This document shows positions 1 to 61,328 of a stretch of DNA of 61,328 nucleotides, piece after piece. A model generated the notes under the pieces. That model ran no database searches. It was not told the DNA's origin and worked only from the letters and a program-made list of their open reading frames with translations. The stretch is from Flavobacteriales bacterium (GTDB lineage Bacteria; Bacteroidota; Bacteroidia; Flavobacteriales_E; Vicingaceae), in contig JADYZM010000086.1 in assembly GCA_020853105.1 (NCBI GenBank), positions 1 through 61,328 of the forward strand. The letters are read 5' to 3'. The position numbers were made by a program, and so were the translations under genes. Every line of letters starts with the position of its first letter. Position 1 is the stretch's first letter.

Positions 1-647
1 CGTTGGATAAAGTAAAACAAATGCGTGGAGTTTCTTACGAGTGGAGTAATGATGCTCAAAACAACATGAATTTAGATAGTTTACAACACATTGGTTTTAT
101 TGCTCAAGAAGTTGCTGCTATCGAACCTTTATTAACTTTTGTTGATGATTCGAGTTTGGTACACGTAAACTACGACCGTGTTGCTCCTCTTTTGGTAGAA
201 AGTGTGAAAGAGTTAGACGATAAAATTTTGGCTAAAGATTCTATTATTAATCATCTACAAAATGAAATTAATACTATTAAAGAATGTTTGCGTACTGCTA
301 ATATTTGCTACGGCGAAGGCAACAGAACCATTAATCAAAATCCGAACTCAGGAATCAACCAAAAAAGTATTGAGTTAATCAACTCCAACAGCATTATTTT
401 AGACCAAAACCTGCCCAACCCTTTTGCAGAAAACACAGTTATCAATTACAACATACCAGCTGATGTTATTGAAGCTAAACTCTTGTTCTACGATTTAAAT
501 GGACGCATCATCAAAGAACTCGTTATTGAAGAGCGTGGCGAAAGTAAATTAACTGTTTATGGCTCTAACCTTAAAACCGGAGTTTACACTTACAGCCTCA
601 TTGCCGATGGCGAGTTAATTGCCACTAAAAAAATGGTGAAGAAGTAG
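1..647 (+). CDS. S74 chaperone-domain surface protein with T9SS sorting tail (3' end only)
   Basis: This is the C-terminal part of a larger protein that runs off the left edge; the first complete codon is at position 3 and is an internal leucine codon (TTG), not a proven start. Residues 1-75 resemble the intramolecular chaperone (peptidase S74) domain of phage tail spikes, with the typical pattern of a Tyr-Glu-Trp, an IGFIAQEV segment and a final VNYDRVAPLLVESVKEL helix. A short coiled coil follows (about 75-95). The last 80 residues form a T9SS type A sorting domain, with an NLPNPFAENTVINYNIP-like segment and a basic KKMVKK end. In Bacteroidota such proteins are usually large adhesins or hydrolases exported to the cell surface, the S74 domain helping to trimerise them. 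The business end of the protein lies outside the window, so its substrate is unknown. Confidence 0.8.
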   Translation, partial: LDKVKQMRGVSYEWSNDAQNNMNLDSLQHIGFIAQEVAAIEPLLTFVDDSSLVHVNYDRVAPLLVESVKELDDKILAKDSIINHLQNEINTIKECLRTANICYGEGNRTINQNPNSGINQKSIELINSNSIILDQNLPNPFAENTVINYNIPADVIEAKLLFYDLNGRIIKELVIEERGESKLTVYGSNLKTGVYTYSLIADGELIATKKMVKK

Positions 648-662
648 ATGATATACCACTTG

Positions 663-704
663 AAAAAGAAAAACCTCGTAAAAAATTACGAGGTTTTTCT
701 TTTT
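663..704. terminator. Bidirectional hairpin terminator
   Basis: A long inverted repeat (arms about 667-681 and 686-700, loop AAAA) has the core CCTCGTAA/TTACGAGG, preceded by an A-tract and followed by a T-tract. It sits between two convergent genes and can end transcription from both sides. Confidence 0.85.
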
Positions 705-726
705 ACAAGAATTCTAACTGTTTAAA

Positions 727-2835
727 TTATTTAAAAATATCATCGCCCAATTTGGTATTCATTTCAATAGAAGTAACTTCCATATCTAATGATTGAGGAC
801 CAAATATTTGAATAATTTTATATGGAAGTTTAATTCCGTTTACATCTTTGTAGTCACTAAATATACCTGTAACAGTAAAATCTCCTCCCATTTCCTCATT
901 AGTTTCAGTAGAAACAGTTTTTACTTGAAATCCGGTTGCTACATCATACCAGTCAAACACTTTATCTCCTGAAGCAGAAATTTTTTCAATTTTATATGCT
1001 TCTTTGCCATCTAATGGTTCAACTCCCAAAACTGTATATTTATACCCTGACTTATCATATTCTAAATCAGCAAACATTACAGCGTTAAGTTTCATTTCGT
1101 CTAATTCTTTACCTTCCATAGTTTTGTTCCCTTGCATTCCACTCACTTTGCCAACAGTTCCATCAAAAGTTTGTTTTTGAATTACCATAGAACCCATACT
1201 CATCACCATAGAAAATTTGTTTGGTGCTTTTTGATATTTAGTTACACCAATAGTTTGACCTTGAATTGATGCATTCATTTTGGTTGTAATATCTTTTATT
1301 TTACTCAACTTTTTAGTTAAAGCTTTTCCACTCGGCATACCGTATTTTGCTTTGATTGCGTTTTCCAAAATGGTTTTGTATGTAATTCCGTCAGGAGCAG
1401 GTTTTAATGCTTCTACATAGTCATTACCAAAATTATCGTAGAAATTCACTTTGTTATCTGCGTCAAAAGGCAATAATTTTTCAGAAACAGATTTATCACC
1501 AACAACAACTATATAAGCGTTTTCAGGTTTGATATATTTTTCTGCAACTGCTTTAATGTCATCAACAGTTACTTCACTTATTTTTTTCAAATACGTTGAG
1601 TAATAGTCAGATGGTAATCTGTATTTAGCTATGTTGATAGCAAAATTTGCTATTGTTTGAGGGTCTTGCAAAGAATAAGCAAAAGTACCTGTCATGTAGT
1701 TTTTAATGTCTTGAAGCTCTGTTTCTGTTACTTTTTCGGTCAAAAGTCTTCTCAACTCATACATAAACTGAATAACAGCGCTGTCAGTTACTTCATTTCT
1801 TACCTTAGCTGATGCATTAAAACTACCAATCAACTCGTCAGGGGTGATTGAAGAATATGCTCCGTATGTATATCCGTGTTTTTCACGAATATTTAAGAAT
1901 AAGCGAGATGTTGAACCGCCTCCCAATATTGAGCTAAGTACTTTCGCTTTAATTAAATCCGGATTGTTGTTCTTTAAGTTTAACGGATATGAAATGTTAA
2001 TTAATGACTGAGTTGATCCATCTTTATGCACAAATGCTACTTGAGTTTTTTCAGGAGCTAATGGTGCCTTGTATTTATGAATTGGAACTTCGGCTTTTTG
2101 CCACGATGCTAAATATTTTTCTACTAATGGTTTTGCCTCAGCAAGGGTGATATCACCAACTACAGCTAAATAAGCAATATTTGGTTTCATATAAGTATTG
2201 AAGTATAGATTACACTTTTCTAAAGTAATACTCTCCACCGATTTTTCGGTACTTATTTCTCCGTAGGGGTGTTTTTTTCCATAAAGAAGAGAAGATATAA
2301 CATTGCCGGCAATTGCATCAGGGCTGTCTTTAGATGTTTGAATTCCCGATATGGTTTGTTTTTTGATTTTATCAAGTTCCTCTTGTTTGAAGTTTGGATT
2401 CATCAATACATCAGACATGATTTCCAAGATTTTTTCTTGGTGCTTCTTTAAGGAAGATGCATAAATTCCTGAACTTCCGGTATGAAAACTTGCACCAATG
2501 AAATCAATTTGTTCATTCAATTGGTCTTTCGTTCTGTTTTTAGTTCCGGTTCTCATAAGTTCTCCTGTAATATCAACGTAACCTTTCATTTCTTCTTCTA
2601 AGACAGGGTCATTATCGAACGATAATGAAAATGATACTTGAGGCAGTTTGTGATTTTCAACCACAAATACTTGTAACCCATTATCGAGTGTGAATGTTTG
2701 TGGTGTTCCTAAATTTATAACAGGTGCAGCAGTAGCTTTTGGTCTAATGCTTCTGTCAAGTTTAGTGCTTTTTTGAGCTTGAGCTGCTCCACCAATTATA
2801 AGTGAGGCAATTGCTATTGATAGTATATTTTTCAT
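727..2835 (-). CDS. M16 family peptidase-like subunit, zinc motif lost
   Basis: This 702-residue protein has a signal peptide (about 1-20, ending in AQA) and two pitrilysin-type (M16) lobes from about residue 40 to 480. The HxxEH zinc motif expected near residues 86-90 is replaced by YVDIT, so it should not be catalytic alone. It does keep the glycine-rich GGGSTSR...GYTYGAYS segment, where M16 enzymes carry the Arg/Tyr pair that holds substrate. The last 200 residues are an extra domain resembling outer-membrane lipoprotein-sorting folds (an inference from pattern only). It lies 31 bases downstream of an active M16 gene (2867-4189) on the same strand. The pair probably forms a periplasmic heterodimer, as known for other M16B proteins. 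Substrate unknown. Confidence 0.85.
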   Translation of the reverse strand: MKNILSIAIASLIIGGAAQAQKSTKLDRSIRPKATAAPVINLGTPQTFTLDNGLQVFVVENHKLPQVSFSLSFDNDPVLEEEMKGYVDITGELMRTGTKNRTKDQLNEQIDFIGASFHTGSSGIYASSLKKHQEKILEIMSDVLMNPNFKQEELDKIKKQTISGIQTSKDSPDAIAGNVISSLLYGKKHPYGEISTEKSVESITLEKCNLYFNTYMKPNIAYLAVVGDITLAEAKPLVEKYLASWQKAEVPIHKYKAPLAPEKTQVAFVHKDGSTQSLINISYPLNLKNNNPDLIKAKVLSSILGGGSTSRLFLNIREKHGYTYGAYSSITPDELIGSFNASAKVRNEVTDSAVIQFMYELRRLLTEKVTETELQDIKNYMTGTFAYSLQDPQTIANFAINIAKYRLPSDYYSTYLKKISEVTVDDIKAVAEKYIKPENAYIVVVGDKSVSEKLLPFDADNKVNFYDNFGNDYVEALKPAPDGITYKTILENAIKAKYGMPSGKALTKKLSKIKDITTKMNASIQGQTIGVTKYQKAPNKFSMVMSMGSMVIQKQTFDGTVGKVSGMQGNKTMEGKELDEMKLNAVMFADLEYDKSGYKYTVLGVEPLDGKEAYKIEKISASGDKVFDWYDVATGFQVKTVSTETNEEMGGDFTVTGIFSDYKDVNGIKLPYKIIQIFGPQSLDMEVTSIEMNTKLGDDIFK

Positions 2836-2866
2836 TGTATCTATAATTGCTTTGAAATTTAATGTC

Positions 2867-4189
2867 TTAATTAGTTGGTTGTGGTTTTGGTAAATAATGC
2901 AATACCACTCTATTGTCTTTTCTGAAGTACTCGTTTGCTACTCGTTTAATGTCTTCTCTAGTAACCTTCATATATCTCTCTATCTCTGTGTTAACTAAAT
3001 TAGCATCTCCAAAATACACAAAATAATTAGCTAAGCTTTCAGCTATCCCTTCTACTTTGGCATTACCAGTAATCATTTCACTTTCAATTTGGTTTTTTAG
3101 TTTTTGGAATTCTTCTTCGCTAATCAATTCTTTTTGTACTTTTTCAATTTCTTCGTTGATTGATTTTTCAAGATCGATGACTGAAACTCCCATATTTGTT
3201 ACACCAAACATAATTGCTAAACCCGGGTCTTCGGTTGGAAAAGGAAAAGCTCCAACAAAAATGGCTTTTTGTTGTTGGTCAACAATGCTTTTTTGCATTC
3301 TTGAACTTTTTCCTTGAGATAATAATTGAGCCAACATGCTAACAGCATAAGCATCGGGTGTGTTTTGGGCTGGTGTATGGTATCCCATCATAACAGCAGG
3401 TAGTTGTATGTTATCATAAACTGTATCTCTAACTTCCTTGTATTTAATAGGCTCTTTAACAGTTGGTCTGTTCATAGGTTTTGTACCTACAGGTATATCG
3501 GAAAAATATTTTTCAATCCATTTTTTAACTTGAGGTTTATTAATGTCTCCAGCTATTGAAAGGGTTGCATTATTTGGAACGTAGTATGTTTTATAAAACT
3601 CTCTAAATTCTTCAATTTTAGCTTGATTCAAGTGTTCAAGAGAACCAATAGTAATCCAACGATATGGATGATCTTGAAAAGCTCTTTCGCAAAGTTTTGG
3701 AAGAAATGTTCCATAAGGCTGGTTATCAAAACGTTGTCTATACTCTTCTTTAACAACTTCACGTTGAGTTTCCACTCCTGTTTCGTCGATAATTGCATGT
3801 AACATTCTTTCAGACTCTAACCATAATCCAAGTTCTGCTTGATTGGAAGGTAATATTTCAAAATAAAAAGTTCTATCAAAAGATGTGTTTGCATTTAAAA
3901 TACCTCCATTGCTTTGAACTATTTTCATATATTCTCCACGTTTGATATTTTCTGAACCCTCAAATAAAAGATGTTCAAAGAAGTGGGCAAATCCTGTTCT
4001 GTTTGGATCTTCATTTTTTGAACCAACATGATATAAAACAGTAACTGCAACAATTGGCGTTGAATGATCTTCGTGCAGAATAACGTTTAATCCGTTTTTA
4101 AGTTTGTATTGCTCAAACTCAATTTTGTTTTGTGCCTGTGCAGCTATTGCTATTGAAAACAAAACTGCCGACATTAAAATTTTTCTCAT
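2867..4189 (-). CDS. M16 family zinc peptidase, active subunit
   Basis: This 440-residue secreted protein has a signal peptide ending near AQAQ (residue 20). The inverted zinc motif HFFEH is at residues 69-73, and E149 lies at the expected distance for the third zinc ligand, so it should be an active pitrilysin-type metallopeptidase. Two M16 lobes are recognisable (about 25-210 and 215-430). It lacks the GYTYGA segment that its downstream neighbour keeps, so the two subunits look complementary: zinc site here, substrate-holding Arg/Tyr there. It is first in a two-gene operon. Bacterial M16B enzymes degrade peptides or process envelope proteins; the target here cannot be told from the sequence. 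Confidence 0.92.
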   Translation of the reverse strand: MRKILMSAVLFSIAIAAQAQNKIEFEQYKLKNGLNVILHEDHSTPIVAVTVLYHVGSKNEDPNRTGFAHFFEHLLFEGSENIKRGEYMKIVQSNGGILNANTSFDRTFYFEILPSNQAELGLWLESERMLHAIIDETGVETQREVVKEEYRQRFDNQPYGTFLPKLCERAFQDHPYRWITIGSLEHLNQAKIEEFREFYKTYYVPNNATLSIAGDINKPQVKKWIEKYFSDIPVGTKPMNRPTVKEPIKYKEVRDTVYDNIQLPAVMMGYHTPAQNTPDAYAVSMLAQLLSQGKSSRMQKSIVDQQQKAIFVGAFPFPTEDPGLAIMFGVTNMGVSVIDLEKSINEEIEKVQKELISEEEFQKLKNQIESEMITGNAKVEGIAESLANYFVYFGDANLVNTEIERYMKVTREDIKRVANEYFRKDNRVVLHYLPKPQPTN

Positions 4190-4320
4190 AGGATAAAAAA
4201 TTGTATTATTATTATTTTCAATTGGGCTAAAGTAATCATATTATAAGGAATTGAAAAAAAAAATTACACTAATGGTGAAAATAGCGGTTTGATTGGTTTT
4301 AATACTTAGTTTATTTTTTT

Positions 4321-4328
4321 TACTTTTG
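4321..4328 (+). promoter_or_regulatory. -7 promoter element (TACTTTTG)
   Basis: TACTTTTG matches the Bacteroidota -7 consensus TAnnTTTG exactly. It ends only five bases before the GTG start at 4334, so the transcript would begin at or next to the start codon (leaderless). A TTG at 4293-4295 could be the -33 element, but its 25-base spacing is longer than usual. Confidence 0.4.
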
Positions 4329-4333
4329 ATAAA

Positions 4334-4741
4334 GTGAACCAAATCAAAGAAATAGAATTAGAAAAGTCTGTAATCACTCTTTACGATAATCGTATTGTAA
4401 AAATTCGTTTCTTAACAAATATCAGTTTTGAATTGGAAGATGCAGTTATTGCAAACCAAACGATGTACGATTTAGCTGAAGGAAAACCATTTTTATCATT
4501 GGTTGACACTTTTAATGTTAGAAGTCAAATTTCTAAAGCCGCAATGGATCATTTTGCAAAAGACCCTTTAACAAAAGGGATTCGCCTGGCTGAAGCTTTA
4601 GTAATTAATAGTTTGCACAATCGAATTTTAGCAAGTTTTTATGCCAAACTTACAGGATCTCACAGCAAGACAAAAGTGTTTGCAGAATTTGCACCGGCAA
4701 TTGATTGGTTACTGAAAATTTATAAAGAACAAGAAAAATAA
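4334..4741 (+). CDS. STAS-like cytosolic protein (DUF7793-type)
   Basis: A 135-residue soluble protein without signal peptide or membrane segments. Its alternating strands and helices (VITLYDNRIVKIRF, then FLSLVDTFNVR, then a helix and LAEALVINSL) resemble STAS/SpoIIAA-like folds seen in many short Bacteroidota proteins. I recognise the fold from pattern only. The start is GTG, because no ATG lies between it and conserved-looking sequence. No kinase or sigma-factor partner sits beside it. It converges on the rhomboid gene, with one base between the two stop codons and no terminator. Function unknown. Confidence 0.7.
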   Translation: MNQIKEIELEKSVITLYDNRIVKIRFLTNISFELEDAVIANQTMYDLAEGKPFLSLVDTFNVRSQISKAAMDHFAKDPLTKGIRLAEALVINSLHNRILASFYAKLTGSHSKTKVFAEFAPAIDWLLKIYKEQEK

Positions 4742-4742
4742 T

Positions 4743-5429
4743 CTATTCTTTTGTTTTTTTTATTGTAAGGTTTACGTCTATTGAGTTGTAGCCAGACTCC
4801 CAATATTTATTTTCTTCTTCTTCTTCTTCTTCATCCCAAACAAAAACTTCTTTTTGCTTACCATGTTTACGGTAAAATATAGCCAATATAATACCGGAGA
4901 AGAATCCCCAAAAATGAGCCTCATAAGATATATTTCCTTTTATTGGGAAAATACCCCAAACTAAACTTCCATACACGACCACTACAAATAGAGATAAAGC
5001 AATTAATTGTTTATTCATTCTTATAAACCCACTAACAAGCAAAAAAGAAAATAATCCATAAACCAATCCGCTGGCTCCTACATGATAAGATTCTCGAGCT
5101 AAAATCCATGTCCAAAATCCACCCATTAGCACAATCAATACAATAAGCTTTAATGCAATCGGTTTATAAAAATAGAACAACGAAGTACCTAAAATTAATA
5201 AGGGAATAGAGTTATTAAAAACATGATTGAAATCTGCATGAATAAATGGTGTAAAAATGATACCTATTAAAGAAGAAACTTTTTGAGGATATATTCCATA
5301 TTTTATCAAATTTAATGCAAAATAAGATTGAAATGCCTCAACAATAATAATGGTCAATACCAAAATCAAAGGAAAATATAATGAGCTTATTAATCTATTT
5401 TTTTCTTCCTTGTCAATATTCATAAACAA
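4743..5429 (-). CDS. Rhomboid family intramembrane serine protease
   Basis: A 228-residue membrane protein with about six transmembrane helices. The rhomboid catalytic dyad is visible: S120 in GASG (118-121) and H172 in AHFWGFFSG. The HADFNHVFNN segment near residue 64 is the usual second-helix motif. Such enzymes cut single-pass membrane proteins within the bilayer. The C-terminal cytosolic tail contains seven consecutive glutamates (200-206) encoded by a perfect GAA repeat, then about 20 residues of unrecognised sequence. It has its own start and no co-directional neighbour close by. Natural substrates cannot be inferred. Confidence 0.92.
   Translation of the reverse strand: MFMNIDKEEKNRLISSLYFPLILVLTIIIVEAFQSYFALNLIKYGIYPQKVSSLIGIIFTPFIHADFNHVFNNSIPLLILGTSLFYFYKPIALKLIVLIVLMGGFWTWILARESYHVGASGLVYGLFSFLLVSGFIRMNKQLIALSLFVVVVYGSLVWGIFPIKGNISYEAHFWGFFSGIILAIFYRKHGKQKEVFVWDEEEEEEENKYWESGYNSIDVNLTIKKTKE
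4812..4832. repeat. Trinucleotide microsatellite, (TTC)7
   Basis: Seven perfect TTC units (GAA on the coding strand) inside the rhomboid gene encode its Glu7 stretch. Length change in units of three would alter the acidic tail without a frameshift. Confidence 0.9.
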
Positions 5430-5539
5430 TACTTATCTATAACAGTGCCATTGAAAATTTGTCATGAGTAGTTAAAAACTGTTAATTTTAAAATTAGGAA
5501 TACTATTTGTATTAACTTGGTAAAAATAAATTTTTAACA

Positions 5540-5758
5540 ATGAAAGTCCAACTTATTATACTTACTTTATTTTTGGGATTAATTACCACCAAGGGTTACT
5601 CTCAAGCTATTAATAAAGTAAATTCTGAAGGAAAAGTTAACCTTAAAAAATACGATTTCAATTTATTTAAATTTTACCAAATAGATTATAAACAACCTTC
5701 TATAGATACAGTAACTGTAAGATCTTTAAGGAAAGATATTAAACGAAAAGCAGATTAA
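5540..5758 (+). CDS. Small secreted protein, unknown function
   Basis: A 72-residue ORF that starts with a clear signal peptide (MKVQLIILTLFLGLITTKGYSQA), followed by about 50 basic, Lys-rich residues without recognisable domains or cysteines. The ATG follows an AT-rich leader with a TTTTTAACA stretch typical of Bacteroidota starts. Its stop overlaps the stop of the convergent DjlA-like gene. The mature peptide would be about 5-6 kDa. The signal peptide and the lack of a competing gene favour a real gene. I do not recognise the family. Confidence 0.6.
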   Translation: MKVQLIILTLFLGLITTKGYSQAINKVNSEGKVNLKKYDFNLFKFYQIDYKQPSIDTVTVRSLRKDIKRKAD

Positions 5759-6489
5759 TTAATTCCTCTCTGTTTTTTTATGGCTTCGTAAGCCTCTTGT
5801 ACTTTCTGAAATTTTTCTTTAGCTGATTTCTGAAACTCTTCACCCAAGTGCGTTACTTTATCAGGATGATATTTAACAGCCATTTTTCTATATGCTTTTT
5901 TCACCTCTTCATCGGTAGCAGTTTTTTCAATTTCCAAAATTTTATAATCACCATCAACTTCCTTGAAAAACATAGCCTTTATCGAAGCAAAATCAGCCGA
6001 TTTAATACCTAAAAACGAAGCAATGCTTTGAATAACTTCAAGTTCTCCTATTTGAACATGACCATCAACTGACGCAACACCAAACAACAAATGAATCAAT
6101 TGTAATCTGGCTGGGTATTGCATATATGTTTTTATCTGAAAACAAACATCTTGAACAGGGATTTCTTTTTTCAGAATTTCACGGAGCGTCAATACTAATT
6201 GCTGAGTGTGCTCAGAACCAAATTGTTTTAAAAAAAACTTCTTTACATAATCCAATTCGGATTTTAGTATTTTCCCATCAGCCTTCATTACAGCAGCAAT
6301 CAAGACCAACAAACTCACACTAAAATCATTGGGAGCTGTACGAATATTTTTATTACCATATTTTACCTCACCATCAACACTAACAACAGAGTCAATAGCG
6401 GAACCTACGGCAAACCCCAAAATTGCTCCAATCGGACCACCAAAAGCCCAACCTAAACCACCTCCTAACCATTTACCAAATTTTGCCAT
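5755..6489 (-). CDS. TerB and J-domain co-chaperone (DjlA-like)
   Basis: A 244-residue protein. A glycine-rich hydrophobic N-terminus (about 8-33, GGGLGWAFGGPIGAILGFAVG) resembles the membrane-inserting start of DjlA. A TerB-like helical domain spans about 55-165, with two DG-containing loops (MKADGKIL, ASVDGHVQ) characteristic of that fold. A J-domain follows at about 180-240 with the HPD motif at 208-210, which stimulates the ATPase of DnaK. The order TerB then J is that of E. coli DjlA. It probably recruits DnaK to the inner membrane. Its stop overlaps that of the small gene 5540-5758, so the two are convergent. Confidence 0.88.
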   Translation of the reverse strand: MAKFGKWLGGGLGWAFGGPIGAILGFAVGSAIDSVVSVDGEVKYGNKNIRTAPNDFSVSLLVLIAAVMKADGKILKSELDYVKKFFLKQFGSEHTQQLVLTLREILKKEIPVQDVCFQIKTYMQYPARLQLIHLLFGVASVDGHVQIGELEVIQSIASFLGIKSADFASIKAMFFKEVDGDYKILEIEKTATDEEVKKAYRKMAVKYHPDKVTHLGEEFQKSAKEKFQKVQEAYEAIKKQRGIN

Positions 6490-6576
6490 TTGTTTTTTTT
6501 CAAAAATAAATATTTCAAATTCAAATATAATTTATTTTTTTTTTTCATAAAAAAGTTAAACCTTCGTAGATTCAAA

Positions 6577-7002
6577 ATGAATGATATTACTCCATATCAA
6601 ATTTTCCCACCGGCCATTAAAAGCGGGAATGTATATTCATTCACAACAGATAGTGGGGTTAACTACGAAGTACGTTTCGGCAGAAAACAAGATAACATTT
6701 TAAACGCCACTATAGTTTTTGGAGTAACCAATGAAGAGTATGAAGGAGAAGAATACAGTATAACAAACAAAGGTGAAGTATATCAAGTGATGGCAACAAT
6801 TGTTGAAGTTGTCCGCCTATACAAAACTGAACATCCAAACGTAAATCTATTTGAATTTACCGGTGAACAAAGTGAAAAAGAAAAAGCCAAAAATAAAAAC
6901 GTAAGACTGAATTTATATTGTAGATATATTTCTATGGTGTTTGACAACCATTGGACAACTATATCGACTCCAGATAAAATAATTATAAAAAAGATAAGTT
7001 AA
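6577..7002 (+). CDS. Conserved-looking hypothetical protein, unknown function
   Basis: A 141-residue soluble protein. I start it at the ATG at 6577 because the 29 codons upstream in frame are Phe/Lys-rich A/T sequence that looks non-coding and reaches into the leader of the divergent DjlA-like gene. It has no signal peptide, membrane span or cysteine cluster. It looks like a beta-rich N-terminal half (VYSFTTDSGVNYEVRFG, then IVFGVTNEEYEGEEYSI) followed by a helix and a basic segment. It lies 183 bases upstream of rpoD on the same strand. I do not recognise a family; a cytosolic or phage-like role cannot be told apart. Confidence 0.65.
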   Translation: MNDITPYQIFPPAIKSGNVYSFTTDSGVNYEVRFGRKQDNILNATIVFGVTNEEYEGEEYSITNKGEVYQVMATIVEVVRLYKTEHPNVNLFEFTGEQSEKEKAKNKNVRLNLYCRYISMVFDNHWTTISTPDKIIIKKIS

Positions 7003-7185
7003 TTTTATGTTGTATGTCATATTGTCAAAATACCAAAATCAGTTAAAAATAGTTAAAATCACAAATAACGAAGCAACATTTTAATTAAATCATACGTATT
7101 AGTATTTCCATTAACAAACATAAAACAACAATTAAAAATTTGCATGGTTTTTGATAGTCAATAGCCATAAAAAAGTAAGAAAAAG

Positions 7186-8049
7186 ATGAGACAGTTAAAA
7201 ATTACACAACAAATTACTAAAAGAGAAAGCAAATCTCTTGAAAAATATTTGCAAGAGGTATCTCGTGAGCCAATGATTACTGCTGACGAAGAGGTTGAGT
7301 TGGCTCAAAAAATCAAAGATGGTGACGAAAGAGCCTTAAACTTACTTGTAAGAGCCAATCTTCGTTTTGTTATCAGCGTTTCAAAACAATACCAAAACAC
7401 GGGGTTAACTCTTGAAGATTTAATCAACGAGGGTAATTTAGGATTAATTGAAGCAGCCAAAAGATACGACCACACCAAAGGATTTAAGTTTATTTCTTAT
7501 GCTGTATGGTGGATTAGACAAAGTATATTAAAAGCTGCTGCTGACAACTCCAGAACTATTCGTTTGCCACACAACCGCTTAGGAGAAATTCAAAAAATAA
7601 ATAAAGCTTCAAGCGATTTTGAACAAACCATGGAGCGTGAACCAACCGATGAAGAATTGGCAGAAATTTTAGATATGGATTTGGAAAAAGTTCAAAATTC
7701 CAGAAAAATGTCAAAAAAACAAGCTTCACTTGATGCCCCGATGGCAAATGACGAAGATAACAACAGCCTTATTAGTGTTATTGAGAGCGACGGAACACCC
7801 GCTCCAAGCGATACTTTAATACATGAATCTCTATCAACCGACATAGAAAGAACGCTTTCCTATTTAAAAGGTATGGAAGCAGAAGTAATTCGATTATTTT
7901 ATGGTCTAAGCGGTAGAAAAGAAATGACTTTAGAGGAAATTGGAAGTCATTTTGGCTTGACCAGAGAACGTATCAGACAAATTAAAGAACGAGGGTTGAG
8001 AAGAATGAGAAGACTTTCAAGAACCAATAATCTACAAACTTATTTGTAG
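7186..8049 (+). CDS. rpoD: Primary sigma factor of RNA polymerase
   Basis: A 287-residue sigma-70 protein of the short Bacteroidota RpoD/SigA type, without the large non-conserved region of the E. coli protein. Region 1.2 is at about 16-50 (LEKYLQEVSREPMITADEEV). Region 2 (about 55-125) has the core-binding DLINEGNLGLIEAAKRYD and the -10-melting aromatic stretch FKFISYAVWWIRQSI. Region 3 follows (about 130-200), and region 4 (about 220-280) has a helix-turn-helix in TLEEIGSHFGLTRERIRQIKERGLRRM. It directs transcription of housekeeping genes, which in this phylum use TAnnTTTG -7 elements. It is transcribed alone and ends at a strong hairpin terminator. Confidence 0.96.
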   Translation: MRQLKITQQITKRESKSLEKYLQEVSREPMITADEEVELAQKIKDGDERALNLLVRANLRFVISVSKQYQNTGLTLEDLINEGNLGLIEAAKRYDHTKGFKFISYAVWWIRQSILKAAADNSRTIRLPHNRLGEIQKINKASSDFEQTMEREPTDEELAEILDMDLEKVQNSRKMSKKQASLDAPMANDEDNNSLISVIESDGTPAPSDTLIHESLSTDIERTLSYLKGMEAEVIRLFYGLSGRKEMTLEEIGSHFGLTRERIRQIKERGLRRMRRLSRTNNLQTYL

Positions 8050-8070
8050 AATTTTTTCTGAATTAAAAAA

Positions 8071-8105
8071 AGCACCAAAACAATAATGTTTTGGTGCTTT
8101 TTTGT
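8071..8105 (+). terminator. Rho-independent terminator of rpoD
   Basis: Perfect 11-bp stem AGCACCAAAAC/GTTTTGGTGCT (8071-8081 and 8088-8098) with loop AATAAT, followed by a T-tract, 21 bases after the rpoD stop. Confidence 0.93.
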
Positions 8106-8187
8106 TTATTAAAAGATGTGTAAAATAGGATTGTTTTGGGTAATTTTGAGGCTAATTTAATTTCATCAAATACTTACTCAATCTTTA

Positions 8188-8772
8188 ATGAAAAACCTAG
8201 ATAAAAAGTTTTGGAACGATAGGTATATCAACAATGAAACTGGTTGGGATTTGGGTAATATTTCAACACCCATAAAAGAGTATATCGACCAACTTACTGA
8301 TAAAACAATTAAAATTTTAATTCCCGGTTGTGGAAATGCACACGAAGCTGAATATGCTTTCAAAAAAGGATTTTCTAATCTTTTCTTACTTGATTTATCT
8401 CCTTTGGCTTTACAAAATTTTAAAGCTAGAGTTCCTGACTTTCCAGACGACAATTTAATATGTAACGATTTTTTTAATCACAACAATTCATACGATTTAA
8501 TAATTGAACAAACTTTTTTTTGTGCAATTGACCCAAAACTGAGAAATCAATATGCAAAACATACTGCCAAGCTTTTGAACAAAAATGGAAAATTAGTTGG
8601 ACTGCTGTTCGATGATAAATTGAATGACGACAAACCTCCGTTCGGAGGGTCAAAATCAGAATATATTAAAATCTTTGAACCCTATTTTAAACTCAATAAA
8701 CTTGAAAAAGCCTACAATTCAATCCCTCCTCGAAAAGACAGAGAATTGTTTATTAACATATCTAAAAAATAG
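8188..8772 (+). CDS. TPMT-family SAM-dependent methyltransferase
   Basis: A 194-residue class I methyltransferase. The N-terminal FWNDRYINNETGWDLG is the hallmark of the thiopurine/thiol/halide methyltransferase (TPMT) family. The SAM-binding glycine loop is ILIPGCGNAHEA (43-54), followed by the acidic end of strand 2 in LLDLSPLAL. The later segments DLIIEQTFFCAI and GKLVGLLFDD match the family core. Members methylate sulfur, selenium, tellurium or halide ions. The exact acceptor is not visible. Its TAG stop overlaps by one base the GTG of the NlpC/P60 gene, so the two are probably translationally coupled. Confidence 0.85.
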   Translation: MKNLDKKFWNDRYINNETGWDLGNISTPIKEYIDQLTDKTIKILIPGCGNAHEAEYAFKKGFSNLFLLDLSPLALQNFKARVPDFPDDNLICNDFFNHNNSYDLIIEQTFFCAIDPKLRNQYAKHTAKLLNKNGKLVGLLFDDKLNDDKPPFGGSKSEYIKIFEPYFKLNKLEKAYNSIPPRKDRELFINISKK

Positions 8773-9275
8773 TGAAAATTCAAATTACCATATTCCTCTT
8801 CTTCTTAATGTTGAATATACCTAGATCAAAGAGCCAAAGTATCTATATTGAGCCGTTAATCGAAGATTTTTTTTGTAAGAACGGTATTCCTATTGATTCT
8901 TGTAGTTATGATTTACTTTATAAAGAAGCATATCAATGGATTGACACTCCATATAAATACGCCGGAAATTCTACTTCCGGAATTGATTGCTCCGGACTTA
9001 CAAAAAAATTGTATGAAAAAATTTACAATTTAAAATTAGAAGGCGGTAGCAGAACTATTTATGACCAAATTGTACCGGTAAAAAATAAATCTGAATTGAT
9101 TGAAGGCGACTTGGTATTTTTTAAGATTAGAAACAACCAAATTTCACATGTGGGAGTATATTTAAAAGATGGAAAGTTTATACATGCCACCACTCAAAGT
9201 GGTGTTATAATCAGCCATTTAAGTGAACCCTATTATGAAAAATATTACTACTCGGGTGGTAGATTTCCGGATTAA
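8772..9275 (+). CDS. NlpC/P60 family cell-wall peptidase
   Basis: A 167-residue exported protein that starts with GTG inside the stop codon of the gene before it. It has a signal peptide (about 1-22, ending RSKSQS). The NlpC/P60 domain covers about 45-165, with nucleophile C73 in GIDCSGL, H126 in SHVGVY and H138 in FIHAT as the other active-site residues. These enzymes cut peptide stems of peptidoglycan, usually after D-Glu, in wall remodelling or recycling. There is no SH3 or LysM targeting domain, so this is a minimal form. The next gene begins three bases after its stop. Confidence 0.9.
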   Translation: MKIQITIFLFFLMLNIPRSKSQSIYIEPLIEDFFCKNGIPIDSCSYDLLYKEAYQWIDTPYKYAGNSTSGIDCSGLTKKLYEKIYNLKLEGGSRTIYDQIVPVKNKSELIEGDLVFFKIRNNQISHVGVYLKDGKFIHATTQSGVIISHLSEPYYEKYYYSGGRFPD

Positions 9276-9278
9276 AGT

Positions 9279-10343
9279 ATGTTAAAAGATTTAACTGTTA
9301 TAGAATTAGCAAGTGTTTTAGCCGGTCCTGATGTCGGAATGTTTTTTGCCGAGCTAGGTGCTCGTGTTATTAAAGTCGAAAACAAACTGTCCGGCGGAGA
9401 TATTACACGTACTTGGAAACATCAATCAGAAAGTAAAAATTGCCAAGTATCAGCCTATTTTTCATCTGTTAACTGGAACAAAGAGTATATTTTTGCTAAC
9501 CTTTCAAACGAAAGTGAACAAAAAAAAATTCAAAAACTCATTCAAAAAGCAGATATTGTAATAACTAACTTCAAGAAGGGAGACGATAAAAAATTCCGAA
9601 TGGAATATAAATCCCTAAAAAAATTAAACTCAAAAATTATTTATGGTTCAATAACAGGATTTGGCTCCAAATCAGAGAGAACAGCATTTGATGTTGTTTT
9701 GCAAGCAGAAACCGGGTATATGTCAATGAATGGAACAAAAGAAAGTGGACCTGTTAAAATGCCGGTTGCTTTGATAGATGTTTTGGCAGCACATCAGCTA
9801 AAACAAGGTATTTTGCTTGCTCTTTTAAAAAGAGAACAAACAAAAAAAGGATGTTTTGTTGAAGTATCATTATTTGATGCAGCTGTATCTGCCTTAAAAA
9901 ACCAAGCAGGAAATTGGTTGATGAACAAGGTTATACCAGAAACTGTTGGTTCACTTCACCCTAACATTGCACCTTATGGAGAAACTTTCCAAACAAAAGA
10001 TAAAAAAATGATTGTTTTAGCAATTGGTAGCGACAAGCAATTTGAAAGTATGTTGGAAATTTTGGGAATTAATACGTTGAAATCATCAAAACAATTTGCA
10101 ACCAATCAATTGCGGGTTATAAATAGAAATGAACTTCAACAGCTATTGATTCCATACTTTAAAAAATTTACTCGAAAGGAAATAATGAACAAATTTTTAG
10201 CAAATAAAATTCCAGCAGGTGCCATTAAAAATTTAAAAGAAGTTTTTGAGGAAAAAGAAGCTAAAGCTCTAATATTAGAAGAAAAAATTGAAGGAATTAA
10301 AACAAAACGAGTGAAAACAGCCGTTTTTAAAATTTCAGAATAG
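9279..10343 (+). CDS. Class III CoA-transferase (CaiB/BaiF family)
   Basis: A 354-residue protein. The N-terminus KDLTVIELASVLAGPDVGMFFAELGARVIKVE is the signature of family III CoA-transferases. D167 in PVALIDVLAA is at the position of the aspartate that forms the acyl-anhydride in formyl-CoA transferase. Next comes the family segment GILLALLKREQTKKGCFVEVSLFDAA. Relatives move CoA between organic acids (carnitine, oxalate, bile acids, alpha-methylacyl-CoA racemase). At 354 residues it is slightly short for the family. It is third in a tight trio with a methyltransferase and a wall peptidase, which gives no clue to the acid used. It abuts the next convergent gene without a terminator. Confidence 0.88.
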   Translation: MLKDLTVIELASVLAGPDVGMFFAELGARVIKVENKLSGGDITRTWKHQSESKNCQVSAYFSSVNWNKEYIFANLSNESEQKKIQKLIQKADIVITNFKKGDDKKFRMEYKSLKKLNSKIIYGSITGFGSKSERTAFDVVLQAETGYMSMNGTKESGPVKMPVALIDVLAAHQLKQGILLALLKREQTKKGCFVEVSLFDAAVSALKNQAGNWLMNKVIPETVGSLHPNIAPYGETFQTKDKKMIVLAIGSDKQFESMLEILGINTLKSSKQFATNQLRVINRNELQQLLIPYFKKFTRKEIMNKFLANKIPAGAIKNLKEVFEEKEAKALILEEKIEGIKTKRVKTAVFKISE

Positions 10344-10874
10344 CTATTTTAATAATTTATCTACCTCAGTAAGAATCTTTTTAGCTTGATTCTTATCTAA
10401 ATCTATCCCAAAGGGAACCACTACCCCATCATAAGAAAACGCTAAAGCGTATTTATTAATATTCCAATACGACGAAATCATAGCCTTAATAAATCCATTT
10501 GCTTCAGACTCGAAATATTGTAATTCTTTTATTTTTTCTCTATCAAAATATTGAGTAACACCTCTCTTTCCGATTTCCTTAATTAATATCAACTGTTTTG
10601 AATTCATCAAAATTCTCTCAACCCCACTGTTTCTCCATCGGAAAGCATAAATTACCTTAAATTCAAAATAAAACCAGAAAGCCAAATACAAGGCAAAAAA
10701 CAGCTTGCTTGACTTGTCATAATCATAAAAAAATTGACTAAGAATAGCAATACCACAGAGTGAAAATAATACAATCCAAGCCAATAATCCCTTTTGTTTA
10801 TTTGTGTCTTTAAAAGCTTTTATTGTAATTTCTATTCCATCGTTATTTTTTGTAAATAAAATCCTATCCTTCAT
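10344..10874 (-). CDS. Membrane protein of unknown function (two TM helices, PH-like)
   Basis: A 176-residue protein with two closely spaced transmembrane helices (about 30-48 and 57-76). A C-terminal soluble domain follows, with strand patterns (GVERILMNSKQLILIKEI, then YFDREKIKEL, then YALAFSYDGVVVPFGI) and a final helix. The layout resembles short bacterial PH-domain membrane proteins, but I claim only the topology. It converges head-on with the CoA-transferase gene; the two stop codons touch at 10343/10344. No operon partner. Confidence 0.7.
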   Translation of the reverse strand: MKDRILFTKNNDGIEITIKAFKDTNKQKGLLAWIVLFSLCGIAILSQFFYDYDKSSKLFFALYLAFWFYFEFKVIYAFRWRNSGVERILMNSKQLILIKEIGKRGVTQYFDREKIKELQYFESEANGFIKAMISSYWNINKYALAFSYDGVVVPFGIDLDKNQAKKILTEVDKLLK

Positions 10875-10927
10875 GTTATAAATCTAAATTCAATTGTAAA
10901 ATTAGGCAGATATATCAAAATGGGCAT

Positions 10928-10935
10928 TATCTTTG
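10928..10935 (+). promoter_or_regulatory. -7 promoter element (TATCTTTG)
   Basis: Exact TAnnTTTG match 52 bases upstream of the ATG at 10988. No TTG at the usual 17-23 base spacing is seen, so this is half a promoter match only. Confidence 0.3.
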
Positions 10936-10987
10936 TTTGTTTATAAGACACAAAATATTTACTTTTAATCAAAATTTACAACAGAAT

Positions 10988-11800
10988 ATGAAAAAATACT
11001 TAATCATAAGCATTGTTCTAATAACGTTTTCAATTCGATTGAATGCCCAAAAAGATAAAAAAATAGATGAGTTAATGTTTTTATACGTAGATGAAAAATA
11101 CGATAAAGTAGTTGATAAAGCATTGGCACTCACAGACCAAGATGCATATAAAAAAAATCCATTACCCCTCATTTATGCCTCTATGGGTTATTATCAAATA
11201 TCAAGACTTCCTGCAAAGTATGATATTGCAAAAGGTGGTAAATATGAAAATCCTTTAAAAAATGCTCAAAAATACCTTGCTTCTTTTGTAAAAAAAGATG
11301 CTAAAGCAAATGAGCATTACAATAGTTATTTGGAATATTATGACTTATTATCAGACACATCTAATAAGCTTGGTCAACACTATTTTTTAATGGAACAATA
11401 CAGCAAGAGTGCCGGAGCATATAAAGCTGCAGTTAAAGCCTTGCCAAATGACCCAATTTTGCTACTTTGGCAATCTATCGGTGAAGTAAAATCTAAAAAT
11501 TTTGCAGAAGGCGATAAAAATATGATAACTGCACTTAACAAAATTGATGAGAACTTCAAACCTTCACCGGTTACTGCCGGAGTGCTTGCTCATGGAATGC
11601 TTATCGTAAGTGAATATTTAACTCAAAAAGGCGACTCTCAAAATGCTGCTAAAGCAAAAAAACTGGTTGAAGTGTTTAAAAAGTTTGATCCGGATGAGTT
11701 GGATAAGAAAAAAATGGAAGAGCGAAAAGAAAAAGCGAAAGAAGATGATAAAATTATTAGAAAGTTCTACAGCGAAGAAGAATCTAAAACTGAATACTAA
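10988..11800 (+). CDS. Secreted TPR-like protein
   Basis: A 270-residue protein, started at the ATG at 10988 because a clean signal peptide begins there (MKKYLIISIVLITFSIRLNAQ); the 17 codons upstream in frame look like leader. The mature part is helical with tetratricopeptide-like pairs, for example YFLMEQYSKSAGAYKAAVKALPNDPILLLW near residues 130-160. It ends in a very charged helix (ELDKKKMEERKEKAKEDDK). It probably acts as a periplasmic scaffold. Its last four bases overlap the end of the convergent coaE gene. Specific role unknown. Confidence 0.75.
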   Translation: MKKYLIISIVLITFSIRLNAQKDKKIDELMFLYVDEKYDKVVDKALALTDQDAYKKNPLPLIYASMGYYQISRLPAKYDIAKGGKYENPLKNAQKYLASFVKKDAKANEHYNSYLEYYDLLSDTSNKLGQHYFLMEQYSKSAGAYKAAVKALPNDPILLLWQSIGEVKSKNFAEGDKNMITALNKIDENFKPSPVTAGVLAHGMLIVSEYLTQKGDSQNAAKAKKLVEVFKKFDPDELDKKKMEERKEKAKEDDKIIRKFYSEEESKTEY

Positions 11801-12417
11801 GATATTGAAAGCTTGTTAAAAATGTTTAAGACTTGGGGAATAACCAAGTCTTTTTCATTATTTGAAATAATAAAATCTGCGTATTTTAAACGTTCCTCAT
11901 CACTCAATTGACTTTTTATCCTTTTCTCGACCTCTTGTTTGCTTAATGAATCTCTTGATATAATTCTTTTTATCCTTAATTCTTCAGGTGCAGTAACAAC
12001 TGCAATTTTATCAACCCCTTTATATGCACCACTTTCTATCAAAATTGCAGCTTCTTTTATTAGAAGCTTTTCATTTTTATTCCATTCAACCCATTTTTCA
12101 AAATGCAACTTTACTCGAGGATGAACAATTGAATTTAATTTTTCTAAGGCAGATTTGTCAGAAAATACTAATTCTGACATTTTTTTTGTGTTAAATCCTG
12201 TTGAATTATAAAAATCTTTACCAAAAGTTTTTTTTATATCTGAAACAGTTTCAGTATCGAAATTAAGAATGTTTTTTGCTTCTATATCTGAATTGTAACA
12301 TTTTGACCCTAATGCATAAAAAATCTTTGAAACAGTAGATTTTCCGCACCCAATGCCTCCTGTTAAACCTAATATTAAAGGTGTACTATCTATCCTTTTT
12401 TCTGAGAACATATTCAA
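11797..12417 (-). CDS. coaE: Dephospho-CoA kinase
   Basis: A 206-residue P-loop kinase for the last step of coenzyme A synthesis, phosphorylating the ribose 3'-hydroxyl of dephospho-CoA. The P-loop GLTGGIGCGKST is at 17-28. The YNSDIEAKNIL segment, the HPRV segment and the lid ISRDSLSKQEVEKRIKSQL are typical of CoaE. Its start overlaps the end of ybbR by 32 bases, and an alternative ATG two codons on is also possible. It is last in the string DUF1573-yajC-ybbR-coaE, a common Bacteroidota order. Its stop overlaps a convergent gene by four bases. Confidence 0.95.
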   Translation of the reverse strand: MNMFSEKRIDSTPLILGLTGGIGCGKSTVSKIFYALGSKCYNSDIEAKNILNFDTETVSDIKKTFGKDFYNSTGFNTKKMSELVFSDKSALEKLNSIVHPRVKLHFEKWVEWNKNEKLLIKEAAILIESGAYKGVDKIAVVTAPEELRIKRIISRDSLSKQEVEKRIKSQLSDEERLKYADFIISNNEKDLVIPQVLNIFNKLSIS

Positions 12418-13381
12418 CTTTTGCAGGGTTTATAGATATAGAAGTAACAAACGGTGGATACTTTTCAATATTAACTTTTAATTTTTTGTATTGAATATTA
12501 AGTTCGGAGCAATCTACTAAAACTAAGAAATCCTCTTTTTTAAGCATTGATAATTTACCGATTGAAATCATAAATTTTATCTCAACTTGATTGGGAAAAA
12601 CTGAAATTTCTATGTCATTAGGGATATTTGTTATCATAACAGGAACTTTTAAAGTGTATTCTGTATATTTATCAATCTTTGCTCTTATCTTGATGCTAGG
12701 ATCTTCAGTCATCAACTTTTTTGACTTCATAAAAATAGGGTCGATCTTAACTTCAATTTCCTTTGCTGGTTGATTATTTTGTATGCGAACCAGTTCGGTT
12801 GGGATTTCTTGAATAGTATCTACTATGCTTTTAGGACCAGAAATTTTTATTTTTTGAGGCTCTATCTGAATCAACTCAGACAATTGAAATTGCTTATTGT
12901 CCGAAAACTCAAATACAGGTTCAATTTTCACTAGTTTTTCAGTAATATTATCTGTAATTATTTCAATATTTGACGGAGTAAGAGACAATAAATGAATTCT
13001 ACTACCAAGCTGAGCTTCAATTGATTGTTTAAAATTACTATAGTTCACAGTTGAACTACTCTCTGATTTGTTCATTTGAATTTTTGATAAATCAATTTTT
13101 ACTTCTGGAGTAACTAAACCCAGAGAATAAAATAATAAAGAGTATCCCGACCCTGATATATGAGCATTTATATCATTTGGTAATTCACTTAAAATAATTT
13201 TATTTTTAGGTTGATTTTGGTAAGTTACTTCAATATTCATGTTTGTTTCATAAGTGTTTCCAAGAATAGTAACAATCCAATATAATGTAGAAATTAACAC
13301 ACATACCAAAAACACGTAAAGCTTCTTGTTTACAGAAGCTTTACTGAATTTGTCCTTGAGATTTGAAAATAATCTATTCAA
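12386..13381 (-). CDS. YbbR-like (CdaR-type) membrane-anchored protein
   Basis: A 331-residue protein with one N-terminal transmembrane helix (about 20-42, KLYVFLVCVLISTLYWIVTIL) and a long extracytoplasmic part made of repeated YbbR-type beta units. The repeats include an ELIQIEPQKIKISGPKSIVDTI segment typical of YbbR. In Firmicutes YbbR/CdaR regulates the diadenylate cyclase CdaA. Here no cyclase gene is adjacent; the neighbours are yajC (6 bases upstream) and coaE (overlapping). The location at the membrane is certain, the regulatory role is inferred from relatives only. Confidence 0.87.
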   Translation of the reverse strand: MNRLFSNLKDKFSKASVNKKLYVFLVCVLISTLYWIVTILGNTYETNMNIEVTYQNQPKNKIILSELPNDINAHISGSGYSLLFYSLGLVTPEVKIDLSKIQMNKSESSSTVNYSNFKQSIEAQLGSRIHLLSLTPSNIEIITDNITEKLVKIEPVFEFSDNKQFQLSELIQIEPQKIKISGPKSIVDTIQEIPTELVRIQNNQPAKEIEVKIDPIFMKSKKLMTEDPSIKIRAKIDKYTEYTLKVPVMITNIPNDIEISVFPNQVEIKFMISIGKLSMLKKEDFLVLVDCSELNIQYKKLKVNIEKYPPFVTSISINPAKVEYVLRKKDR

Positions 13382-13387
13382 CGTTTT

Positions 13388-13717
13388 TTACTTTTTCTCC
13401 ATTTCTTCGCTTGAGAATTCCTTTGCTATAGCTGATTTTTCAATTTTTAATCGAGTACCTCCTTCTACTTCAATAACAACCGTATCATCATTCACATTTT
13501 CAATTTTCCCATGAATACCGCCAATTGTTACAATCTTGTCTCCTTTTTTTAATCCTTCTCTGAATTTTTTCTGTTCTTTTTGTTTTTTAACTTGAGGTCT
13601 AATCATAAAAAAATAGAAAACCACGAAGATTAATCCAAACATTATTAGTGTTTGAAGTGCTCCACCACTTTGTCCGCCTTCAGGAGGTGACATCAATAAA
13701 ATTGCTAATTTGTTCAT
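13388..13717 (-). CDS. yajC: Preprotein translocase subunit YajC
   Basis: A 109-residue protein with one transmembrane helix (about 23-41, LIMFGLIFVVFYFFMIRP) followed at once by the family motif RPQVKKQKEQKKF and a small beta domain (GDKIVTIGGIHGKI). YajC associates with SecDF at the Sec translocon; a fused secDF lies about 40 kb away in this window. It is preceded by the DUF1573 lipoprotein gene (23 bases) and followed by ybbR (6 bases). Confidence 0.95.
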   Translation of the reverse strand: MNKLAILLMSPPEGGQSGGALQTLIMFGLIFVVFYFFMIRPQVKKQKEQKKFREGLKKGDKIVTIGGIHGKIENVNDDTVVIEVEGGTRLKIEKSAIAKEFSSEEMEKK

Positions 13718-13740
13718 TTTTTATATTTTTTAATTTTGAA

Positions 13741-14208
13741 TTACTTTTTTGTTGTGTTTTCAGGCACTAAGATATTTCCTTTAAGTGCAATCACCTTGGT
13801 ATTGGGTATTGTGTTAGCCACCAAAGTTATGGTTTTATTTTGCAAGCCTTGTTTTCCGCTAGAGTTAAATGTTACTTTTATTATCCCTTCACTACCTGGT
13901 TTTATGGGTTCCATTGGCCATTCAGGAACTGTACACCCACAACTTCCTTGGGCTGATGATATGATTAAGTCTGTTTTACCGGCATTTTTAAATTTAAAAG
14001 CTGTAGAGACCACTTCTCCTTGAGTAATTGTACCAAAGTCGATAACCTCTTCCACAAAATCAAAAAAAGGCATTTTGTCTTTGTCAGTGCTATCTACTGA
14101 TGCAGAATTTGGGTTAGATATAATTTCAGTGCTATATTCAGTATTATCACCACCTTTGCAAGCAAATAAACTTGAAAGAATAGATGCTGCGATTAAAATT
14201 TTTTTCAT
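13741..14208 (-). CDS. DUF1573 lipoprotein
   Basis: A 155-residue protein with a lipoprotein signal (ASILSSLFACKGG, lipid-modified Cys near 17). One immunoglobulin-like DUF1573 domain follows, with the diagnostic DFGTITQGEVVSTAFKFKN and SSAQGSCGCTVPEWP segments; the CGC pair is typical. The family is abundant in Bacteroidota, and its exact role is not settled. It heads the operon with yajC, ybbR and coaE. In many relatives nusB precedes it; here the preceding gene is an unrelated peptidase 176 bases away. Confidence 0.88.
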   Translation of the reverse strand: MKKILIAASILSSLFACKGGDNTEYSTEIISNPNSASVDSTDKDKMPFFDFVEEVIDFGTITQGEVVSTAFKFKNAGKTDLIISSAQGSCGCTVPEWPMEPIKPGSEGIIKVTFNSSGKQGLQNKTITLVANTIPNTKVIALKGNILVPENTTKK

Positions 14209-14384
14209 AGTTTACCTTTGTTTTTTCAGTGTTACAAATATCCTATTTAACTTTAAAAAAAACGACTAGTATTTTTTTTCTTTTTAATGAGTGATGAATA
14301 TTTTTCGTCTCTTGTCAATTCATTTTATAGATATTGAGAGAAAATTGGTGGAACTAATGAATAATAAAACTTTTCAAATTCTAT

Positions 14385-16313
14385 TTAATTTTTGCTTATA
14401 AATTTTCTAAAATATCCATTATTTGATTCAATTCCTACGATATAAACCCCTGATTTATATCTTGTTAAATCAATAATATGTTTTGATTCTATAGTTTCTA
14501 TTTTTTTACCCAACACATCAAAAACAACAATATTTTTGATATTTAAACTTGTTTTAATATAAAGTTTATCGGATGTAGGGTTTGGGTAAATAACCAAATT
14601 ATCTTCAATCAGTATATCTTCAACTCCAACACTAAAACTATTGTTTTTAGATACTATCCATAGTTCGGGATCAAATGAAATAGAATCAACCGTAAAAGGG
14701 ATAGTTGCTGTAAAATATTCACCTGTGAAAGTATGATTAAAAATCAAGGTTGTATCAAATCCCTGTCCAGAAAGATAAATTGGTATTGGCATTTCAAAAA
14801 AAGAAACAGAATTGTGTGATTGAGATTGGTTAACCCAAAAATTCAGTGTATTTCCTAATTGGTTCCATGTTATTTGATACGATGGGTATCCTTGTCCATA
14901 GAACCAGTCGTTAAAAAATTCTGTTAAATCTACTGAGCTTAGTTGCTCCAAATGTTGTTTAAACAGTTGTGTTGTAGAAAATCCGTAGGAAATATTTGTA
15001 TCGGTTAAGTAATTTCGAACAGCCGGATAAAAAATCGTATCACCTAATTTCCATTCCAGCATTCGCAGCAGCATTGCTCCTTTATTGTAGGTTAATCTGG
15101 AACTGAATATACGTGAAACATTTGTTGAATCAGGGTTATATACTGATCCGTCAGGTGCTGAAGTAACAGATGCAACCGTATTTTCTCTCCAAGAAAGCCA
15201 CCAGGGTGTTGCAACATGCTTATAAAACAAACCAGTACAAAAAGTTGCAAACCCTTCATTTAACCATATATCAGACCACCCTGAGCATGTTACTTTATCG
15301 CCAAACCACTGATGAGCCAACTCATGAGACATTAAATGTTCCGAAAAAAAAACCATTGAACTCATCGTTTGATGCTCCATTCCTCCACCCCAACCAAATT
15401 GAGCATGACCGTATTTTTCATTCTGAAATGGATATGGCGTAAATAGTGAATCGTATAATTTTATTATCGGTTGAATTAAACTGATTGATGGATAAACAGC
15501 GGCTGAATCTTCCGGGTAAACATAGTTTAAAATTGGTAAAGACCCTGTTGTTAAATTGGCGTTTATTGTGAATTCAGCATAATTGGTAACAGCTAATGAA
15601 ATAAGATAGGTTGCTATCGGATATCTGTGTTTCCAATGATAGGTTTTATAAGTTCCATCGTCGTTAATTTGAGTTAAAATGCCTTGTGATGCAACTTTAT
15701 TGATTTTTGGTGTTTTAACAATCACATCAATCGAATCTATTTTATCATTCAAAGTTTGTTTGCATGGCCACCATTCTAAAGCTCCGAATGGTTCGGATAA
15801 TGTCCAAATAATGTTTTGGTTATTGTGTGTGGACTTAACAAAAGAACCAAATCCGCTTCCTGTTGGTATTCCTTGATAAAAAACAGTTATTGAGTCGATT
15901 TCGTAAATGGGAATTGTTGTCGGCAAATTAATCTCTAACACATTGTTAGATAAATGACTAAAAGGTTGTGTTAACCCATTATACAGTACAGAATCTACAT
16001 TGAGAGATGTGTGTAAATCAAAATAAATTTTATTGAAATTGGATACTAAAACTTGAAAATAGGACGTTACTTTTCCTTGTATATAGTTTGTGTCTGGGTT
16101 TATCTCCCATTCCAATCGGTGGTATTTTAAATCGTAATTCTCAGTTTCAACTGTGTATTTAAAATTATTATTGTTATACTTTTGGTAAATTTTCGATTCA
16201 GATTTTGAAATTTTTTCTGAGTCTGAAAACGGGTTTTGACCAAATGTGGATAAATAAAAAATTCCAGTCAAGCAAAAAAGAATAACTCGAATATTATATA
16301 TTTTTGGAGTCAT
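14385..16313 (-). CDS. Secreted M1 family aminopeptidase with T9SS sorting domain
   Basis: A 642-residue zinc aminopeptidase. Signal peptide about 1-25. The N-terminal beta domain (50-240) is followed by the gluzincin domain, with the exopeptidase loop GGMEH (310-314), the zinc motif HELAH (330-334) and the third ligand E353 in LNEGF. The usual GxMEN loop ends in His here. The last 80 residues form a T9SS type A domain (NLVIYPNPTSDKLYIKT, ending in a basic segment), so the enzyme is sent to the surface or medium. The long C-terminal helical domain of PepN is missing. Its ATG overlaps the stop of the acyl-CoA ligase gene by one base (TAATG), which indicates coupling. Confidence 0.92.
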   Translation of the reverse strand: MTPKIYNIRVILFCLTGIFYLSTFGQNPFSDSEKISKSESKIYQKYNNNNFKYTVETENYDLKYHRLEWEINPDTNYIQGKVTSYFQVLVSNFNKIYFDLHTSLNVDSVLYNGLTQPFSHLSNNVLEINLPTTIPIYEIDSITVFYQGIPTGSGFGSFVKSTHNNQNIIWTLSEPFGALEWWPCKQTLNDKIDSIDVIVKTPKINKVASQGILTQINDDGTYKTYHWKHRYPIATYLISLAVTNYAEFTINANLTTGSLPILNYVYPEDSAAVYPSISLIQPIIKLYDSLFTPYPFQNEKYGHAQFGWGGGMEHQTMSSMVFFSEHLMSHELAHQWFGDKVTCSGWSDIWLNEGFATFCTGLFYKHVATPWWLSWRENTVASVTSAPDGSVYNPDSTNVSRIFSSRLTYNKGAMLLRMLEWKLGDTIFYPAVRNYLTDTNISYGFSTTQLFKQHLEQLSSVDLTEFFNDWFYGQGYPSYQITWNQLGNTLNFWVNQSQSHNSVSFFEMPIPIYLSGQGFDTTLIFNHTFTGEYFTATIPFTVDSISFDPELWIVSKNNSFSVGVEDILIEDNLVIYPNPTSDKLYIKTSLNIKNIVVFDVLGKKIETIESKHIIDLTRYKSGVYIVGIESNNGYFRKFISKN

Positions 16314-18061
16314 TATCTGTAAATTTTTTCTACCAAATGTTGATATTTTGATAAAATAAATTTACGCTTTAATTTTAATGTTGGAGTCAATTCTCCTGTA
16401 GAAATTCCCCATTGTGAATCTACTAATTCAAACTTTTTTATTTGTTCGTAGTTCGGAAAGTTTTTATTTAGTTCATCAACCTCTTCTTGTATTCTTTCAA
16501 CAACTTTTGTTTTTTTGATGAGTTCGTTGATTGATGAATACTGAATTTCTTTTCTTTTGCACCAGTCTTCCAAAAAAACAAAATCGGGTTGAATTATTGC
16601 TGCCGGATGTTTTTCTCCATCTCCTATAACCATTAACTGCTCAATAAAACGAGATTCTTTGAATTTGTTTTCCATAACCTGTGGAGCGATATATTTTCCT
16701 CCTGAGGTTTTAAACATTTCTTTTTTACGGTCAGTTATTTTCAAAAATCCATTCACCATCTGACCTATATCTCCGGTATGAAAATATCCATTTTCATCTA
16801 TAACTTCTTTTGTAATGTCGGGTTTATTGTAATAACCTTTCATTACACTTGGTCCCTTAACTATAATTTCACCATCATCGGCAATTTTAACATCTAAGTT
16901 TTCCAATGGTTTTCCAATGGTTCCAATCATACTACCACCAGGCAACAAGCAATTTACACCAATTACTGGTGAAGTTTCTGTTAAACCATATCCTTCTAAA
17001 ACAGGAATTTGAGCTGCTGAGAAAACTCTTGCTAATCGGGGTTGAAGGGCTGCTCCACCAGAAACAATAGCAATAACATTGCCTCCAAGAGCTTCTCTCC
17101 ATTTTGAAAAAATAAGTTTGTTTGCTAATTTTAATTGAAAATTATACCAAAAACCTTTGTCTTCATTAGGGTCAAATAGAAGTCCTAATTCTAAAGCCCA
17201 AAAGAAAAGTTTCTTTTTAATACCGGTTAACTCTGTTCCTTTTGCTACAATTTTATCATAAACTTTTTCTAATAATCGAGGAACAGTTGCAAATAATTGA
17301 GGTTTTACTTCCTTTAAATTATCGGCAATGGTTTCCATCGATTCAGCATAATAAATTGACACACTTTTGTAGATGTATAAATAATCGAGCATACGCTCAA
17401 AAACATGGCAAAGTGGTAAAAAACTTAATGCTTTTTGTTCTTTGGCAATAGGCAAACGAGGCTCGGAAGCTAATACATTGCTTATAAAATTCTTATGTGT
17501 TAACATAACTCCTTTTGGCTTTCCTGTTGTACCCGATGTGTATATTAATGTGGCTAAATCATCACCATTAACTTGAGATTTGTGTCGTTCAATATCTTCT
17601 ACAGATGATGAATTTAACAATTCTGAAAAATGGCTTTGACCAGAAATCTTATTAAATGTGTATATTTTTTCTAACGATGGAACATTTGCTTTAATGGATA
17701 AAATTTTGCCAAGTATTTCTTCATCTGACAAGAACAATAATTTTGCTCCGCAATCATTTAAAATATAATCGTAATCTTCTGGATTAATATTAGAATAAAT
17801 AGGAACATTCACTGCCCCAATTTGTTGTATTGCTAAATCGGTTAAATGCCACTCTATTCTGTTGTTAGAAATCATGGCTATTCTATCACCTTTTTTAACA
17901 CCTAGTTCAAGAAGCCCTTTACTTAACTGAATAGCTTTATCAACTAATTCTTTTGATGATAAAGAAACCCATTTGCTGTTCTCTTTTTGTGTAAAAGCAT
18001 CGGATTTGGGTTGAAATTGTAATGGATAATAATAAAAGTCTGCTAAGCTATTGATTTGCAT
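16313..18061 (-). CDS. Long-chain fatty acid-CoA ligase
   Basis: A 582-residue AMP-forming acyl-CoA synthetase of the FAA1/FadD15 type. The P-loop-like AMP motif TLIYTSGTTGKPKGVMLTHK is at 171-190. The later VLEGYGLTETSPVI and GYFHTGDIG...LKITDRKKEMFKTSGGKYIAP motifs supply the adenylate-binding and hinge residues. It activates long-chain fatty acids with ATP and CoA for lipid synthesis or beta-oxidation. Size and the C-terminal lid with GELTPTLKLKRK are those of long-chain enzymes. It sits in a minus-strand string after a YwqK-like gene (44 bases) and is coupled to the M1 peptidase gene. Confidence 0.93.
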   Translation of the reverse strand: MQINSLADFYYYPLQFQPKSDAFTQKENSKWVSLSSKELVDKAIQLSKGLLELGVKKGDRIAMISNNRIEWHLTDLAIQQIGAVNVPIYSNINPEDYDYILNDCGAKLLFLSDEEILGKILSIKANVPSLEKIYTFNKISGQSHFSELLNSSSVEDIERHKSQVNGDDLATLIYTSGTTGKPKGVMLTHKNFISNVLASEPRLPIAKEQKALSFLPLCHVFERMLDYLYIYKSVSIYYAESMETIADNLKEVKPQLFATVPRLLEKVYDKIVAKGTELTGIKKKLFFWALELGLLFDPNEDKGFWYNFQLKLANKLIFSKWREALGGNVIAIVSGGAALQPRLARVFSAAQIPVLEGYGLTETSPVIGVNCLLPGGSMIGTIGKPLENLDVKIADDGEIIVKGPSVMKGYYNKPDITKEVIDENGYFHTGDIGQMVNGFLKITDRKKEMFKTSGGKYIAPQVMENKFKESRFIEQLMVIGDGEKHPAAIIQPDFVFLEDWCKRKEIQYSSINELIKKTKVVERIQEEVDELNKNFPNYEQIKKFELVDSQWGISTGELTPTLKLKRKFILSKYQHLVEKIYR

Positions 18062-18105
18062 AGAAAGAATATTAGTTTGTGGAAAAAACCACGGTTTAAA
18101 CTTGG

Positions 18106-18834
18106 TTATTGAACAACTCCGTTCACGTATTTTTGTGTTTTTGAAAGTGAGCCGTCTTCGTTAAACAGTTTCCACTCTCCGAAACGTTGATAATCAAAAA
18201 GAGATCTATCGTATTTCACACTTCCTTGCTCTTTGAGATTTCCATTTTTATGGTATGCTTTATACGAGTATATCAATTTTCCTTTATCTACTAATAAAAG
18301 TATGTCTTCAGGTTTTGCATCTTCAAAATAAGCTGCTTTCTTTTCGTAGTATTGAAAAGATTTATCGTAAATTTCTTCAAACTCAATATTGCCGTTTGAA
18401 TAGTAATCAACCCATGATAATGCCTCATTATTGATATAGGTAATATCTGATTTAATAGCACCTGACTCGTAATAGGTTGTCATTTTACTTTTTTTGATAT
18501 CTACCATTCTAAAGTTACGTTCTACATTGCCATTGGGATAATAGTTTTTATATACTTTCAGTTGTCCGTCAACATAAAATCCTTTGTGTAACAACTGTCC
18601 AGATTTATAGTAGTCTTCAATAAAACCGTTTGCAGCATACCCAGTTGCTCCATTTCTAACAGAGTCTTTTCCCAACATCATATTTAGTTTTTCATACATT
18701 ACAATACCGTATTTTTCATCAATAACATCTTTTGGTTCATACATGTTATGATATAAGCTCTTGTCGGTTAAGTCATTTTGAGCGAAGACTGTATTAGAAA
18801 GTATGAAAAGTAGTATAGATAAGTTCTTTTTCAT
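18106..18834 (-). CDS. YwqK/MORN-repeat secreted protein
   Basis: A 242-residue exported protein with a signal peptide (MKKNLSILLFILSNTVFAQ). At least six degenerate repeats follow, of the YY.NGN.E pattern (for example YKSGQLLHKGFYVDGQ, YYPNGNVERNF, YHNGNLKEQG), known as MORN-variant or toxin-antitoxin YwqK repeats. In Bacteroidota such proteins are common and no partner toxin is evident here. The gene begins 14 bases after nhaC and may share its transcript. Function unknown. Confidence 0.82.
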   Translation of the reverse strand: MKKNLSILLFILSNTVFAQNDLTDKSLYHNMYEPKDVIDEKYGIVMYEKLNMMLGKDSVRNGATGYAANGFIEDYYKSGQLLHKGFYVDGQLKVYKNYYPNGNVERNFRMVDIKKSKMTTYYESGAIKSDITYINNEALSWVDYYSNGNIEFEEIYDKSFQYYEKKAAYFEDAKPEDILLLVDKGKLIYSYKAYHKNGNLKEQGSVKYDRSLFDYQRFGEWKLFNEDGSLSKTQKYVNGVVQ

Positions 18835-18848
18835 GCCGATAAAAATAA

Positions 18849-20300
18849 TTATTTTTTTTGTTTTGATTCGTTTATTCTAGCTATTTTAATGTTAAAGTAA
18901 CCAAAAATTACTGTCATTATTGGACTTATGATATTAAAAAAACTGTACATAAAATAATCTCCTGTTGCAACTCCAAGCACACCGGTATGATATGCGCCAC
19001 AAGTATTCCATGGAACTAAAGCCGATGTAACTGTTCCTGAATCTTCTAGAGTTCTACTCAATACTTTGGGGTGAAGGTTTCTTTCTTTAAATTCTTCTGC
19101 AAACATTTTTCCGGGAACCACAATTGCTAAATATTGGTCAGATGCAGTTACGTTAAACACAATACAAGAAGCAGTCGTTGTAGCAATCAATGAACCATCA
19201 GTTTTTGCTAAACCAATGATTGATTTAGTAATGCGTTTTAACATTCCTGAAACTTCCATAACTCCTCCAAAAATCATTGCACATAAAATAAGCCAAATTG
19301 TGTTCAACATACCTTTCATTCCTCCTGAAGATAGAAGTTCATTTACTAATTCGTTTTGTGTAACAATAGAAACTTCAGTTGTCATAGAATTAACAACTGC
19401 TTTATATGATGATTTAAAAACGTTTGAATCTGCAAAAAGTTCATTAATTAATTGTCCTTGGAAAAGGATTGCAAAGGCTCCACCAAGCAAACTTCCGAAA
19501 AACAAAGCAGGTATTGCCGGAACTTTAAACAATATCAGTGAAATAACAACAACGGGAACTACAAATAACCATGGAGTAACATTGAATTTTGAAGCAATTG
19601 CTGTTTGCAGTTCTTCTACTTGGCTTCCTTGTGCTTCCGCCGTATAAAACAACCCTATAATTAGAAAAATTATTAATGTAATTAAAATTGAAGGTATTGT
19701 AGTATATGTCATGTATTTGACATGTGTAAACAAATCTGTTCCTGCCATTGCTGGTGCTAAATTTGTAGTATCTGAAAGCGGAGACATCTTATCTCCAAAA
19801 TAAGCACCGGAAATTATTGCTCCTGCAATTATAGGCTCACCAATTCCAAGTGCCTTTCCTATCCCAAGAAGAGCTATACCAACTGTTGCAACAGTTGACC
19901 ATGAACTTCCTGTTGCCATCGACACTATTGAACAAATGGTACAAGTAGCAAACAAAAATATTTTAGGATTTAAAATATCGAGTCCATAATAAATCATTGC
20001 CGGAACTACTCCGCTCAACATCCAAGTTCCAGCTAATGCTCCAATAAGTAATAAAATTATTATGGCAGACATTGCAGAATTGATGCTACTGTTTACACCT
20101 TCCATCACTTTTTCAAAATCCATTCCATTCGTCAATGCAATTATCCCACCTACTGTCGCAGCTATTAAAAGTGCCAATTGATTTGCTCCATCAAGAGCAT
20201 CATTTCCAAATACTTGTAACACATTAACTACCAATAATCCAATTAAAACACAAATCGGAATTAACGATTGAAATAAAGTAGGTTGTTTGTAGTTACTCAT
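18849..20300 (-). CDS. nhaC: Na+/H+ antiporter of the NhaC family
   Basis: A 483-residue membrane protein with about 11-12 helices. It contains the NhaC-type segments ATGSSWSTVATVGIALLGIG and GAIISGAYFGDKMSPLSDTTNLAPAMAGTD, the second being the family's ion-binding signature, repeated in pseudo-symmetry as TASDQYLAIVVPGKMF and TLEDSGTVTSALVPWNTCGA. It expels sodium in exchange for protons across the inner membrane. This fits the sodium economy implied by the nqr operon 8 kb away. First gene of a likely minus-strand string (nhaC, YwqK-like, ligase, M1 peptidase). Confidence 0.93.
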   Translation of the reverse strand: MSNYKQPTLFQSLIPICVLIGLLVVNVLQVFGNDALDGANQLALLIAATVGGIIALTNGMDFEKVMEGVNSSINSAMSAIIILLLIGALAGTWMLSGVVPAMIYYGLDILNPKIFLFATCTICSIVSMATGSSWSTVATVGIALLGIGKALGIGEPIIAGAIISGAYFGDKMSPLSDTTNLAPAMAGTDLFTHVKYMTYTTIPSILITLIIFLIIGLFYTAEAQGSQVEELQTAIASKFNVTPWLFVVPVVVISLILFKVPAIPALFFGSLLGGAFAILFQGQLINELFADSNVFKSSYKAVVNSMTTEVSIVTQNELVNELLSSGGMKGMLNTIWLILCAMIFGGVMEVSGMLKRITKSIIGLAKTDGSLIATTTASCIVFNVTASDQYLAIVVPGKMFAEEFKERNLHPKVLSRTLEDSGTVTSALVPWNTCGAYHTGVLGVATGDYFMYSFFNIISPIMTVIFGYFNIKIARINESKQKK

Positions 20301-20403
20301 TTTAAATTATTTGAGAGTAAAAATATTAATGCTTTTATTTTTAATGTATAAAATTGATGGTTTGTTATTAACAACTTACTAAAATAACAAATAATAGAAA
20401 TTT

Positions 20404-20868
20404 TTAAAGAAATTTTAAAATCAAATCCGATTCATACCCTTTGCTTAATAGGTAGAGATACAGTTTTTCTTTGAGTTTATGAGGGTCATCTTCGTTCAGC
20501 AACTTCTTCTTTTTATCAATCAGTTGAACAATTGCTTCTTGGTAATCATCATCATTAATTTCATTTTCTACAGCTTCTGAGACTATTTTACCTGAGATTT
20601 TTTTCTGATAAAGCTCTGCAACAATTTTAATTTTACCCCACCTTTTTATTACAAACTTTCCTCTCACAAAAGCCTCAATGTAGCGTTTTTCATTCAAATA
20701 ATTTTGCTCAAGTAGCAAATCAATAATTTTATCCCAGTCTTCTCTTTTCACATTCCAAGCCCTAAGTCTATTTTCCACATCAAAAACACATCGTTCCTGA
20801 AAAGAACAATACCAAAGAGCTTTCTCAAGAGCTCTGTCGTACGACATATTTTTAAAAAACTTGGACAT
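20404..20868 (-). CDS. recX: RecX-family regulatory protein
   Basis: A 154-residue helical protein made of three-helix RecX repeats. The diagnostic pieces are CSFQERCVFDVENRLRAW (repeat 1), LLLEQNYLNEKRYIEAFVRGKFVIKRWGKIKIVAEL (repeat 2) and the C-terminal YLYLLSKGYESDLILKFL. RecX binds RecA filaments and modulates recombination. recA is not adjacent. The gene diverges from the MFS gene with only 35 bases between starts. Confidence 0.9.
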   Translation of the reverse strand: MSKFFKNMSYDRALEKALWYCSFQERCVFDVENRLRAWNVKREDWDKIIDLLLEQNYLNEKRYIEAFVRGKFVIKRWGKIKIVAELYQKKISGKIVSEAVENEINDDDYQEAIVQLIDKKKKLLNEDDPHKLKEKLYLYLLSKGYESDLILKFL

Positions 20869-20890
20869 TTAGGAGTATTTTTGCGAACCT

Positions 20891-20918
20891 CAAAAATAAA
20901 GATTTGAAAAACAAGCAA
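20891..20918 (-). promoter_or_regulatory. Promoter candidate for recX
   Basis: On the minus strand, TTG (20916-20918) and TATTTTTG (20891-20898) are separated by 17 bases, matching TTG-N17-23-TAnnTTTG. It overlaps the start of the divergent MFS gene. Confidence 0.4.
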
Positions 20919-22181
20919 GCACTTTATTTGTTATTTGTTGCAAATGCAATTTCAGGAGTTGCTCAAGGGATAAGCATGTTAGCTGTACCATGGTATTTTA
21001 CATCTGTGATTAACCAAAGTGAAACTTTTGGAATTATCTACGCTGCAACTACTATTGTTACATTATTTTGGGGACTATATGCCGGCACTCTTATTGACCG
21101 TTATTCCAGGAAAACTATTTTTTTAAGTCTTTGTGTTGTAAGCTTTTTGATGCTGAATGGTGTAGCTTTTATTGGATTAAAAACAGGAGAAGTTCCAATG
21201 TTGTTAATAGCTCTGGTATTTTGCTTCACCATTTTCAACTACAATATGCACTACCCAACTTTGTATGCTTTTGGTCAAGAAATTTCAGAGCGAGAAAATT
21301 ATGGAAAAGTAAATTCTCAAATAGAAATTGTAGGACAAATCACGAGTATAGTTTCGGGAGTATTTGCAGCACTATTACTCACAGGTGTAAACTCGGAATT
21401 TTTGAATACATTCGGAATTGTGAATATTGATTTTCAAATCAACCCATGGAAACTATATGAAATATTTTTTTTAGATGGAATCACTTATTCTGTAGCTTTT
21501 ATTTTAATTCTATTCATAAAATACAAACCAATAAAATATAATGAGATTGATAAAAGTTCGGTTTGGAATCGTTTTTCTCAAGGTTTTTCATTTTTAAAGG
21601 TTCATCCTATGTTGTTTCAATTTGGAGTTGCTTCTTTAGCAATTTTTGTAATTCTTTTGATTCATGTTCATCAGTTGATGCCGATTTATGTAAACAACCA
21701 TCTGCATTCAGACTCCAGTACTTATGCCTTGGCTGAAATGATATATGCATTTGGTGCCTTATTAGCAGGTGCAGGTATTCGTTGGATATTTAGAAACCAA
21801 AACACGGTTTTTGCAGTTATTATACTAATGATTTTGGGCTCAGCTTGTTTTGGATTACTTTTCTTCACAAAAAGTTTACTGATACTCATGCTTGTTAGTT
21901 TTATCTTGGGAATTTCAAATGCAGGTGCTAGAATTTTAAGAATTACATACTTGTTTAATCACGTGCCAAACCATATTATGGGAAGAACAGGCAGTGTTTT
22001 TAACACTGTCAATACTTTTCTTAGATTTGTTTTTGTTGGTATTTTCAGTATTCCCTTTTTTCATCATGGAAATAATATAATTTGGACGTATCTAATTGGA
22101 GCAATATTTATTTTATTCTCAATTTTACCTTTGCTTTTTTACTATAAAAAATTAACTCAGCTAAAACCAACTGATGAATAG
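20904..22181 (+). CDS. MFS transporter (EntS/MFS_3-like exporter)
   Basis: A 425-residue major facilitator protein with about 11-12 transmembrane helices. The loop-2 motif GLYAGTLIDRYSRK, between helices 2 and 3, is the MFS signature. The overall pattern resembles MFS_3/EntS exporters of siderophores or drugs. The chosen start is TTG at 20904, giving a full first helix; the first in-frame ATG is 23 codons later and would cut helix 1. Its end overlaps the start of the ABC exporter gene by eight bases, so the two are cotranscribed. Substrate unknown. Confidence 0.85.
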   Translation: MKNKQALYLLFVANAISGVAQGISMLAVPWYFTSVINQSETFGIIYAATTIVTLFWGLYAGTLIDRYSRKTIFLSLCVVSFLMLNGVAFIGLKTGEVPMLLIALVFCFTIFNYNMHYPTLYAFGQEISERENYGKVNSQIEIVGQITSIVSGVFAALLLTGVNSEFLNTFGIVNIDFQINPWKLYEIFFLDGITYSVAFILILFIKYKPIKYNEIDKSSVWNRFSQGFSFLKVHPMLFQFGVASLAIFVILLIHVHQLMPIYVNNHLHSDSSTYALAEMIYAFGALLAGAGIRWIFRNQNTVFAVIILMILGSACFGLLFFTKSLLILMLVSFILGISNAGARILRITYLFNHVPNHIMGRTGSVFNTVNTFLRFVFVGIFSIPFFHHGNNIIWTYLIGAIFILFSILPLLFYYKKLTQLKPTDE

Positions 22182-23910
22182 AGAACGAATTTCATATTCT
22201 AAAATAATAAAAACGATTATCTATCCTCATAAGAAGACTATTTTTATTGGACTTATTTTGATTATAATCAGTCGCATTTCCGGACTGATATTACCGGGTG
22301 CATCAAAATATTTGATTGATGAGGTAATTCAAAAAAATGATTTTAAACTTTTAAAATTATTGTTGATTGTTGTCGCTTGTGCCATAGTTGTTCAATCCAT
22401 AACATCATTTTTATTAACTCGAATAATGAGTGTTGAAGCCCAACGTTTCATTTCTGAATTGAGAGTACGTGTTCAACAAAAAGTATTATCGTTACCGATA
22501 CTTTTTTTTGACAATAACAAATCCGGCACACTGGTCTCAAGAGTAATTAATGATGTTGAAGGCGTACGAAATATCGTAGGAACAGGTTTGGTTCAATTAA
22601 TCGGAGGTATAATAACATCATCAATTTCATTATTCATTTTATTTACAATCAGCACTTCATTAACACTAATGGTATTAATACCGGTGCTGGTGTTTGGCAT
22701 CATTTCTTATTTTGCTTTTAAAAAAATCAGACCTGTCTTTAAGCAAAGAAGAAAAATCGAAGCTGAAGTAACAGGAAGGTTGACAGAAACGTTGGGTGGA
22801 ATTCGAATTGTTAAAGGATTCAATGCTGCTTCATTCGAAATTGAAGTTTTTAAAACAGGAGTAACAGCCATTTTTAACAATGTTAAATCAACACTAACCG
22901 CAACATCAATAATATATAGTATTGCCACTCTACTGTTAGGTTTTGCATCATTAGCCATCATGGGAATTGGAGGATATAAAATCATGACTAATGAATTAAC
23001 TATGGGTGAATTCTTGTCTTTTACACTCTATTTAGGTTTTATGGTTGCACCTATTGTTCAGATGAGTAACATCAGCACTCAACTTACTGAAGCTTTTTCA
23101 GGATTAGATAGAACAGAAGAATTGATGAACATGGAATCAGAAGAATCAAATCCGAAACGCAAAGTAAATATTGGAAAAATTGTTGGAGAGATTCAATTCA
23201 ACAACGTATGCTTCTCCTATCATGATGATAACCCTATTTTAAAAAACGTTACATTTAATGTGTCTAGTGGTCAAACTATTGCTCTTGTTGGCTCATCTGG
23301 TTCAGGAAAATCAACAATTGCTGGATTAATTGCTTCTTTTTACAACCCAAATTCAGGCTCAATTTTAATTGATGATATTGATTTATCAACAATAACAGTT
23401 GATTCATACAGAAGTCAACTAGGTTTAGTTTTGCAAGACGACTTTTTATTTGAAGGAACAATAAAAGACAATATTCTATTTGCCAAGCCAAAAGCAACTG
23501 ATGAAGAGTTAAAACAAGCTATTCAACAAGCTTATGTCGATGAATTCACAGACAGATTTGAAAAAGGTATCAACACTGTGATTGGAGAGCGTGGTATAAA
23601 ACTTTCGGGAGGACAAAGGCAACGTGTGGCTATAGCTAGAGCTATTATTGCCAACCCTAGAATACTTATTCTTGATGAAGCAACCTCAAGTCTTGACAGT
23701 GAGAGTGAAATGCTGATTCAAAAAAGTCTTGAAAACTTAACTGCCGGAAGAACCACAATTGTTATTGCACATCGTTTGAGCACAATAAAAAAAGCTGATC
23801 AAATTTTAGTGATAGAAAATGGACAAATTCTTGAAAAAGGAAAACACGACGAATTAATTAAGTCAGAAGGCAGGTATTTCCATTTGTTCACCTATCAATC
23901 GAGGATATAG
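22174..23910 (+). CDS. ABC exporter half-transporter (MsbA-like)
   Basis: A 578-residue fused permease-ATPase. Six transmembrane helices fill about 1-310. The ATPase domain has Walker A GSSGSGKST (about 373-381), the signature LSGGQRQRVAIARA (about 476), Walker B ILILDEATSSLD and an H-loop in IVIAHRLST. It should homodimerise and export a hydrophobic substrate such as lipid or drug. Size and motifs fit MsbA/LmrA-type exporters, but many Bacteroidota have several paralogues, so I do not call it MsbA. It overlaps the MFS gene by eight bases. Confidence 0.92.
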   Translation: MNRERISYSKIIKTIIYPHKKTIFIGLILIIISRISGLILPGASKYLIDEVIQKNDFKLLKLLLIVVACAIVVQSITSFLLTRIMSVEAQRFISELRVRVQQKVLSLPILFFDNNKSGTLVSRVINDVEGVRNIVGTGLVQLIGGIITSSISLFILFTISTSLTLMVLIPVLVFGIISYFAFKKIRPVFKQRRKIEAEVTGRLTETLGGIRIVKGFNAASFEIEVFKTGVTAIFNNVKSTLTATSIIYSIATLLLGFASLAIMGIGGYKIMTNELTMGEFLSFTLYLGFMVAPIVQMSNISTQLTEAFSGLDRTEELMNMESEESNPKRKVNIGKIVGEIQFNNVCFSYHDDNPILKNVTFNVSSGQTIALVGSSGSGKSTIAGLIASFYNPNSGSILIDDIDLSTITVDSYRSQLGLVLQDDFLFEGTIKDNILFAKPKATDEELKQAIQQAYVDEFTDRFEKGINTVIGERGIKLSGGQRQRVAIARAIIANPRILILDEATSSLDSESEMLIQKSLENLTAGRTTIVIAHRLSTIKKADQILVIENGQILEKGKHDELIKSEGRYFHLFTYQSRI

Positions 23911-23972
23911 TTAACTTACTTAGTAAAACAAGAAAAAATTTCACAACGATAAAAATAATATATTAAAATTAA

Positions 23973-24000
23973 ACAACATTGATTTTATGTTGTACAATAT
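23973..24000. promoter_or_regulatory. Operator-like inverted repeat upstream of paaZ
   Basis: ACAACAT (23973-23979) is repeated inverted as ATGTTGT (23987-23993) across a 7-base loop. The right arm also lies in a near-perfect palindrome centred on TTGTACAA (23990-23997). Located 46-73 bases before the paaZ start, it could bind a repressor. It has no T-tract, so a terminator is unlikely. Confidence 0.4.
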
Positions 24001-24045
24001 AATTCAAACAAGTAATTTTAAGTCAAAATCGGATATTATAAATTT

Positions 24046-26091
24046 ATGAAACTAGAAAATTACGCTTTAGGAAGTTGGATACCTGGAGAAGGAAAAGAAA
24101 CCCCTTTGTACAACGCGATAACAGGCGAACAAATAGCTATAGCATCAAGTGGCGGCTTAGACTTTAATGAAATGATGAGATACGCCAGAACAGTTGGTGG
24201 TCCTGCATTACGTAAAATGACTTTTCAAGAGAGAGGAATCATGTTAAAAAAACTTGCCTTATTTCTCATTGATAGAAAAGCAAAATATTACCAAGTAAGT
24301 TCAAAAACCGGTGCGACAAAAACAGATAGCTGGATAGACATTGAAGGTGGAATCGGTAATTTATTTGCAAACGCAAGTTTAAGAAGACAGTTTCCGGACG
24401 AATCATTTTACATTGATGGAGAAACAGTTCCTCTGTCAAAAGGAGGATCGTTCGTTGGGCATCACATCATGGTTCCAAAACAAGGTGTCGCAATTCACAT
24501 CAATGCTTTTAACTTTCCAATATGGGGTATGTTAGAAAAAATTGCTGTAAACTTTATGGCAGGTATGCCAGCCATTGTGAAACCGGCTACATTGACTTCT
24601 TTTTTAACCGAAATAATGGTAAAAGATATTGTAGAGTCGAAGATTTTACCTGATGGTGCATTACAACTTATTTGTGGGTCAGCAAATGGAATTTTAGATT
24701 TTATAACCAATCAAGATGTAGTAACATTTACTGGATCAGCATCAACAGGAAAAATGCTTAAATCACACCCTCGAATTTTAGAAGAAGCTGTTCCTTTCAA
24801 TATGGAGGCAGATTCACTTAATGCATCTGTTTTGGGTGAAGATGCTGTACCTGGAACTGAAGAATTTGAACTATTTATAAAAGAAGTTCAAAGAGAAATG
24901 ACAGTAAAAGCAGGTCAAAAATGTACAGCTGTAAGAAGAATAATTGTTCCTGAAAAATTGGTTGAAGATGTTCAAATTGCTTTAGGTAAAAGGCTTTCAC
25001 AAACTATAGTTGGAAATCCAGAATCTGAAGGTGTAAGAATGGGTTCTTTGGCTGGAATGGCTCAAGTAAAAGAAGTTAGAGAAAAAGTAGAACAACTATC
25101 CAAATCACAGCAGATTATATTTGGAGATTTAGACAATTTTGAAGTAGTTGGAGCAGACAAAAATAAGGGTGCTTTTATGTCCCCTATTTTATTTCTGAAC
25201 CCCAAGCCCTTTGAAAATACAGATTGCCATAATTTAGAAGCCTTCGGACCAGTTTCAACCATAATACCATACAAAAATATTGAAGAAGCTATCGAACTAG
25301 CAAAAATGGGTAAAGGTTCGTTGGTCTGTTCAATTGTAACGAATAGCGACAAAATAGCCAAAGAATTTGTGATTGGCACTGCTTGTATGCATGGTCGTAT
25401 CTTAATTTTAAATGCAGCATGCGCAAAAGAAAGTACCGGACACGGTTCACCAATGCCACTACTAACTCATGGAGGTCCAGGTAGAGCTGGTGGTGGAGAA
25501 GAAATGGGTGGTAAACGTGGTATTTTACATTACATGCAAAGAACTGCTATTCAAGGTTCTCCAACCATGATAACAAAGGTTACTAACCAATATCAATATG
25601 GTAGCGAGCAATTGGAATTCGACAAACACGTCTTTCAACGATATTTCGAAGAAATTCAAATTGGTGAAACTGTAGTTACTAGAAAACATACGGTTTCAGA
25701 AGCAGATATAATAAATTTTGCAAACGTAAGTGGCGACCATTTTTATGCACATGTAGATGCCACTTCGCTCGATGGTACAATATTTGAAAAAAATGTAGCT
25801 CACGGTTATTGGGTTCTATCCAAAGCTGCCGGCTTGTTTGTTGATGGAAAAAAAGGACCGGTATTACTTAACTATGGATTAGATGAATGCAGATTTACAA
25901 AACCAGTTTATCCCGGCATGACAATAGGAGTCCGATTTACAGCAAAACAAAAAATTGCCCAAGAAAAAAAAGACGAAAACGATATCAAAAAAGGAATTGT
26001 TAAATTTTTAGTTGATGTTTATGATGAAACAGGAGAAACCGTAGCTTTAGCAACAATCTTAACAATGGTAAAATTTAAAAATCAAGATTAA
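24046..26091 (+). CDS. paaZ: Bifunctional oxepin-CoA hydrolase / semialdehyde dehydrogenase PaaZ
   Basis: A 681-residue fusion. The aldehyde dehydrogenase part (about 1-520) has catalytic C293 in GQKCTA and general base E254 in MEADSLN. The C-terminal MaoC-type hydratase (about 530-681) has the Asp/His dyad D564 and H569 in SGDHFYAH. This domain order and length are those of PaaZ of aerobic phenylacetate breakdown, which opens the oxepin-CoA ring and oxidises the aldehyde. No paaABCDE epoxidase genes are in the window. It is followed by a VOC protein and a crotonase-family gene on the same strand. An inverted repeat precedes it. Confidence 0.92.
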   Translation: MKLENYALGSWIPGEGKETPLYNAITGEQIAIASSGGLDFNEMMRYARTVGGPALRKMTFQERGIMLKKLALFLIDRKAKYYQVSSKTGATKTDSWIDIEGGIGNLFANASLRRQFPDESFYIDGETVPLSKGGSFVGHHIMVPKQGVAIHINAFNFPIWGMLEKIAVNFMAGMPAIVKPATLTSFLTEIMVKDIVESKILPDGALQLICGSANGILDFITNQDVVTFTGSASTGKMLKSHPRILEEAVPFNMEADSLNASVLGEDAVPGTEEFELFIKEVQREMTVKAGQKCTAVRRIIVPEKLVEDVQIALGKRLSQTIVGNPESEGVRMGSLAGMAQVKEVREKVEQLSKSQQIIFGDLDNFEVVGADKNKGAFMSPILFLNPKPFENTDCHNLEAFGPVSTIIPYKNIEEAIELAKMGKGSLVCSIVTNSDKIAKEFVIGTACMHGRILILNAACAKESTGHGSPMPLLTHGGPGRAGGGEEMGGKRGILHYMQRTAIQGSPTMITKVTNQYQYGSEQLEFDKHVFQRYFEEIQIGETVVTRKHTVSEADIINFANVSGDHFYAHVDATSLDGTIFEKNVAHGYWVLSKAAGLFVDGKKGPVLLNYGLDECRFTKPVYPGMTIGVRFTAKQKIAQEKKDENDIKKGIVKFLVDVYDETGETVALATILTMVKFKNQD

Positions 26092-26164
26092 TTATTTAGT
26101 TTTTTTATTGAATTAAATTAATAAAGTAGATTTTTGTAAAACAGATACTTTTATTGAATATATT

Positions 26165-26554
26165 ATGATAAGATCACTCACTCCTAACTTAATGGTTAAT
26201 AATGTTGAAGAAACAATTGAATATTACATAGACATTTTAGGATTTTCGCTACTCAAGACTATACCTGAAAAAGGAGAATTAGATTGGGCAATGGTTAAAA
26301 GAAATGAAGTAATTCTTATGTTTCAATCTTCAAAAAGCTTGAAAAATGAATTACCCAAATTAAAATCACAGAAACCGGGTGGTGGTTTAACTTTTTATAT
26401 AAAAGTTGATAGAATAACTGAATTGCACGAAGAACTTATGGAAAACGATGTGGAAATTATTTCAGATTTAGAAAGCACATTCTATAATACTATTGAATTT
26501 TCAATTATTGATATCAATGGCTATATTTTGACATTTTCAGAAGAAAAAAATTAA
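26165..26554 (+). CDS. VOC superfamily (glyoxalase/bleomycin-resistance fold) protein
   Basis: A 129-residue protein with two beta-alpha-beta-beta-beta units of the vicinal-oxygen-chelate fold. The N-terminal LTPNLMVNNVEETIEYYIDILGFSLL and the C-terminal FSIIDINGYILTFSEE are typical. I see no complete set of metal ligands: a glutamate occurs near the C-terminus but the first-strand His is missing, so enzymatic activity is uncertain. It lies between paaZ and a crotonase-family gene (73 and 24 bases), which suggests an acyl-CoA-related role by context only. Confidence 0.82.
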   Translation: MIRSLTPNLMVNNVEETIEYYIDILGFSLLKTIPEKGELDWAMVKRNEVILMFQSSKSLKNELPKLKSQKPGGGLTFYIKVDRITELHEELMENDVEIISDLESTFYNTIEFSIIDINGYILTFSEEKN

Positions 26555-26578
26555 TTTAATTTTCTTAAAATCTAAAGA

Positions 26579-27349
26579 ATGACAATAACGGAACAAGGTA
26601 AAGTTGAAATATCAATAAATCAAAATGGTATTGCAACAATAGAATTTTATCACCCAATGAGTAATTCATTACCTGGAAAATTATTAGGAGAACTTGCTAA
26701 AACAATAGAGACCGCCGGTAGCAATGATACAATAAAAGTAATAATTTTAAAATCTTCTGGTGATAAAGCATTTTGTGCCGGAGCTAGTTTTGATGAATTA
26801 ATTTCTATTAATGAAATTGAAAAAGGAACACAATTCTTCTCAGGATTTGCTCATGTAATCAATGCAATTAGAAAATGTCCAAAATTCATCATTGGAAGAG
26901 TTCAAGGAAAAGCTGTTGGTGGTGGAGTTGGAATGGCTAGTGCTGTAGATTATTGTTATGCCACAACACAAGCTTCTGTAAAGCTTAGTGAGTTAGCAGT
27001 AGGCATTGGTCCTTTTGTTGTTGGTCCGGCAGTGGAACGAAAAATTGGAACATCAGCTATGAGTATGCTTACTATAAATGCCACTGAATGGTATTCTGCA
27101 AATTGGGCAAAAGAAAAATCACTCTATGCAGAGATATTTAATACTATTGACGAAATGGATACTGCTATTGATGAATTAGCAATAAAATTATCCAAATCAA
27201 ATCCTGAGGCAATGAAAATGCTTAAAAAAGTATTTTGGGAAGGTACTGAGCACTGGGACGACTTACTTTTAGAAAGAGCTGCAATGAGTGGTAAACTCGT
27301 TGTTTCAGATTTTACAAGAAAAGCTATTCAATCTTTCAAAAGCAAATAG
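26579..27349 (+). CDS. Enoyl-CoA hydratase/isomerase family protein
   Basis: A 256-residue crotonase-fold protein. The oxyanion-hole segments CAGASFDEL (66-74) and KAVGGGVGMA (111-120) are clear. Of the two glutamates used by true hydratases, the second is kept (E138 in LSELAVG) but the first is replaced by Gly118 in GGGVGMA. This points to an isomerase or another crotonase reaction rather than simple hydration. Together with paaZ upstream, a role in ring-derived or unsaturated acyl-CoA breakdown (PaaG/PaaF-like) is plausible but not shown. It ends just before a bidirectional terminator. Confidence 0.88.
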   Translation: MTITEQGKVEISINQNGIATIEFYHPMSNSLPGKLLGELAKTIETAGSNDTIKVIILKSSGDKAFCAGASFDELISINEIEKGTQFFSGFAHVINAIRKCPKFIIGRVQGKAVGGGVGMASAVDYCYATTQASVKLSELAVGIGPFVVGPAVERKIGTSAMSMLTINATEWYSANWAKEKSLYAEIFNTIDEMDTAIDELAIKLSKSNPEAMKMLKKVFWEGTEHWDDLLLERAAMSGKLVVSDFTRKAIQSFKSK

Positions 27350-27369
27350 ATTTAACATATAATAAAAAA

Positions 27370-27402
27370 AATAGCTCAAGAGTATCTTGAGCTATTTTTT
27401 TA
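27370..27402. terminator. Bidirectional terminator between crotonase gene and nqrF
   Basis: Stem AATAGCTCAAG/CTTGAGCTATT (27370-27380 and 27386-27396) with loop AGTAT, flanked by A- and T-tracts, between convergent genes. It also ends the nqr operon. Confidence 0.93.
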
Positions 27403-27418
27403 TCTGAAAGGCGAAAAA

Positions 27419-28717
27419 TTATCCACCAAAATCATCAAAACGTACATTTTCTTTCGGAACACCCCAATCATCACACATTTTCACAACAGCATTATTCATC
27501 ATCGGAGGACCACAGAAATAAAATTCAATATCTTCCGGAGAATCGTGTTTACTTAAATATTGATCTATAACAACCTGATGAACAAATCCAGTAAACCCAT
27601 CTCCTTCTTTATCATTAACATCTTTTTTAATTTTCCAATTATCAGATTCTAACGGCTCAGAAAGAACTAAATAGAACTTAAAGTTTGGAAAATCTTTTTC
27701 TAAGTCTCTAAAATAGTGAATGTAAAACAATTCAGCTTTTGAACGACCGCCATACCAATAGGATACTTTTCTTCCCGTTTTTAAGGTTTTAAATAATTCA
27801 TAAAGATGAGAGCGCATTGGAGCCATTCCTGCTCCACCACCAATGTATAGCATTTCTGCCTCTGAATGATTGATAAAGAATTCACCATAAGGACCAGAAA
27901 TTGTTGCATTATCACCTACTTTTAAATTAAAAATATATGAAGATGCAACACCAGGATTAACATCCATCCAACCATTTTTAGCTCTATCCCAAGGTGGTGT
28001 AGCCACACGAACGTTCAACATAATTTTTCTACCTTCAGCAGGATACGAAGCCATAGAATATGCTCTCACAACTTCTTCTTCATTTTTCATCACAAGAGGC
28101 CAAAGATTGAATTTATCCCAATCTTTCTTAAATTTATCTGGTTCTCCAGGATGATCTTGTGGGTGTGCCGTAATATCCATTTCAGAATATTTAACTGTAC
28201 AAGCCGGTATTTTTATTTGAATATACCCGCCTGCTTGATAATGCATATCCTCTGGAATTTCAACTATAAACTCTTTTATAAAAGTTGCAACGTTATAATT
28301 TGAAACAACCGTAGCTTGCCATTCTTTAATTCCAAGAATTTCTTCATGGATTTGAATTTGCATGTCCTCTTTTACTTTCACTTGACATCCTAATCTCCAG
28401 TTATCTGCAATTTCTTTTCTAGAGAAGTTAGGGGCTTCAGTTGGCAAGATTTCTCCACCACCACTGATTACTTGACATCTACATTGAGCACATGTTCCTC
28501 CACCACCACAAGCAGATGGCAAAAATATTCCTGCATTTCCTAAAGTAGATAATAATGAATTACCTCCATCTACTTCTACAACTTTATCTTTGTTAATAGT
28601 AATTTTTACCTTTCCGGAAGAAGTTAATTTCGCTTTTGCAAACAAAAGTATGCTTACAAGAATTAAAGTAACTATTAGAAAAACTACAGCTGCTAATATT
28701 ATTAATCCAAAATCCAT
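27419..28717 (-). CDS. nqrF: Na+-translocating NADH:quinone reductase subunit F
   Basis: A 432-residue subunit that takes electrons from NADH. One N-terminal helix (about 3-27) anchors it. The 2Fe-2S ferredoxin domain has cysteines at 70, 76, 79 and 111 (CGGGGTCAQC then GCQV). The FAD-binding part has RAYSMASYP, and the NADH-binding part has GGGAGMAPMRSHLYEL and a C-terminal YFCGPPMMN. It passes electrons through FAD and 2Fe-2S to the membrane subunits. It is last in the operon nqrABCDEF and ends at a shared terminator. Confidence 0.97.
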   Translation of the reverse strand: MDFGLIILAAVVFLIVTLILVSILLFAKAKLTSSGKVKITINKDKVVEVDGGNSLLSTLGNAGIFLPSACGGGGTCAQCRCQVISGGGEILPTEAPNFSRKEIADNWRLGCQVKVKEDMQIQIHEEILGIKEWQATVVSNYNVATFIKEFIVEIPEDMHYQAGGYIQIKIPACTVKYSEMDITAHPQDHPGEPDKFKKDWDKFNLWPLVMKNEEEVVRAYSMASYPAEGRKIMLNVRVATPPWDRAKNGWMDVNPGVASSYIFNLKVGDNATISGPYGEFFINHSEAEMLYIGGGAGMAPMRSHLYELFKTLKTGRKVSYWYGGRSKAELFYIHYFRDLEKDFPNFKFYLVLSEPLESDNWKIKKDVNDKEGDGFTGFVHQVVIDQYLSKHDSPEDIEFYFCGPPMMNNAVVKMCDDWGVPKENVRFDDFGG

Positions 28718-28727
28718 ATATCAAATA

Positions 28728-29342
28728 TTAAAGTTCGAAACCTAAGAAACCTAAAAATGCTAATCCCATTAGACTAGTTAAAACAAATGCTATTCCAACA
28801 CCTCTCAATGGAGCAGAAATATGAGAATATTTAATTTTTTCTCTGATGGCTGCTAATAAAACAATAGCAATACACCAACCCAAACCAGAGCCTAGACTAT
28901 AAATAGTTGCTTCCCCAACATTATTAAATTGTTTTTGTTGCATAAAAAGAGCTGCTCCTAAAATTGCACAGTTTACAGCGATTAGAGGTAAGAAAATACC
29001 TAAAGCTCCATACAATGATGGTGAGAATTTTTCTACTGACATTTCAACCAATTGTACAATTGATGCAATTACGGCAATAAATAAAATAAAGCTTAAAAAA
29101 CTCAAATCAATTGTTGCATACTCTTCTCCCATCCATGATAATGCACCTTCTTTTAGTACTAAGGTTTCTAGAAGATAATTCACAGGAACAGTAACAACTA
29201 ATACAAATATTACAGCCGCACCGAGTCCAACAGCTGTTTTTACGGTCTTTGAAACTGCCAAATAAGAACACATGCCAAGAAAAAATGTGAAAATCATATT
29301 TTCTATGAAAGCACTTTTGATAAATAATTTAAATAATTCCAT
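28728..29342 (-). CDS. nqrE: Na+-translocating NADH:quinone reductase subunit E
   Basis: A 204-residue integral membrane subunit with six helices, of the NqrD/NqrE (RnfA/E) fold. It contains the conserved half-membrane turns FTFFLGMCSYLAVS and AVNCAILGAALF, where cysteines at the pseudo-symmetric centre bind an Fe centre in the known enzyme (C25 and C109-C110 region, by approximate position). It forms part of the sodium and electron path. It lies 10 bases upstream of nqrF and 30 after nqrD. Confidence 0.96.
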   Translation of the reverse strand: MELFKLFIKSAFIENMIFTFFLGMCSYLAVSKTVKTAVGLGAAVIFVLVVTVPVNYLLETLVLKEGALSWMGEEYATIDLSFLSFILFIAVIASIVQLVEMSVEKFSPSLYGALGIFLPLIAVNCAILGAALFMQQKQFNNVGEATIYSLGSGLGWCIAIVLLAAIREKIKYSHISAPLRGVGIAFVLTSLMGLAFLGFLGFEL

Positions 29343-29372
29343 TTTGCTTTAAATTTAATTGTGGATTATATA

Positions 29373-30035
29373 TTATGCTTCTATTAAATCAGGATTTTTT
29401 GCTCGTTGGAACCAAATAATCATTGCAACGATTACCAATGATGATGGCGGTAACAACATCAAACCATTATTTTCATAACCAAATTGATATACACTTTCGG
29501 GAATTATTGAAAGTTTACCAATACCTGGTAATGTAATGGTTCCGGAACCTATTACTTCTTTAAATAATGCAACTATTACAAGAATCATACTGTATCCCAA
29601 TCCATTTCCAATACCATCTAAAAATGAAGGCCAAGGTTTGTTTCCTAAAGCGAAAGCTTCAAATCGACCCATTAAAATACAGTTAGTGATAATAAGACCA
29701 ACAAATACGGATAATTGTTTACTTACATCATATACATACGCTTTTAGAATTTGGTCAACACAAATTACCAAGAATGCAGCTACCACTAATTGAACGATGA
29801 TTCTAATTCTACTGGGAATTAAATTTCTCATTGCAGATATAACAACATTACCTAATGCAGTTACAGCCATAACTGCAAAACCCATTACCAAGGCATTATC
29901 CATTTGAACAGTAACTGCTAAAGCTGAACAAATGCCCAATATTTGAATCGTAACTGGGTTTGTTTTGTTTAACGGGCTTGTTATAAGTTCTTTATTTTTC
30001 TTTGAAAATAAAGGTTCGCTTTTTGTTTCGCTCAT
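29373..30035 (-). CDS. nqrD: Na+-translocating NADH:quinone reductase subunit D
   Basis: A 220-residue integral membrane subunit homologous to NqrE, with six helices. It contains QILGICSALAVTVQMDNALVMG and LIITNCILMGRFEAFAL, the two inverted half-helices with cysteines that pair with those of NqrE around an Fe centre. A short cytosolic N-terminus precedes the first helix. It sits between nqrC (32 bases) and nqrE (30 bases). Confidence 0.96.
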   Translation of the reverse strand: MSETKSEPLFSKKNKELITSPLNKTNPVTIQILGICSALAVTVQMDNALVMGFAVMAVTALGNVVISAMRNLIPSRIRIIVQLVVAAFLVICVDQILKAYVYDVSKQLSVFVGLIITNCILMGRFEAFALGNKPWPSFLDGIGNGLGYSMILVIVALFKEVIGSGTITLPGIGKLSIIPESVYQFGYENNGLMLLPPSSLVIVAMIIWFQRAKNPDLIEA

Positions 30036-30067
30036 AATTTTCTATTTACTTTTTTGCGATTATATAA

Positions 30068-30982
30068 TTATTTAGCTGAAGTTGTATCACTTGCAACAGC
30101 AGCTGTTGCTCCACTTGCTGCATCTGTACTATCAGTAGCTGTAGCGACAACAGTTGTTGTACCTGAAAATTCAGGATGACTTTTGAAAAAATTATAATAA
30201 ACTTCAATTGTTCTAATTAACATTTCACCAACACCAACTCCTGTAAAAGTAGCACCACTGATACCATCAACTTCAAATTCATTAGGTTCATGGCTACCTG
30301 GTTTTATTACACGTATTGGAACAAATTTAGTACCGTCAGAAATTTTCTTTTTGATAAACTCTTCTTGAAACCACGGCTCAACAATTTTAGATCCCAAACC
30401 TGGGGTTTCTCCTTTATGGTCAAATACAGCACCACTGATAGTTACTAAATCAGAGTTTAATCCAATATAACCCCAAACATCATCCCACAAACCTTTTCCA
30501 CTTGCTGCAAGTACATAATAAGTAGCTCCATTAAATTCACATACAAAAATTGGAAAATGGATGTCTTTTGACTTACTCAATGCTTCTTTAGTAGCTTCCG
30601 GATTTCCTTTGTGTTGGTTCATAATTGGTTTTATGAACTTTGAATACTCTTTTCTTAAATCTATATTGAATGCATCTAACTTATCTGTTGCAGAAATTGG
30701 ATCTGTGCTTTTTTTATCGCTCAAAATATTACCTTGATAATCAATAGTAATTCTTCTCTTTATATAGTCATTAAACACTTTACCAGCTTGTTCTCGTTGA
30801 ATTCCTTTTGTCTCAGAAATTCCAATTGCTTGTAATATATTTTGCATTTTTTCGTTTGAAATGTTAGCACTTTGAGCTGGTCCTAAACTCATAGAAACAT
30901 AGGCTAACAATCCGCCAACCAATACTACCATAATAGTAGCAAAAGTTAGTGTATAAATATTACTTTCTCTGTCGAATCCCAT
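30068..30982 (-). CDS. nqrC: Na+-translocating NADH:quinone reductase subunit C
   Basis: A 304-residue subunit with one N-terminal helix (about 10-30) and a periplasmic FMN-binding domain. The flavin attachment motif D239-G-I-S-G-A-T245 fits the ApbE consensus Dxx(S/T)GAT, T245 being the site of covalent FMN. It is longer than usual at the C-terminus by an Ala/Thr/Ser-rich tail (about 272-304), which holds a second perfect match, D287-A-A-S-G-A-T293. Whether the tail is flavinylated is unknown. It is three bases after nqrB. Confidence 0.96.
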   Translation of the reverse strand: MGFDRESNIYTLTFATIMVVLVGGLLAYVSMSLGPAQSANISNEKMQNILQAIGISETKGIQREQAGKVFNDYIKRRITIDYQGNILSDKKSTDPISATDKLDAFNIDLRKEYSKFIKPIMNQHKGNPEATKEALSKSKDIHFPIFVCEFNGATYYVLAASGKGLWDDVWGYIGLNSDLVTISGAVFDHKGETPGLGSKIVEPWFQEEFIKKKISDGTKFVPIRVIKPGSHEPNEFEVDGISGATFTGVGVGEMLIRTIEVYYNFFKSHPEFSGTTTVVATATDSTDAASGATAAVASDTTSAK

Positions 30983-30984
30983 AA

Positions 30985-32151
30985 TTATGCTGTTTTAATT
31001 CTTTTTAATCTTCTATTGATATTTGAATTCACTACTATTGTATCAATTAATGGTGCAACAACATTACCAAGTAATATTGCCAACATTACACCTTCCGGAT
31101 ATGCAGGGTTTGCAACGCGAATCAGGATAGCCATAACTCCGATTAATAAACCATAAATAATTTTTCCGGTATTGGTTTGTGAAGCGGTAACTGGGTCTGT
31201 TGCCATAAATACAGCTCCAAACATAAAACCACCCAATACTAAATGATATACAGCAGGTAACTCAAAGTATGGATTACCTCCTACAGCGTTAAACATTAGA
31301 CCGGTTAAAAACCCTCCTGCTATCATAGATAACATAATTCTCAAGCTGCCAACTCCTGTTGCAATTAATATCAAAGCGCCTAACCCTATTGCAATAACTG
31401 ATGTTTCACCAATTGAACCTGGAATAAAGCCAATAATAGAATCCATTAGACTTGGAATTGCTTCAACCCCTCCTTCAATTACATTACTTAATGGAGTTGC
31501 TCCAGAAAAACCATCTATTGCCTTTCCTTCTCCTAAACTTATCCATACTTGGTCTCCGGACATTTTAGTTGGATACGCAAAAAATAAAAATGCTCGAGCA
31601 ACAAGTGCTACGTTAACCACATTCATTCCTGTTCCGCCAAATACTTCCTTTCCAATAACCACAGCAAAAATTGTTGCTATTGCAACCATCCACAATGGAA
31701 CACCAACAGGAACAATTAATGGTATTAACATCCCAGTTACTAAAAATCCTTCATGAATTGCATGTTTATTTATTGTAGCAAAAATAAATTCTACACCTAA
31801 TCCAACAGCATAGGAAACAATAACAATTGGTAAAACTAATTTTGCTCCATAGAAAAATTTATCCCAAAACATTGAACATACATTATCAGCAGAGGTAATT
31901 TCACCAATAGCAAGAAAATGTTGATGACCAACATTATACATTCCAAATAACAATGCCGGAATCAAAGCCAAAACAACCATTGACATGGTTCTTTTCAAGT
32001 CAATACCGTCTTTGATATGAACACCATTGTGATTAGTATGACCCGGTACAAATAAAAAAGTGTACGTACCATCCCAAACCGTATATGCCAATGGAAACTT
32101 ACCATCGGATTTAGGTTTGATTTTTTGCATAAAACTTTCTAAAGCTTTCAT
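30985..32151 (-). CDS. nqrB: Na+-translocating NADH:quinone reductase subunit B
   Basis: A 388-residue membrane subunit with about ten helices, homologous to RnfD. The covalent FMN motif is D213-G-F-S-G-A-T219 in IDGFSGATPLSNV. It carries FMN and probably riboflavin and forms part of the sodium channel and quinone site. The N-terminal segment of about 50 residues is cytosolic and interacts with NqrA in the known structure. It follows nqrA by 58 bases and precedes nqrC by two. Confidence 0.97.
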   Translation of the reverse strand: MKALESFMQKIKPKSDGKFPLAYTVWDGTYTFLFVPGHTNHNGVHIKDGIDLKRTMSMVVLALIPALLFGMYNVGHQHFLAIGEITSADNVCSMFWDKFFYGAKLVLPIVIVSYAVGLGVEFIFATINKHAIHEGFLVTGMLIPLIVPVGVPLWMVAIATIFAVVIGKEVFGGTGMNVVNVALVARAFLFFAYPTKMSGDQVWISLGEGKAIDGFSGATPLSNVIEGGVEAIPSLMDSIIGFIPGSIGETSVIAIGLGALILIATGVGSLRIMLSMIAGGFLTGLMFNAVGGNPYFELPAVYHLVLGGFMFGAVFMATDPVTASQTNTGKIIYGLLIGVMAILIRVANPAYPEGVMLAILLGNVVAPLIDTIVVNSNINRRLKRIKTA

Positions 32152-32209
32152 TAATCTATGTCGTTTAATGTTTTATATTGATAATTCTAATTCTTTACGT
32201 CTGTTTCAA

Positions 32210-33559
32210 TTAACTACACTCTTTTTTCACTAGATTCAATGCTTCTCTAACAATTTTTTGAGTGCTAATTTTTGAAGTACATGCATATTCGCACAAAGCA
32301 AAATCTTCGGGAGCAACTTCATAAACTCCAAGTTGTTCCATTCTGTCAATATCCTCTGTTATCATAGCTTTAACCAAATACACGGGATAAATATCCATTG
32401 GGAATACCTTTTCATATTCACCAGTAACAACAAAAGCCCTTTCTTCACCATTACAGTTCGTATTCAAATCATATTCCTTATTTGGTGTTAACCATGAGCA
32501 AAATGTTCTTGACAAGCTGAATTTATCAAACCCTGGAGCAATCCAACCAAAAAACTGATCATTTCCACCTTCGGGTATGACAGATAATTGATAATCATAA
32601 AATCCCAAATGTCCATTTGCAGAAATTTGTGATCCTGATAGTGGGTTACCACTTATAAATCTACCCCCATCTTCAACATTTCCACTAACTATATCGGTGA
32701 TTTTTGCTCCTAATACGGTTTTAATATATTTTGGTGATTTAACTTTTGATCCAACAAAAGCAACCGTTCTTGATGCGTCGAACTTACCTTCTTTAAATAA
32801 TTTTCCTATAGTCAACACATCTAATGCTCGTAACACCCATACTACTTCCCCTTTATTTACAGGATCAATATGGTGAGCCTGAATTCCAACATTTCCTGCC
32901 GGATGTGGTCCATAAAATCTATTTATTTGAACATTTTTAGCTCCAGAAAATGCAGCATCAACATTGTCATTACCAGAGTTGTTTAGGTGTACCTTACCGT
33001 CTGTTAATTTTGCAAGTGCATTTAATCCTGCTTGAAAAATTTCTGTTTGACCATGAACAACAAAACTATAATCCGGTGCTAATGGCGCTGAGTCAAAAGT
33101 TGAAATGAAAATTGCTTTTGGTTTAACAGCAGGATTAGCGATAACATCATAAGGACGTTGACGAATAAATGGCCATACACCACTTTTTAATAAATTTTCA
33201 ATAATCTCTTCTCTGGTTAACGAACTGGTATCCGCTTGTTTGAATGATTCATAGGACGATTGACCGTCAGATTTAACCTTCACATCAACAATTCTTCTTT
33301 TTTCAGCTCTGTTAATTTCAACTACCTCTCCACTAATTGGTGATGTAAATAGTATTTTATCGTTTTCTTTATCACAAAACAATGGTGAACCAGCTTTAAC
33401 TTTATCGCCTACTTTTACAAGTAATTTTGGGATAAGAGTCGGAAAATTTTCAGGTTTTAGAACTATTTCAGAAACATTTACGGGGTTTGCGTATATTTTT
33501 TCAGCTACGCCTTTGAGTTTAATATCAACTCCTTTTCGAATTTTAATTTCTTTTGACAT
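32210..33559 (-). CDS. nqrA: Na+-translocating NADH:quinone reductase subunit A
   Basis: A 449-residue soluble subunit on the cytosolic face. The N-terminus (KIRKGVDIKLKGVAE) with a following barrel-sandwich domain (KVGDKVKAGSPLFCDKEN...FTSPISGEVVEINRAEKRR) and the ARPYDVIANP-like segment (QRPYDVIANPAVKPKAIFI) are diagnostic. It has no cofactor and contributes to quinone binding. It is first in the operon, with a good promoter candidate 26 bases upstream of its ATG. Confidence 0.97.
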   Translation of the reverse strand: MSKEIKIRKGVDIKLKGVAEKIYANPVNVSEIVLKPENFPTLIPKLLVKVGDKVKAGSPLFCDKENDKILFTSPISGEVVEINRAEKRRIVDVKVKSDGQSSYESFKQADTSSLTREEIIENLLKSGVWPFIRQRPYDVIANPAVKPKAIFISTFDSAPLAPDYSFVVHGQTEIFQAGLNALAKLTDGKVHLNNSGNDNVDAAFSGAKNVQINRFYGPHPAGNVGIQAHHIDPVNKGEVVWVLRALDVLTIGKLFKEGKFDASRTVAFVGSKVKSPKYIKTVLGAKITDIVSGNVEDGGRFISGNPLSGSQISANGHLGFYDYQLSVIPEGGNDQFFGWIAPGFDKFSLSRTFCSWLTPNKEYDLNTNCNGEERAFVVTGEYEKVFPMDIYPVYLVKAMITEDIDRMEQLGVYEVAPEDFALCEYACTSKISTQKIVREALNLVKKECS

Positions 33560-33584
33560 TTGTCATGCTTTATAAAATCGGGAA

Positions 33585-33614
33585 CAAATTTAGAAATTAG
33601 AAAATTGAAAGCAA
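33585..33614 (-). promoter_or_regulatory. Promoter of the nqr operon
   Basis: On the minus strand TTG (33612-33614) and TAAATTTG (33585-33592) are 19 bases apart, a full match to the Bacteroidota TTG-N19-TAnnTTTG promoter. The predicted transcript starts about 20 bases before nqrA. Confidence 0.7.
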
Positions 33615-33672
33615 GTTTTTTATCACCAATATTTTGAACTTAATACTAAACTTCATATAAAGTATTAATTTT

Positions 33673-35049
33673 GTGATAATTAATTTTAATCTAGCGTTGA
33701 AAACCAACTATTTATCCTTTTTTTTCTCACCAAAAGTGCTCCTTGTGTTGTTCTGCTTGATTTGTGTTACCGGTACTTCTTATGCCGAATTACCAAATGA
33801 TAGCACATTGATGTATGCTGACACGAATTTTCTTAGATACGACGACCATGTTTATGATTCAAAAATTAAGACTGTTCAATTATACAATTCAAAGAGCAGC
33901 ATGAGTTACCCAATCATTAGCATTGATGGTACTGATAAGTTAAAAATAAACTTTGATGTATTGGGTAATGAATTAAGGTATTTTAACTTCACTTTTATAC
34001 ATTGCAATGCAAATTGGCAACCATCGGATTTATTGCCCAAGCAATTTATATCCGGAAATTTTGAAGATGAAATTAAGCAGTATAGTTATTCTTTAAGCAG
34101 TGGTTTACAATATATAAATTATTCAGCCGAATTTCCTAATGAAAATATAGCTCCCATAGTAAGTGGAAATTATATTTTAAAAGTTTACACCAATTTTAAT
34201 AGCGATGATGTAGTTATTACCAAACGATTTATGGTTGTTAATAATAAAGTAAAAATTTATCCGACAGTAAAAGAAGCAACAAATGTATTAGAACGATTTT
34301 CCCGCCAAGAAATTGATTTTTCAATTGATTATCAAAACACTTCTATTTTAAATCCTTACGACAATTTCAAAGTTGTATTGATGCAAAATTATCGATGGGA
34401 TAATGCAATAACAGGCTTAGTACCTCGATTTATCAACGGTACAACATTGGATTATAATTACGAAACCGATAATGTTTTTGATGGAGGAAATGAGTTTAGA
34501 AATTTCGACATCAAATCATTACGATCTCAAACCATTAACATCAAACGGATTATGTACAATGAAAAAGACAAATTAATTCATGTGTATTTGATTGATGATG
34601 AAAATCGCTCGTATAAAAGATATATAACATCTCCTGACTTGAACGGAAACTTCTTAATTAAAAAAGACGAAAGTTTAACCGATAGTGATATTGAAGCTGC
34701 TTATGTTAAAGTTCATTTTTCATTGAAACAATATCCTGAATTAAAAGAAGGAAACGTATATATTGTTGGGAAATTTTCTGACTGGAAATTCAATGAAGAG
34801 TTCAAAATGAAATACGACACATTAAATAACGTATATGAGCAGGAAGTTTTATTAAAACAAGGATACTATAATTATATGTATTGCGTTGTTAAAGATGGCT
34901 CTAAGAATGTGGGAGATATGACTCAATATGAAGGTAGCTTTTTTGAAACAGAAAACGATTACTCTATTTTAACTTACTACAGAAATCCTATACTTTTTTA
35001 CGACGAACTTATCGGCTACAGAACCTTCAATTCGATTAAACGAAACTAA
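33673..35049 (+). CDS. DUF5103 secreted protein
   Basis: A 458-residue exported protein of the Bacteroidota-specific DUF5103 type. A signal peptide ends near residue 40 (LLVLFCLICVTGTSYA). The mature part is beta-rich. The C-terminal 100 residues (VKVHFSLKQYPELKEGNVYIVGKFSDW...YKYDTLNNVYEQEV) look like a carbohydrate-binding CBM48/AMPK-type early-set domain. Start choice is uncertain: GTG at 33673 overlaps a TAATTTTG motif that could be a -7 element, and a TTG at 33697 is a possible later start. The neighbours nqrA (divergent) and the SpoIID-like gene give no function. Confidence 0.85.
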   Translation: MIINFNLALKTNYLSFFFSPKVLLVLFCLICVTGTSYAELPNDSTLMYADTNFLRYDDHVYDSKIKTVQLYNSKSSMSYPIISIDGTDKLKINFDVLGNELRYFNFTFIHCNANWQPSDLLPKQFISGNFEDEIKQYSYSLSSGLQYINYSAEFPNENIAPIVSGNYILKVYTNFNSDDVVITKRFMVVNNKVKIYPTVKEATNVLERFSRQEIDFSIDYQNTSILNPYDNFKVVLMQNYRWDNAITGLVPRFINGTTLDYNYETDNVFDGGNEFRNFDIKSLRSQTINIKRIMYNEKDKLIHVYLIDDENRSYKRYITSPDLNGNFLIKKDESLTDSDIEAAYVKVHFSLKQYPELKEGNVYIVGKFSDWKFNEEFKMKYDTLNNVYEQEVLLKQGYYNYMYCVVKDGSKNVGDMTQYEGSFFETENDYSILTYYRNPILFYDELIGYRTFNSIKRN

Positions 35050-35109
35050 TTAATAACAGATTGTGGATAATTGAGTTTTTGAATCACAGCCAAAACCTTT
35101 TCAATACTC

Positions 35110-35117
35110 TAAATTTG
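35110..35117 (+). promoter_or_regulatory. -7 promoter element (TAAATTTG)
   Basis: Exact TAnnTTTG match ending four bases before the GTG start at 35122, again suggesting a leaderless or near-leaderless transcript. The nearest upstream TTG (35079-35081) is 28 bases away, longer than usual. Confidence 0.35.
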
Positions 35118-35121
35118 CTTT

Positions 35122-36291
35122 GTGAATTATATTAAATCAATACTTTTACTACTAACTTTTCTATGCTTTAAATCTTATCGGTCAGAAGTATTGAATATTG
35201 GCATTTTAAATAATAAAAAAGTAACCTCATTTATTTTTTCGCCACAAACCGGTAATTACACTATTTATACAGAAGCTGGAAAACTTGCAGAAATCACAAT
35301 CGAAGATATAGTTCAGGTTTCTATTTCAGGAGAAAAAATTTTACTTAAAAGTTTAGACAAAGACTACGGAAGTTTTAATAAGGTTAAAATTATAGGTACT
35401 TCTTGGAAAAATTCATTTAAATTGAAAACCAATATTCCTGAAGGAAAAATTGCATTTTATGAAGATAATCTTTGGATAAACATAAAAAATTACAGCAATC
35501 AACTCCAACTTATTAATAATATTGATATTGACAGTTATATTGCCGGTGTTGTTGAATCAGAAGTTGGGAAAAGCCCACCTGATGAATATTTTAAACTTCA
35601 AGCAATTATTTGCAGGACGTATGCATTAAAAAATATTGACAGACATCAGCCAGAAGGATTTAGTTTGTGTGATCAAGTTCATTGTCAAGCATACAACGGC
35701 GAACCAAAATCTATTTTTATTAAACAAGCAGCTTTTGAAACAAAGAATGTAGTAATTGTTGATAGCGATATCAATTTGATTTCTGCTACATTCTATTCTA
35801 ATTGCGGCGGACAAACTGCAAATTCAGAAGATGTGTGGAAACAACCCATTTATTATCTCCGTTCGATAAGAGATACTTTCTGTATAAAAGAAAATAATGC
35901 GATTTGGACAAAAAAAATACCTAAGACCGATTGGATAAAATATTTGACTAACACATATCAATTTCCACAGCAACAGGTTGAGCAAGAATGTGGATTAGAT
36001 TACTTTCAATGTGGAAGGGAACAGCATTTTGAAATTAACAACATTCGTATTCCATTTGTTGATTTACGTAAAGACTGGAATCTGAAATCAGCCCTTTTTG
36101 ATGTAGAAGAGATTGAAAATGAAGTTATTTTGAAAGGAAAAGGGTATGGTCATGGTGTTGGATTATGTCAAGAAGGAGCTATGAAAATGGCTAAATTGGG
36201 TTATTCTTATGTGGAAATTTTGCACTTCTACTACAAGGATGTACACATGATAGATTTGCAGGCTTTAGACTTTTTTAAAGAAGAATTTTAA
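35122..36291 (+). CDS. SpoIID/LytB domain protein
   Basis: A 389-residue exported protein starting at GTG, with a hydrophobic signal region (about 3-20). The SpoIID domain covers about 120-380. It contains the diagnostic DIDSYIAGVVESEVGKSPPDEYFKLQAIICRTYAL, where the Glu is the catalytic residue in SpoIID lytic transglycosylase, then ATFYSNCGGQTANSEDVW and the final GKGYGHGVGLCQEGAMKMA. In sporulating bacteria it degrades denuded peptidoglycan; in this non-sporulating phylum the role is likely wall remodelling. Transcribed alone or with DUF5103 (72 bases). Confidence 0.9.
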   Translation: MNYIKSILLLLTFLCFKSYRSEVLNIGILNNKKVTSFIFSPQTGNYTIYTEAGKLAEITIEDIVQVSISGEKILLKSLDKDYGSFNKVKIIGTSWKNSFKLKTNIPEGKIAFYEDNLWINIKNYSNQLQLINNIDIDSYIAGVVESEVGKSPPDEYFKLQAIICRTYALKNIDRHQPEGFSLCDQVHCQAYNGEPKSIFIKQAAFETKNVVIVDSDINLISATFYSNCGGQTANSEDVWKQPIYYLRSIRDTFCIKENNAIWTKKIPKTDWIKYLTNTYQFPQQQVEQECGLDYFQCGREQHFEINNIRIPFVDLRKDWNLKSALFDVEEIENEVILKGKGYGHGVGLCQEGAMKMAKLGYSYVEILHFYYKDVHMIDLQALDFFKEEF

Positions 36292-36303
36292 CCCATAAAA
36301 CTA

Positions 36304-37590
36304 CTATTCTAAAATCAACCTCATTTTAGGGGTTGGCTCTAAAGAGATTTGATTTTCTTTATCCAAAAACATAGTAGGAATTCCATCAAAATCACCTATT
36401 TTTCCTTTAATTCGAATCGGTTTATATAAAAGTTCTTTCAATGGATTATAGCTGAAATTTACAATGTTTTTTTTGAGTATCATCAAATTGAAAATAGAGT
36501 TTGGGTTATGTTTATCCAAGTGAAAAAGTAAATGTCCATTTCTGGTTTCTCTCGCCTCAACTACAGTTCCTACGACACTGATTGTTTTATTTGAATTAAT
36601 ATGGTTTTTTGCAGAAACTGTATTAAAAACACCCGGCTGAAGGAAAGATTGAATAATTGGCGGCACATCGTTTTTTTGTTCCTTTGGTAGCCAATCACTA
36701 ATAGTTTTCTGAGATTCTAAGGCTTCTTCTAGCGAATCGTTGAGTTGATAAAAAAAATCTAATCCAGTAATTTTTTCAATGTCGTTTACAGCTACAGAAT
36801 ATGATGGAACAGGATAATTAGCGTCTTTATTCGGCATAATAAAACCTATTGCTCTATGGTTAGTTAAATCTAACGCCACTTTATAAAAAAATTCAGGTAT
36901 AGTAACTTGATTTTTTCCTTGACTTATTACAGGAAGTGTGTCATACAAAATAGGACCGGTAACAACAAATAGCTGTGTTTCTTGATGAGAAACTACGTAT
37001 TCGCGTAGCATAGCCTCCAAGTCAGCCCATTTGTTTCTATTAAAATCAGGAAGTTGAGGCGATATGTTTGAATATAAATACGATTCTGATAATGCTTTTT
37101 TTGACCATTTAAAGTCTGCCGATGGGGCTAAATGACCTCTATCGTAACCAAACCCATTGTATTTAATTTTACCGTCATTGCCCTTAGTTTTAGTAAAATA
37201 ATCGGTTTCTTCTGCAGAGCCGGTTTTGATTAAAGTATCTCGCCTGAAATCATTACTTCGCCCCTCTTTCCCATTGATGATATCCGGTAAAATTATATGA
37301 GCAACCCATTTTGCTTGTTCGTGGTTTTCGTCATACACCAAACACATCGCTGAATGACAAATAATTTCATCTTTAGAATTTGTCTTAGGAAGCCCAATAT
37401 CTTTTAAATCTAATCTTACTTTTTGAAGTTTAAAAATAGACAACTCTTCAAATAACTGATTTTTTTGTTCATCAAGAATGTTAATTTGTTGTTGTAATGT
37501 TTTAATCTTTTCCTCAACAGTTTGGGAAAACACATAGAATGGAAAAAATAAAAAAATAAAAAGAAATTTTCGCATAGGCTGAAAAATCAT
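36304..37590 (-). CDS. Secreted DNA/RNA non-specific endonuclease
   Basis: A 428-residue exported nuclease of the beta-beta-alpha-metal NucA/EndA type. Signal peptide within 1-24 (an alternative start at Met6 gives a shorter one). A short coiled coil (25-50) is followed by the nuclease domain with D150-R-G-H153, the general-base motif, and N184...E192 in FNRNKWADLE, the metal-binding and stabilising residues. A C-terminal OB-like domain (about 325-420, KTISVVGTVVEARETRNGHLLFHLDK) may bind nucleic acid. It starts 28 bases from the divergent comEC gene, which suggests a link to DNA uptake. Confidence 0.9.
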   Translation of the reverse strand: MIFQPMRKFLFIFLFFPFYVFSQTVEEKIKTLQQQINILDEQKNQLFEELSIFKLQKVRLDLKDIGLPKTNSKDEIICHSAMCLVYDENHEQAKWVAHIILPDIINGKEGRSNDFRRDTLIKTGSAEETDYFTKTKGNDGKIKYNGFGYDRGHLAPSADFKWSKKALSESYLYSNISPQLPDFNRNKWADLEAMLREYVVSHQETQLFVVTGPILYDTLPVISQGKNQVTIPEFFYKVALDLTNHRAIGFIMPNKDANYPVPSYSVAVNDIEKITGLDFFYQLNDSLEEALESQKTISDWLPKEQKNDVPPIIQSFLQPGVFNTVSAKNHINSNKTISVVGTVVEARETRNGHLLFHLDKHNPNSIFNLMILKKNIVNFSYNPLKELLYKPIRIKGKIGDFDGIPTMFLDKENQISLEPTPKMRLILE

Positions 37591-37618
37591 GTTAAAATTA
37601 CAATAATTTAGGAACCTT

Positions 37619-39739
37619 ATGAATGTACTTAATCAAATTCCTATACTGAGAATATTACTTCCTTTGCTATTAGGAATTGTTGTTGCCCAATACGTTGCTA
37701 TTCAAACTCTTTATTATTATTGGATTTTAGGGATATTAATTGTCTTATATTTTATTTTTTCATTAATAAAAAATCTGAATGCCAGCTATATGTATAGGTG
37801 GATATTCGGATTACTAATCTATTTACAATTTTTTGTATTGGGAAACTTGATCTCGCATTTAAAAAATTACAGCAAATACACGCAGCTTTCACAATTGTCA
37901 GCCCAGTTAATTATCGGTGAAATTAGTGAACAACCTGCAATTAAAGATAAAATTGTAAAATGCCAATTAACAGTAACCGGCATTCAGTCAGATAATGCTT
38001 GGATAAAAACTGATGGTAAGGTGGTTGTATTTTTTCAAAAAAACAACGAATCAATACAATTACAAATGGGCGATATTGTTTCATTTTTTCCGGAATTTAA
38101 GGAAATTCAAAACACAAAAAATCCAGATGAATTTGACTATAAAAAATACTTGGCTTATCATCTCATATTTAAACAAGCGTATTTAAAATCATCAGACTGG
38201 AAATTGATTGAAAAGTCAACCAACAATTCTATTTTTAGTTGGGCTGACAATATCCGAAGGAAAATGGTAAAATGGCTTCAAGACGCCGGTTTAACTGAAA
38301 ATGAATTAGATGTTGCTTCAGCTTTGATTTTGGGATACAAAAGTAACATTGAAGCCCAACTCAAAAGTGCTTATACAAACTCAGGTACCATGCATGTTTT
38401 GGCAGTTTCAGGATTGCATGTAGCTATTGTTTACATGATTGTCAACTTTCTACTAAAATTTTTTGAACGAATATCATTTGGAAAAATAATCAAAGGGGGC
38501 ATTCTGCTGGCTGTCATCTGGTTTTATGCCTTAATAACCGGATTTTCGCCTTCTGTACTTCGTTCTGCTGCCATGTTTAGTTTTATTGTTCTTGCCGAAA
38601 TGGTCAACCGAAGAAACAATTTTTTCAACACACTTTCTGCATCAGCTTTGCTTTTGCTTTTAATCAATCCTAATATGTTATTCGATATCGGATTCCAACT
38701 TTCCTATTCGGCAGTTATCGGTATAGTTTTGATTCAACCTTGGTTTGATGTGTTATTAAAACCTAAAACCTGGCTGAATAAATACATTTGGGATTTATTA
38801 ACGGTTTCAATGGCAGCTCAAATAGCTACATTACCATTGGGATTATATTATTTTCATCAGTTTCCAAACTACTTTTTAATAGCGAATTTATTGGTAATTC
38901 CGATTTCATTTTTTGTGCTATGCCTGGGTTTATTGACTTTGTGTTTTTCATTTTATCCTTTGTTGGCAAGTTGGTTAGGGTTATTGTTAAAATATTCGGT
39001 AATGGCTCTAAATGAATCCGTCATATTCATTGATAAATTACCTTATGCTATAACTGACCGTATTAAATTTTCTTTTACTGATACAATTCTTGTATATTTC
39101 ATTATCGGTTGTCTTTTATTGCTACTTTCAACTCGCAAGTATAGATATTCGATTCTTGCGTGTTTAGGAACAATTGTATTATTAATAGGAATTAGTTTTG
39201 AAAAAATTAATCTGTTGAATCAAAAAAAATTGGTCGTTTATAATATCCCAAAGCACACAGCAATCAACTTTATTGATGGGAATGAAAACATTTTATTAGC
39301 TGACAAAAGCTTGAGTAGTGAAAAAGTCAAATTTCATGTGGGCAACAATTGGATTAACAAAGGAGTTTTGGAAGAAAAAGTGTTTGAGATAGAGCAATTA
39401 CAACGTGAAAACTCAATTTCAAATCTATACAAAATCAATAATACCAACCTATTTTTAGACAAAAACCATTTTCAGTTTTTCAATCATAAAATGGCAATAG
39501 TGAATCAAAATTTTAAAGTCTTTATTCCTAAAAAGCCATTAAAAATTGATTATTTGATTTGGACTCAAAATTCAAATGTTTCCTTAAACAAAGTAGCAAA
39601 GATGTATAATTTTAAAAAATTGATTATTGATTCTTCAAACTCAACTTATGTTGGTAATAAACTCTGTAAAGAAGCAGCTCTATTATCGATAGAAGTATGG
39701 AATGTAGCAAATAATGGTGCATTTGAAACTGATATTTAA
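37619..39739 (+). CDS. comEC: ComEC/Rec2 family DNA-uptake channel
   Basis: A 706-residue membrane protein. N-terminal helices and an OB-like DUF4131 region (about 20-190) are followed by the competence domain (about 215-500) with ASALILGYKSNIEAQLKSAYTNSGTMHVLAVSGLHVAIVY, the signature of ComEC/Rec2. It forms the inner-membrane channel that imports single-stranded DNA in natural transformation. The C-terminal region (about 520-706) lacks the metallo-beta-lactamase motifs of longer ComEC proteins, a common form in this phylum. A secreted nuclease gene diverges from it. Confidence 0.9.
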   Translation: MNVLNQIPILRILLPLLLGIVVAQYVAIQTLYYYWILGILIVLYFIFSLIKNLNASYMYRWIFGLLIYLQFFVLGNLISHLKNYSKYTQLSQLSAQLIIGEISEQPAIKDKIVKCQLTVTGIQSDNAWIKTDGKVVVFFQKNNESIQLQMGDIVSFFPEFKEIQNTKNPDEFDYKKYLAYHLIFKQAYLKSSDWKLIEKSTNNSIFSWADNIRRKMVKWLQDAGLTENELDVASALILGYKSNIEAQLKSAYTNSGTMHVLAVSGLHVAIVYMIVNFLLKFFERISFGKIIKGGILLAVIWFYALITGFSPSVLRSAAMFSFIVLAEMVNRRNNFFNTLSASALLLLLINPNMLFDIGFQLSYSAVIGIVLIQPWFDVLLKPKTWLNKYIWDLLTVSMAAQIATLPLGLYYFHQFPNYFLIANLLVIPISFFVLCLGLLTLCFSFYPLLASWLGLLLKYSVMALNESVIFIDKLPYAITDRIKFSFTDTILVYFIIGCLLLLLSTRKYRYSILACLGTIVLLIGISFEKINLLNQKKLVVYNIPKHTAINFIDGNENILLADKSLSSEKVKFHVGNNWINKGVLEEKVFEIEQLQRENSISNLYKINNTNLFLDKNHFQFFNHKMAIVNQNFKVFIPKKPLKIDYLIWTQNSNVSLNKVAKMYNFKKLIIDSSNSTYVGNKLCKEAALLSIEVWNVANNGAFETDI

Positions 39740-39740
39740 T

Positions 39741-40526
39741 TTAAAATTTCAGTACAAAATTTTCTTTACTCAAATCGGGATTAAAAAACACAATTCCAAT
39801 ACTAAACAAGTCAATCGTTGTAGTAACTCTTTCATGATTTTTAATGGTATTCCATGCTTTAGTCATTCCCCTACTCCAATATATATCATCAAACACAAAT
39901 ACCGAATGATTTTCGATTTTTGATAAACATTCATTGAAATATTTAATTGTGGCTTCCTCTGTATGATTTCCATCGAAATAAACAAAATCAACATTATCTA
40001 ACACAGATAGATTTTGAATCAAGAAATCATTAAACTGTTTGTTAATCAGCTCAATGTTCTTTATACCCAATTTATCAAAATTTATTTTGGCAATTTTTGA
40101 CAAGTTTGTGCATCCTTCAACAGTAATTACTCTTGATTTTGAGTTAGAAGATGCTAAATACATTGTTGTGATTCCCAAACACGTACCAAACTCTACTATC
40201 AATTGAGGTTTAAACCGATTAACTAATCTAAACAACAATTGAGCATACTTTTGAGGTTTTAATGAATACTTGGCAATTTTATTTACTTTGCGTTTGCTGG
40301 AATTTAACCGATTTGAACCAGCTCCATAATCTGTTACTTCAATTTCTAAATTGCTCAACAACAATTTTGAACGTATGGATTCGATATCTCGAAAAATATA
40401 ATACGGTATTGTTTCTTTAAAAACAGAACAATACAACTCAAAAACAAATGGAGAATGAATTCCATGCTCATTTTTAGCGAACATTTTATACTTCAAATAA
40501 TTGAATAAAAAATTCAGTTTATCCAT
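39741..40526 (-). CDS. Class I SAM-dependent methyltransferase (O-methyltransferase-like)
   Basis: I start this 261-residue protein at the ATG at 40526, since the MDKLNFLFNYLKYKMFAKNEHGIHSPFVFELY beginning is typical and a longer start would overlap the helicase gene by 47 bases. The methyltransferase core has LIVEFGTCLGITTMYLA (SAM loop, about 104-120), VITVEGCTNL (acidic strand 2), VDFVYFDGNHTEEATIKYF and VFDDIYWSRGMTKAW (metal-type Asp/Asn motifs as in caffeoyl-CoA O-methyltransferase relatives). It overlaps the upstream helicase gene by eight bases, so it is cotranscribed. Acceptor unknown. Confidence 0.85.
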   Translation of the reverse strand: MDKLNFLFNYLKYKMFAKNEHGIHSPFVFELYCSVFKETIPYYIFRDIESIRSKLLLSNLEIEVTDYGAGSNRLNSSKRKVNKIAKYSLKPQKYAQLLFRLVNRFKPQLIVEFGTCLGITTMYLASSNSKSRVITVEGCTNLSKIAKINFDKLGIKNIELINKQFNDFLIQNLSVLDNVDFVYFDGNHTEEATIKYFNECLSKIENHSVFVFDDIYWSRGMTKAWNTIKNHERVTTTIDLFSIGIVFFNPDLSKENFVLKF

Positions 40527-42777
40527 TCTTTTCTTTAAAACAATTTTGATAAAAAGCCATTGCAAATTTAATTTCTGTATAGCTTACCACATCACCTAAA
40601 TGATGTTTAATTTCTGACAACAACAAAGTGTCTAATTTTTTTGATGTTTTAATTATCAAATCCAATTGGGATTGACTAATAAAATCAGTAACCGGAACTA
40701 ATCCTAGCCCAACATATTCGGCTAAATGTGCTTCAATGGTTGATTTAGTTAATCCTCTTTCTTTTGCTATCTCTTCACTATTTTTTCCTGATTTATACGC
40801 TTCAAAACTCATTTTTTTTGTGTCAATTTTCGGAGATTTTCCTTCATTTGGTTTTGAATTATCGTCATTGTTTTGAGTATTCCATTTTGTAAAAAAAGAT
40901 TCTTTTTTTATTTCGTTATTGATTAAGTCCTTTGAAAGTTCAGTATTGCTCTCTGAATGTTTTAAAATTAAAAACGATTTAAAAATTGAAATGGCTTGCT
41001 GATAAAACAATGTTTTCAAATCATTTAATTCGGTCAAATATCCTTTTATTCTCTTATTGGTTTTTACAGTTTCAATTTGATTGTTAATGGTTTCAAAATG
41101 GCTTTTTAACAGAGGTAAAAAATACTCTTTTGCAGCTTCTACTCTTTCATTTACTCTATCCATCTGATAGGGCTGCTCAGCAGAATAAAATCCTTCAATA
41201 TGTTTGCAAAACTTTTCAGCAGTTTCAGATGTATTTTTAACATCAACATCGAATTGCTTTGCCCAGTCTTTGTATTTTAATTTCAACTTTTTCTTTTCGG
41301 AATTGTCAAAATAACTTGAATGATGTTCTTTTACGGCAGCAGCAAGATTTGAAAAATTGAATGCCTGTAACAAATATTTCTCAACAAATTTGGCAGATTC
41401 AGACTTAAAATGTCGAGACAGACTAACTGAATCTAATTTTGATTTGGTGTACGAAAATACAGATGAGTCATTCTTTAGACTGCCAAAATTAATGGGTGAA
41501 CTCAACACTAAACCATCTAAAGAACTCAATCGAGAGAGAGCAACATAAACCTGTCCTGGGGCAAAAGCGTTTTGTGTGTCTATAATAGCTTTATCAAAAG
41601 TTAAGCCTTGACTTTTATGGATGGTTATAGCCCATGCCAATTTGATAGGAAAATGAGTAAAAGTTCCTAGTACTTCTTCCTCAATATCTTTGGTTTTTGA
41701 GTTTACAGTAAATCGAACATTTTGCCATGTATATTTTTCAACAGTTACTTGATTTGGGTCATCTTTAAATGTAACCTCTATTTTATCTTGGTCAAGAAAT
41801 GAAACATTCCCGATTTTTCCATTGTAAAATCGCTGTTTACCTGAAGAGTCATTTTTAACAAACATAACTTGAGCTCCTTTCTTGAGTTTTAGTTCAAAAT
41901 CAATCGGAAAAGCATTTTCATTGAAATCGTCCACTACTTCAGCTCTATACGTATATACTTTATCATTAATTTTTTCCAATTCATTGCTATTCATTGAATT
42001 GGCTATTGAATTATGAGTGGTTAGTTTAATATAATTTTCATTTTCAGACACCTCAAAATTGGGCTTGTAATACCTATTCAACATTTCAATATCGGAAAAT
42101 TGAATTTTGTTTGCTCTGAGGTTATTTAAAACTTCAATAAATTGAACATCTTTTTGTCGGTAAACTTTATCCAATTCAATATATACAGGCTGATTGTTTT
42201 GTAAAACAATTGAATCAAAAAAAAATGAACTTTTATAATAATTTTTAAGAATAGACCATTCGGCATCATTTACTACAGGTGGGAGTTGGTATAAATCTCC
42301 TATAAAAAGGAGTTGAACCCCTCCAAAAGAAGCTGAATTTCTTCTCACCGATTTTAGTATCAAATCAATAGCATCAAGCAAATCTGACCTCAACATACTC
42401 ACTTCATCAATAATCAACAACTCCATTTCTTGAAGTAATTTTCGTTTTGCAGAACTCAATCGCAAATTCGCCAATAAATTCCTTTGAGTGATAATCCGAG
42501 ATGATTCATTGCCTGAAAAATTAAATGAATTGTCAGGTATAAAAGAGCCAAACGGCAAAAAAAATAAGGAATGCAGGGTTACTCCACCGGCATTAATAGC
42601 CGCAACTCCTGTAGGTGCAGCAACAACAACCTTTTTAAATGTACTTTGAATTATTTTATGCAACAATGTAGTTTTTCCTGTCCCTGCCTTTCCTGTTAAA
42701 AATACATGGCGATTTGTATTGTTTACAAATTTTAAAACCATTGATTGTTCGAAATTATCTACTACAGGAGAAATCAT
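40519..42777 (-). CDS. PIF1-like DNA helicase with C-terminal helix-turn-helix domain
   Basis: A 752-residue SF1B helicase. Walker A GKAGTGKTT (29-37), Walker B LLIIDEVSMLRSDLLD, a GDLYQLPPV motif (motif III) and a late WAITIHKSQGLTFDKAIID with VYVALSRLSSLDGL (motifs V and VI) are those of the PIF1/RecD group. The C-terminal 110 residues form an HTH_40-type winged helix (MSFEAYKSGKNSEEIAKERGLTKSTIEAHLAEYV), found also at the end of some RecQ proteins. Probably unwinds 5'-to-3' during repair or replication. The gene is directly followed by an overlapping methyltransferase gene. Confidence 0.9.
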   Translation of the reverse strand: MISPVVDNFEQSMVLKFVNNTNRHVFLTGKAGTGKTTLLHKIIQSTFKKVVVAAPTGVAAINAGGVTLHSLFFLPFGSFIPDNSFNFSGNESSRIITQRNLLANLRLSSAKRKLLQEMELLIIDEVSMLRSDLLDAIDLILKSVRRNSASFGGVQLLFIGDLYQLPPVVNDAEWSILKNYYKSSFFFDSIVLQNNQPVYIELDKVYRQKDVQFIEVLNNLRANKIQFSDIEMLNRYYKPNFEVSENENYIKLTTHNSIANSMNSNELEKINDKVYTYRAEVVDDFNENAFPIDFELKLKKGAQVMFVKNDSSGKQRFYNGKIGNVSFLDQDKIEVTFKDDPNQVTVEKYTWQNVRFTVNSKTKDIEEEVLGTFTHFPIKLAWAITIHKSQGLTFDKAIIDTQNAFAPGQVYVALSRLSSLDGLVLSSPINFGSLKNDSSVFSYTKSKLDSVSLSRHFKSESAKFVEKYLLQAFNFSNLAAAVKEHHSSYFDNSEKKKLKLKYKDWAKQFDVDVKNTSETAEKFCKHIEGFYSAEQPYQMDRVNERVEAAKEYFLPLLKSHFETINNQIETVKTNKRIKGYLTELNDLKTLFYQQAISIFKSFLILKHSESNTELSKDLINNEIKKESFFTKWNTQNNDDNSKPNEGKSPKIDTKKMSFEAYKSGKNSEEIAKERGLTKSTIEAHLAEYVGLGLVPVTDFISQSQLDLIIKTSKKLDTLLLSEIKHHLGDVVSYTEIKFAMAFYQNCFKEKNG

Positions 42778-42850
42778 TCAGTAAATGTAGTAACTTTGGT
42801 TAACATAACTATCATCTTTGATAGAGATTGAAAATCCAAACTCAATATCC

Positions 42851-43801
42851 ATGCGAAAAAAAATTGCAATAGCTGTTCACGGCGGCGCAGGTACCATTTT
42901 AAGAAACAGTTGTACCAAAGAACAAGAAAAGTTGTACAAAGAAAAGATGAGAGAATCAATTGATGCAGGATATTCTATTCTTAAAAACGGTGGAAACTCG
43001 GTTGATGCAGTTGAAGCTGCTATAATTATCATGGAAAACTCACCTTTATTCAATGCAGGAAAAGGCTCTGTTTATACCCATGAAGGCACTCATGAAATGG
43101 ATGCTGCAATAATGAACGGTAAAAATCTAGAAATAGGAGCTGTTGCAGGAATATCAAAAATTAAAAACCCAATTTCACTAGCCAAATTAGTCCTGTTAAA
43201 GTCTGAACATGTCCTTCTTTTCGGTAAGGGAGCAGAAAAATTCGCCAAACTGAACAGCATGAAATGGGTTAACAGAAAGTATTTTCATGATGAAAAGCGT
43301 TTTGAACAACTGCAAAAGATAAAACAAACTCAAAAAACCCAACTCGACCATTCTGTATGTGATTCAAAAGAACACAACAGCCACAAATACGGCACAGTTG
43401 GGGCTGTAGCTCTAGACTGTTTCGGAAATATTGCAGCAGCTACTTCAACCGGTGGAATGACAAACAAAACATTTGGAAGAGTAGGCGATTCGCCTATTAT
43501 TGGCAGCGGAACTTATGCCAATAACAAAACATGTGCTGTTTCGTGTACTGGTCATGGTGAGTATTTTATTAAAAATATTGCCGCCTATGATGTTTCTGCA
43601 CTAATGGAATATAAAAAAATGTCGCTTGATGATTCCGCAAATCTTGTTATCAATGACAAATTAGCAAAACAAGGAGCTTCAGGTGGTTTGATTGCAATTG
43701 ATGCAAATGGCAATATAGCTATGCCGTTTAATACAATGGGAATGTATAGGGGGTACAAAAACTGTCATGGAAAGGAATTTCTTGCCATTTTTAAGGATTA
43801 A
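42851..43801 (+). CDS. Isoaspartyl peptidase / L-asparaginase (Ntn hydrolase)
   Basis: A 316-residue cytosolic type 2 asparaginase, started at the ATG at 42851; the 11 codons before it lead from a TTG and look like leader. The N-terminal AIAVHGGAGT and NAGKGSVYTHEGTHEMDAAIMNG segments and the autocleavage site HKYGTVGAVALD, with T182 as the new N-terminal nucleophile, define the family. The enzyme cuts itself before T182 and hydrolyses beta-aspartyl dipeptides and asparagine. No signal peptide. It diverges from the helicase gene. Confidence 0.92.
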   Translation: MRKKIAIAVHGGAGTILRNSCTKEQEKLYKEKMRESIDAGYSILKNGGNSVDAVEAAIIIMENSPLFNAGKGSVYTHEGTHEMDAAIMNGKNLEIGAVAGISKIKNPISLAKLVLLKSEHVLLFGKGAEKFAKLNSMKWVNRKYFHDEKRFEQLQKIKQTQKTQLDHSVCDSKEHNSHKYGTVGAVALDCFGNIAAATSTGGMTNKTFGRVGDSPIIGSGTYANNKTCAVSCTGHGEYFIKNIAAYDVSALMEYKKMSLDDSANLVINDKLAKQGASGGLIAIDANGNIAMPFNTMGMYRGYKNCHGKEFLAIFKD

Positions 43802-43845
43802 AAATAAGTTTGAACGTAATGATAAATAATCCATTAATAATAGTA

Positions 43846-43853
43846 TAATTTTG
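43846..43853 (+). promoter_or_regulatory. -7 promoter element (TAATTTTG)
   Basis: Exact TAnnTTTG match 40 bases before the trkH-like start. The only upstream TTG is 33 bases away, so the -33 part is not supported. Confidence 0.35.
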
Positions 43854-43893
43854 CTGCTAATTTTTTAATTGGTAAATTTCCAAATCATACAAT

Positions 43894-45645
43894 ATGAATA
43901 GCTTTAAATCTATCATATTTAAAACACCAATCACCATCAGTTTAATAGCTGTTTTGTTGGCTATTTATGACATGGGGTTTAACCAAAGCGTTGAAGAACA
44001 ATACATTATAAATAATTTCTTTTATTTTAATGCAGCATTAGGTATAGTTTCACTAATTGTTAAAGCTCTTTTACAAAAAAGTGTTCGAAGTTTTAAAGTA
44101 ATTTTATTCGACCTGATGAGCCTTCTCTTTTTTGGGGCTTTGTTATTGTTACGCTTCGGAATTGTAAAGAAAAATTTTTTTCACGATGAATACACGATAA
44201 ATATTTTGCTGCATACTTCTGTATTTCTGGTATTTGTACGTGAATTTTCAGCACTTCATATTGTTTACAAACGTGCCATACTGAATCCGGCACAAATATT
44301 CATTCTTAGCTTTTTATTCATCATCATTTCCGGTAGCCTTTTGCTTAAATTGCCAAATGCAACTACAAATGGAATTTCTTATGTTGATGCTTTATTTACT
44401 TCTACCAGTGCTGTTTGTGTAACAGGACTTTCTGTGGTAGATACAGGAACCTATTTCACTGGTTTTGGAATAACAATTATTACAATTTTAATTCAAATAG
44501 GCGGATTAGGAATTTTAACTTTTGCAAGCTATTTCAGCTATTTTTTCAGAGGCGGTACTTCGTACGAAAATCATTTGATGCTCGGTGACATGTCTAATGT
44601 TGATAAACTGGGAGAGGTATTTAGTACCCTTAAAAATATTATTGTTGTAACTTTTACCATTGAACTGATTGGTGCCATTTTGATTTTTATAAATATCAGC
44701 GACACTGTAATCCCTGAACTTATAGACCGCATCTATTTTTCTTTATTTCATAGTGTTTCCGGATTTTGTAATGCAGGATTTTCAACACTTCCAAATAATT
44801 TATACGAATCCACATTTCGTTTTAATTACCCAATACATTTAACAATTGCGATGCTAATTACATTTGGAGGATTAGGCTTTCCAATAGTTTTTAACATTGT
44901 GAAATATGTAAAACATATAATAAAAAAGATTATTTCTTTCAGCAGTTCAGAAAAAGTAACTCATATTCCATGGGTTATCAATCTTAACTCAAGAATAGTT
45001 TTGATTACATCTACTTTTTTACTGGTTTTTGGAACTTTTTTCTTCTACATTTTTGAGTATAACAACACGCTTGCAGAACATTCAGGATTTGGAAAGTTAG
45101 TTATTTCTTTTTTCGGAGCAGTAACTCCCAGAACTGCCGGATTTAATGTTGTTGATAACGCAGCATTGACATTCCCTACATTAATGATAATCCTTTTTTT
45201 AATGTGGGTTGGTGCCTCTCCTGCTTCAACAGGTGGTGGTATAAAAACAACAACATTTGCCATAGCCATTCTTAACTTTATCAGTATTGCAAGAGGCAAA
45301 ACCAGAATTGAAATTTTTAGACGCGAAATTGCTGACTCTACTGTTCGTAGAGCACTTGCCACTATTGCTCTATCTTTAATAATTATAGGCATAGCTATTT
45401 TCCTGTTGGTAATTTTTGAAAAAAGCAACAATTTAATGGGAATAGCTTTTGAATGTATTTCGGCTTTCAGCACAGTTGGTTTAAGCATTGGACTAACTCC
45501 AAAACTAACCGATGCCAGCAAATTGGTTTTAGTAGTAGTGATGTTTATTGGGCGAGTGAGCATGCTATCCATCTTAATTGCTCTTGTAAAAAAAGAAAAA
45601 CACAAATATTATAGATATCCAACCGAAGAACTTTTAATTAACTAA
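43894..45645 (+). CDS. TrkH-family potassium uptake channel subunit
   Basis: A 583-residue membrane protein with about 11 helices. The four pore-loop repeats of the SKT family are visible, each with the filter glycine: TSTSAVCVTGLSVVD, SVSGFCNAGFSTLPNN, TPRTAGFNVVD and ECISAFSTVGLSIGL. An extended N-terminal region of about 130 residues with additional helices precedes the channel. With the RCK protein encoded 25 bases downstream it forms a KtrAB/TrkAH-like potassium uptake system, driven or gated by sodium or nucleotides in relatives. Confidence 0.93.
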   Translation: MNSFKSIIFKTPITISLIAVLLAIYDMGFNQSVEEQYIINNFFYFNAALGIVSLIVKALLQKSVRSFKVILFDLMSLLFFGALLLLRFGIVKKNFFHDEYTINILLHTSVFLVFVREFSALHIVYKRAILNPAQIFILSFLFIIISGSLLLKLPNATTNGISYVDALFTSTSAVCVTGLSVVDTGTYFTGFGITIITILIQIGGLGILTFASYFSYFFRGGTSYENHLMLGDMSNVDKLGEVFSTLKNIIVVTFTIELIGAILIFINISDTVIPELIDRIYFSLFHSVSGFCNAGFSTLPNNLYESTFRFNYPIHLTIAMLITFGGLGFPIVFNIVKYVKHIIKKIISFSSSEKVTHIPWVINLNSRIVLITSTFLLVFGTFFFYIFEYNNTLAEHSGFGKLVISFFGAVTPRTAGFNVVDNAALTFPTLMIILFLMWVGASPASTGGGIKTTTFAIAILNFISIARGKTRIEIFRREIADSTVRRALATIALSLIIIGIAIFLLVIFEKSNNLMGIAFECISAFSTVGLSIGLTPKLTDASKLVLVVVMFIGRVSMLSILIALVKKEKHKYYRYPTEELLIN

Positions 45646-45669
45646 CTCAATTTATAAACACATTTTATT

Positions 45670-46362
45670 ATGAAATATATCATTGTCGGACTTGGCAGTT
45701 TTGGTTCATCACTCGCTGAAAAACTCACTCAACAAGGAAATGAAGTTATTGGAATTGATAGTAACATGGCAAAAGTAGATGCTTTTAAAGAACGTATTTC
45801 TCATACCATTTGTATAAATTCTACCGATCAAATCACCATGTCAGGTTTACCATTAAAAGACACTGATGTGGTTATTGTTGCAATTGGCGAAGACCCTGGT
45901 GCAAACATCATGACTACTGCTGTTTTAAAAACACTAGGTGTTAAACGACTTATCAGTAGAGCAATCACACCTTTACACGAAACAGTTTTGCGTACTATGG
46001 GTGTTGATGAAATTGTTCACCCTGAGGAAGAAACTGCTGAGCGTTGGGCTAAAAAATTATGCATGAGAGGTGTTATCGATTCTTTTGAACTCAACGGTGA
46101 ATATAGCATTATAGAAGTTAGCGTACCTAATAATTATGTAGGAAAGACCCTTGGTGAAGCAGGTTTTATAAACAAATACAACGTAGTAGTGCTTACAACC
46201 ATCAAAGTAATAAAAAAACCAAATATTTTAGGGCAAGAATGTTCCCACACAGAAGTGAAAGGTGTAGCTTCTCAACATACAATTTTAGAACAAGACGACA
46301 TTATGGTAATTTATGGAAACAACAAAGACATTAAAAACCTGATGGAAATAACTTCTCGATAA
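45670..46362 (+). CDS. TrkA/KtrA-family regulatory RCK protein
   Basis: A 230-residue cytosolic protein with one Rossmann RCK_N domain (about 1-125; dinucleotide loop IIVGLGSFGSSLAEKL and acidic IGIDSN) and one RCK_C domain (about 140-225, IIEVSVPNNYVGKTLGE). A single RCK unit as here is the KtrA form, whereas E. coli TrkA has two. It binds nucleotides and gates the TrkH-type channel encoded just upstream. The pair is an operon with 24 bases between genes. Confidence 0.94.
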   Translation: MKYIIVGLGSFGSSLAEKLTQQGNEVIGIDSNMAKVDAFKERISHTICINSTDQITMSGLPLKDTDVVIVAIGEDPGANIMTTAVLKTLGVKRLISRAITPLHETVLRTMGVDEIVHPEEETAERWAKKLCMRGVIDSFELNGEYSIIEVSVPNNYVGKTLGEAGFINKYNVVVLTTIKVIKKPNILGQECSHTEVKGVASQHTILEQDDIMVIYGNNKDIKNLMEITSR

Positions 46363-46480
46363 TTTTTGAAAAAATAAAATATTAACACTTTAATAGAAAT
46401 TGTTAAAAATCTAAAATCATTTTATCTTATCGAAAACTTAAACTAAATTTACAAAAATTAAACTCTTAAAACTTAAAATT

Positions 46481-47386
46481 ATGATTAAAAAATTACTCTC
46501 TTTAACAGCAATTGCGGCATTAGTTTCTGCAAACGTTGTAGCTCAATCAAACACAAAGTTTGAAACTTGGGGACCAACAACAACAAGTAACAACAACCCA
46601 ACCGGTTGGGAAACTCTTAACGTTGATAAATTTGGCGGACCGGCAGGTGTAACCAAAGAAACAGGAAATCCGGGTGAAGGACTTATTTCTGCTCGACTAG
46701 AAACAAAAACCGGTTACGGTGGTGTCTTACAACAAGACACAGCTACAGGTTTATTAACATTAAACGGCAATTTAATTGGCGGAAATATTATTGGAGGTAT
46801 TGCTTATCCAGGAAGACCTGCTTCAGTTGATGTATTAGTAAAATCAGATGTTATGCCTAATGACTCTGCTCTTATTTTATTTCAACTTTCCAAATGGAAT
46901 GTTGGAAACAATGATCAAGATGTTATTGGACAAGCTGCTACAGTTATTCCTATAGATGTTGCAGCATGGACTACAGTAAATATCCCTTTTAACTATGTTC
47001 TTCCAGATACCCCTGATACATTAATTGTGATAATGGCATCAAGTGTTGGCGGTGTTTTTGAAACATCATTACCTCAACCGGGTACTGTGTTATGGGTTGA
47101 TGATATTAAAATCAACTTCCCTGTAGGAATCAATCAAGTTAAAAATTCAGAAAGAATTGCAGCATATCCAAATCCTGCTACTTCAAACTTAAAAGTAGCT
47201 TTAAACGATACAAAAGCATCTTCAATCAGAATTACAGACATGACCGGAAAAGTTGTTAAAAACGAAGCAGTATATGACAGAATTGTTAACATAAATGTTT
47301 CTAGTTTACCAACAGGATTATATATTTACCAAGTAATTGACGGAGAAAATATTATTTTCACCGAAAAATTCAATATAGTTAAATAA
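46481..47386 (+). CDS. T9SS-exported protein with carbohydrate-metabolism-like (PCMD) domain
   Basis: A 301-residue secreted protein. Signal peptide MIKKLLSLTAIAALVSANVVAQ. The central 200 residues (FETWGPTTTSNNNPTGWETLN...RPASVDVLVKSDVMPNDSALILFQLSKWN...VLWVDDIKI) resemble the jelly-roll PCMD domain of Bacteroidota surface proteins, by pattern only. A T9SS type A sorting domain ends it (IAAYPNPATSNLKVAL, then FTEKFNIVK). Expected on the cell surface or in the medium. It is transcribed alone and followed by a strong terminator. Confidence 0.82.
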   Translation: MIKKLLSLTAIAALVSANVVAQSNTKFETWGPTTTSNNNPTGWETLNVDKFGGPAGVTKETGNPGEGLISARLETKTGYGGVLQQDTATGLLTLNGNLIGGNIIGGIAYPGRPASVDVLVKSDVMPNDSALILFQLSKWNVGNNDQDVIGQAATVIPIDVAAWTTVNIPFNYVLPDTPDTLIVIMASSVGGVFETSLPQPGTVLWVDDIKINFPVGINQVKNSERIAAYPNPATSNLKVALNDTKASSIRITDMTGKVVKNEAVYDRIVNINVSSLPTGLYIYQVIDGENIIFTEKFNIVK

Positions 47387-47403
47387 TATAAATTTGAATA
47401 CTT

Positions 47404-47432
47404 AAAAAGGCTGCCTAAGGCAGCCTTTTTTT
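47404..47432. terminator. Rho-independent terminator
   Basis: GC-rich stem GGCTGCC/GGCAGCC (47409-47415 and 47419-47425) with loop TAA, flanked by A5 and T7, right after the T9SS gene. Confidence 0.95.
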
Positions 47433-47449
47433 GTTTTAATAATAACTGT

Positions 47450-47480
47450 TTTGGTAAACCAAGTCAAATTTGTAATTTCG
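47450..47480 (+). promoter_or_regulatory. Promoter candidate of icmF
   Basis: TTTG (47450-47453) and TAATTTCG (47473-47480) with 19 bases between; the -7 box has one mismatch to TAnnTTTG. It lies 28 bases before the ATG at 47508 and supports that start over an in-frame TTG at 47451. Confidence 0.5.
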
Positions 47481-47507
47481 CAACACTCAGAAAATAAAGA
47501 ATCACAC

Positions 47508-50500
47508 ATGGATATAGTTGAAAAATACATTCCAAAAAATAAAATCAGAATTGTAACGGCTGCCAGTTTATTTGACGGTCATGATGCTGCCATAAATATC
47601 ATGCGAAGAATAATTCAAGCCACAGGTGTTGAAGTAATTCATTTGGGACACGACAGAAGTGTTGATGAAGTTGTTAATTGTGCAATAGAAGAAGATGCTC
47701 ACGCAATTGCTATGACCTCCTATCAAGGAGGACACGTTGAATATTTCAAATACATGTATGATTTATTGAAAGAAAAGGGATGTGAACATATCAAAATATT
47801 TGGTGGTGGCGGTGGAACTATTTTGCCTTCTGAAATTGAAGAACTTCAAAATTATGGTATCACCAGAATTTATCATCCTGACGATGGAAGAGCAATGGGA
47901 TTACAGGGAATGATTAATGATATGATAGAACGATCTGATAACCCGGTTCCACCATTAAAAAGTAACGATGAACTATCAAATAAAATCAAAGAGAAAGATG
48001 TTCCGTTAATATCTCGTTTGATTTCAATAGCTGAGAATAGAAACGAAGAATTTAAAACTATTTTTAAAACAATTAAGCAAACGCCATCTACCGGCAAAGG
48101 TGTTGTTCTTGGAATTACCGGAACCGGTGGTGCGGGAAAATCATCATTGGTAGATGAACTTGTACGCCGTTTTTTATTAGATTTTAATGATAAAACCATT
48201 GCCATAGTTTCAGTTGACCCTTCTAAACGAAAAACGGGTGGAGCCTTATTGGGCGACAGAATTCGAATGAATTCCATAAAAAATGAACGTGTTTATATGC
48301 GTTCTTTGGCAACCCGACAAAGCAATTTAGCACTTAGTGCTTTTGTTGGAGAAGCATTACAAGTACTCAAAGCAGCAGATTATGATTTAATTGTTTTAGA
48401 AACTTCCGGCATCGGTCAATCCGACACTGAAATAATGGACTATTCTGATGTGTCACTTTATGTAATGACACCTGAATTTGGTGCTGCTACACAACTTGAA
48501 AAAATTGATATGCTGGATTTTGCTGACGTTGTTGCCGTAAATAAATTTGACAAAAAAGGTTCGCTCGATGCGTTGCGTGATGTTAAAAAACAATACAGAC
48601 GAAACCACCAGATGTTTGATGAAGACGAGAATTTAATCCCAGTGTATGGAACCATTGCTTCTCAATTCAATGATCCGGGAATGAATACACTTTATAAAGT
48701 TGTTATTGATAAAATAAAAACAAAAACAGGAGCAAATCTCAACTCAACTTTTCAGATAACAAATGAAATGTCTGAGAAAATATTTGTAATTCCACCAAGC
48801 AGAAACAGATATCTATCCGAAATTTCGGAAAACAACAGAAATTATGATAACTGGGTTGAAAATCAAGCCGAAATTGCTGAAAAACTTTTTGCCATAAACA
48901 AAACAATTTCTTCCCTTTCACAACAAGATGAATCTATAATCAAAGTACTGAAAGCAGAATTTGATAATTTAAAACTCAATTTAGACCCTAAAAATTGGTT
49001 AATTATTGAAAATTGGAGTAAAAAAGTTGAAAAATATAAAAATCCTGTTTTTTCTTTTCAAGTAAGAAACAAGGAGATTTGTATGGATACCCACTCCGAA
49101 AGCTTATCACACACTCAAATTCCAAAAGTTTCACTTCCAAAGTATAAATCTTGGGGCGATATTTTACGGTGGAGTTTACAAGAAAATGTACCCGGTGAAT
49201 TTCCATATACTTCCGGATTATTTCCTTTCAAAAGAGAAGGTGAAGATCCTACACGAATGTTTGCCGGAGAAGGTGGACCTGAACGTACAAACAGACGGTT
49301 TCACTATGTCAGCAAAGGAATGCCCGCAAAACGTCTATCAACTGCTTTTGACTCTGTAACTCTTTATGGAAATGACCCAAATATTCGACCTGACATTTAT
49401 GGAAAAATAGGAAATTCAGGTGTTTCTATCAGTTGTTTAGATGATGCAAAGAAGCTATATTCAGGTTTCGATCTTTCCCATCCGCTGACTTCGGTTAGTA
49501 TGACTATTAACGGTCCTGCTCCTATCATGCTTGGATTTTTTATGAATGCAGCAATTGACCAAAACTGTGAAAAATACATCAAAGCCAATGGTTTGGAAAA
49601 AGAAATCAATGCAAAAATTGATTCTATTTATAAAAATAAAGGAGTAAAACGCCCATCTTATCAAGGAAATTTACCCGAAGGAAACGATGGTTTGGGTTTA
49701 TTCTTGTTGGGGATTACAGGTGACCAGGTTTTGTCGGAAGAAGTTTATCTAAAAATAAAATCTGAAACACTAAAGAGTGTAAGAGGCACTGTTCAAGCTG
49801 ATATTTTAAAAGAAGATCAAGCACAAAACACATGTATTTTTTCAACAGAATTTGCTTTGAGGTTGATGGGTGATGTTCAGGAATATTTTATTAAAAATGG
49901 TGTTCGTAATTTTTATTCCGTTTCAATTTCCGGATATCATATTGCTGAAGCCGGTGCAAATCCAATAACTCAATTAGCATTAACATTAGCTAATGGTTTT
50001 ACCTATGTGGAATATTACCTCAGCAGAGGAATGGATATCAATGAATTTGGACCAAATCTTTCTTTCTTTTTCAGCAATGGAATAGACCCAGAATATGCTG
50101 TAATCGGCAGAGTTGCCAGAAGAATTTGGGCAAAAGCAATGGCAAAAAAATACGGTGCAGACGCTCGTTCTCAAATGCTGAAATACCATATTCAAACCAG
50201 TGGAAGAAGCCTACATGCACAAGAAATTGATTTTAATGACATAAGAACCACTCTACAAGCTCTGTATGCTATTTATGATAATTGTAATTCACTCCATACT
50301 AATGCTTATGACGAAGCAATTACAACCCCAACAGAAGAAAGCGTAAGAAGAGCAATGGCAATTCAATTGATTATCAATCGAGAATTGGGATTAGCAAAAA
50401 ATGAAAATCCTTTGCAAGGCGCTTTTATCATTGAAGAACTTACTGATTTAGTTGAAGAAGCTGTGCTTGCTGAATTTGACAGAATTACAGAAAGGGGCGG

Positions 50501-50882
50501 TGTTCTTGGAGCTATGGAAACCATGTATCAAAGAAGCAAAATTCAGGAAGAAAGTTTGTATTATGAAACTCTCAAACACAATGGTAATTTTCCAATCATT
50601 GGAGTAAACACTTTTTTAAGCAGCAAAGGCTCACCAACAGTTTTACCTAAAGAGGTAATTCGAGCTACCGAAGAGGAGAAAAAATACCAAATTGATATGT
50701 TAAATGAACTTCATGCCGGTAATTCAAATCGAGTTAAAGATGAATTGAAGTTAGTTCAACATACAGCTATTTCAAATAAAAACATCTTTGAACAACTCAT
50801 GGAAGCCTCAAAGTATTGCAGTTTAGGTCAAGTAACAACAGCATTGTTTGAAGTAGGTGGTCAATACAGAAGAAATATGTAG
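47508..50882 (+). CDS. icmF: Fused isobutyryl-CoA mutase (IcmF) with G-protein chaperone
   Basis: A 1124-residue three-part protein. The N-terminal cobalamin-binding domain (about 1-135) has the B12-ligand histidine in [14 protein letters not shown] MeaB-like GTPase follows, with P-loop [12 protein letters not shown] (202-213) and [12 protein letters not shown], and it loads and protects the cofactor. The C-terminal mutase domain (about 545-1124) is a TIM barrel. Its F585 in RMFAGEG and Q773 in AQNTC stand where methylmalonyl-CoA mutase has Tyr and Arg, which favours isobutyryl/n-butyryl-CoA as substrate. It links valine or short branched acids to butyrate metabolism. ATG at 47508 chosen from the domain start and promoter. 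Confidence 0.95.
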
Positions 50883-50899
50883 GTTTTAATTCTACATTT

Positions 50900-53188
50900 T
50901 TACTGTTTTATCCATTTTAATGTGGTGCTTGTTTGATTGTTATTTATTTTTAATATATAAATTCCGGACCTAATATTATTAATTGGTAATTGAGTGTAGC
51001 TTCTGTTTAATCCAACTTTCATTACTGATTTTCCTAAGCAATCAAAAATTTCTGCAGTTGTGTTTTTTAATTCATTTTGACTTATTTCAATATTTAAAAC
51101 AGTTGAAGCAGGATTGGGATAAACTTTCATTGAAATGTTATTTTCCAGTTCTTGAACAGAAATTACTGCTTCTGCTCCATCAAAAAAGCTAACACCACCC
51201 GACTGATTTCCTAAAACCATTTCAAAATGGTTGTCGTTATTGAGTTCTGAAATAGTAAATGCTGAATTTATACCTTCATTGATTAATAAAAAATTGGTAT
51301 CTGCCCGTGTAAAAGTTCCGTTTAAATTCCCGTCAATATTGGTGAATTTAAAAATGTTTCCACTTGCAGAACCTGCAAACAAAACATAACTGCCGTTATC
51401 ATCAACTACACTCGGAACACTGTTTCCTTTAAAAATCATAGGGTGTTTAGTATTTGCCATTCCCAATGAATCTGTAATTTTTATAAAAGATGGTGTTGTG
51501 ATTGTTCCGGAGTTTTGATAATATGAAAAATATCCGTTCTCTTTTCCAATAACTAAATCTAATTTTCCGTCTCTGTTTAAATCCACCAACTGAGGTGCAG
51601 CATAATTTCCAACATCAATTGAAGCGTATTTAGGCTGATTCAAAACAAAAACAGCAGGATTTCCAACGCCTGCAGTATTTACAAAATAATGAAGATTTCC
51701 AAAATAATCACCAATAATCATATCTTCAGCACCGTCGCCTGTTAAATCGCCAAATGTGGGATATATTCCAAGAACGGGTTTATTTCCTACTAAATCCAGA
51801 TTCAATCCGGATAATCCTGCAAAATCTGTATCAATTAATTTAAAAGCAGGTTGGGTTATTGTTCCTACATTTTTGTAAAGATGCAACGATGATTTGTATA
51901 AAAGTGCTGTTGACTTGTCATATATACCATAATTAGAAATTACGATATCTTTAAGTCCATCATCGTCATAATCGAAAAAAACGGGAAAAGCTCTTTCCCC
52001 TACTTCAATCATTTCGTTTTGTAAAAAATTATCTTGTTGAAACACAAATTGAGGGTTATTGTTTGAACCATTATTTAGATATAACCATACACTTTTGGTG
52101 TTTTCACATCCTGAAAAACAATTATTCGTTACAATTAAATCTTTCACATTGTCGTTGTTCACATCGATATAAAAACAAGTTGGAAAAATATCAATATCTA
52201 CAGCAGTAGTAGAAATAGTATTAGCAGGAAAGCTCATGTCTTGAGATACAATCGATGATTTGATTTGGTTAATGCTAGTATCTCCATTGATTAAAACCGT
52301 CAAATTATTGAAAGAAATATCTCCTAATACCAATTCTTTTGAACCGTTTGAGTCTAAATCAATGGTAAAAAGAGTTGAACCGCTGTGTTTTTTATATCCC
52401 ATTTGCTCTTCGATAAGAGCTTCATTAAAAAGTTGAAGTCGCTGTGGATTCAAAATGTTACCGGAGCAAGTATCATTAAGGGTTACACTGTTGTTGGATA
52501 AGTTTTCTGAAAAATAACCCCAGCATTTATTCGACAATTTAAAATTCAGGCTATCACACGTGCCATATACTTCTTTCGACATATTTTTATGATATTCGGC
52601 GTAGGTTCCTAAAATACTAAAAGTGATTATATCCAAATCACCATCATTATCAATATCATCAATTGCAGGAATGTCAACAGAACTGATATAAAGGTTTATT
52701 GGGTTATTGAGAGTGTCGTCAGGAAGAAAATCTGAATAAATTAGGTTTGTTGTCAGTTCAAATTCAAGCTTGGTTGAAGAAATATTTTTATAAACCGCTG
52801 CTCCACCAGAAGAATATGTAAAAATATCCATTTTACCATCACAATTATAGTCACGAAAAAGAACCCAATCATGCAAGGCAGGAAAACTGTCTTTGTATTG
52901 TGGAGAAAATTGATACGAAATCGAATTGAAAATTCCGGAGTTAATAAATGTTGAAATTTTATTTCCGGCTCTATCAAACACAAATAAATCATTTCTGCCA
53001 TCTAAGTTTAAATCTACTTCTGAAAATTGTGTATGATTAAATCCGCCTACCCAAGGTTTTGAAAGTATATTGTTTGATTGGTCAAGAACACTCACGTTGG
53101 TATTTCTCACAAAATTCTCCTGACAAAACATCAATAACGGTGAAAAACAAGCAAAAGTTAAAATTATTTTTTTTAAACGCCTTTTCAT
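50900..53188 (-). CDS. FG-GAP/VCBS repeat surface protein with T9SS sorting domain
   Basis: A 762-residue secreted protein. Signal peptide about 1-22. The mature part is built from FG-GAP/VCBS-type calcium-binding repeats with the pattern D-x-N-x-D-G (for example DLNLDGRNDLFVFDRAG, DYNCDGKMDIF, DIDNDGDLDIITF, DLTGDGAEDMIIGDYFGNL, DLNRDGKLDLVIGKENG), which fold as an integrin-like beta-propeller. A C-terminal T9SS type A domain (SMKVYPNPASTVLNIEIS, then TTLKWIKQ) targets it to the surface. No catalytic domain is visible; adhesion or scaffolding is the likely role. It is 17 bases from the convergent end of icmF. Confidence 0.9.
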   Translation of the reverse strand: MKRRLKKIILTFACFSPLLMFCQENFVRNTNVSVLDQSNNILSKPWVGGFNHTQFSEVDLNLDGRNDLFVFDRAGNKISTFINSGIFNSISYQFSPQYKDSFPALHDWVLFRDYNCDGKMDIFTYSSGGAAVYKNISSTKLEFELTTNLIYSDFLPDDTLNNPINLYISSVDIPAIDDIDNDGDLDIITFSILGTYAEYHKNMSKEVYGTCDSLNFKLSNKCWGYFSENLSNNSVTLNDTCSGNILNPQRLQLFNEALIEEQMGYKKHSGSTLFTIDLDSNGSKELVLGDISFNNLTVLINGDTSINQIKSSIVSQDMSFPANTISTTAVDIDIFPTCFYIDVNNDNVKDLIVTNNCFSGCENTKSVWLYLNNGSNNNPQFVFQQDNFLQNEMIEVGERAFPVFFDYDDDGLKDIVISNYGIYDKSTALLYKSSLHLYKNVGTITQPAFKLIDTDFAGLSGLNLDLVGNKPVLGIYPTFGDLTGDGAEDMIIGDYFGNLHYFVNTAGVGNPAVFVLNQPKYASIDVGNYAAPQLVDLNRDGKLDLVIGKENGYFSYYQNSGTITTPSFIKITDSLGMANTKHPMIFKGNSVPSVVDDNGSYVLFAGSASGNIFKFTNIDGNLNGTFTRADTNFLLINEGINSAFTISELNNDNHFEMVLGNQSGGVSFFDGAEAVISVQELENNISMKVYPNPASTVLNIEISQNELKNTTAEIFDCLGKSVMKVGLNRSYTQLPINNIRSGIYILKINNNQTSTTLKWIKQ

Positions 53189-53264
53189 AAATCATATATT
53201 AACCATGCCAAAAGTACTGAATTTACAAGGATTGAATTACATAAAAAAGTAATTATCTAATCTG

Positions 53265-53295
53265 TTGATTTTTTACTATTGAAATTCTATATTTG
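53265..53295 (+). promoter_or_regulatory. Promoter of secDF
   Basis: TTG (53265-53267) and TATATTTG (53288-53295) with 20 bases between is a full match to the Bacteroidota TTG-N20-TAnnTTTG promoter, 35 bases before the secDF ATG. Confidence 0.7.
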
Positions 53296-53330
53296 CAGGC
53301 TTATAAAATTAAGAACAAAACAGACAAAAA

Positions 53331-56312
53331 ATGCAAAACAAAGGCTTATTTACAACATTTACAGTATTATTCGTAATAGCATCTTTATATTCACTTTCGT
53401 TAACATTCGTGGCAAGCAGTGTTGAAGATGATGCAAAAGAATATGCAAAAGGCAATTCAGAATTAGAATATGCATATTTAGATTCAATTGCTTCAGAAGA
53501 GGTTTATCCTGTAATTGGATACACGTATGGTGAACTGAGAACAAAAATGTTAAACTTGGGATTGGACTTGAAAGGTGGTATGAACATTACTTTGGAAGTT
53601 CAAATTGATGAAGTTGTTAGAGCATTAGCTTCTTACAGTAAAGATCAAGCATTTAATCAGGCTATTGCTGATGCAAAAGCTAAGCAATTAATTAATAATG
53701 CTGATTTTGTTACTTTATTTGGCGAGTCATACAAAGAGAAAAATCCAAACGGAAAGCTTGCAACTATCTTTTATACTTTAGATAATAAAGAAAGACTTTC
53801 CCCAAATTCTACAAACGATGAAGTAATTTCATTTATTAAAACAGAGGCCAATGATGCAATTGACCGTTCATTCAATGTATTGAGAACACGTATTGAAATG
53901 TTTGGAGCAGCTCAACCTAACATTCAAAAACTTCCGGGTTCTGATAGAATTTTAGTGGAATTACCCGGTGTAAAAAATAAAGAAAGAGTTAGACAATTAC
54001 TTCAAGGTACAGCTAAATTAGAATTTTGGTTAACTTTTGAAAACCAAGAAATTTATCCTATGTTGGCTAGTGCCGATGAGCTTTTAGGTACTGCAAATAA
54101 AATTGACACAGGTTCTACCGACAGCAGTGCAATTATTTCTACTGATACTATTGCTTCTGCAGATACAATTTCTAATGACACTTCATTATCTTTGTTAGAC
54201 CAACTAGATAGTGCTAAAGGTGAATCAAAAGACACTTCAAAAGTAGCAGCTGAGCAATCCTTTGAAGAATATGCTAAAGAACATCCTCTTTTTGCCGTTT
54301 TAAGACCAGCTATTTATCAAGACGAACAAGGAAAATATTTTCCTGGTCAAGGCCCTGTTATAGGATACGTTGCCATCAAAGATACTGCTAAAGTGAATTC
54401 TTATTTGGAAATGCCAAACGTAAGAGCATTATTTCCTCCAAGAATAAAGTTTATGTGGACTGCAAAACCTTATGATGATGAGAAAAAGTTTTTACAACTT
54501 TTAGCAATTAAAATTGACAACAGAGACGGAAAAGCAATTTTAGAAGGTGATGTTATTGTTGATGCATCACAACAATTTGACCAATTTAGCGGTAGTCCAA
54601 GAATTGACATGACTATGAACGGCGAAGGAGCTAATAAATGGAAAAGAATTACTGCTGATAATATTGGAAAATCAGTAGTTATTGCATTAGATAATTTGGT
54701 ATATTCCTATCCAACCGTTCAAAGTGAAATTGCTGGAGGACAATCAAACATAACCGGAAACTTTGATATTGAAGAAGCCAAAATGATTGCCAACATTTTA
54801 AAGGTTGGAAAACTTCCTGCACCTGCAAAAATCGTTGAAGAAAATGTTGTAGGACCTACACTTGGACAAGAATCGATTGATAAAGGTGTTTTCTCATTTG
54901 TAATCGCTCTTTTAGTAGTATTTGCATTTATGGCATTTTATTACTCTAAAGCAGGTATTGCTTCTGTCGTAGCCTTATTGGTAAATATGTTTTTTATTTT
55001 TGGAATTTTAGCATCAATGCCGCAACTTATTGCGTTAACACTACCCGGTATTGCTGGTATTATCCTGACAATGGGTATGTCAGTTGATGCCAACGTGTTA
55101 ATTTATGAGCGTATTCGTGAAGAAATTACTGCAGGAAAAAGCATGCGATTAGCAGTTGATGATGGTTATAAGTTTGCTTACTCATCAATTATTGACTCAA
55201 ACGTAACAACCTTGCTTACGGGTATCGTTTTATGGGTATTTGGTACAGGCCCAATAGAAGGATTCGCAAAAACATTAGTAATTGGTATTTTAACATCATT
55301 GTTTACTGCAATTTTTATAACTAGAATTATTTTTGAATATCAACTTGCCAAAAACAAACCACTTAGTTTCTCAACGAAGTTTACTGATGGAGCTTTTAAA
55401 AACATCAAATTCGATTTTATTTCCAATAGAAAGAAATTTTATATGCTTTCCGGAATTGTTATTTTAATCGGAATTGGTTCGCTTGCAACAAAAGGATTAC
55501 AATATGGTATAGACTTTAGAGGCGGTCGTTCATTTGTTGTACGTTTTGATGAAAAAGTTTCCACTTTAGATATTTCAAAATCGCTTGAAGGTGTATTCGA
55601 AACAGCTCCTGAAACCAAAACATACGGCGACAACAATCAAGTGAAAATTACAACAACTTACATGATTGAAAGTACCGATAAAAATGCTGATGGAATTGTT
55701 GAAGAAAAATTAAACGAAGGGTTGAAATCATTAGGAACAAAATTTGAAGTAATGAGCTATCAAAAAGTAGGACCAACTATTGCTAATGATATAAAAACCT
55801 CATCGTTGTGGTCAATTATCTTCTCATTGGTTATTATGTTCTTATATATTGTATTCCGATTTAAAAAATGGCAATACGGTATAGGTGCTATGATAGCATT
55901 GATGCACGACGTAATTATCACACTTGCTGTATTCTCTATTTTTGCAGGAATACTACCATTCTCACTCGAAATAGATCAAACATTTATTGCTGCAATTTTA
56001 ACTGTTGTTGGTTACTCAATCAACGATACTGTTGTAGTTTTTGATAGAATTAGAGAATTCTTGGGAGCATTCAAAAAACGTGATAATGACGTATTGATAA
56101 ATGATGCAATTAATAGTACTCTTAGTAGAACCATTAATACATCATTAACAACCATATTTGTATTGGTGATGATATTCTTCTTCGGCGGTGAAGTAATTCG
56201 AGGGTTTGCATTTGCATTATTAGTTGGTATAGTTGTAGGAACCTACTCTTCGATATTTGTAGCTTCATTATTAACCTACGATTTTAACAAACTAACCCAT
56301 AAAGAAGAATAA
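53331..56312 (+). CDS. secDF: Protein translocase SecDF (fused)
   Basis: A 993-residue fusion of SecD and SecF with 12 predicted helices. SecD begins with one helix and a large periplasmic domain (LNLGLDLKGGMNITLEVQIDE is the D1 motif). The first membrane bundle has TLPGIAGIILTMGMSVDANVLIYERIREEI, and the SecF half has YGIDFRGG and AAILTVVGYSINDTVVVFDRIRE, the proton-path motifs with conserved Asp and Arg. The periplasmic part has an insertion rich in Asp, Ser and Thr (about 250-305) seen in this phylum. It uses ion flow to pull exported proteins. Transcribed from its own promoter and followed by a terminator. Confidence 0.96.
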   Translation: MQNKGLFTTFTVLFVIASLYSLSLTFVASSVEDDAKEYAKGNSELEYAYLDSIASEEVYPVIGYTYGELRTKMLNLGLDLKGGMNITLEVQIDEVVRALASYSKDQAFNQAIADAKAKQLINNADFVTLFGESYKEKNPNGKLATIFYTLDNKERLSPNSTNDEVISFIKTEANDAIDRSFNVLRTRIEMFGAAQPNIQKLPGSDRILVELPGVKNKERVRQLLQGTAKLEFWLTFENQEIYPMLASADELLGTANKIDTGSTDSSAIISTDTIASADTISNDTSLSLLDQLDSAKGESKDTSKVAAEQSFEEYAKEHPLFAVLRPAIYQDEQGKYFPGQGPVIGYVAIKDTAKVNSYLEMPNVRALFPPRIKFMWTAKPYDDEKKFLQLLAIKIDNRDGKAILEGDVIVDASQQFDQFSGSPRIDMTMNGEGANKWKRITADNIGKSVVIALDNLVYSYPTVQSEIAGGQSNITGNFDIEEAKMIANILKVGKLPAPAKIVEENVVGPTLGQESIDKGVFSFVIALLVVFAFMAFYYSKAGIASVVALLVNMFFIFGILASMPQLIALTLPGIAGIILTMGMSVDANVLIYERIREEITAGKSMRLAVDDGYKFAYSSIIDSNVTTLLTGIVLWVFGTGPIEGFAKTLVIGILTSLFTAIFITRIIFEYQLAKNKPLSFSTKFTDGAFKNIKFDFISNRKKFYMLSGIVILIGIGSLATKGLQYGIDFRGGRSFVVRFDEKVSTLDISKSLEGVFETAPETKTYGDNNQVKITTTYMIESTDKNADGIVEEKLNEGLKSLGTKFEVMSYQKVGPTIANDIKTSSLWSIIFSLVIMFLYIVFRFKKWQYGIGAMIALMHDVIITLAVFSIFAGILPFSLEIDQTFIAAILTVVGYSINDTVVVFDRIREFLGAFKKRDNDVLINDAINSTLSRTINTSLTTIFVLVMIFFFGGEVIRGFAFALLVGIVVGTYSSIFVASLLTYDFNKLTHKEE

Positions 56313-56318
56313 TTCAAG

Positions 56319-56348
56319 AAAACCCTTACAAATTGTAAGGGTTTTTTG
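56319..56348. terminator. Rho-independent terminator of secDF
   Basis: Stem AAAACCCTTACA/TGTAAGGGTTTT (56319-56330 and 56334-56345) with loop AAT and T-tract, just after the secDF stop. Confidence 0.92.
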
Positions 56349-56387
56349 TTTTAATTGAATTTATTACCTTTATTAAAAAATAATACG

Positions 56388-57323
56388 ATGAAAATTAGCC
56401 CAAAAACCATCGAAGAAATTGCTGGTCTTATCAAATGTGATTTTATTGGATCAAAGTTACATTTGGTTGAAGGTATCAATGAAATTCATTTGGTTGAAAA
56501 AGGTGATTTGGTTTTTGTAGATCATCCCAAATATTACGATAAAGCTTTAAATTCTAATGCAACAACAATTATTATTAACCAAAATGTAGAATGCCCTGAA
56601 GGAAAAGCATTACTAATTTCCAGCGATCCATTTCGAGATTTTAACTTCCTCATCAACTATTTTTCCCCTTTCAGTTTTAACACCAATAAAATTTCAGAAA
56701 AAGTAAAAATTGGTAAAAATTGCCAAATACACTCAACTGTTTCAATTGGGAATAACGTTGTTATCGGCGATAACTGTATCTTGTTTCCTAATGTGGTCAT
56801 CTATGATAATTGCATTATCGGCAATAATGTTATTATTCATGCAAACAGTGTAATCGGTGGACATGCTTTTTATTATAAAAACAGAGTTTCCCATCGAGAA
56901 CGGTTAAATTCTGGAGGAAATGTTGTAGTCTGCGATTTTGTAGAAATAGGTGCTTGCACTACCCTTGATAAGGGAGTTACAGGATCAACAACTATTGGTA
57001 AGCATACAAAAATAGATAACCATGTACAAGTTGGGCACGATACAACGATTGGAGAAATGTGTATTATTGCCTCACAAGTAGGCATTGCTGGTTGTTCATC
57101 AATTGGCAACAATGTAACCCTTTGGGGGCAAGTTGGTATTCCTAGTGATATCCACATTGGAGATAACGTAGTTGTTCAAGCTCAGTCTGGCGTTACAAAA
57201 TCTTTAGAATCAGGAAAATCCTACTTTGGTAGCCCGGCAGAAGAGTCGAGAAAAAAATTGAAAGAACTTGCACTTATTCGTCATTTACCTGAAATTTATG
57301 AAGCTAGCAAGATTAAAAAATGA
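56388..57323 (+). CDS. LpxD-like UDP-3-O-acylglucosamine N-acyltransferase
   Basis: A 311-residue left-handed beta-helix acyltransferase. I start it at ATG 56388, since the 11 codons before it are Leu/Asn-rich leader. The N-terminal non-hexapeptide domain (about 1-100, GDLVFVDHPKYYDKALNSNATTIIIN) is that of LpxD, then hexapeptide repeats (about 105-290, VKIGKNCQIHSTVSIGNNVVIG) with the likely catalytic His in DNHVQVGHDTTIG. It adds a 3-hydroxyacyl chain to the lipid A precursor, or a close variant. Some Bacteroidota carry a second LpxD-like paralogue, so I give no gene symbol. It overlaps the next gene by four bases (ATGA). Confidence 0.87.
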   Translation: MKISPKTIEEIAGLIKCDFIGSKLHLVEGINEIHLVEKGDLVFVDHPKYYDKALNSNATTIIINQNVECPEGKALLISSDPFRDFNFLINYFSPFSFNTNKISEKVKIGKNCQIHSTVSIGNNVVIGDNCILFPNVVIYDNCIIGNNVIIHANSVIGGHAFYYKNRVSHRERLNSGGNVVVCDFVEIGACTTLDKGVTGSTTIGKHTKIDNHVQVGHDTTIGEMCIIASQVGIAGCSSIGNNVTLWGQVGIPSDIHIGDNVVVQAQSGVTKSLESGKSYFGSPAEESRKKLKELALIRHLPEIYEASKIKK

Positions 57324-58540
57324 GTAAATCAAGCAATATAAATAAAAGACTACAGCTCAGCAAATTCAAGCTAGACAAGCTTTTGGAAGTAACAAAAGGC
57401 ATTAATAATAATTTACCCCAAGCTGAACTCTATCAAATTTTCAAAGAAGTTTTAATTGATGAACTTAATATCGGAAAATTAGTTTTGTTCACTTTCGATG
57501 GTAAATCTTGGAATCAAGAATTTAGTTTAGGTATAGATAAAATAAAAATTGATGTTGCGAAAGACTTATCTGATATAAGAGATATAGTAAGTACTCATAC
57601 TATGAGTAACAAAAGCCTTCAAGAATTTGATGTAATTATTCCTGTTTTTCATAAGTCAAATCCATTGGCATATTTGCTAATAGGAGATTTTGCTGACGAA
57701 AAAATTGAAGTAAGTCCAATCATCAAACATTTAACTTTTATTCAAACCTTTACAAATATTATCATTGTTGCAATAGAAAATAAAAGATTATACAAAAACA
57801 GTTTAAAACAGATTGCAATTCAAAAAGAAATTGAACTTGCAGCAGAAATGCAAGCAATGCTTTTTCCAAACCAACTTCCAAACAATAATGAAATAGAGGT
57901 TGATGCCAAGTATCTTCCCCACCATTTGGTAGGTGGAGATTATTATGATTTTGTGCAACTAAATCGTGATGAGTTTGCATTTTGTATTGCTGATGTTTCG
58001 GGTAAAGGGGTACCTGCAGCACTGATAATGTCTAACTTTCAGGCAAGTTTCAGAGCCTTAATTAAAAGAACATCATCTTTGTCTGAAATGGTTTCAGAAT
58101 TGAATGAAAATATTCTTGCTACTGCTAAACGCGAAAAATTTATCACAGCATTTATTGGAAAATACAATTGTGTTACTCGGAATCTTCAGTACATAAACGC
58201 TGGGCATAATTCACCATTATTATTGGTGGGACATAAATTTATCGAATTGGAGGAAGGCTGTACTATAATCGGAATGTTTAACAGATTACCAAGTGTAACT
58301 GAAAAAAACATTTATGTTCCAATAGATTCTATTTTAGTTTGTTACACAGATGGTGTCAACGAACAAATAAATACAAACAATATTGAGTTTGGTACAGAAA
58401 ACTTAAAATTATCTATTCTAAACAACAAAGAAAATCCAATATCAGTACTGGTTCATTCTGTATTTGAAAAGCTAGATGTGTTTAAAGCCAACTCAGAATA
58501 CTTCGATGATATTGCTCTACTTGGTATCCGATTCAAGTAA
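57320..58540 (+). CDS. SpoIIE/PP2C-type serine/threonine phosphatase with GAF-like sensor
   Basis: A 406-residue soluble signalling protein. The N-terminal part (about 20-160) looks like a GAF-type sensor domain. A short helix (KQIAIQKEIELAAEMQAMLFP) links it to the phosphatase, with metal-binding D207 in HLVGGDYYDF, D225 in IADVSGKGVPAALIMSNF and a late YFDDIALLGI. Such proteins dephosphorylate STAS-type anti-sigma antagonists or other partners. No kinase or STAS gene is adjacent. Its start overlaps the LpxD-like gene by four bases, and its end overlaps the convergent O-antigen gene by 24 bases. Confidence 0.9.
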   Translation: MSKSSNINKRLQLSKFKLDKLLEVTKGINNNLPQAELYQIFKEVLIDELNIGKLVLFTFDGKSWNQEFSLGIDKIKIDVAKDLSDIRDIVSTHTMSNKSLQEFDVIIPVFHKSNPLAYLLIGDFADEKIEVSPIIKHLTFIQTFTNIIIVAIENKRLYKNSLKQIAIQKEIELAAEMQAMLFPNQLPNNNEIEVDAKYLPHHLVGGDYYDFVQLNRDEFAFCIADVSGKGVPAALIMSNFQASFRALIKRTSSLSEMVSELNENILATAKREKFITAFIGKYNCVTRNLQYINAGHNSPLLLVGHKFIELEEGCTIIGMFNRLPSVTEKNIYVPIDSILVCYTDGVNEQINTNNIEFGTENLKLSILNNKENPISVLVHSVFEKLDVFKANSEYFDDIALLGIRFK

Positions 58541-59995
58541 AATTCTATCTGAATGGTAAACATCAATTGCTACCAATAAAGCTATACAACCCCAAAAAGG
58601 TACAGAGAGTTTATCTGTATCTAAATAGTTGTTTAAAAACCCATGAATCATATAGGTAAAAATACCAAGCGTAGTGCATAACACCACTGTTTTTACTTTT
58701 CCGACTGGAAGTTTGTGGAATAATTTTGAAGCACAGTACAAAACAGTTCCAAATAAATAGAATACCGAAAGCATACCAAACAACCCAGATTCTGCAAGCG
58801 GTCCAATATACTCACTGTGTGCATTTCCATTATCTCCAATATTTGTACTGATAATTGTTTTGTCTTTTGATGACTGGAATGGAGCGTATTGAAACACATA
58901 GGTTCCTGGACCCCATCCAAAGAATGGCCTCTCTAAAAACATTTTGTAAGCCGAATTCCACCTGTTGATTCTTTCTTTATTTGATGCGTCACTTGAAACA
59001 TTAGAAATTGATTCAACATGCTCGGAGAGATTTTGTGACGAGTCTTGTTTATTTCTTTCTAATTCCATCATGATACTGTTCCAATTTAACAATATCAATA
59101 AGATTATAGAAAGTCCAAAAATTGATAACTGCTTGAAATTAATCCTTAATTTATATACCAACATTAATACAAATGAAGCTATCAAACTAACCCAAGCTGC
59201 TCTAGTATATGAAAATATAATTGCAATACACAACACAATTAAAAATAAAACAGCAGAAATTCTTACAAATTTCTTTTCCGTTTTGCTTATAAAAATAAAA
59301 ATTATTGGAATGAACAAAGCCAATATTGCACCATAAGAAGTATGGTCTTTATAGAATGGTTCCATCACCCAGTGTGCTGCTTTTTCATTGAAATCAAAAT
59401 GAATAAACCGTACTAATGTATAGATTGCTACTCCTACTAAAGGAATAAGATAACACCAAAAAAATATTCGATAATTCTCAACTTTCTTTAACAGTTGTGT
59501 GGCTACAAAATAGAAACAGACAATGAACCAAAGTCTTGACAACATAAATTTTAAGGATATAACAATCATTTCACTTGTCAGAACTGTTATCAGCATCCAT
59601 AGCAAATAAATATAAATTGCTTTAGAAATTGGGTGAAAAACAATTTTGCTATCAAACCCTTTATCATATATCAAGCGAAGAAAAAAAAGTATCATAACAC
59701 CAAACATCAATGGTTCGGTGGGGAGATACATTCCAATACCTCCAAAATCCATTTCCTCTATGTTTAACGATAATGGTGTTGTAAAAACTATAAACCACAT
59801 GAGCTTGTCCAAGTGATAAAAAGCCATGAAAATTAATGCAATTGCAAAGGGTAATAAGGAAATATAGTAGAATTCTTTTACTACAAAATACCCATTTAAT
59901 GCAATAAACAAAAAACTGAAAAAATAAACCCAATATGGCTTTAAAATATTTATCAAACCAATATTATTTGGAAATTTTTCGTTGAACCATAACAA
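58517..59995 (-). CDS. O-antigen ligase/polymerase family membrane protein (Wzy/WaaL)
   Basis: A 492-residue membrane protein with about 12 helices. The large periplasmic loop and flanking motifs (NRWNSAYKMFLERPFFGWGPGTYVFQYAPF then GNAHSEYIGPLAESGLFGMLSVFYLFG) are those of the Wzy_C/O-antigen ligase family; the Arg and His-Ser-Glu segments are functional in relatives. It polymerises or ligates polysaccharide repeats at the periplasmic face. It begins inside the end of a Wzz-like gene (32 bases overlap) and belongs with the chain-length genes to a polysaccharide export locus that continues beyond the window. Confidence 0.9.
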   Translation of the reverse strand: MLWFNEKFPNNIGLINILKPYWVYFFSFLFIALNGYFVVKEFYYISLLPFAIALIFMAFYHLDKLMWFIVFTTPLSLNIEEMDFGGIGMYLPTEPLMFGVMILFFLRLIYDKGFDSKIVFHPISKAIYIYLLWMLITVLTSEMIVISLKFMLSRLWFIVCFYFVATQLLKKVENYRIFFWCYLIPLVGVAIYTLVRFIHFDFNEKAAHWVMEPFYKDHTSYGAILALFIPIIFIFISKTEKKFVRISAVLFLIVLCIAIIFSYTRAAWVSLIASFVLMLVYKLRINFKQLSIFGLSIILLILLNWNSIMMELERNKQDSSQNLSEHVESISNVSSDASNKERINRWNSAYKMFLERPFFGWGPGTYVFQYAPFQSSKDKTIISTNIGDNGNAHSEYIGPLAESGLFGMLSVFYLFGTVLYCASKLFHKLPVGKVKTVVLCTTLGIFTYMIHGFLNNYLDTDKLSVPFWGCIALLVAIDVYHSDRILLESDTK

Positions 59996-60917
59996 AGATT
60001 AAGGCAAAGAAAACTGAACTAAAAGTGGATAAAACAACTATTAACCAACGAACCGGATATACCTTTTTGTATGAAACAGCAGGTGCAGATATCAAATTTG
60101 TATATGTCATTTCTCTATCATACACCTTTAATGCCTCTTTGTAATCGATTTCATTTTCTTTATATTCTTCTAAAATTTGGTACATTCTATTTTCGAGTAC
60201 AATAAAATCTCCACCTTTTTCTTCTAAATTGTTTTTTAATTTTTTAATGTCTTCATCATTAACTGAGGTTTTACTGGCTCCATCAAAAGTTCTTAAAAAT
60301 CCTTTTGTAACCTCTTGAGATTGAGAGCTATAATTTATAATCTCATACTCTTTTCTAATTTTTTTCATCTCTTGGCTAACGGAATCTAAATCGTGTTTGG
60401 TTCTGTTAAATTGTTTTTCCATGGTTAATAAATCTTCAAGAGCTCTTTTTTTATGCTCTTCTCTAACTGTTTCGTTGTAATGTTTAATTATGGAAAGAAC
60501 CATTTCATAAGCTTTTTGAGGATCGGTATCTTGAACTAAAATTTCAGCCGATTCATATTTTGTTTGATTCACCTGCACGTATTTATCATATTCCATTAAT
60601 AAATAGTACATGCCAAGTTTGTCGTTTTCAATGTTAATATTGTAATGTTCTGCTAAATTAAATTCGGCAATCATTTTGTCTTTGATACTTCTAGATTCAA
60701 ACCATTGCATCATTTGCTCAATTGGGCTTTCTTCTGAATATTCACCTAAGTTTGAAGGATAAACAATAGCTTGAGATTGATACCGAGGCTTAATGAATGT
60801 TGACGAAGAAAAAACAACAGATAGTACTGCTGCAGAAAAGCCAACTATAATAAATAGTTTTTTATTTTTTAACAAAACTTCTATCAATGTGCTGTTTGAA
60901 GAATTAAAATCATTCAT
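59964..60917 (-). CDS. Wzz/GumC-like polysaccharide chain-length protein
   Basis: A 317-residue protein, started at the ATG at 60917 because the 30 codons before it would overlap the previous gene and look unstructured. An N-terminal transmembrane helix (about 20-42) is followed by a periplasmic region with a long coiled coil (about 140-265, RALEDLLTMEKQFNRTKHDLDSVSQEMKK). A C-terminal helix preceded by the YPVRWLIVVLS motif ends it. The topology is that of polysaccharide co-polymerases controlling chain length. It overlaps the O-antigen polymerase gene and lies 14 bases after a second, paralogous gene, whose end has the same YPVRW motif. Confidence 0.85.
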   Translation of the reverse strand: MNDFNSSNSTLIEVLLKNKKLFIIVGFSAAVLSVVFSSSTFIKPRYQSQAIVYPSNLGEYSEESPIEQMMQWFESRSIKDKMIAEFNLAEHYNINIENDKLGMYYLLMEYDKYVQVNQTKYESAEILVQDTDPQKAYEMVLSIIKHYNETVREEHKKRALEDLLTMEKQFNRTKHDLDSVSQEMKKIRKEYEIINYSSQSQEVTKGFLRTFDGASKTSVNDEDIKKLKNNLEEKGGDFIVLENRMYQILEEYKENEIDYKEALKVYDREMTYTNLISAPAVSYKKVYPVRWLIVVLSTFSSVFFALIFVMVQRKISK

Positions 60918-60931
60918 GATGAATTTATTTT

Positions 60932-61328
60932 TTATTTTTTTAAAATTAAGAGTAAAATTAGAGTCAGTAGTAATGAACCAGTTGTAGATATGAAAATTAT
61001 CGCCCATCTTACCGGATAATATTCTTTTTCTGAAGGAACTGCATTGTTTACAATAAACTTGTGTTGCAAAATATTTTCTGCATCAACCTTTGCTTCTTCG
61101 TATTTGGAGTGAATTAATGAAAGTTGTTTTTTTTCAAACTCCAGTTGGTCGCGAATAGATACATAAGCCCCACCGTATTTTGACAATGTTTTGATTCGTT
61201 CTTCCAGTTGGCTTGCTACACTGGATTTTCCTTGTACCAAAGCAATTCCAATTTGTTCTGTTAACCGCTCTGCTTGTGATTAATAATCTATAACACCTAG
61301 CTCCCTCAGTTTTGTTAATGAATCTTCC
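60932..61328 (-). pseudogene. Wzz/GumC-like chain-length gene, 3' part, interrupted by an in-frame stop
   Basis: The visible part encodes the coiled-coil and C-terminal helix of a second chain-length protein: YGGAYVSIRDQLEFEKKQL, KYEEAKVDAENILQHKFIV, then YPVRWAIIFIS and a transmembrane helix. Reading upstream in the same frame, codons stay open to the window edge except for a TAA at 61280-61282. The residues on both sides (LTKLRELGVIDY before, SQAERLTEQIGIALVQGK after) form one continuous family-like segment, so a single sense codon (such as CAA or GAA) seems to have become TAA. It may be a nonsense mutation, a sequencing error or a strain variant. The N-terminal half is outside the window. 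Confidence 0.7.

Follow-up and report, generated by a model that had tools for sequence, protein, structure and literature searches.

A second ApbE-motif match in the C-terminal tail of a Flavobacteriales NqrC, probably incidental

In the 61,328-nucleotide stretch of Flavobacteriales DNA analyzed here (the window), we observe an NqrC subunit that carries, in addition to its canonical flavin site, a second complete match to the heptapeptide D-x-x-[ST]-G-A-[ST] of ApbE substrates. This second match, DAASGAT, stands 11 residues before the C-terminus. Very probably, it is an incidental product of drift in a disordered, low-complexity tail of one species, with the functional FMN residing on T245 of the canonical site. 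The motif letters themselves are present, and no selected feature is supported.

The two motifs and their setting

The features relevant to this analysis are as follows, in window coordinates.

32210-33559, minus strand: nqrA
30985-32151, minus strand: nqrB
31495..31515, minus strand: FMN attachment motif DGFSGAT of NqrB, the comparison site (translation, genome pattern search)
30068-30982, minus strand: nqrC, 304 aa, TIGR01938, flanked by nqrA, B, D, E and F
30248..30268, minus strand: canonical FMN motif DGISGAT of NqrC, residues 239-245 (translation)
30071..30166, minus strand: C-terminal tail of NqrC, residues 273-304, Ala/Thr/Ser-rich and predicted to be disordered
30104..30124, minus strand: second motif DAASGAT of NqrC, residues 287-293 (translation)
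29373-30035, minus strand: nqrD
28728-29342, minus strand: nqrE
27419-28717, minus strand: nqrF

The nqrABCDEF operon is complete on the minus strand, with all six subunits identified in the window, and NqrC scores 166.9 bits against TIGR01938, above the family cut-off of 144. PF04205 (FMN_bind) matches NqrC once, as a single stretch (residues 164-257) that encloses DGISGAT, and NqrC contains no further domain of this kind. Across nine orthologues, D239, G240 and S242-T245 are invariant, and T245 is the residue expected to carry FMN. In the Na+-NQR, such as that of Vibrio, NqrC bears one FMN on the Thr of SGAT. The protein described here has the domain, the operon context and the canonical DGISGAT in common with these enzymes and differs from the Vibrio type by a C-terminal extension of 32 residues, predicted to be disordered, that contains the second motif.

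The translation reads ...EVDGISGAT(239-245)...TDSTDAASGAT(287-293)AAVASDTTSAK, with the second heptapeptide encoded by GAT GCA GCA AGT GGA GCA ACA from window position 30124 down to 30104. The sequence, coordinates and numbering given for this second match in the initial annotation are thus exact. DAASGAT also conforms to the consensus D-[GAIQ]-[IALVF]-[ST]-G-A-[ST] of Vibrio cholerae ApbE (PMC10722498), including at the variable positions.

An AlphaFold2 model of NqrC, built on the alignment of the nine orthologues, has a mean pLDDT of 79, with most of the domain above 85; residues 276-304 are the sole long stretch below 50 (block means of 30-33). The tail is therefore predicted to be disordered and accessible and to form no flavin pocket itself, and the topology of the NqrC family would place it in the periplasm.

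Conservation and composition of the tail

To place the motif among its relatives, we compared NqrC from three other genomes of the genus (L002, L003 and L005) and from a close relative, Flavobacteriales bacterium CG_4_9_14_3_um_filter_32_8 (L032), whose NqrC is the nearest to the window's in the alignment (70% identity). The species itself is represented by one genome, such that the comparison is between species. The four sister proteins extend for 55, 63, 56 and 55 residues beyond the first motif, versus 59 residues here, and a second [ST]GA[ST] occurs in none of these four tails. When the window's NqrC is aligned with that of L032, its second motif lies inside a stretch of 9 residues, following a common 'DST', for which L032 has no counterpart. 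In the nearest other genera (L004, L006 and L033-L039), NqrC is tailless and ends within two residues of ..NPEF/NSEF, right after the FMN domain; as regards the close relatives compared, the tail is confined to the genus. More broadly, the window's NqrC is the only one with two sites among 86 distinct homologues from the family, class and phylum, the other 85 having no second site (one of the homologues compared, L041, is truncated ahead of the site). The other long NqrC tails (L008, L010 and L082) are likewise without a second motif.

These comparisons bear on the initial annotation in two ways. It is right that a single site is the norm for NqrC, as no other homologue checked has two. Its proposal that the tail might host a second FMN, or compete consequentially with the true site, is not supported by the orthologue comparison, in which the motif has no counterpart in any of the four sister tails of similar length. 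By the annotation's own test, namely absence of the motif from close orthologues with similar tails, a conserved function is refuted. A useful motif can also be of recent origin, in which case a function in this species would be compatible with its absence from the sisters.

The sister tails abound in D-S/T pairs (for example, SDSTLVSVNDSIK). Tails with repeated D-S/T-x pairs are found in several lineages of the class (L002, L003, L005, L032, L008 and L010), with C-termini such as DSTLVS..NDSIK, DSLPADSLPVDTL and DSLGMSMDSL.

The last 32 residues of the window's NqrC, SGTTTVVATATDSTDAASGATAAVASDTTSAK, comprise 9 Thr, 9 Ala, 5 Ser, 3 Val, 3 Asp, 2 Gly and 1 Lys. In a million shuffles of these residues, Dxx[ST]GAT arises in 0.69%, Dxx[ST]GA[ST] in 1.07% and [ST]GA[ST] in 10.7%. 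The composition thus makes the full match only moderately unlikely, and because the motif was singled out only once it had been seen, this rarity can argue against chance no more than weakly. The initial annotation had also raised a chance origin in an Ala/Thr/Ser-rich tail, which, given this composition and the absence from sister species, is the best explanation. As it stands, the case mainly shows the ease with which a seven-residue consensus arises in an Ala/Thr/Ser/Asp tail.

Neither duplication nor slippage is shown as the route to the motif. The codons of the two heptapeptides differ (GATGGTATCAGTGGTGCTAC versus GATGCAGCAAGTGGAGCAAC), and the internal repeat similarity observed within the tail is reached by 62-86% of codon-shuffled tails. 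The exact tail DNA was not found in the viral contigs searched. Across the 2.87 Mb genome, the DNA pattern for Dxx[ST]GAT has seven matches, three of which lie in nqrB and nqrC. The remaining four are not convincing as true motif proteins: one has Arg in place of Ser/Thr, two are outside any open frame of more than 80 codons, and one is in a frame that looks non-coding.

ApbE and the possible fates of the tail

The genome encodes one ApbE (335 aa), on a different contig from nqrC, and one FMN_bind protein, i.e., no wider set of ApbE targets. The ApbE has a lipobox-like sequence at its N-terminus; with this lipoprotein-like signal, the enzyme and the NqrC tail should share the periplasm, the compartment expected for both from knowledge of their families.

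Whether the tail could be modified there can be judged from engineered and natural precedents. In the Flavin-tag approach (Tong et al. 2021, as presented in PMC12052999), the minimal ApbE motif is seven residues, which at a protein terminus are enough for Vibrio ApbE, and terminal tags perform best; as here, the motif lies in an accessible terminal peptide. In Flavin-fixing (PMC10722498), the F1 variant of PpSB1-LOV (D60, R61A, D62A, Q63S, L64G, G65A, R66T) spells the very same heptapeptide, DAASGAT, and is flavinylated by V. cholerae ApbE with up to 91% covalent flavin. Unlike these engineered motifs, the one described here is a natural and unconserved candidate site. A natural parallel is provided by ApbE-associated FMN_red proteins (PMC11334425), whose own ApbE flavinylates unstructured C-terminal extensions bearing one to two motifs. 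In those proteins, however, a flavin pocket already exists to receive the flavin, and the encoding gene adjoins apbE, whereas in NqrC a pocket is evident only for the T245 flavin and apbE is on another contig. By analogy with these systems, it is plausible that the tail could serve biochemically as an ApbE substrate and that NqrC could undergo incidental, partial double flavinylation.

In the explanation we favor, drift in the low-complexity tail would have produced DAASGAT in one species while NqrC works ordinarily with its FMN on T245. The periplasmic tail would meet the cell's single ApbE, and some T293 may gain FMN as a by-product, but this flavin would have neither a folded pocket to sit in nor a selected role. 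Three observations pull against an incidental reading: the match is exact, even at the variable consensus positions (PMC10722498); a full match has only about a 1% likelihood by chance in this tail; and NqrC belongs to the small set of cellular proteins known to encounter ApbE. A stronger version, in which T293 is substantially flavinylated by the cell's ApbE as a natural flavin-tag without selected function, is an overlapping sub-case of the incidental explanation, and we place its chances slightly short of even. The sufficiency of seven terminal residues, the modification of an identical heptapeptide in PpSB1-LOV and of unstructured FMN_red extensions, and the single lipobox-bearing ApbE all argue for it. 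These precedents are tempered by the fact that the LOV flavin has its own pocket and that the Flavin-tag work used overexpressed V. cholerae ApbE, with the FAD supply raised in some set-ups; this organism's ApbE may differ in specificity, and its activity in the cell may be limiting. Flavinylation of the tail, if it occurs, would provide a natural example of off-domain modification by ApbE and would caution that periplasmic low-complexity tails can meet the short ApbE motif by chance.

We infer that the second motif has no functional role. A flavinylated T293 with a role, in a species-specific NqrC whose extra tethered FMN would alter the pump's electron flow or its production of reactive oxygen, is quite improbable; this estimate and that for modification are judgements rather than computed values. 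Slightly less probable still is that the tail flavin forms a genuine second redox centre, such as a tethered shuttle that hands electrons from the pump on to acceptors in the periplasm. The exactness of the motif and the existence of multi-flavinylated proteins (PMC8238504, PMC10339131), including RnfG, would fit such a centre, as there too an NqrC/RnfG-like chain offers several potential sites for FMN. However, the known multi-FMN proteins repeat whole FMN-binding domains, whereas NqrC here repeats the heptapeptide only, with one PF04205 stretch in the protein, one such match in the genome and a motif that is unconserved in the genus; a selected second redox site is thus unsupported. Least probable, to the point of being hardly credible, is a role for the tail as an ApbE decoy or competitor by which T245 flavinylation would be regulated. 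All that speaks for it is that both sites share a chain and would share an enzyme, while the motif is unconserved and a decoy in cis, present once for each target, would serve no evident purpose in regulation.

Canonical-site variation in Bacteroidota

The canonical NqrC site is more variable in Bacteroidota than the textbook motif implies. Among the homologues examined, it is SGAT in 31, SGGT in 31, AGAT in 10, TGAT in 3, TGGT in 3, SGST in several and GGGT in one. Departures from [ST]GA[ST] are frequent in the same class and phylum (L008-L028, L054-L061, L065-L067, L074 and L083-L100). A limited literature search found no mention of the SGGT variant and no description of a matching, relaxed ApbE specificity. 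In genomes with both sites readable, NqrB nearly always keeps SGAT or TGAT where NqrC is often SGGT, which suggests, from sequence comparison, that these Bacteroidota do not require Ala as the sixth residue of the motif. The ApbE of these bacteria should have a correspondingly looser specificity.
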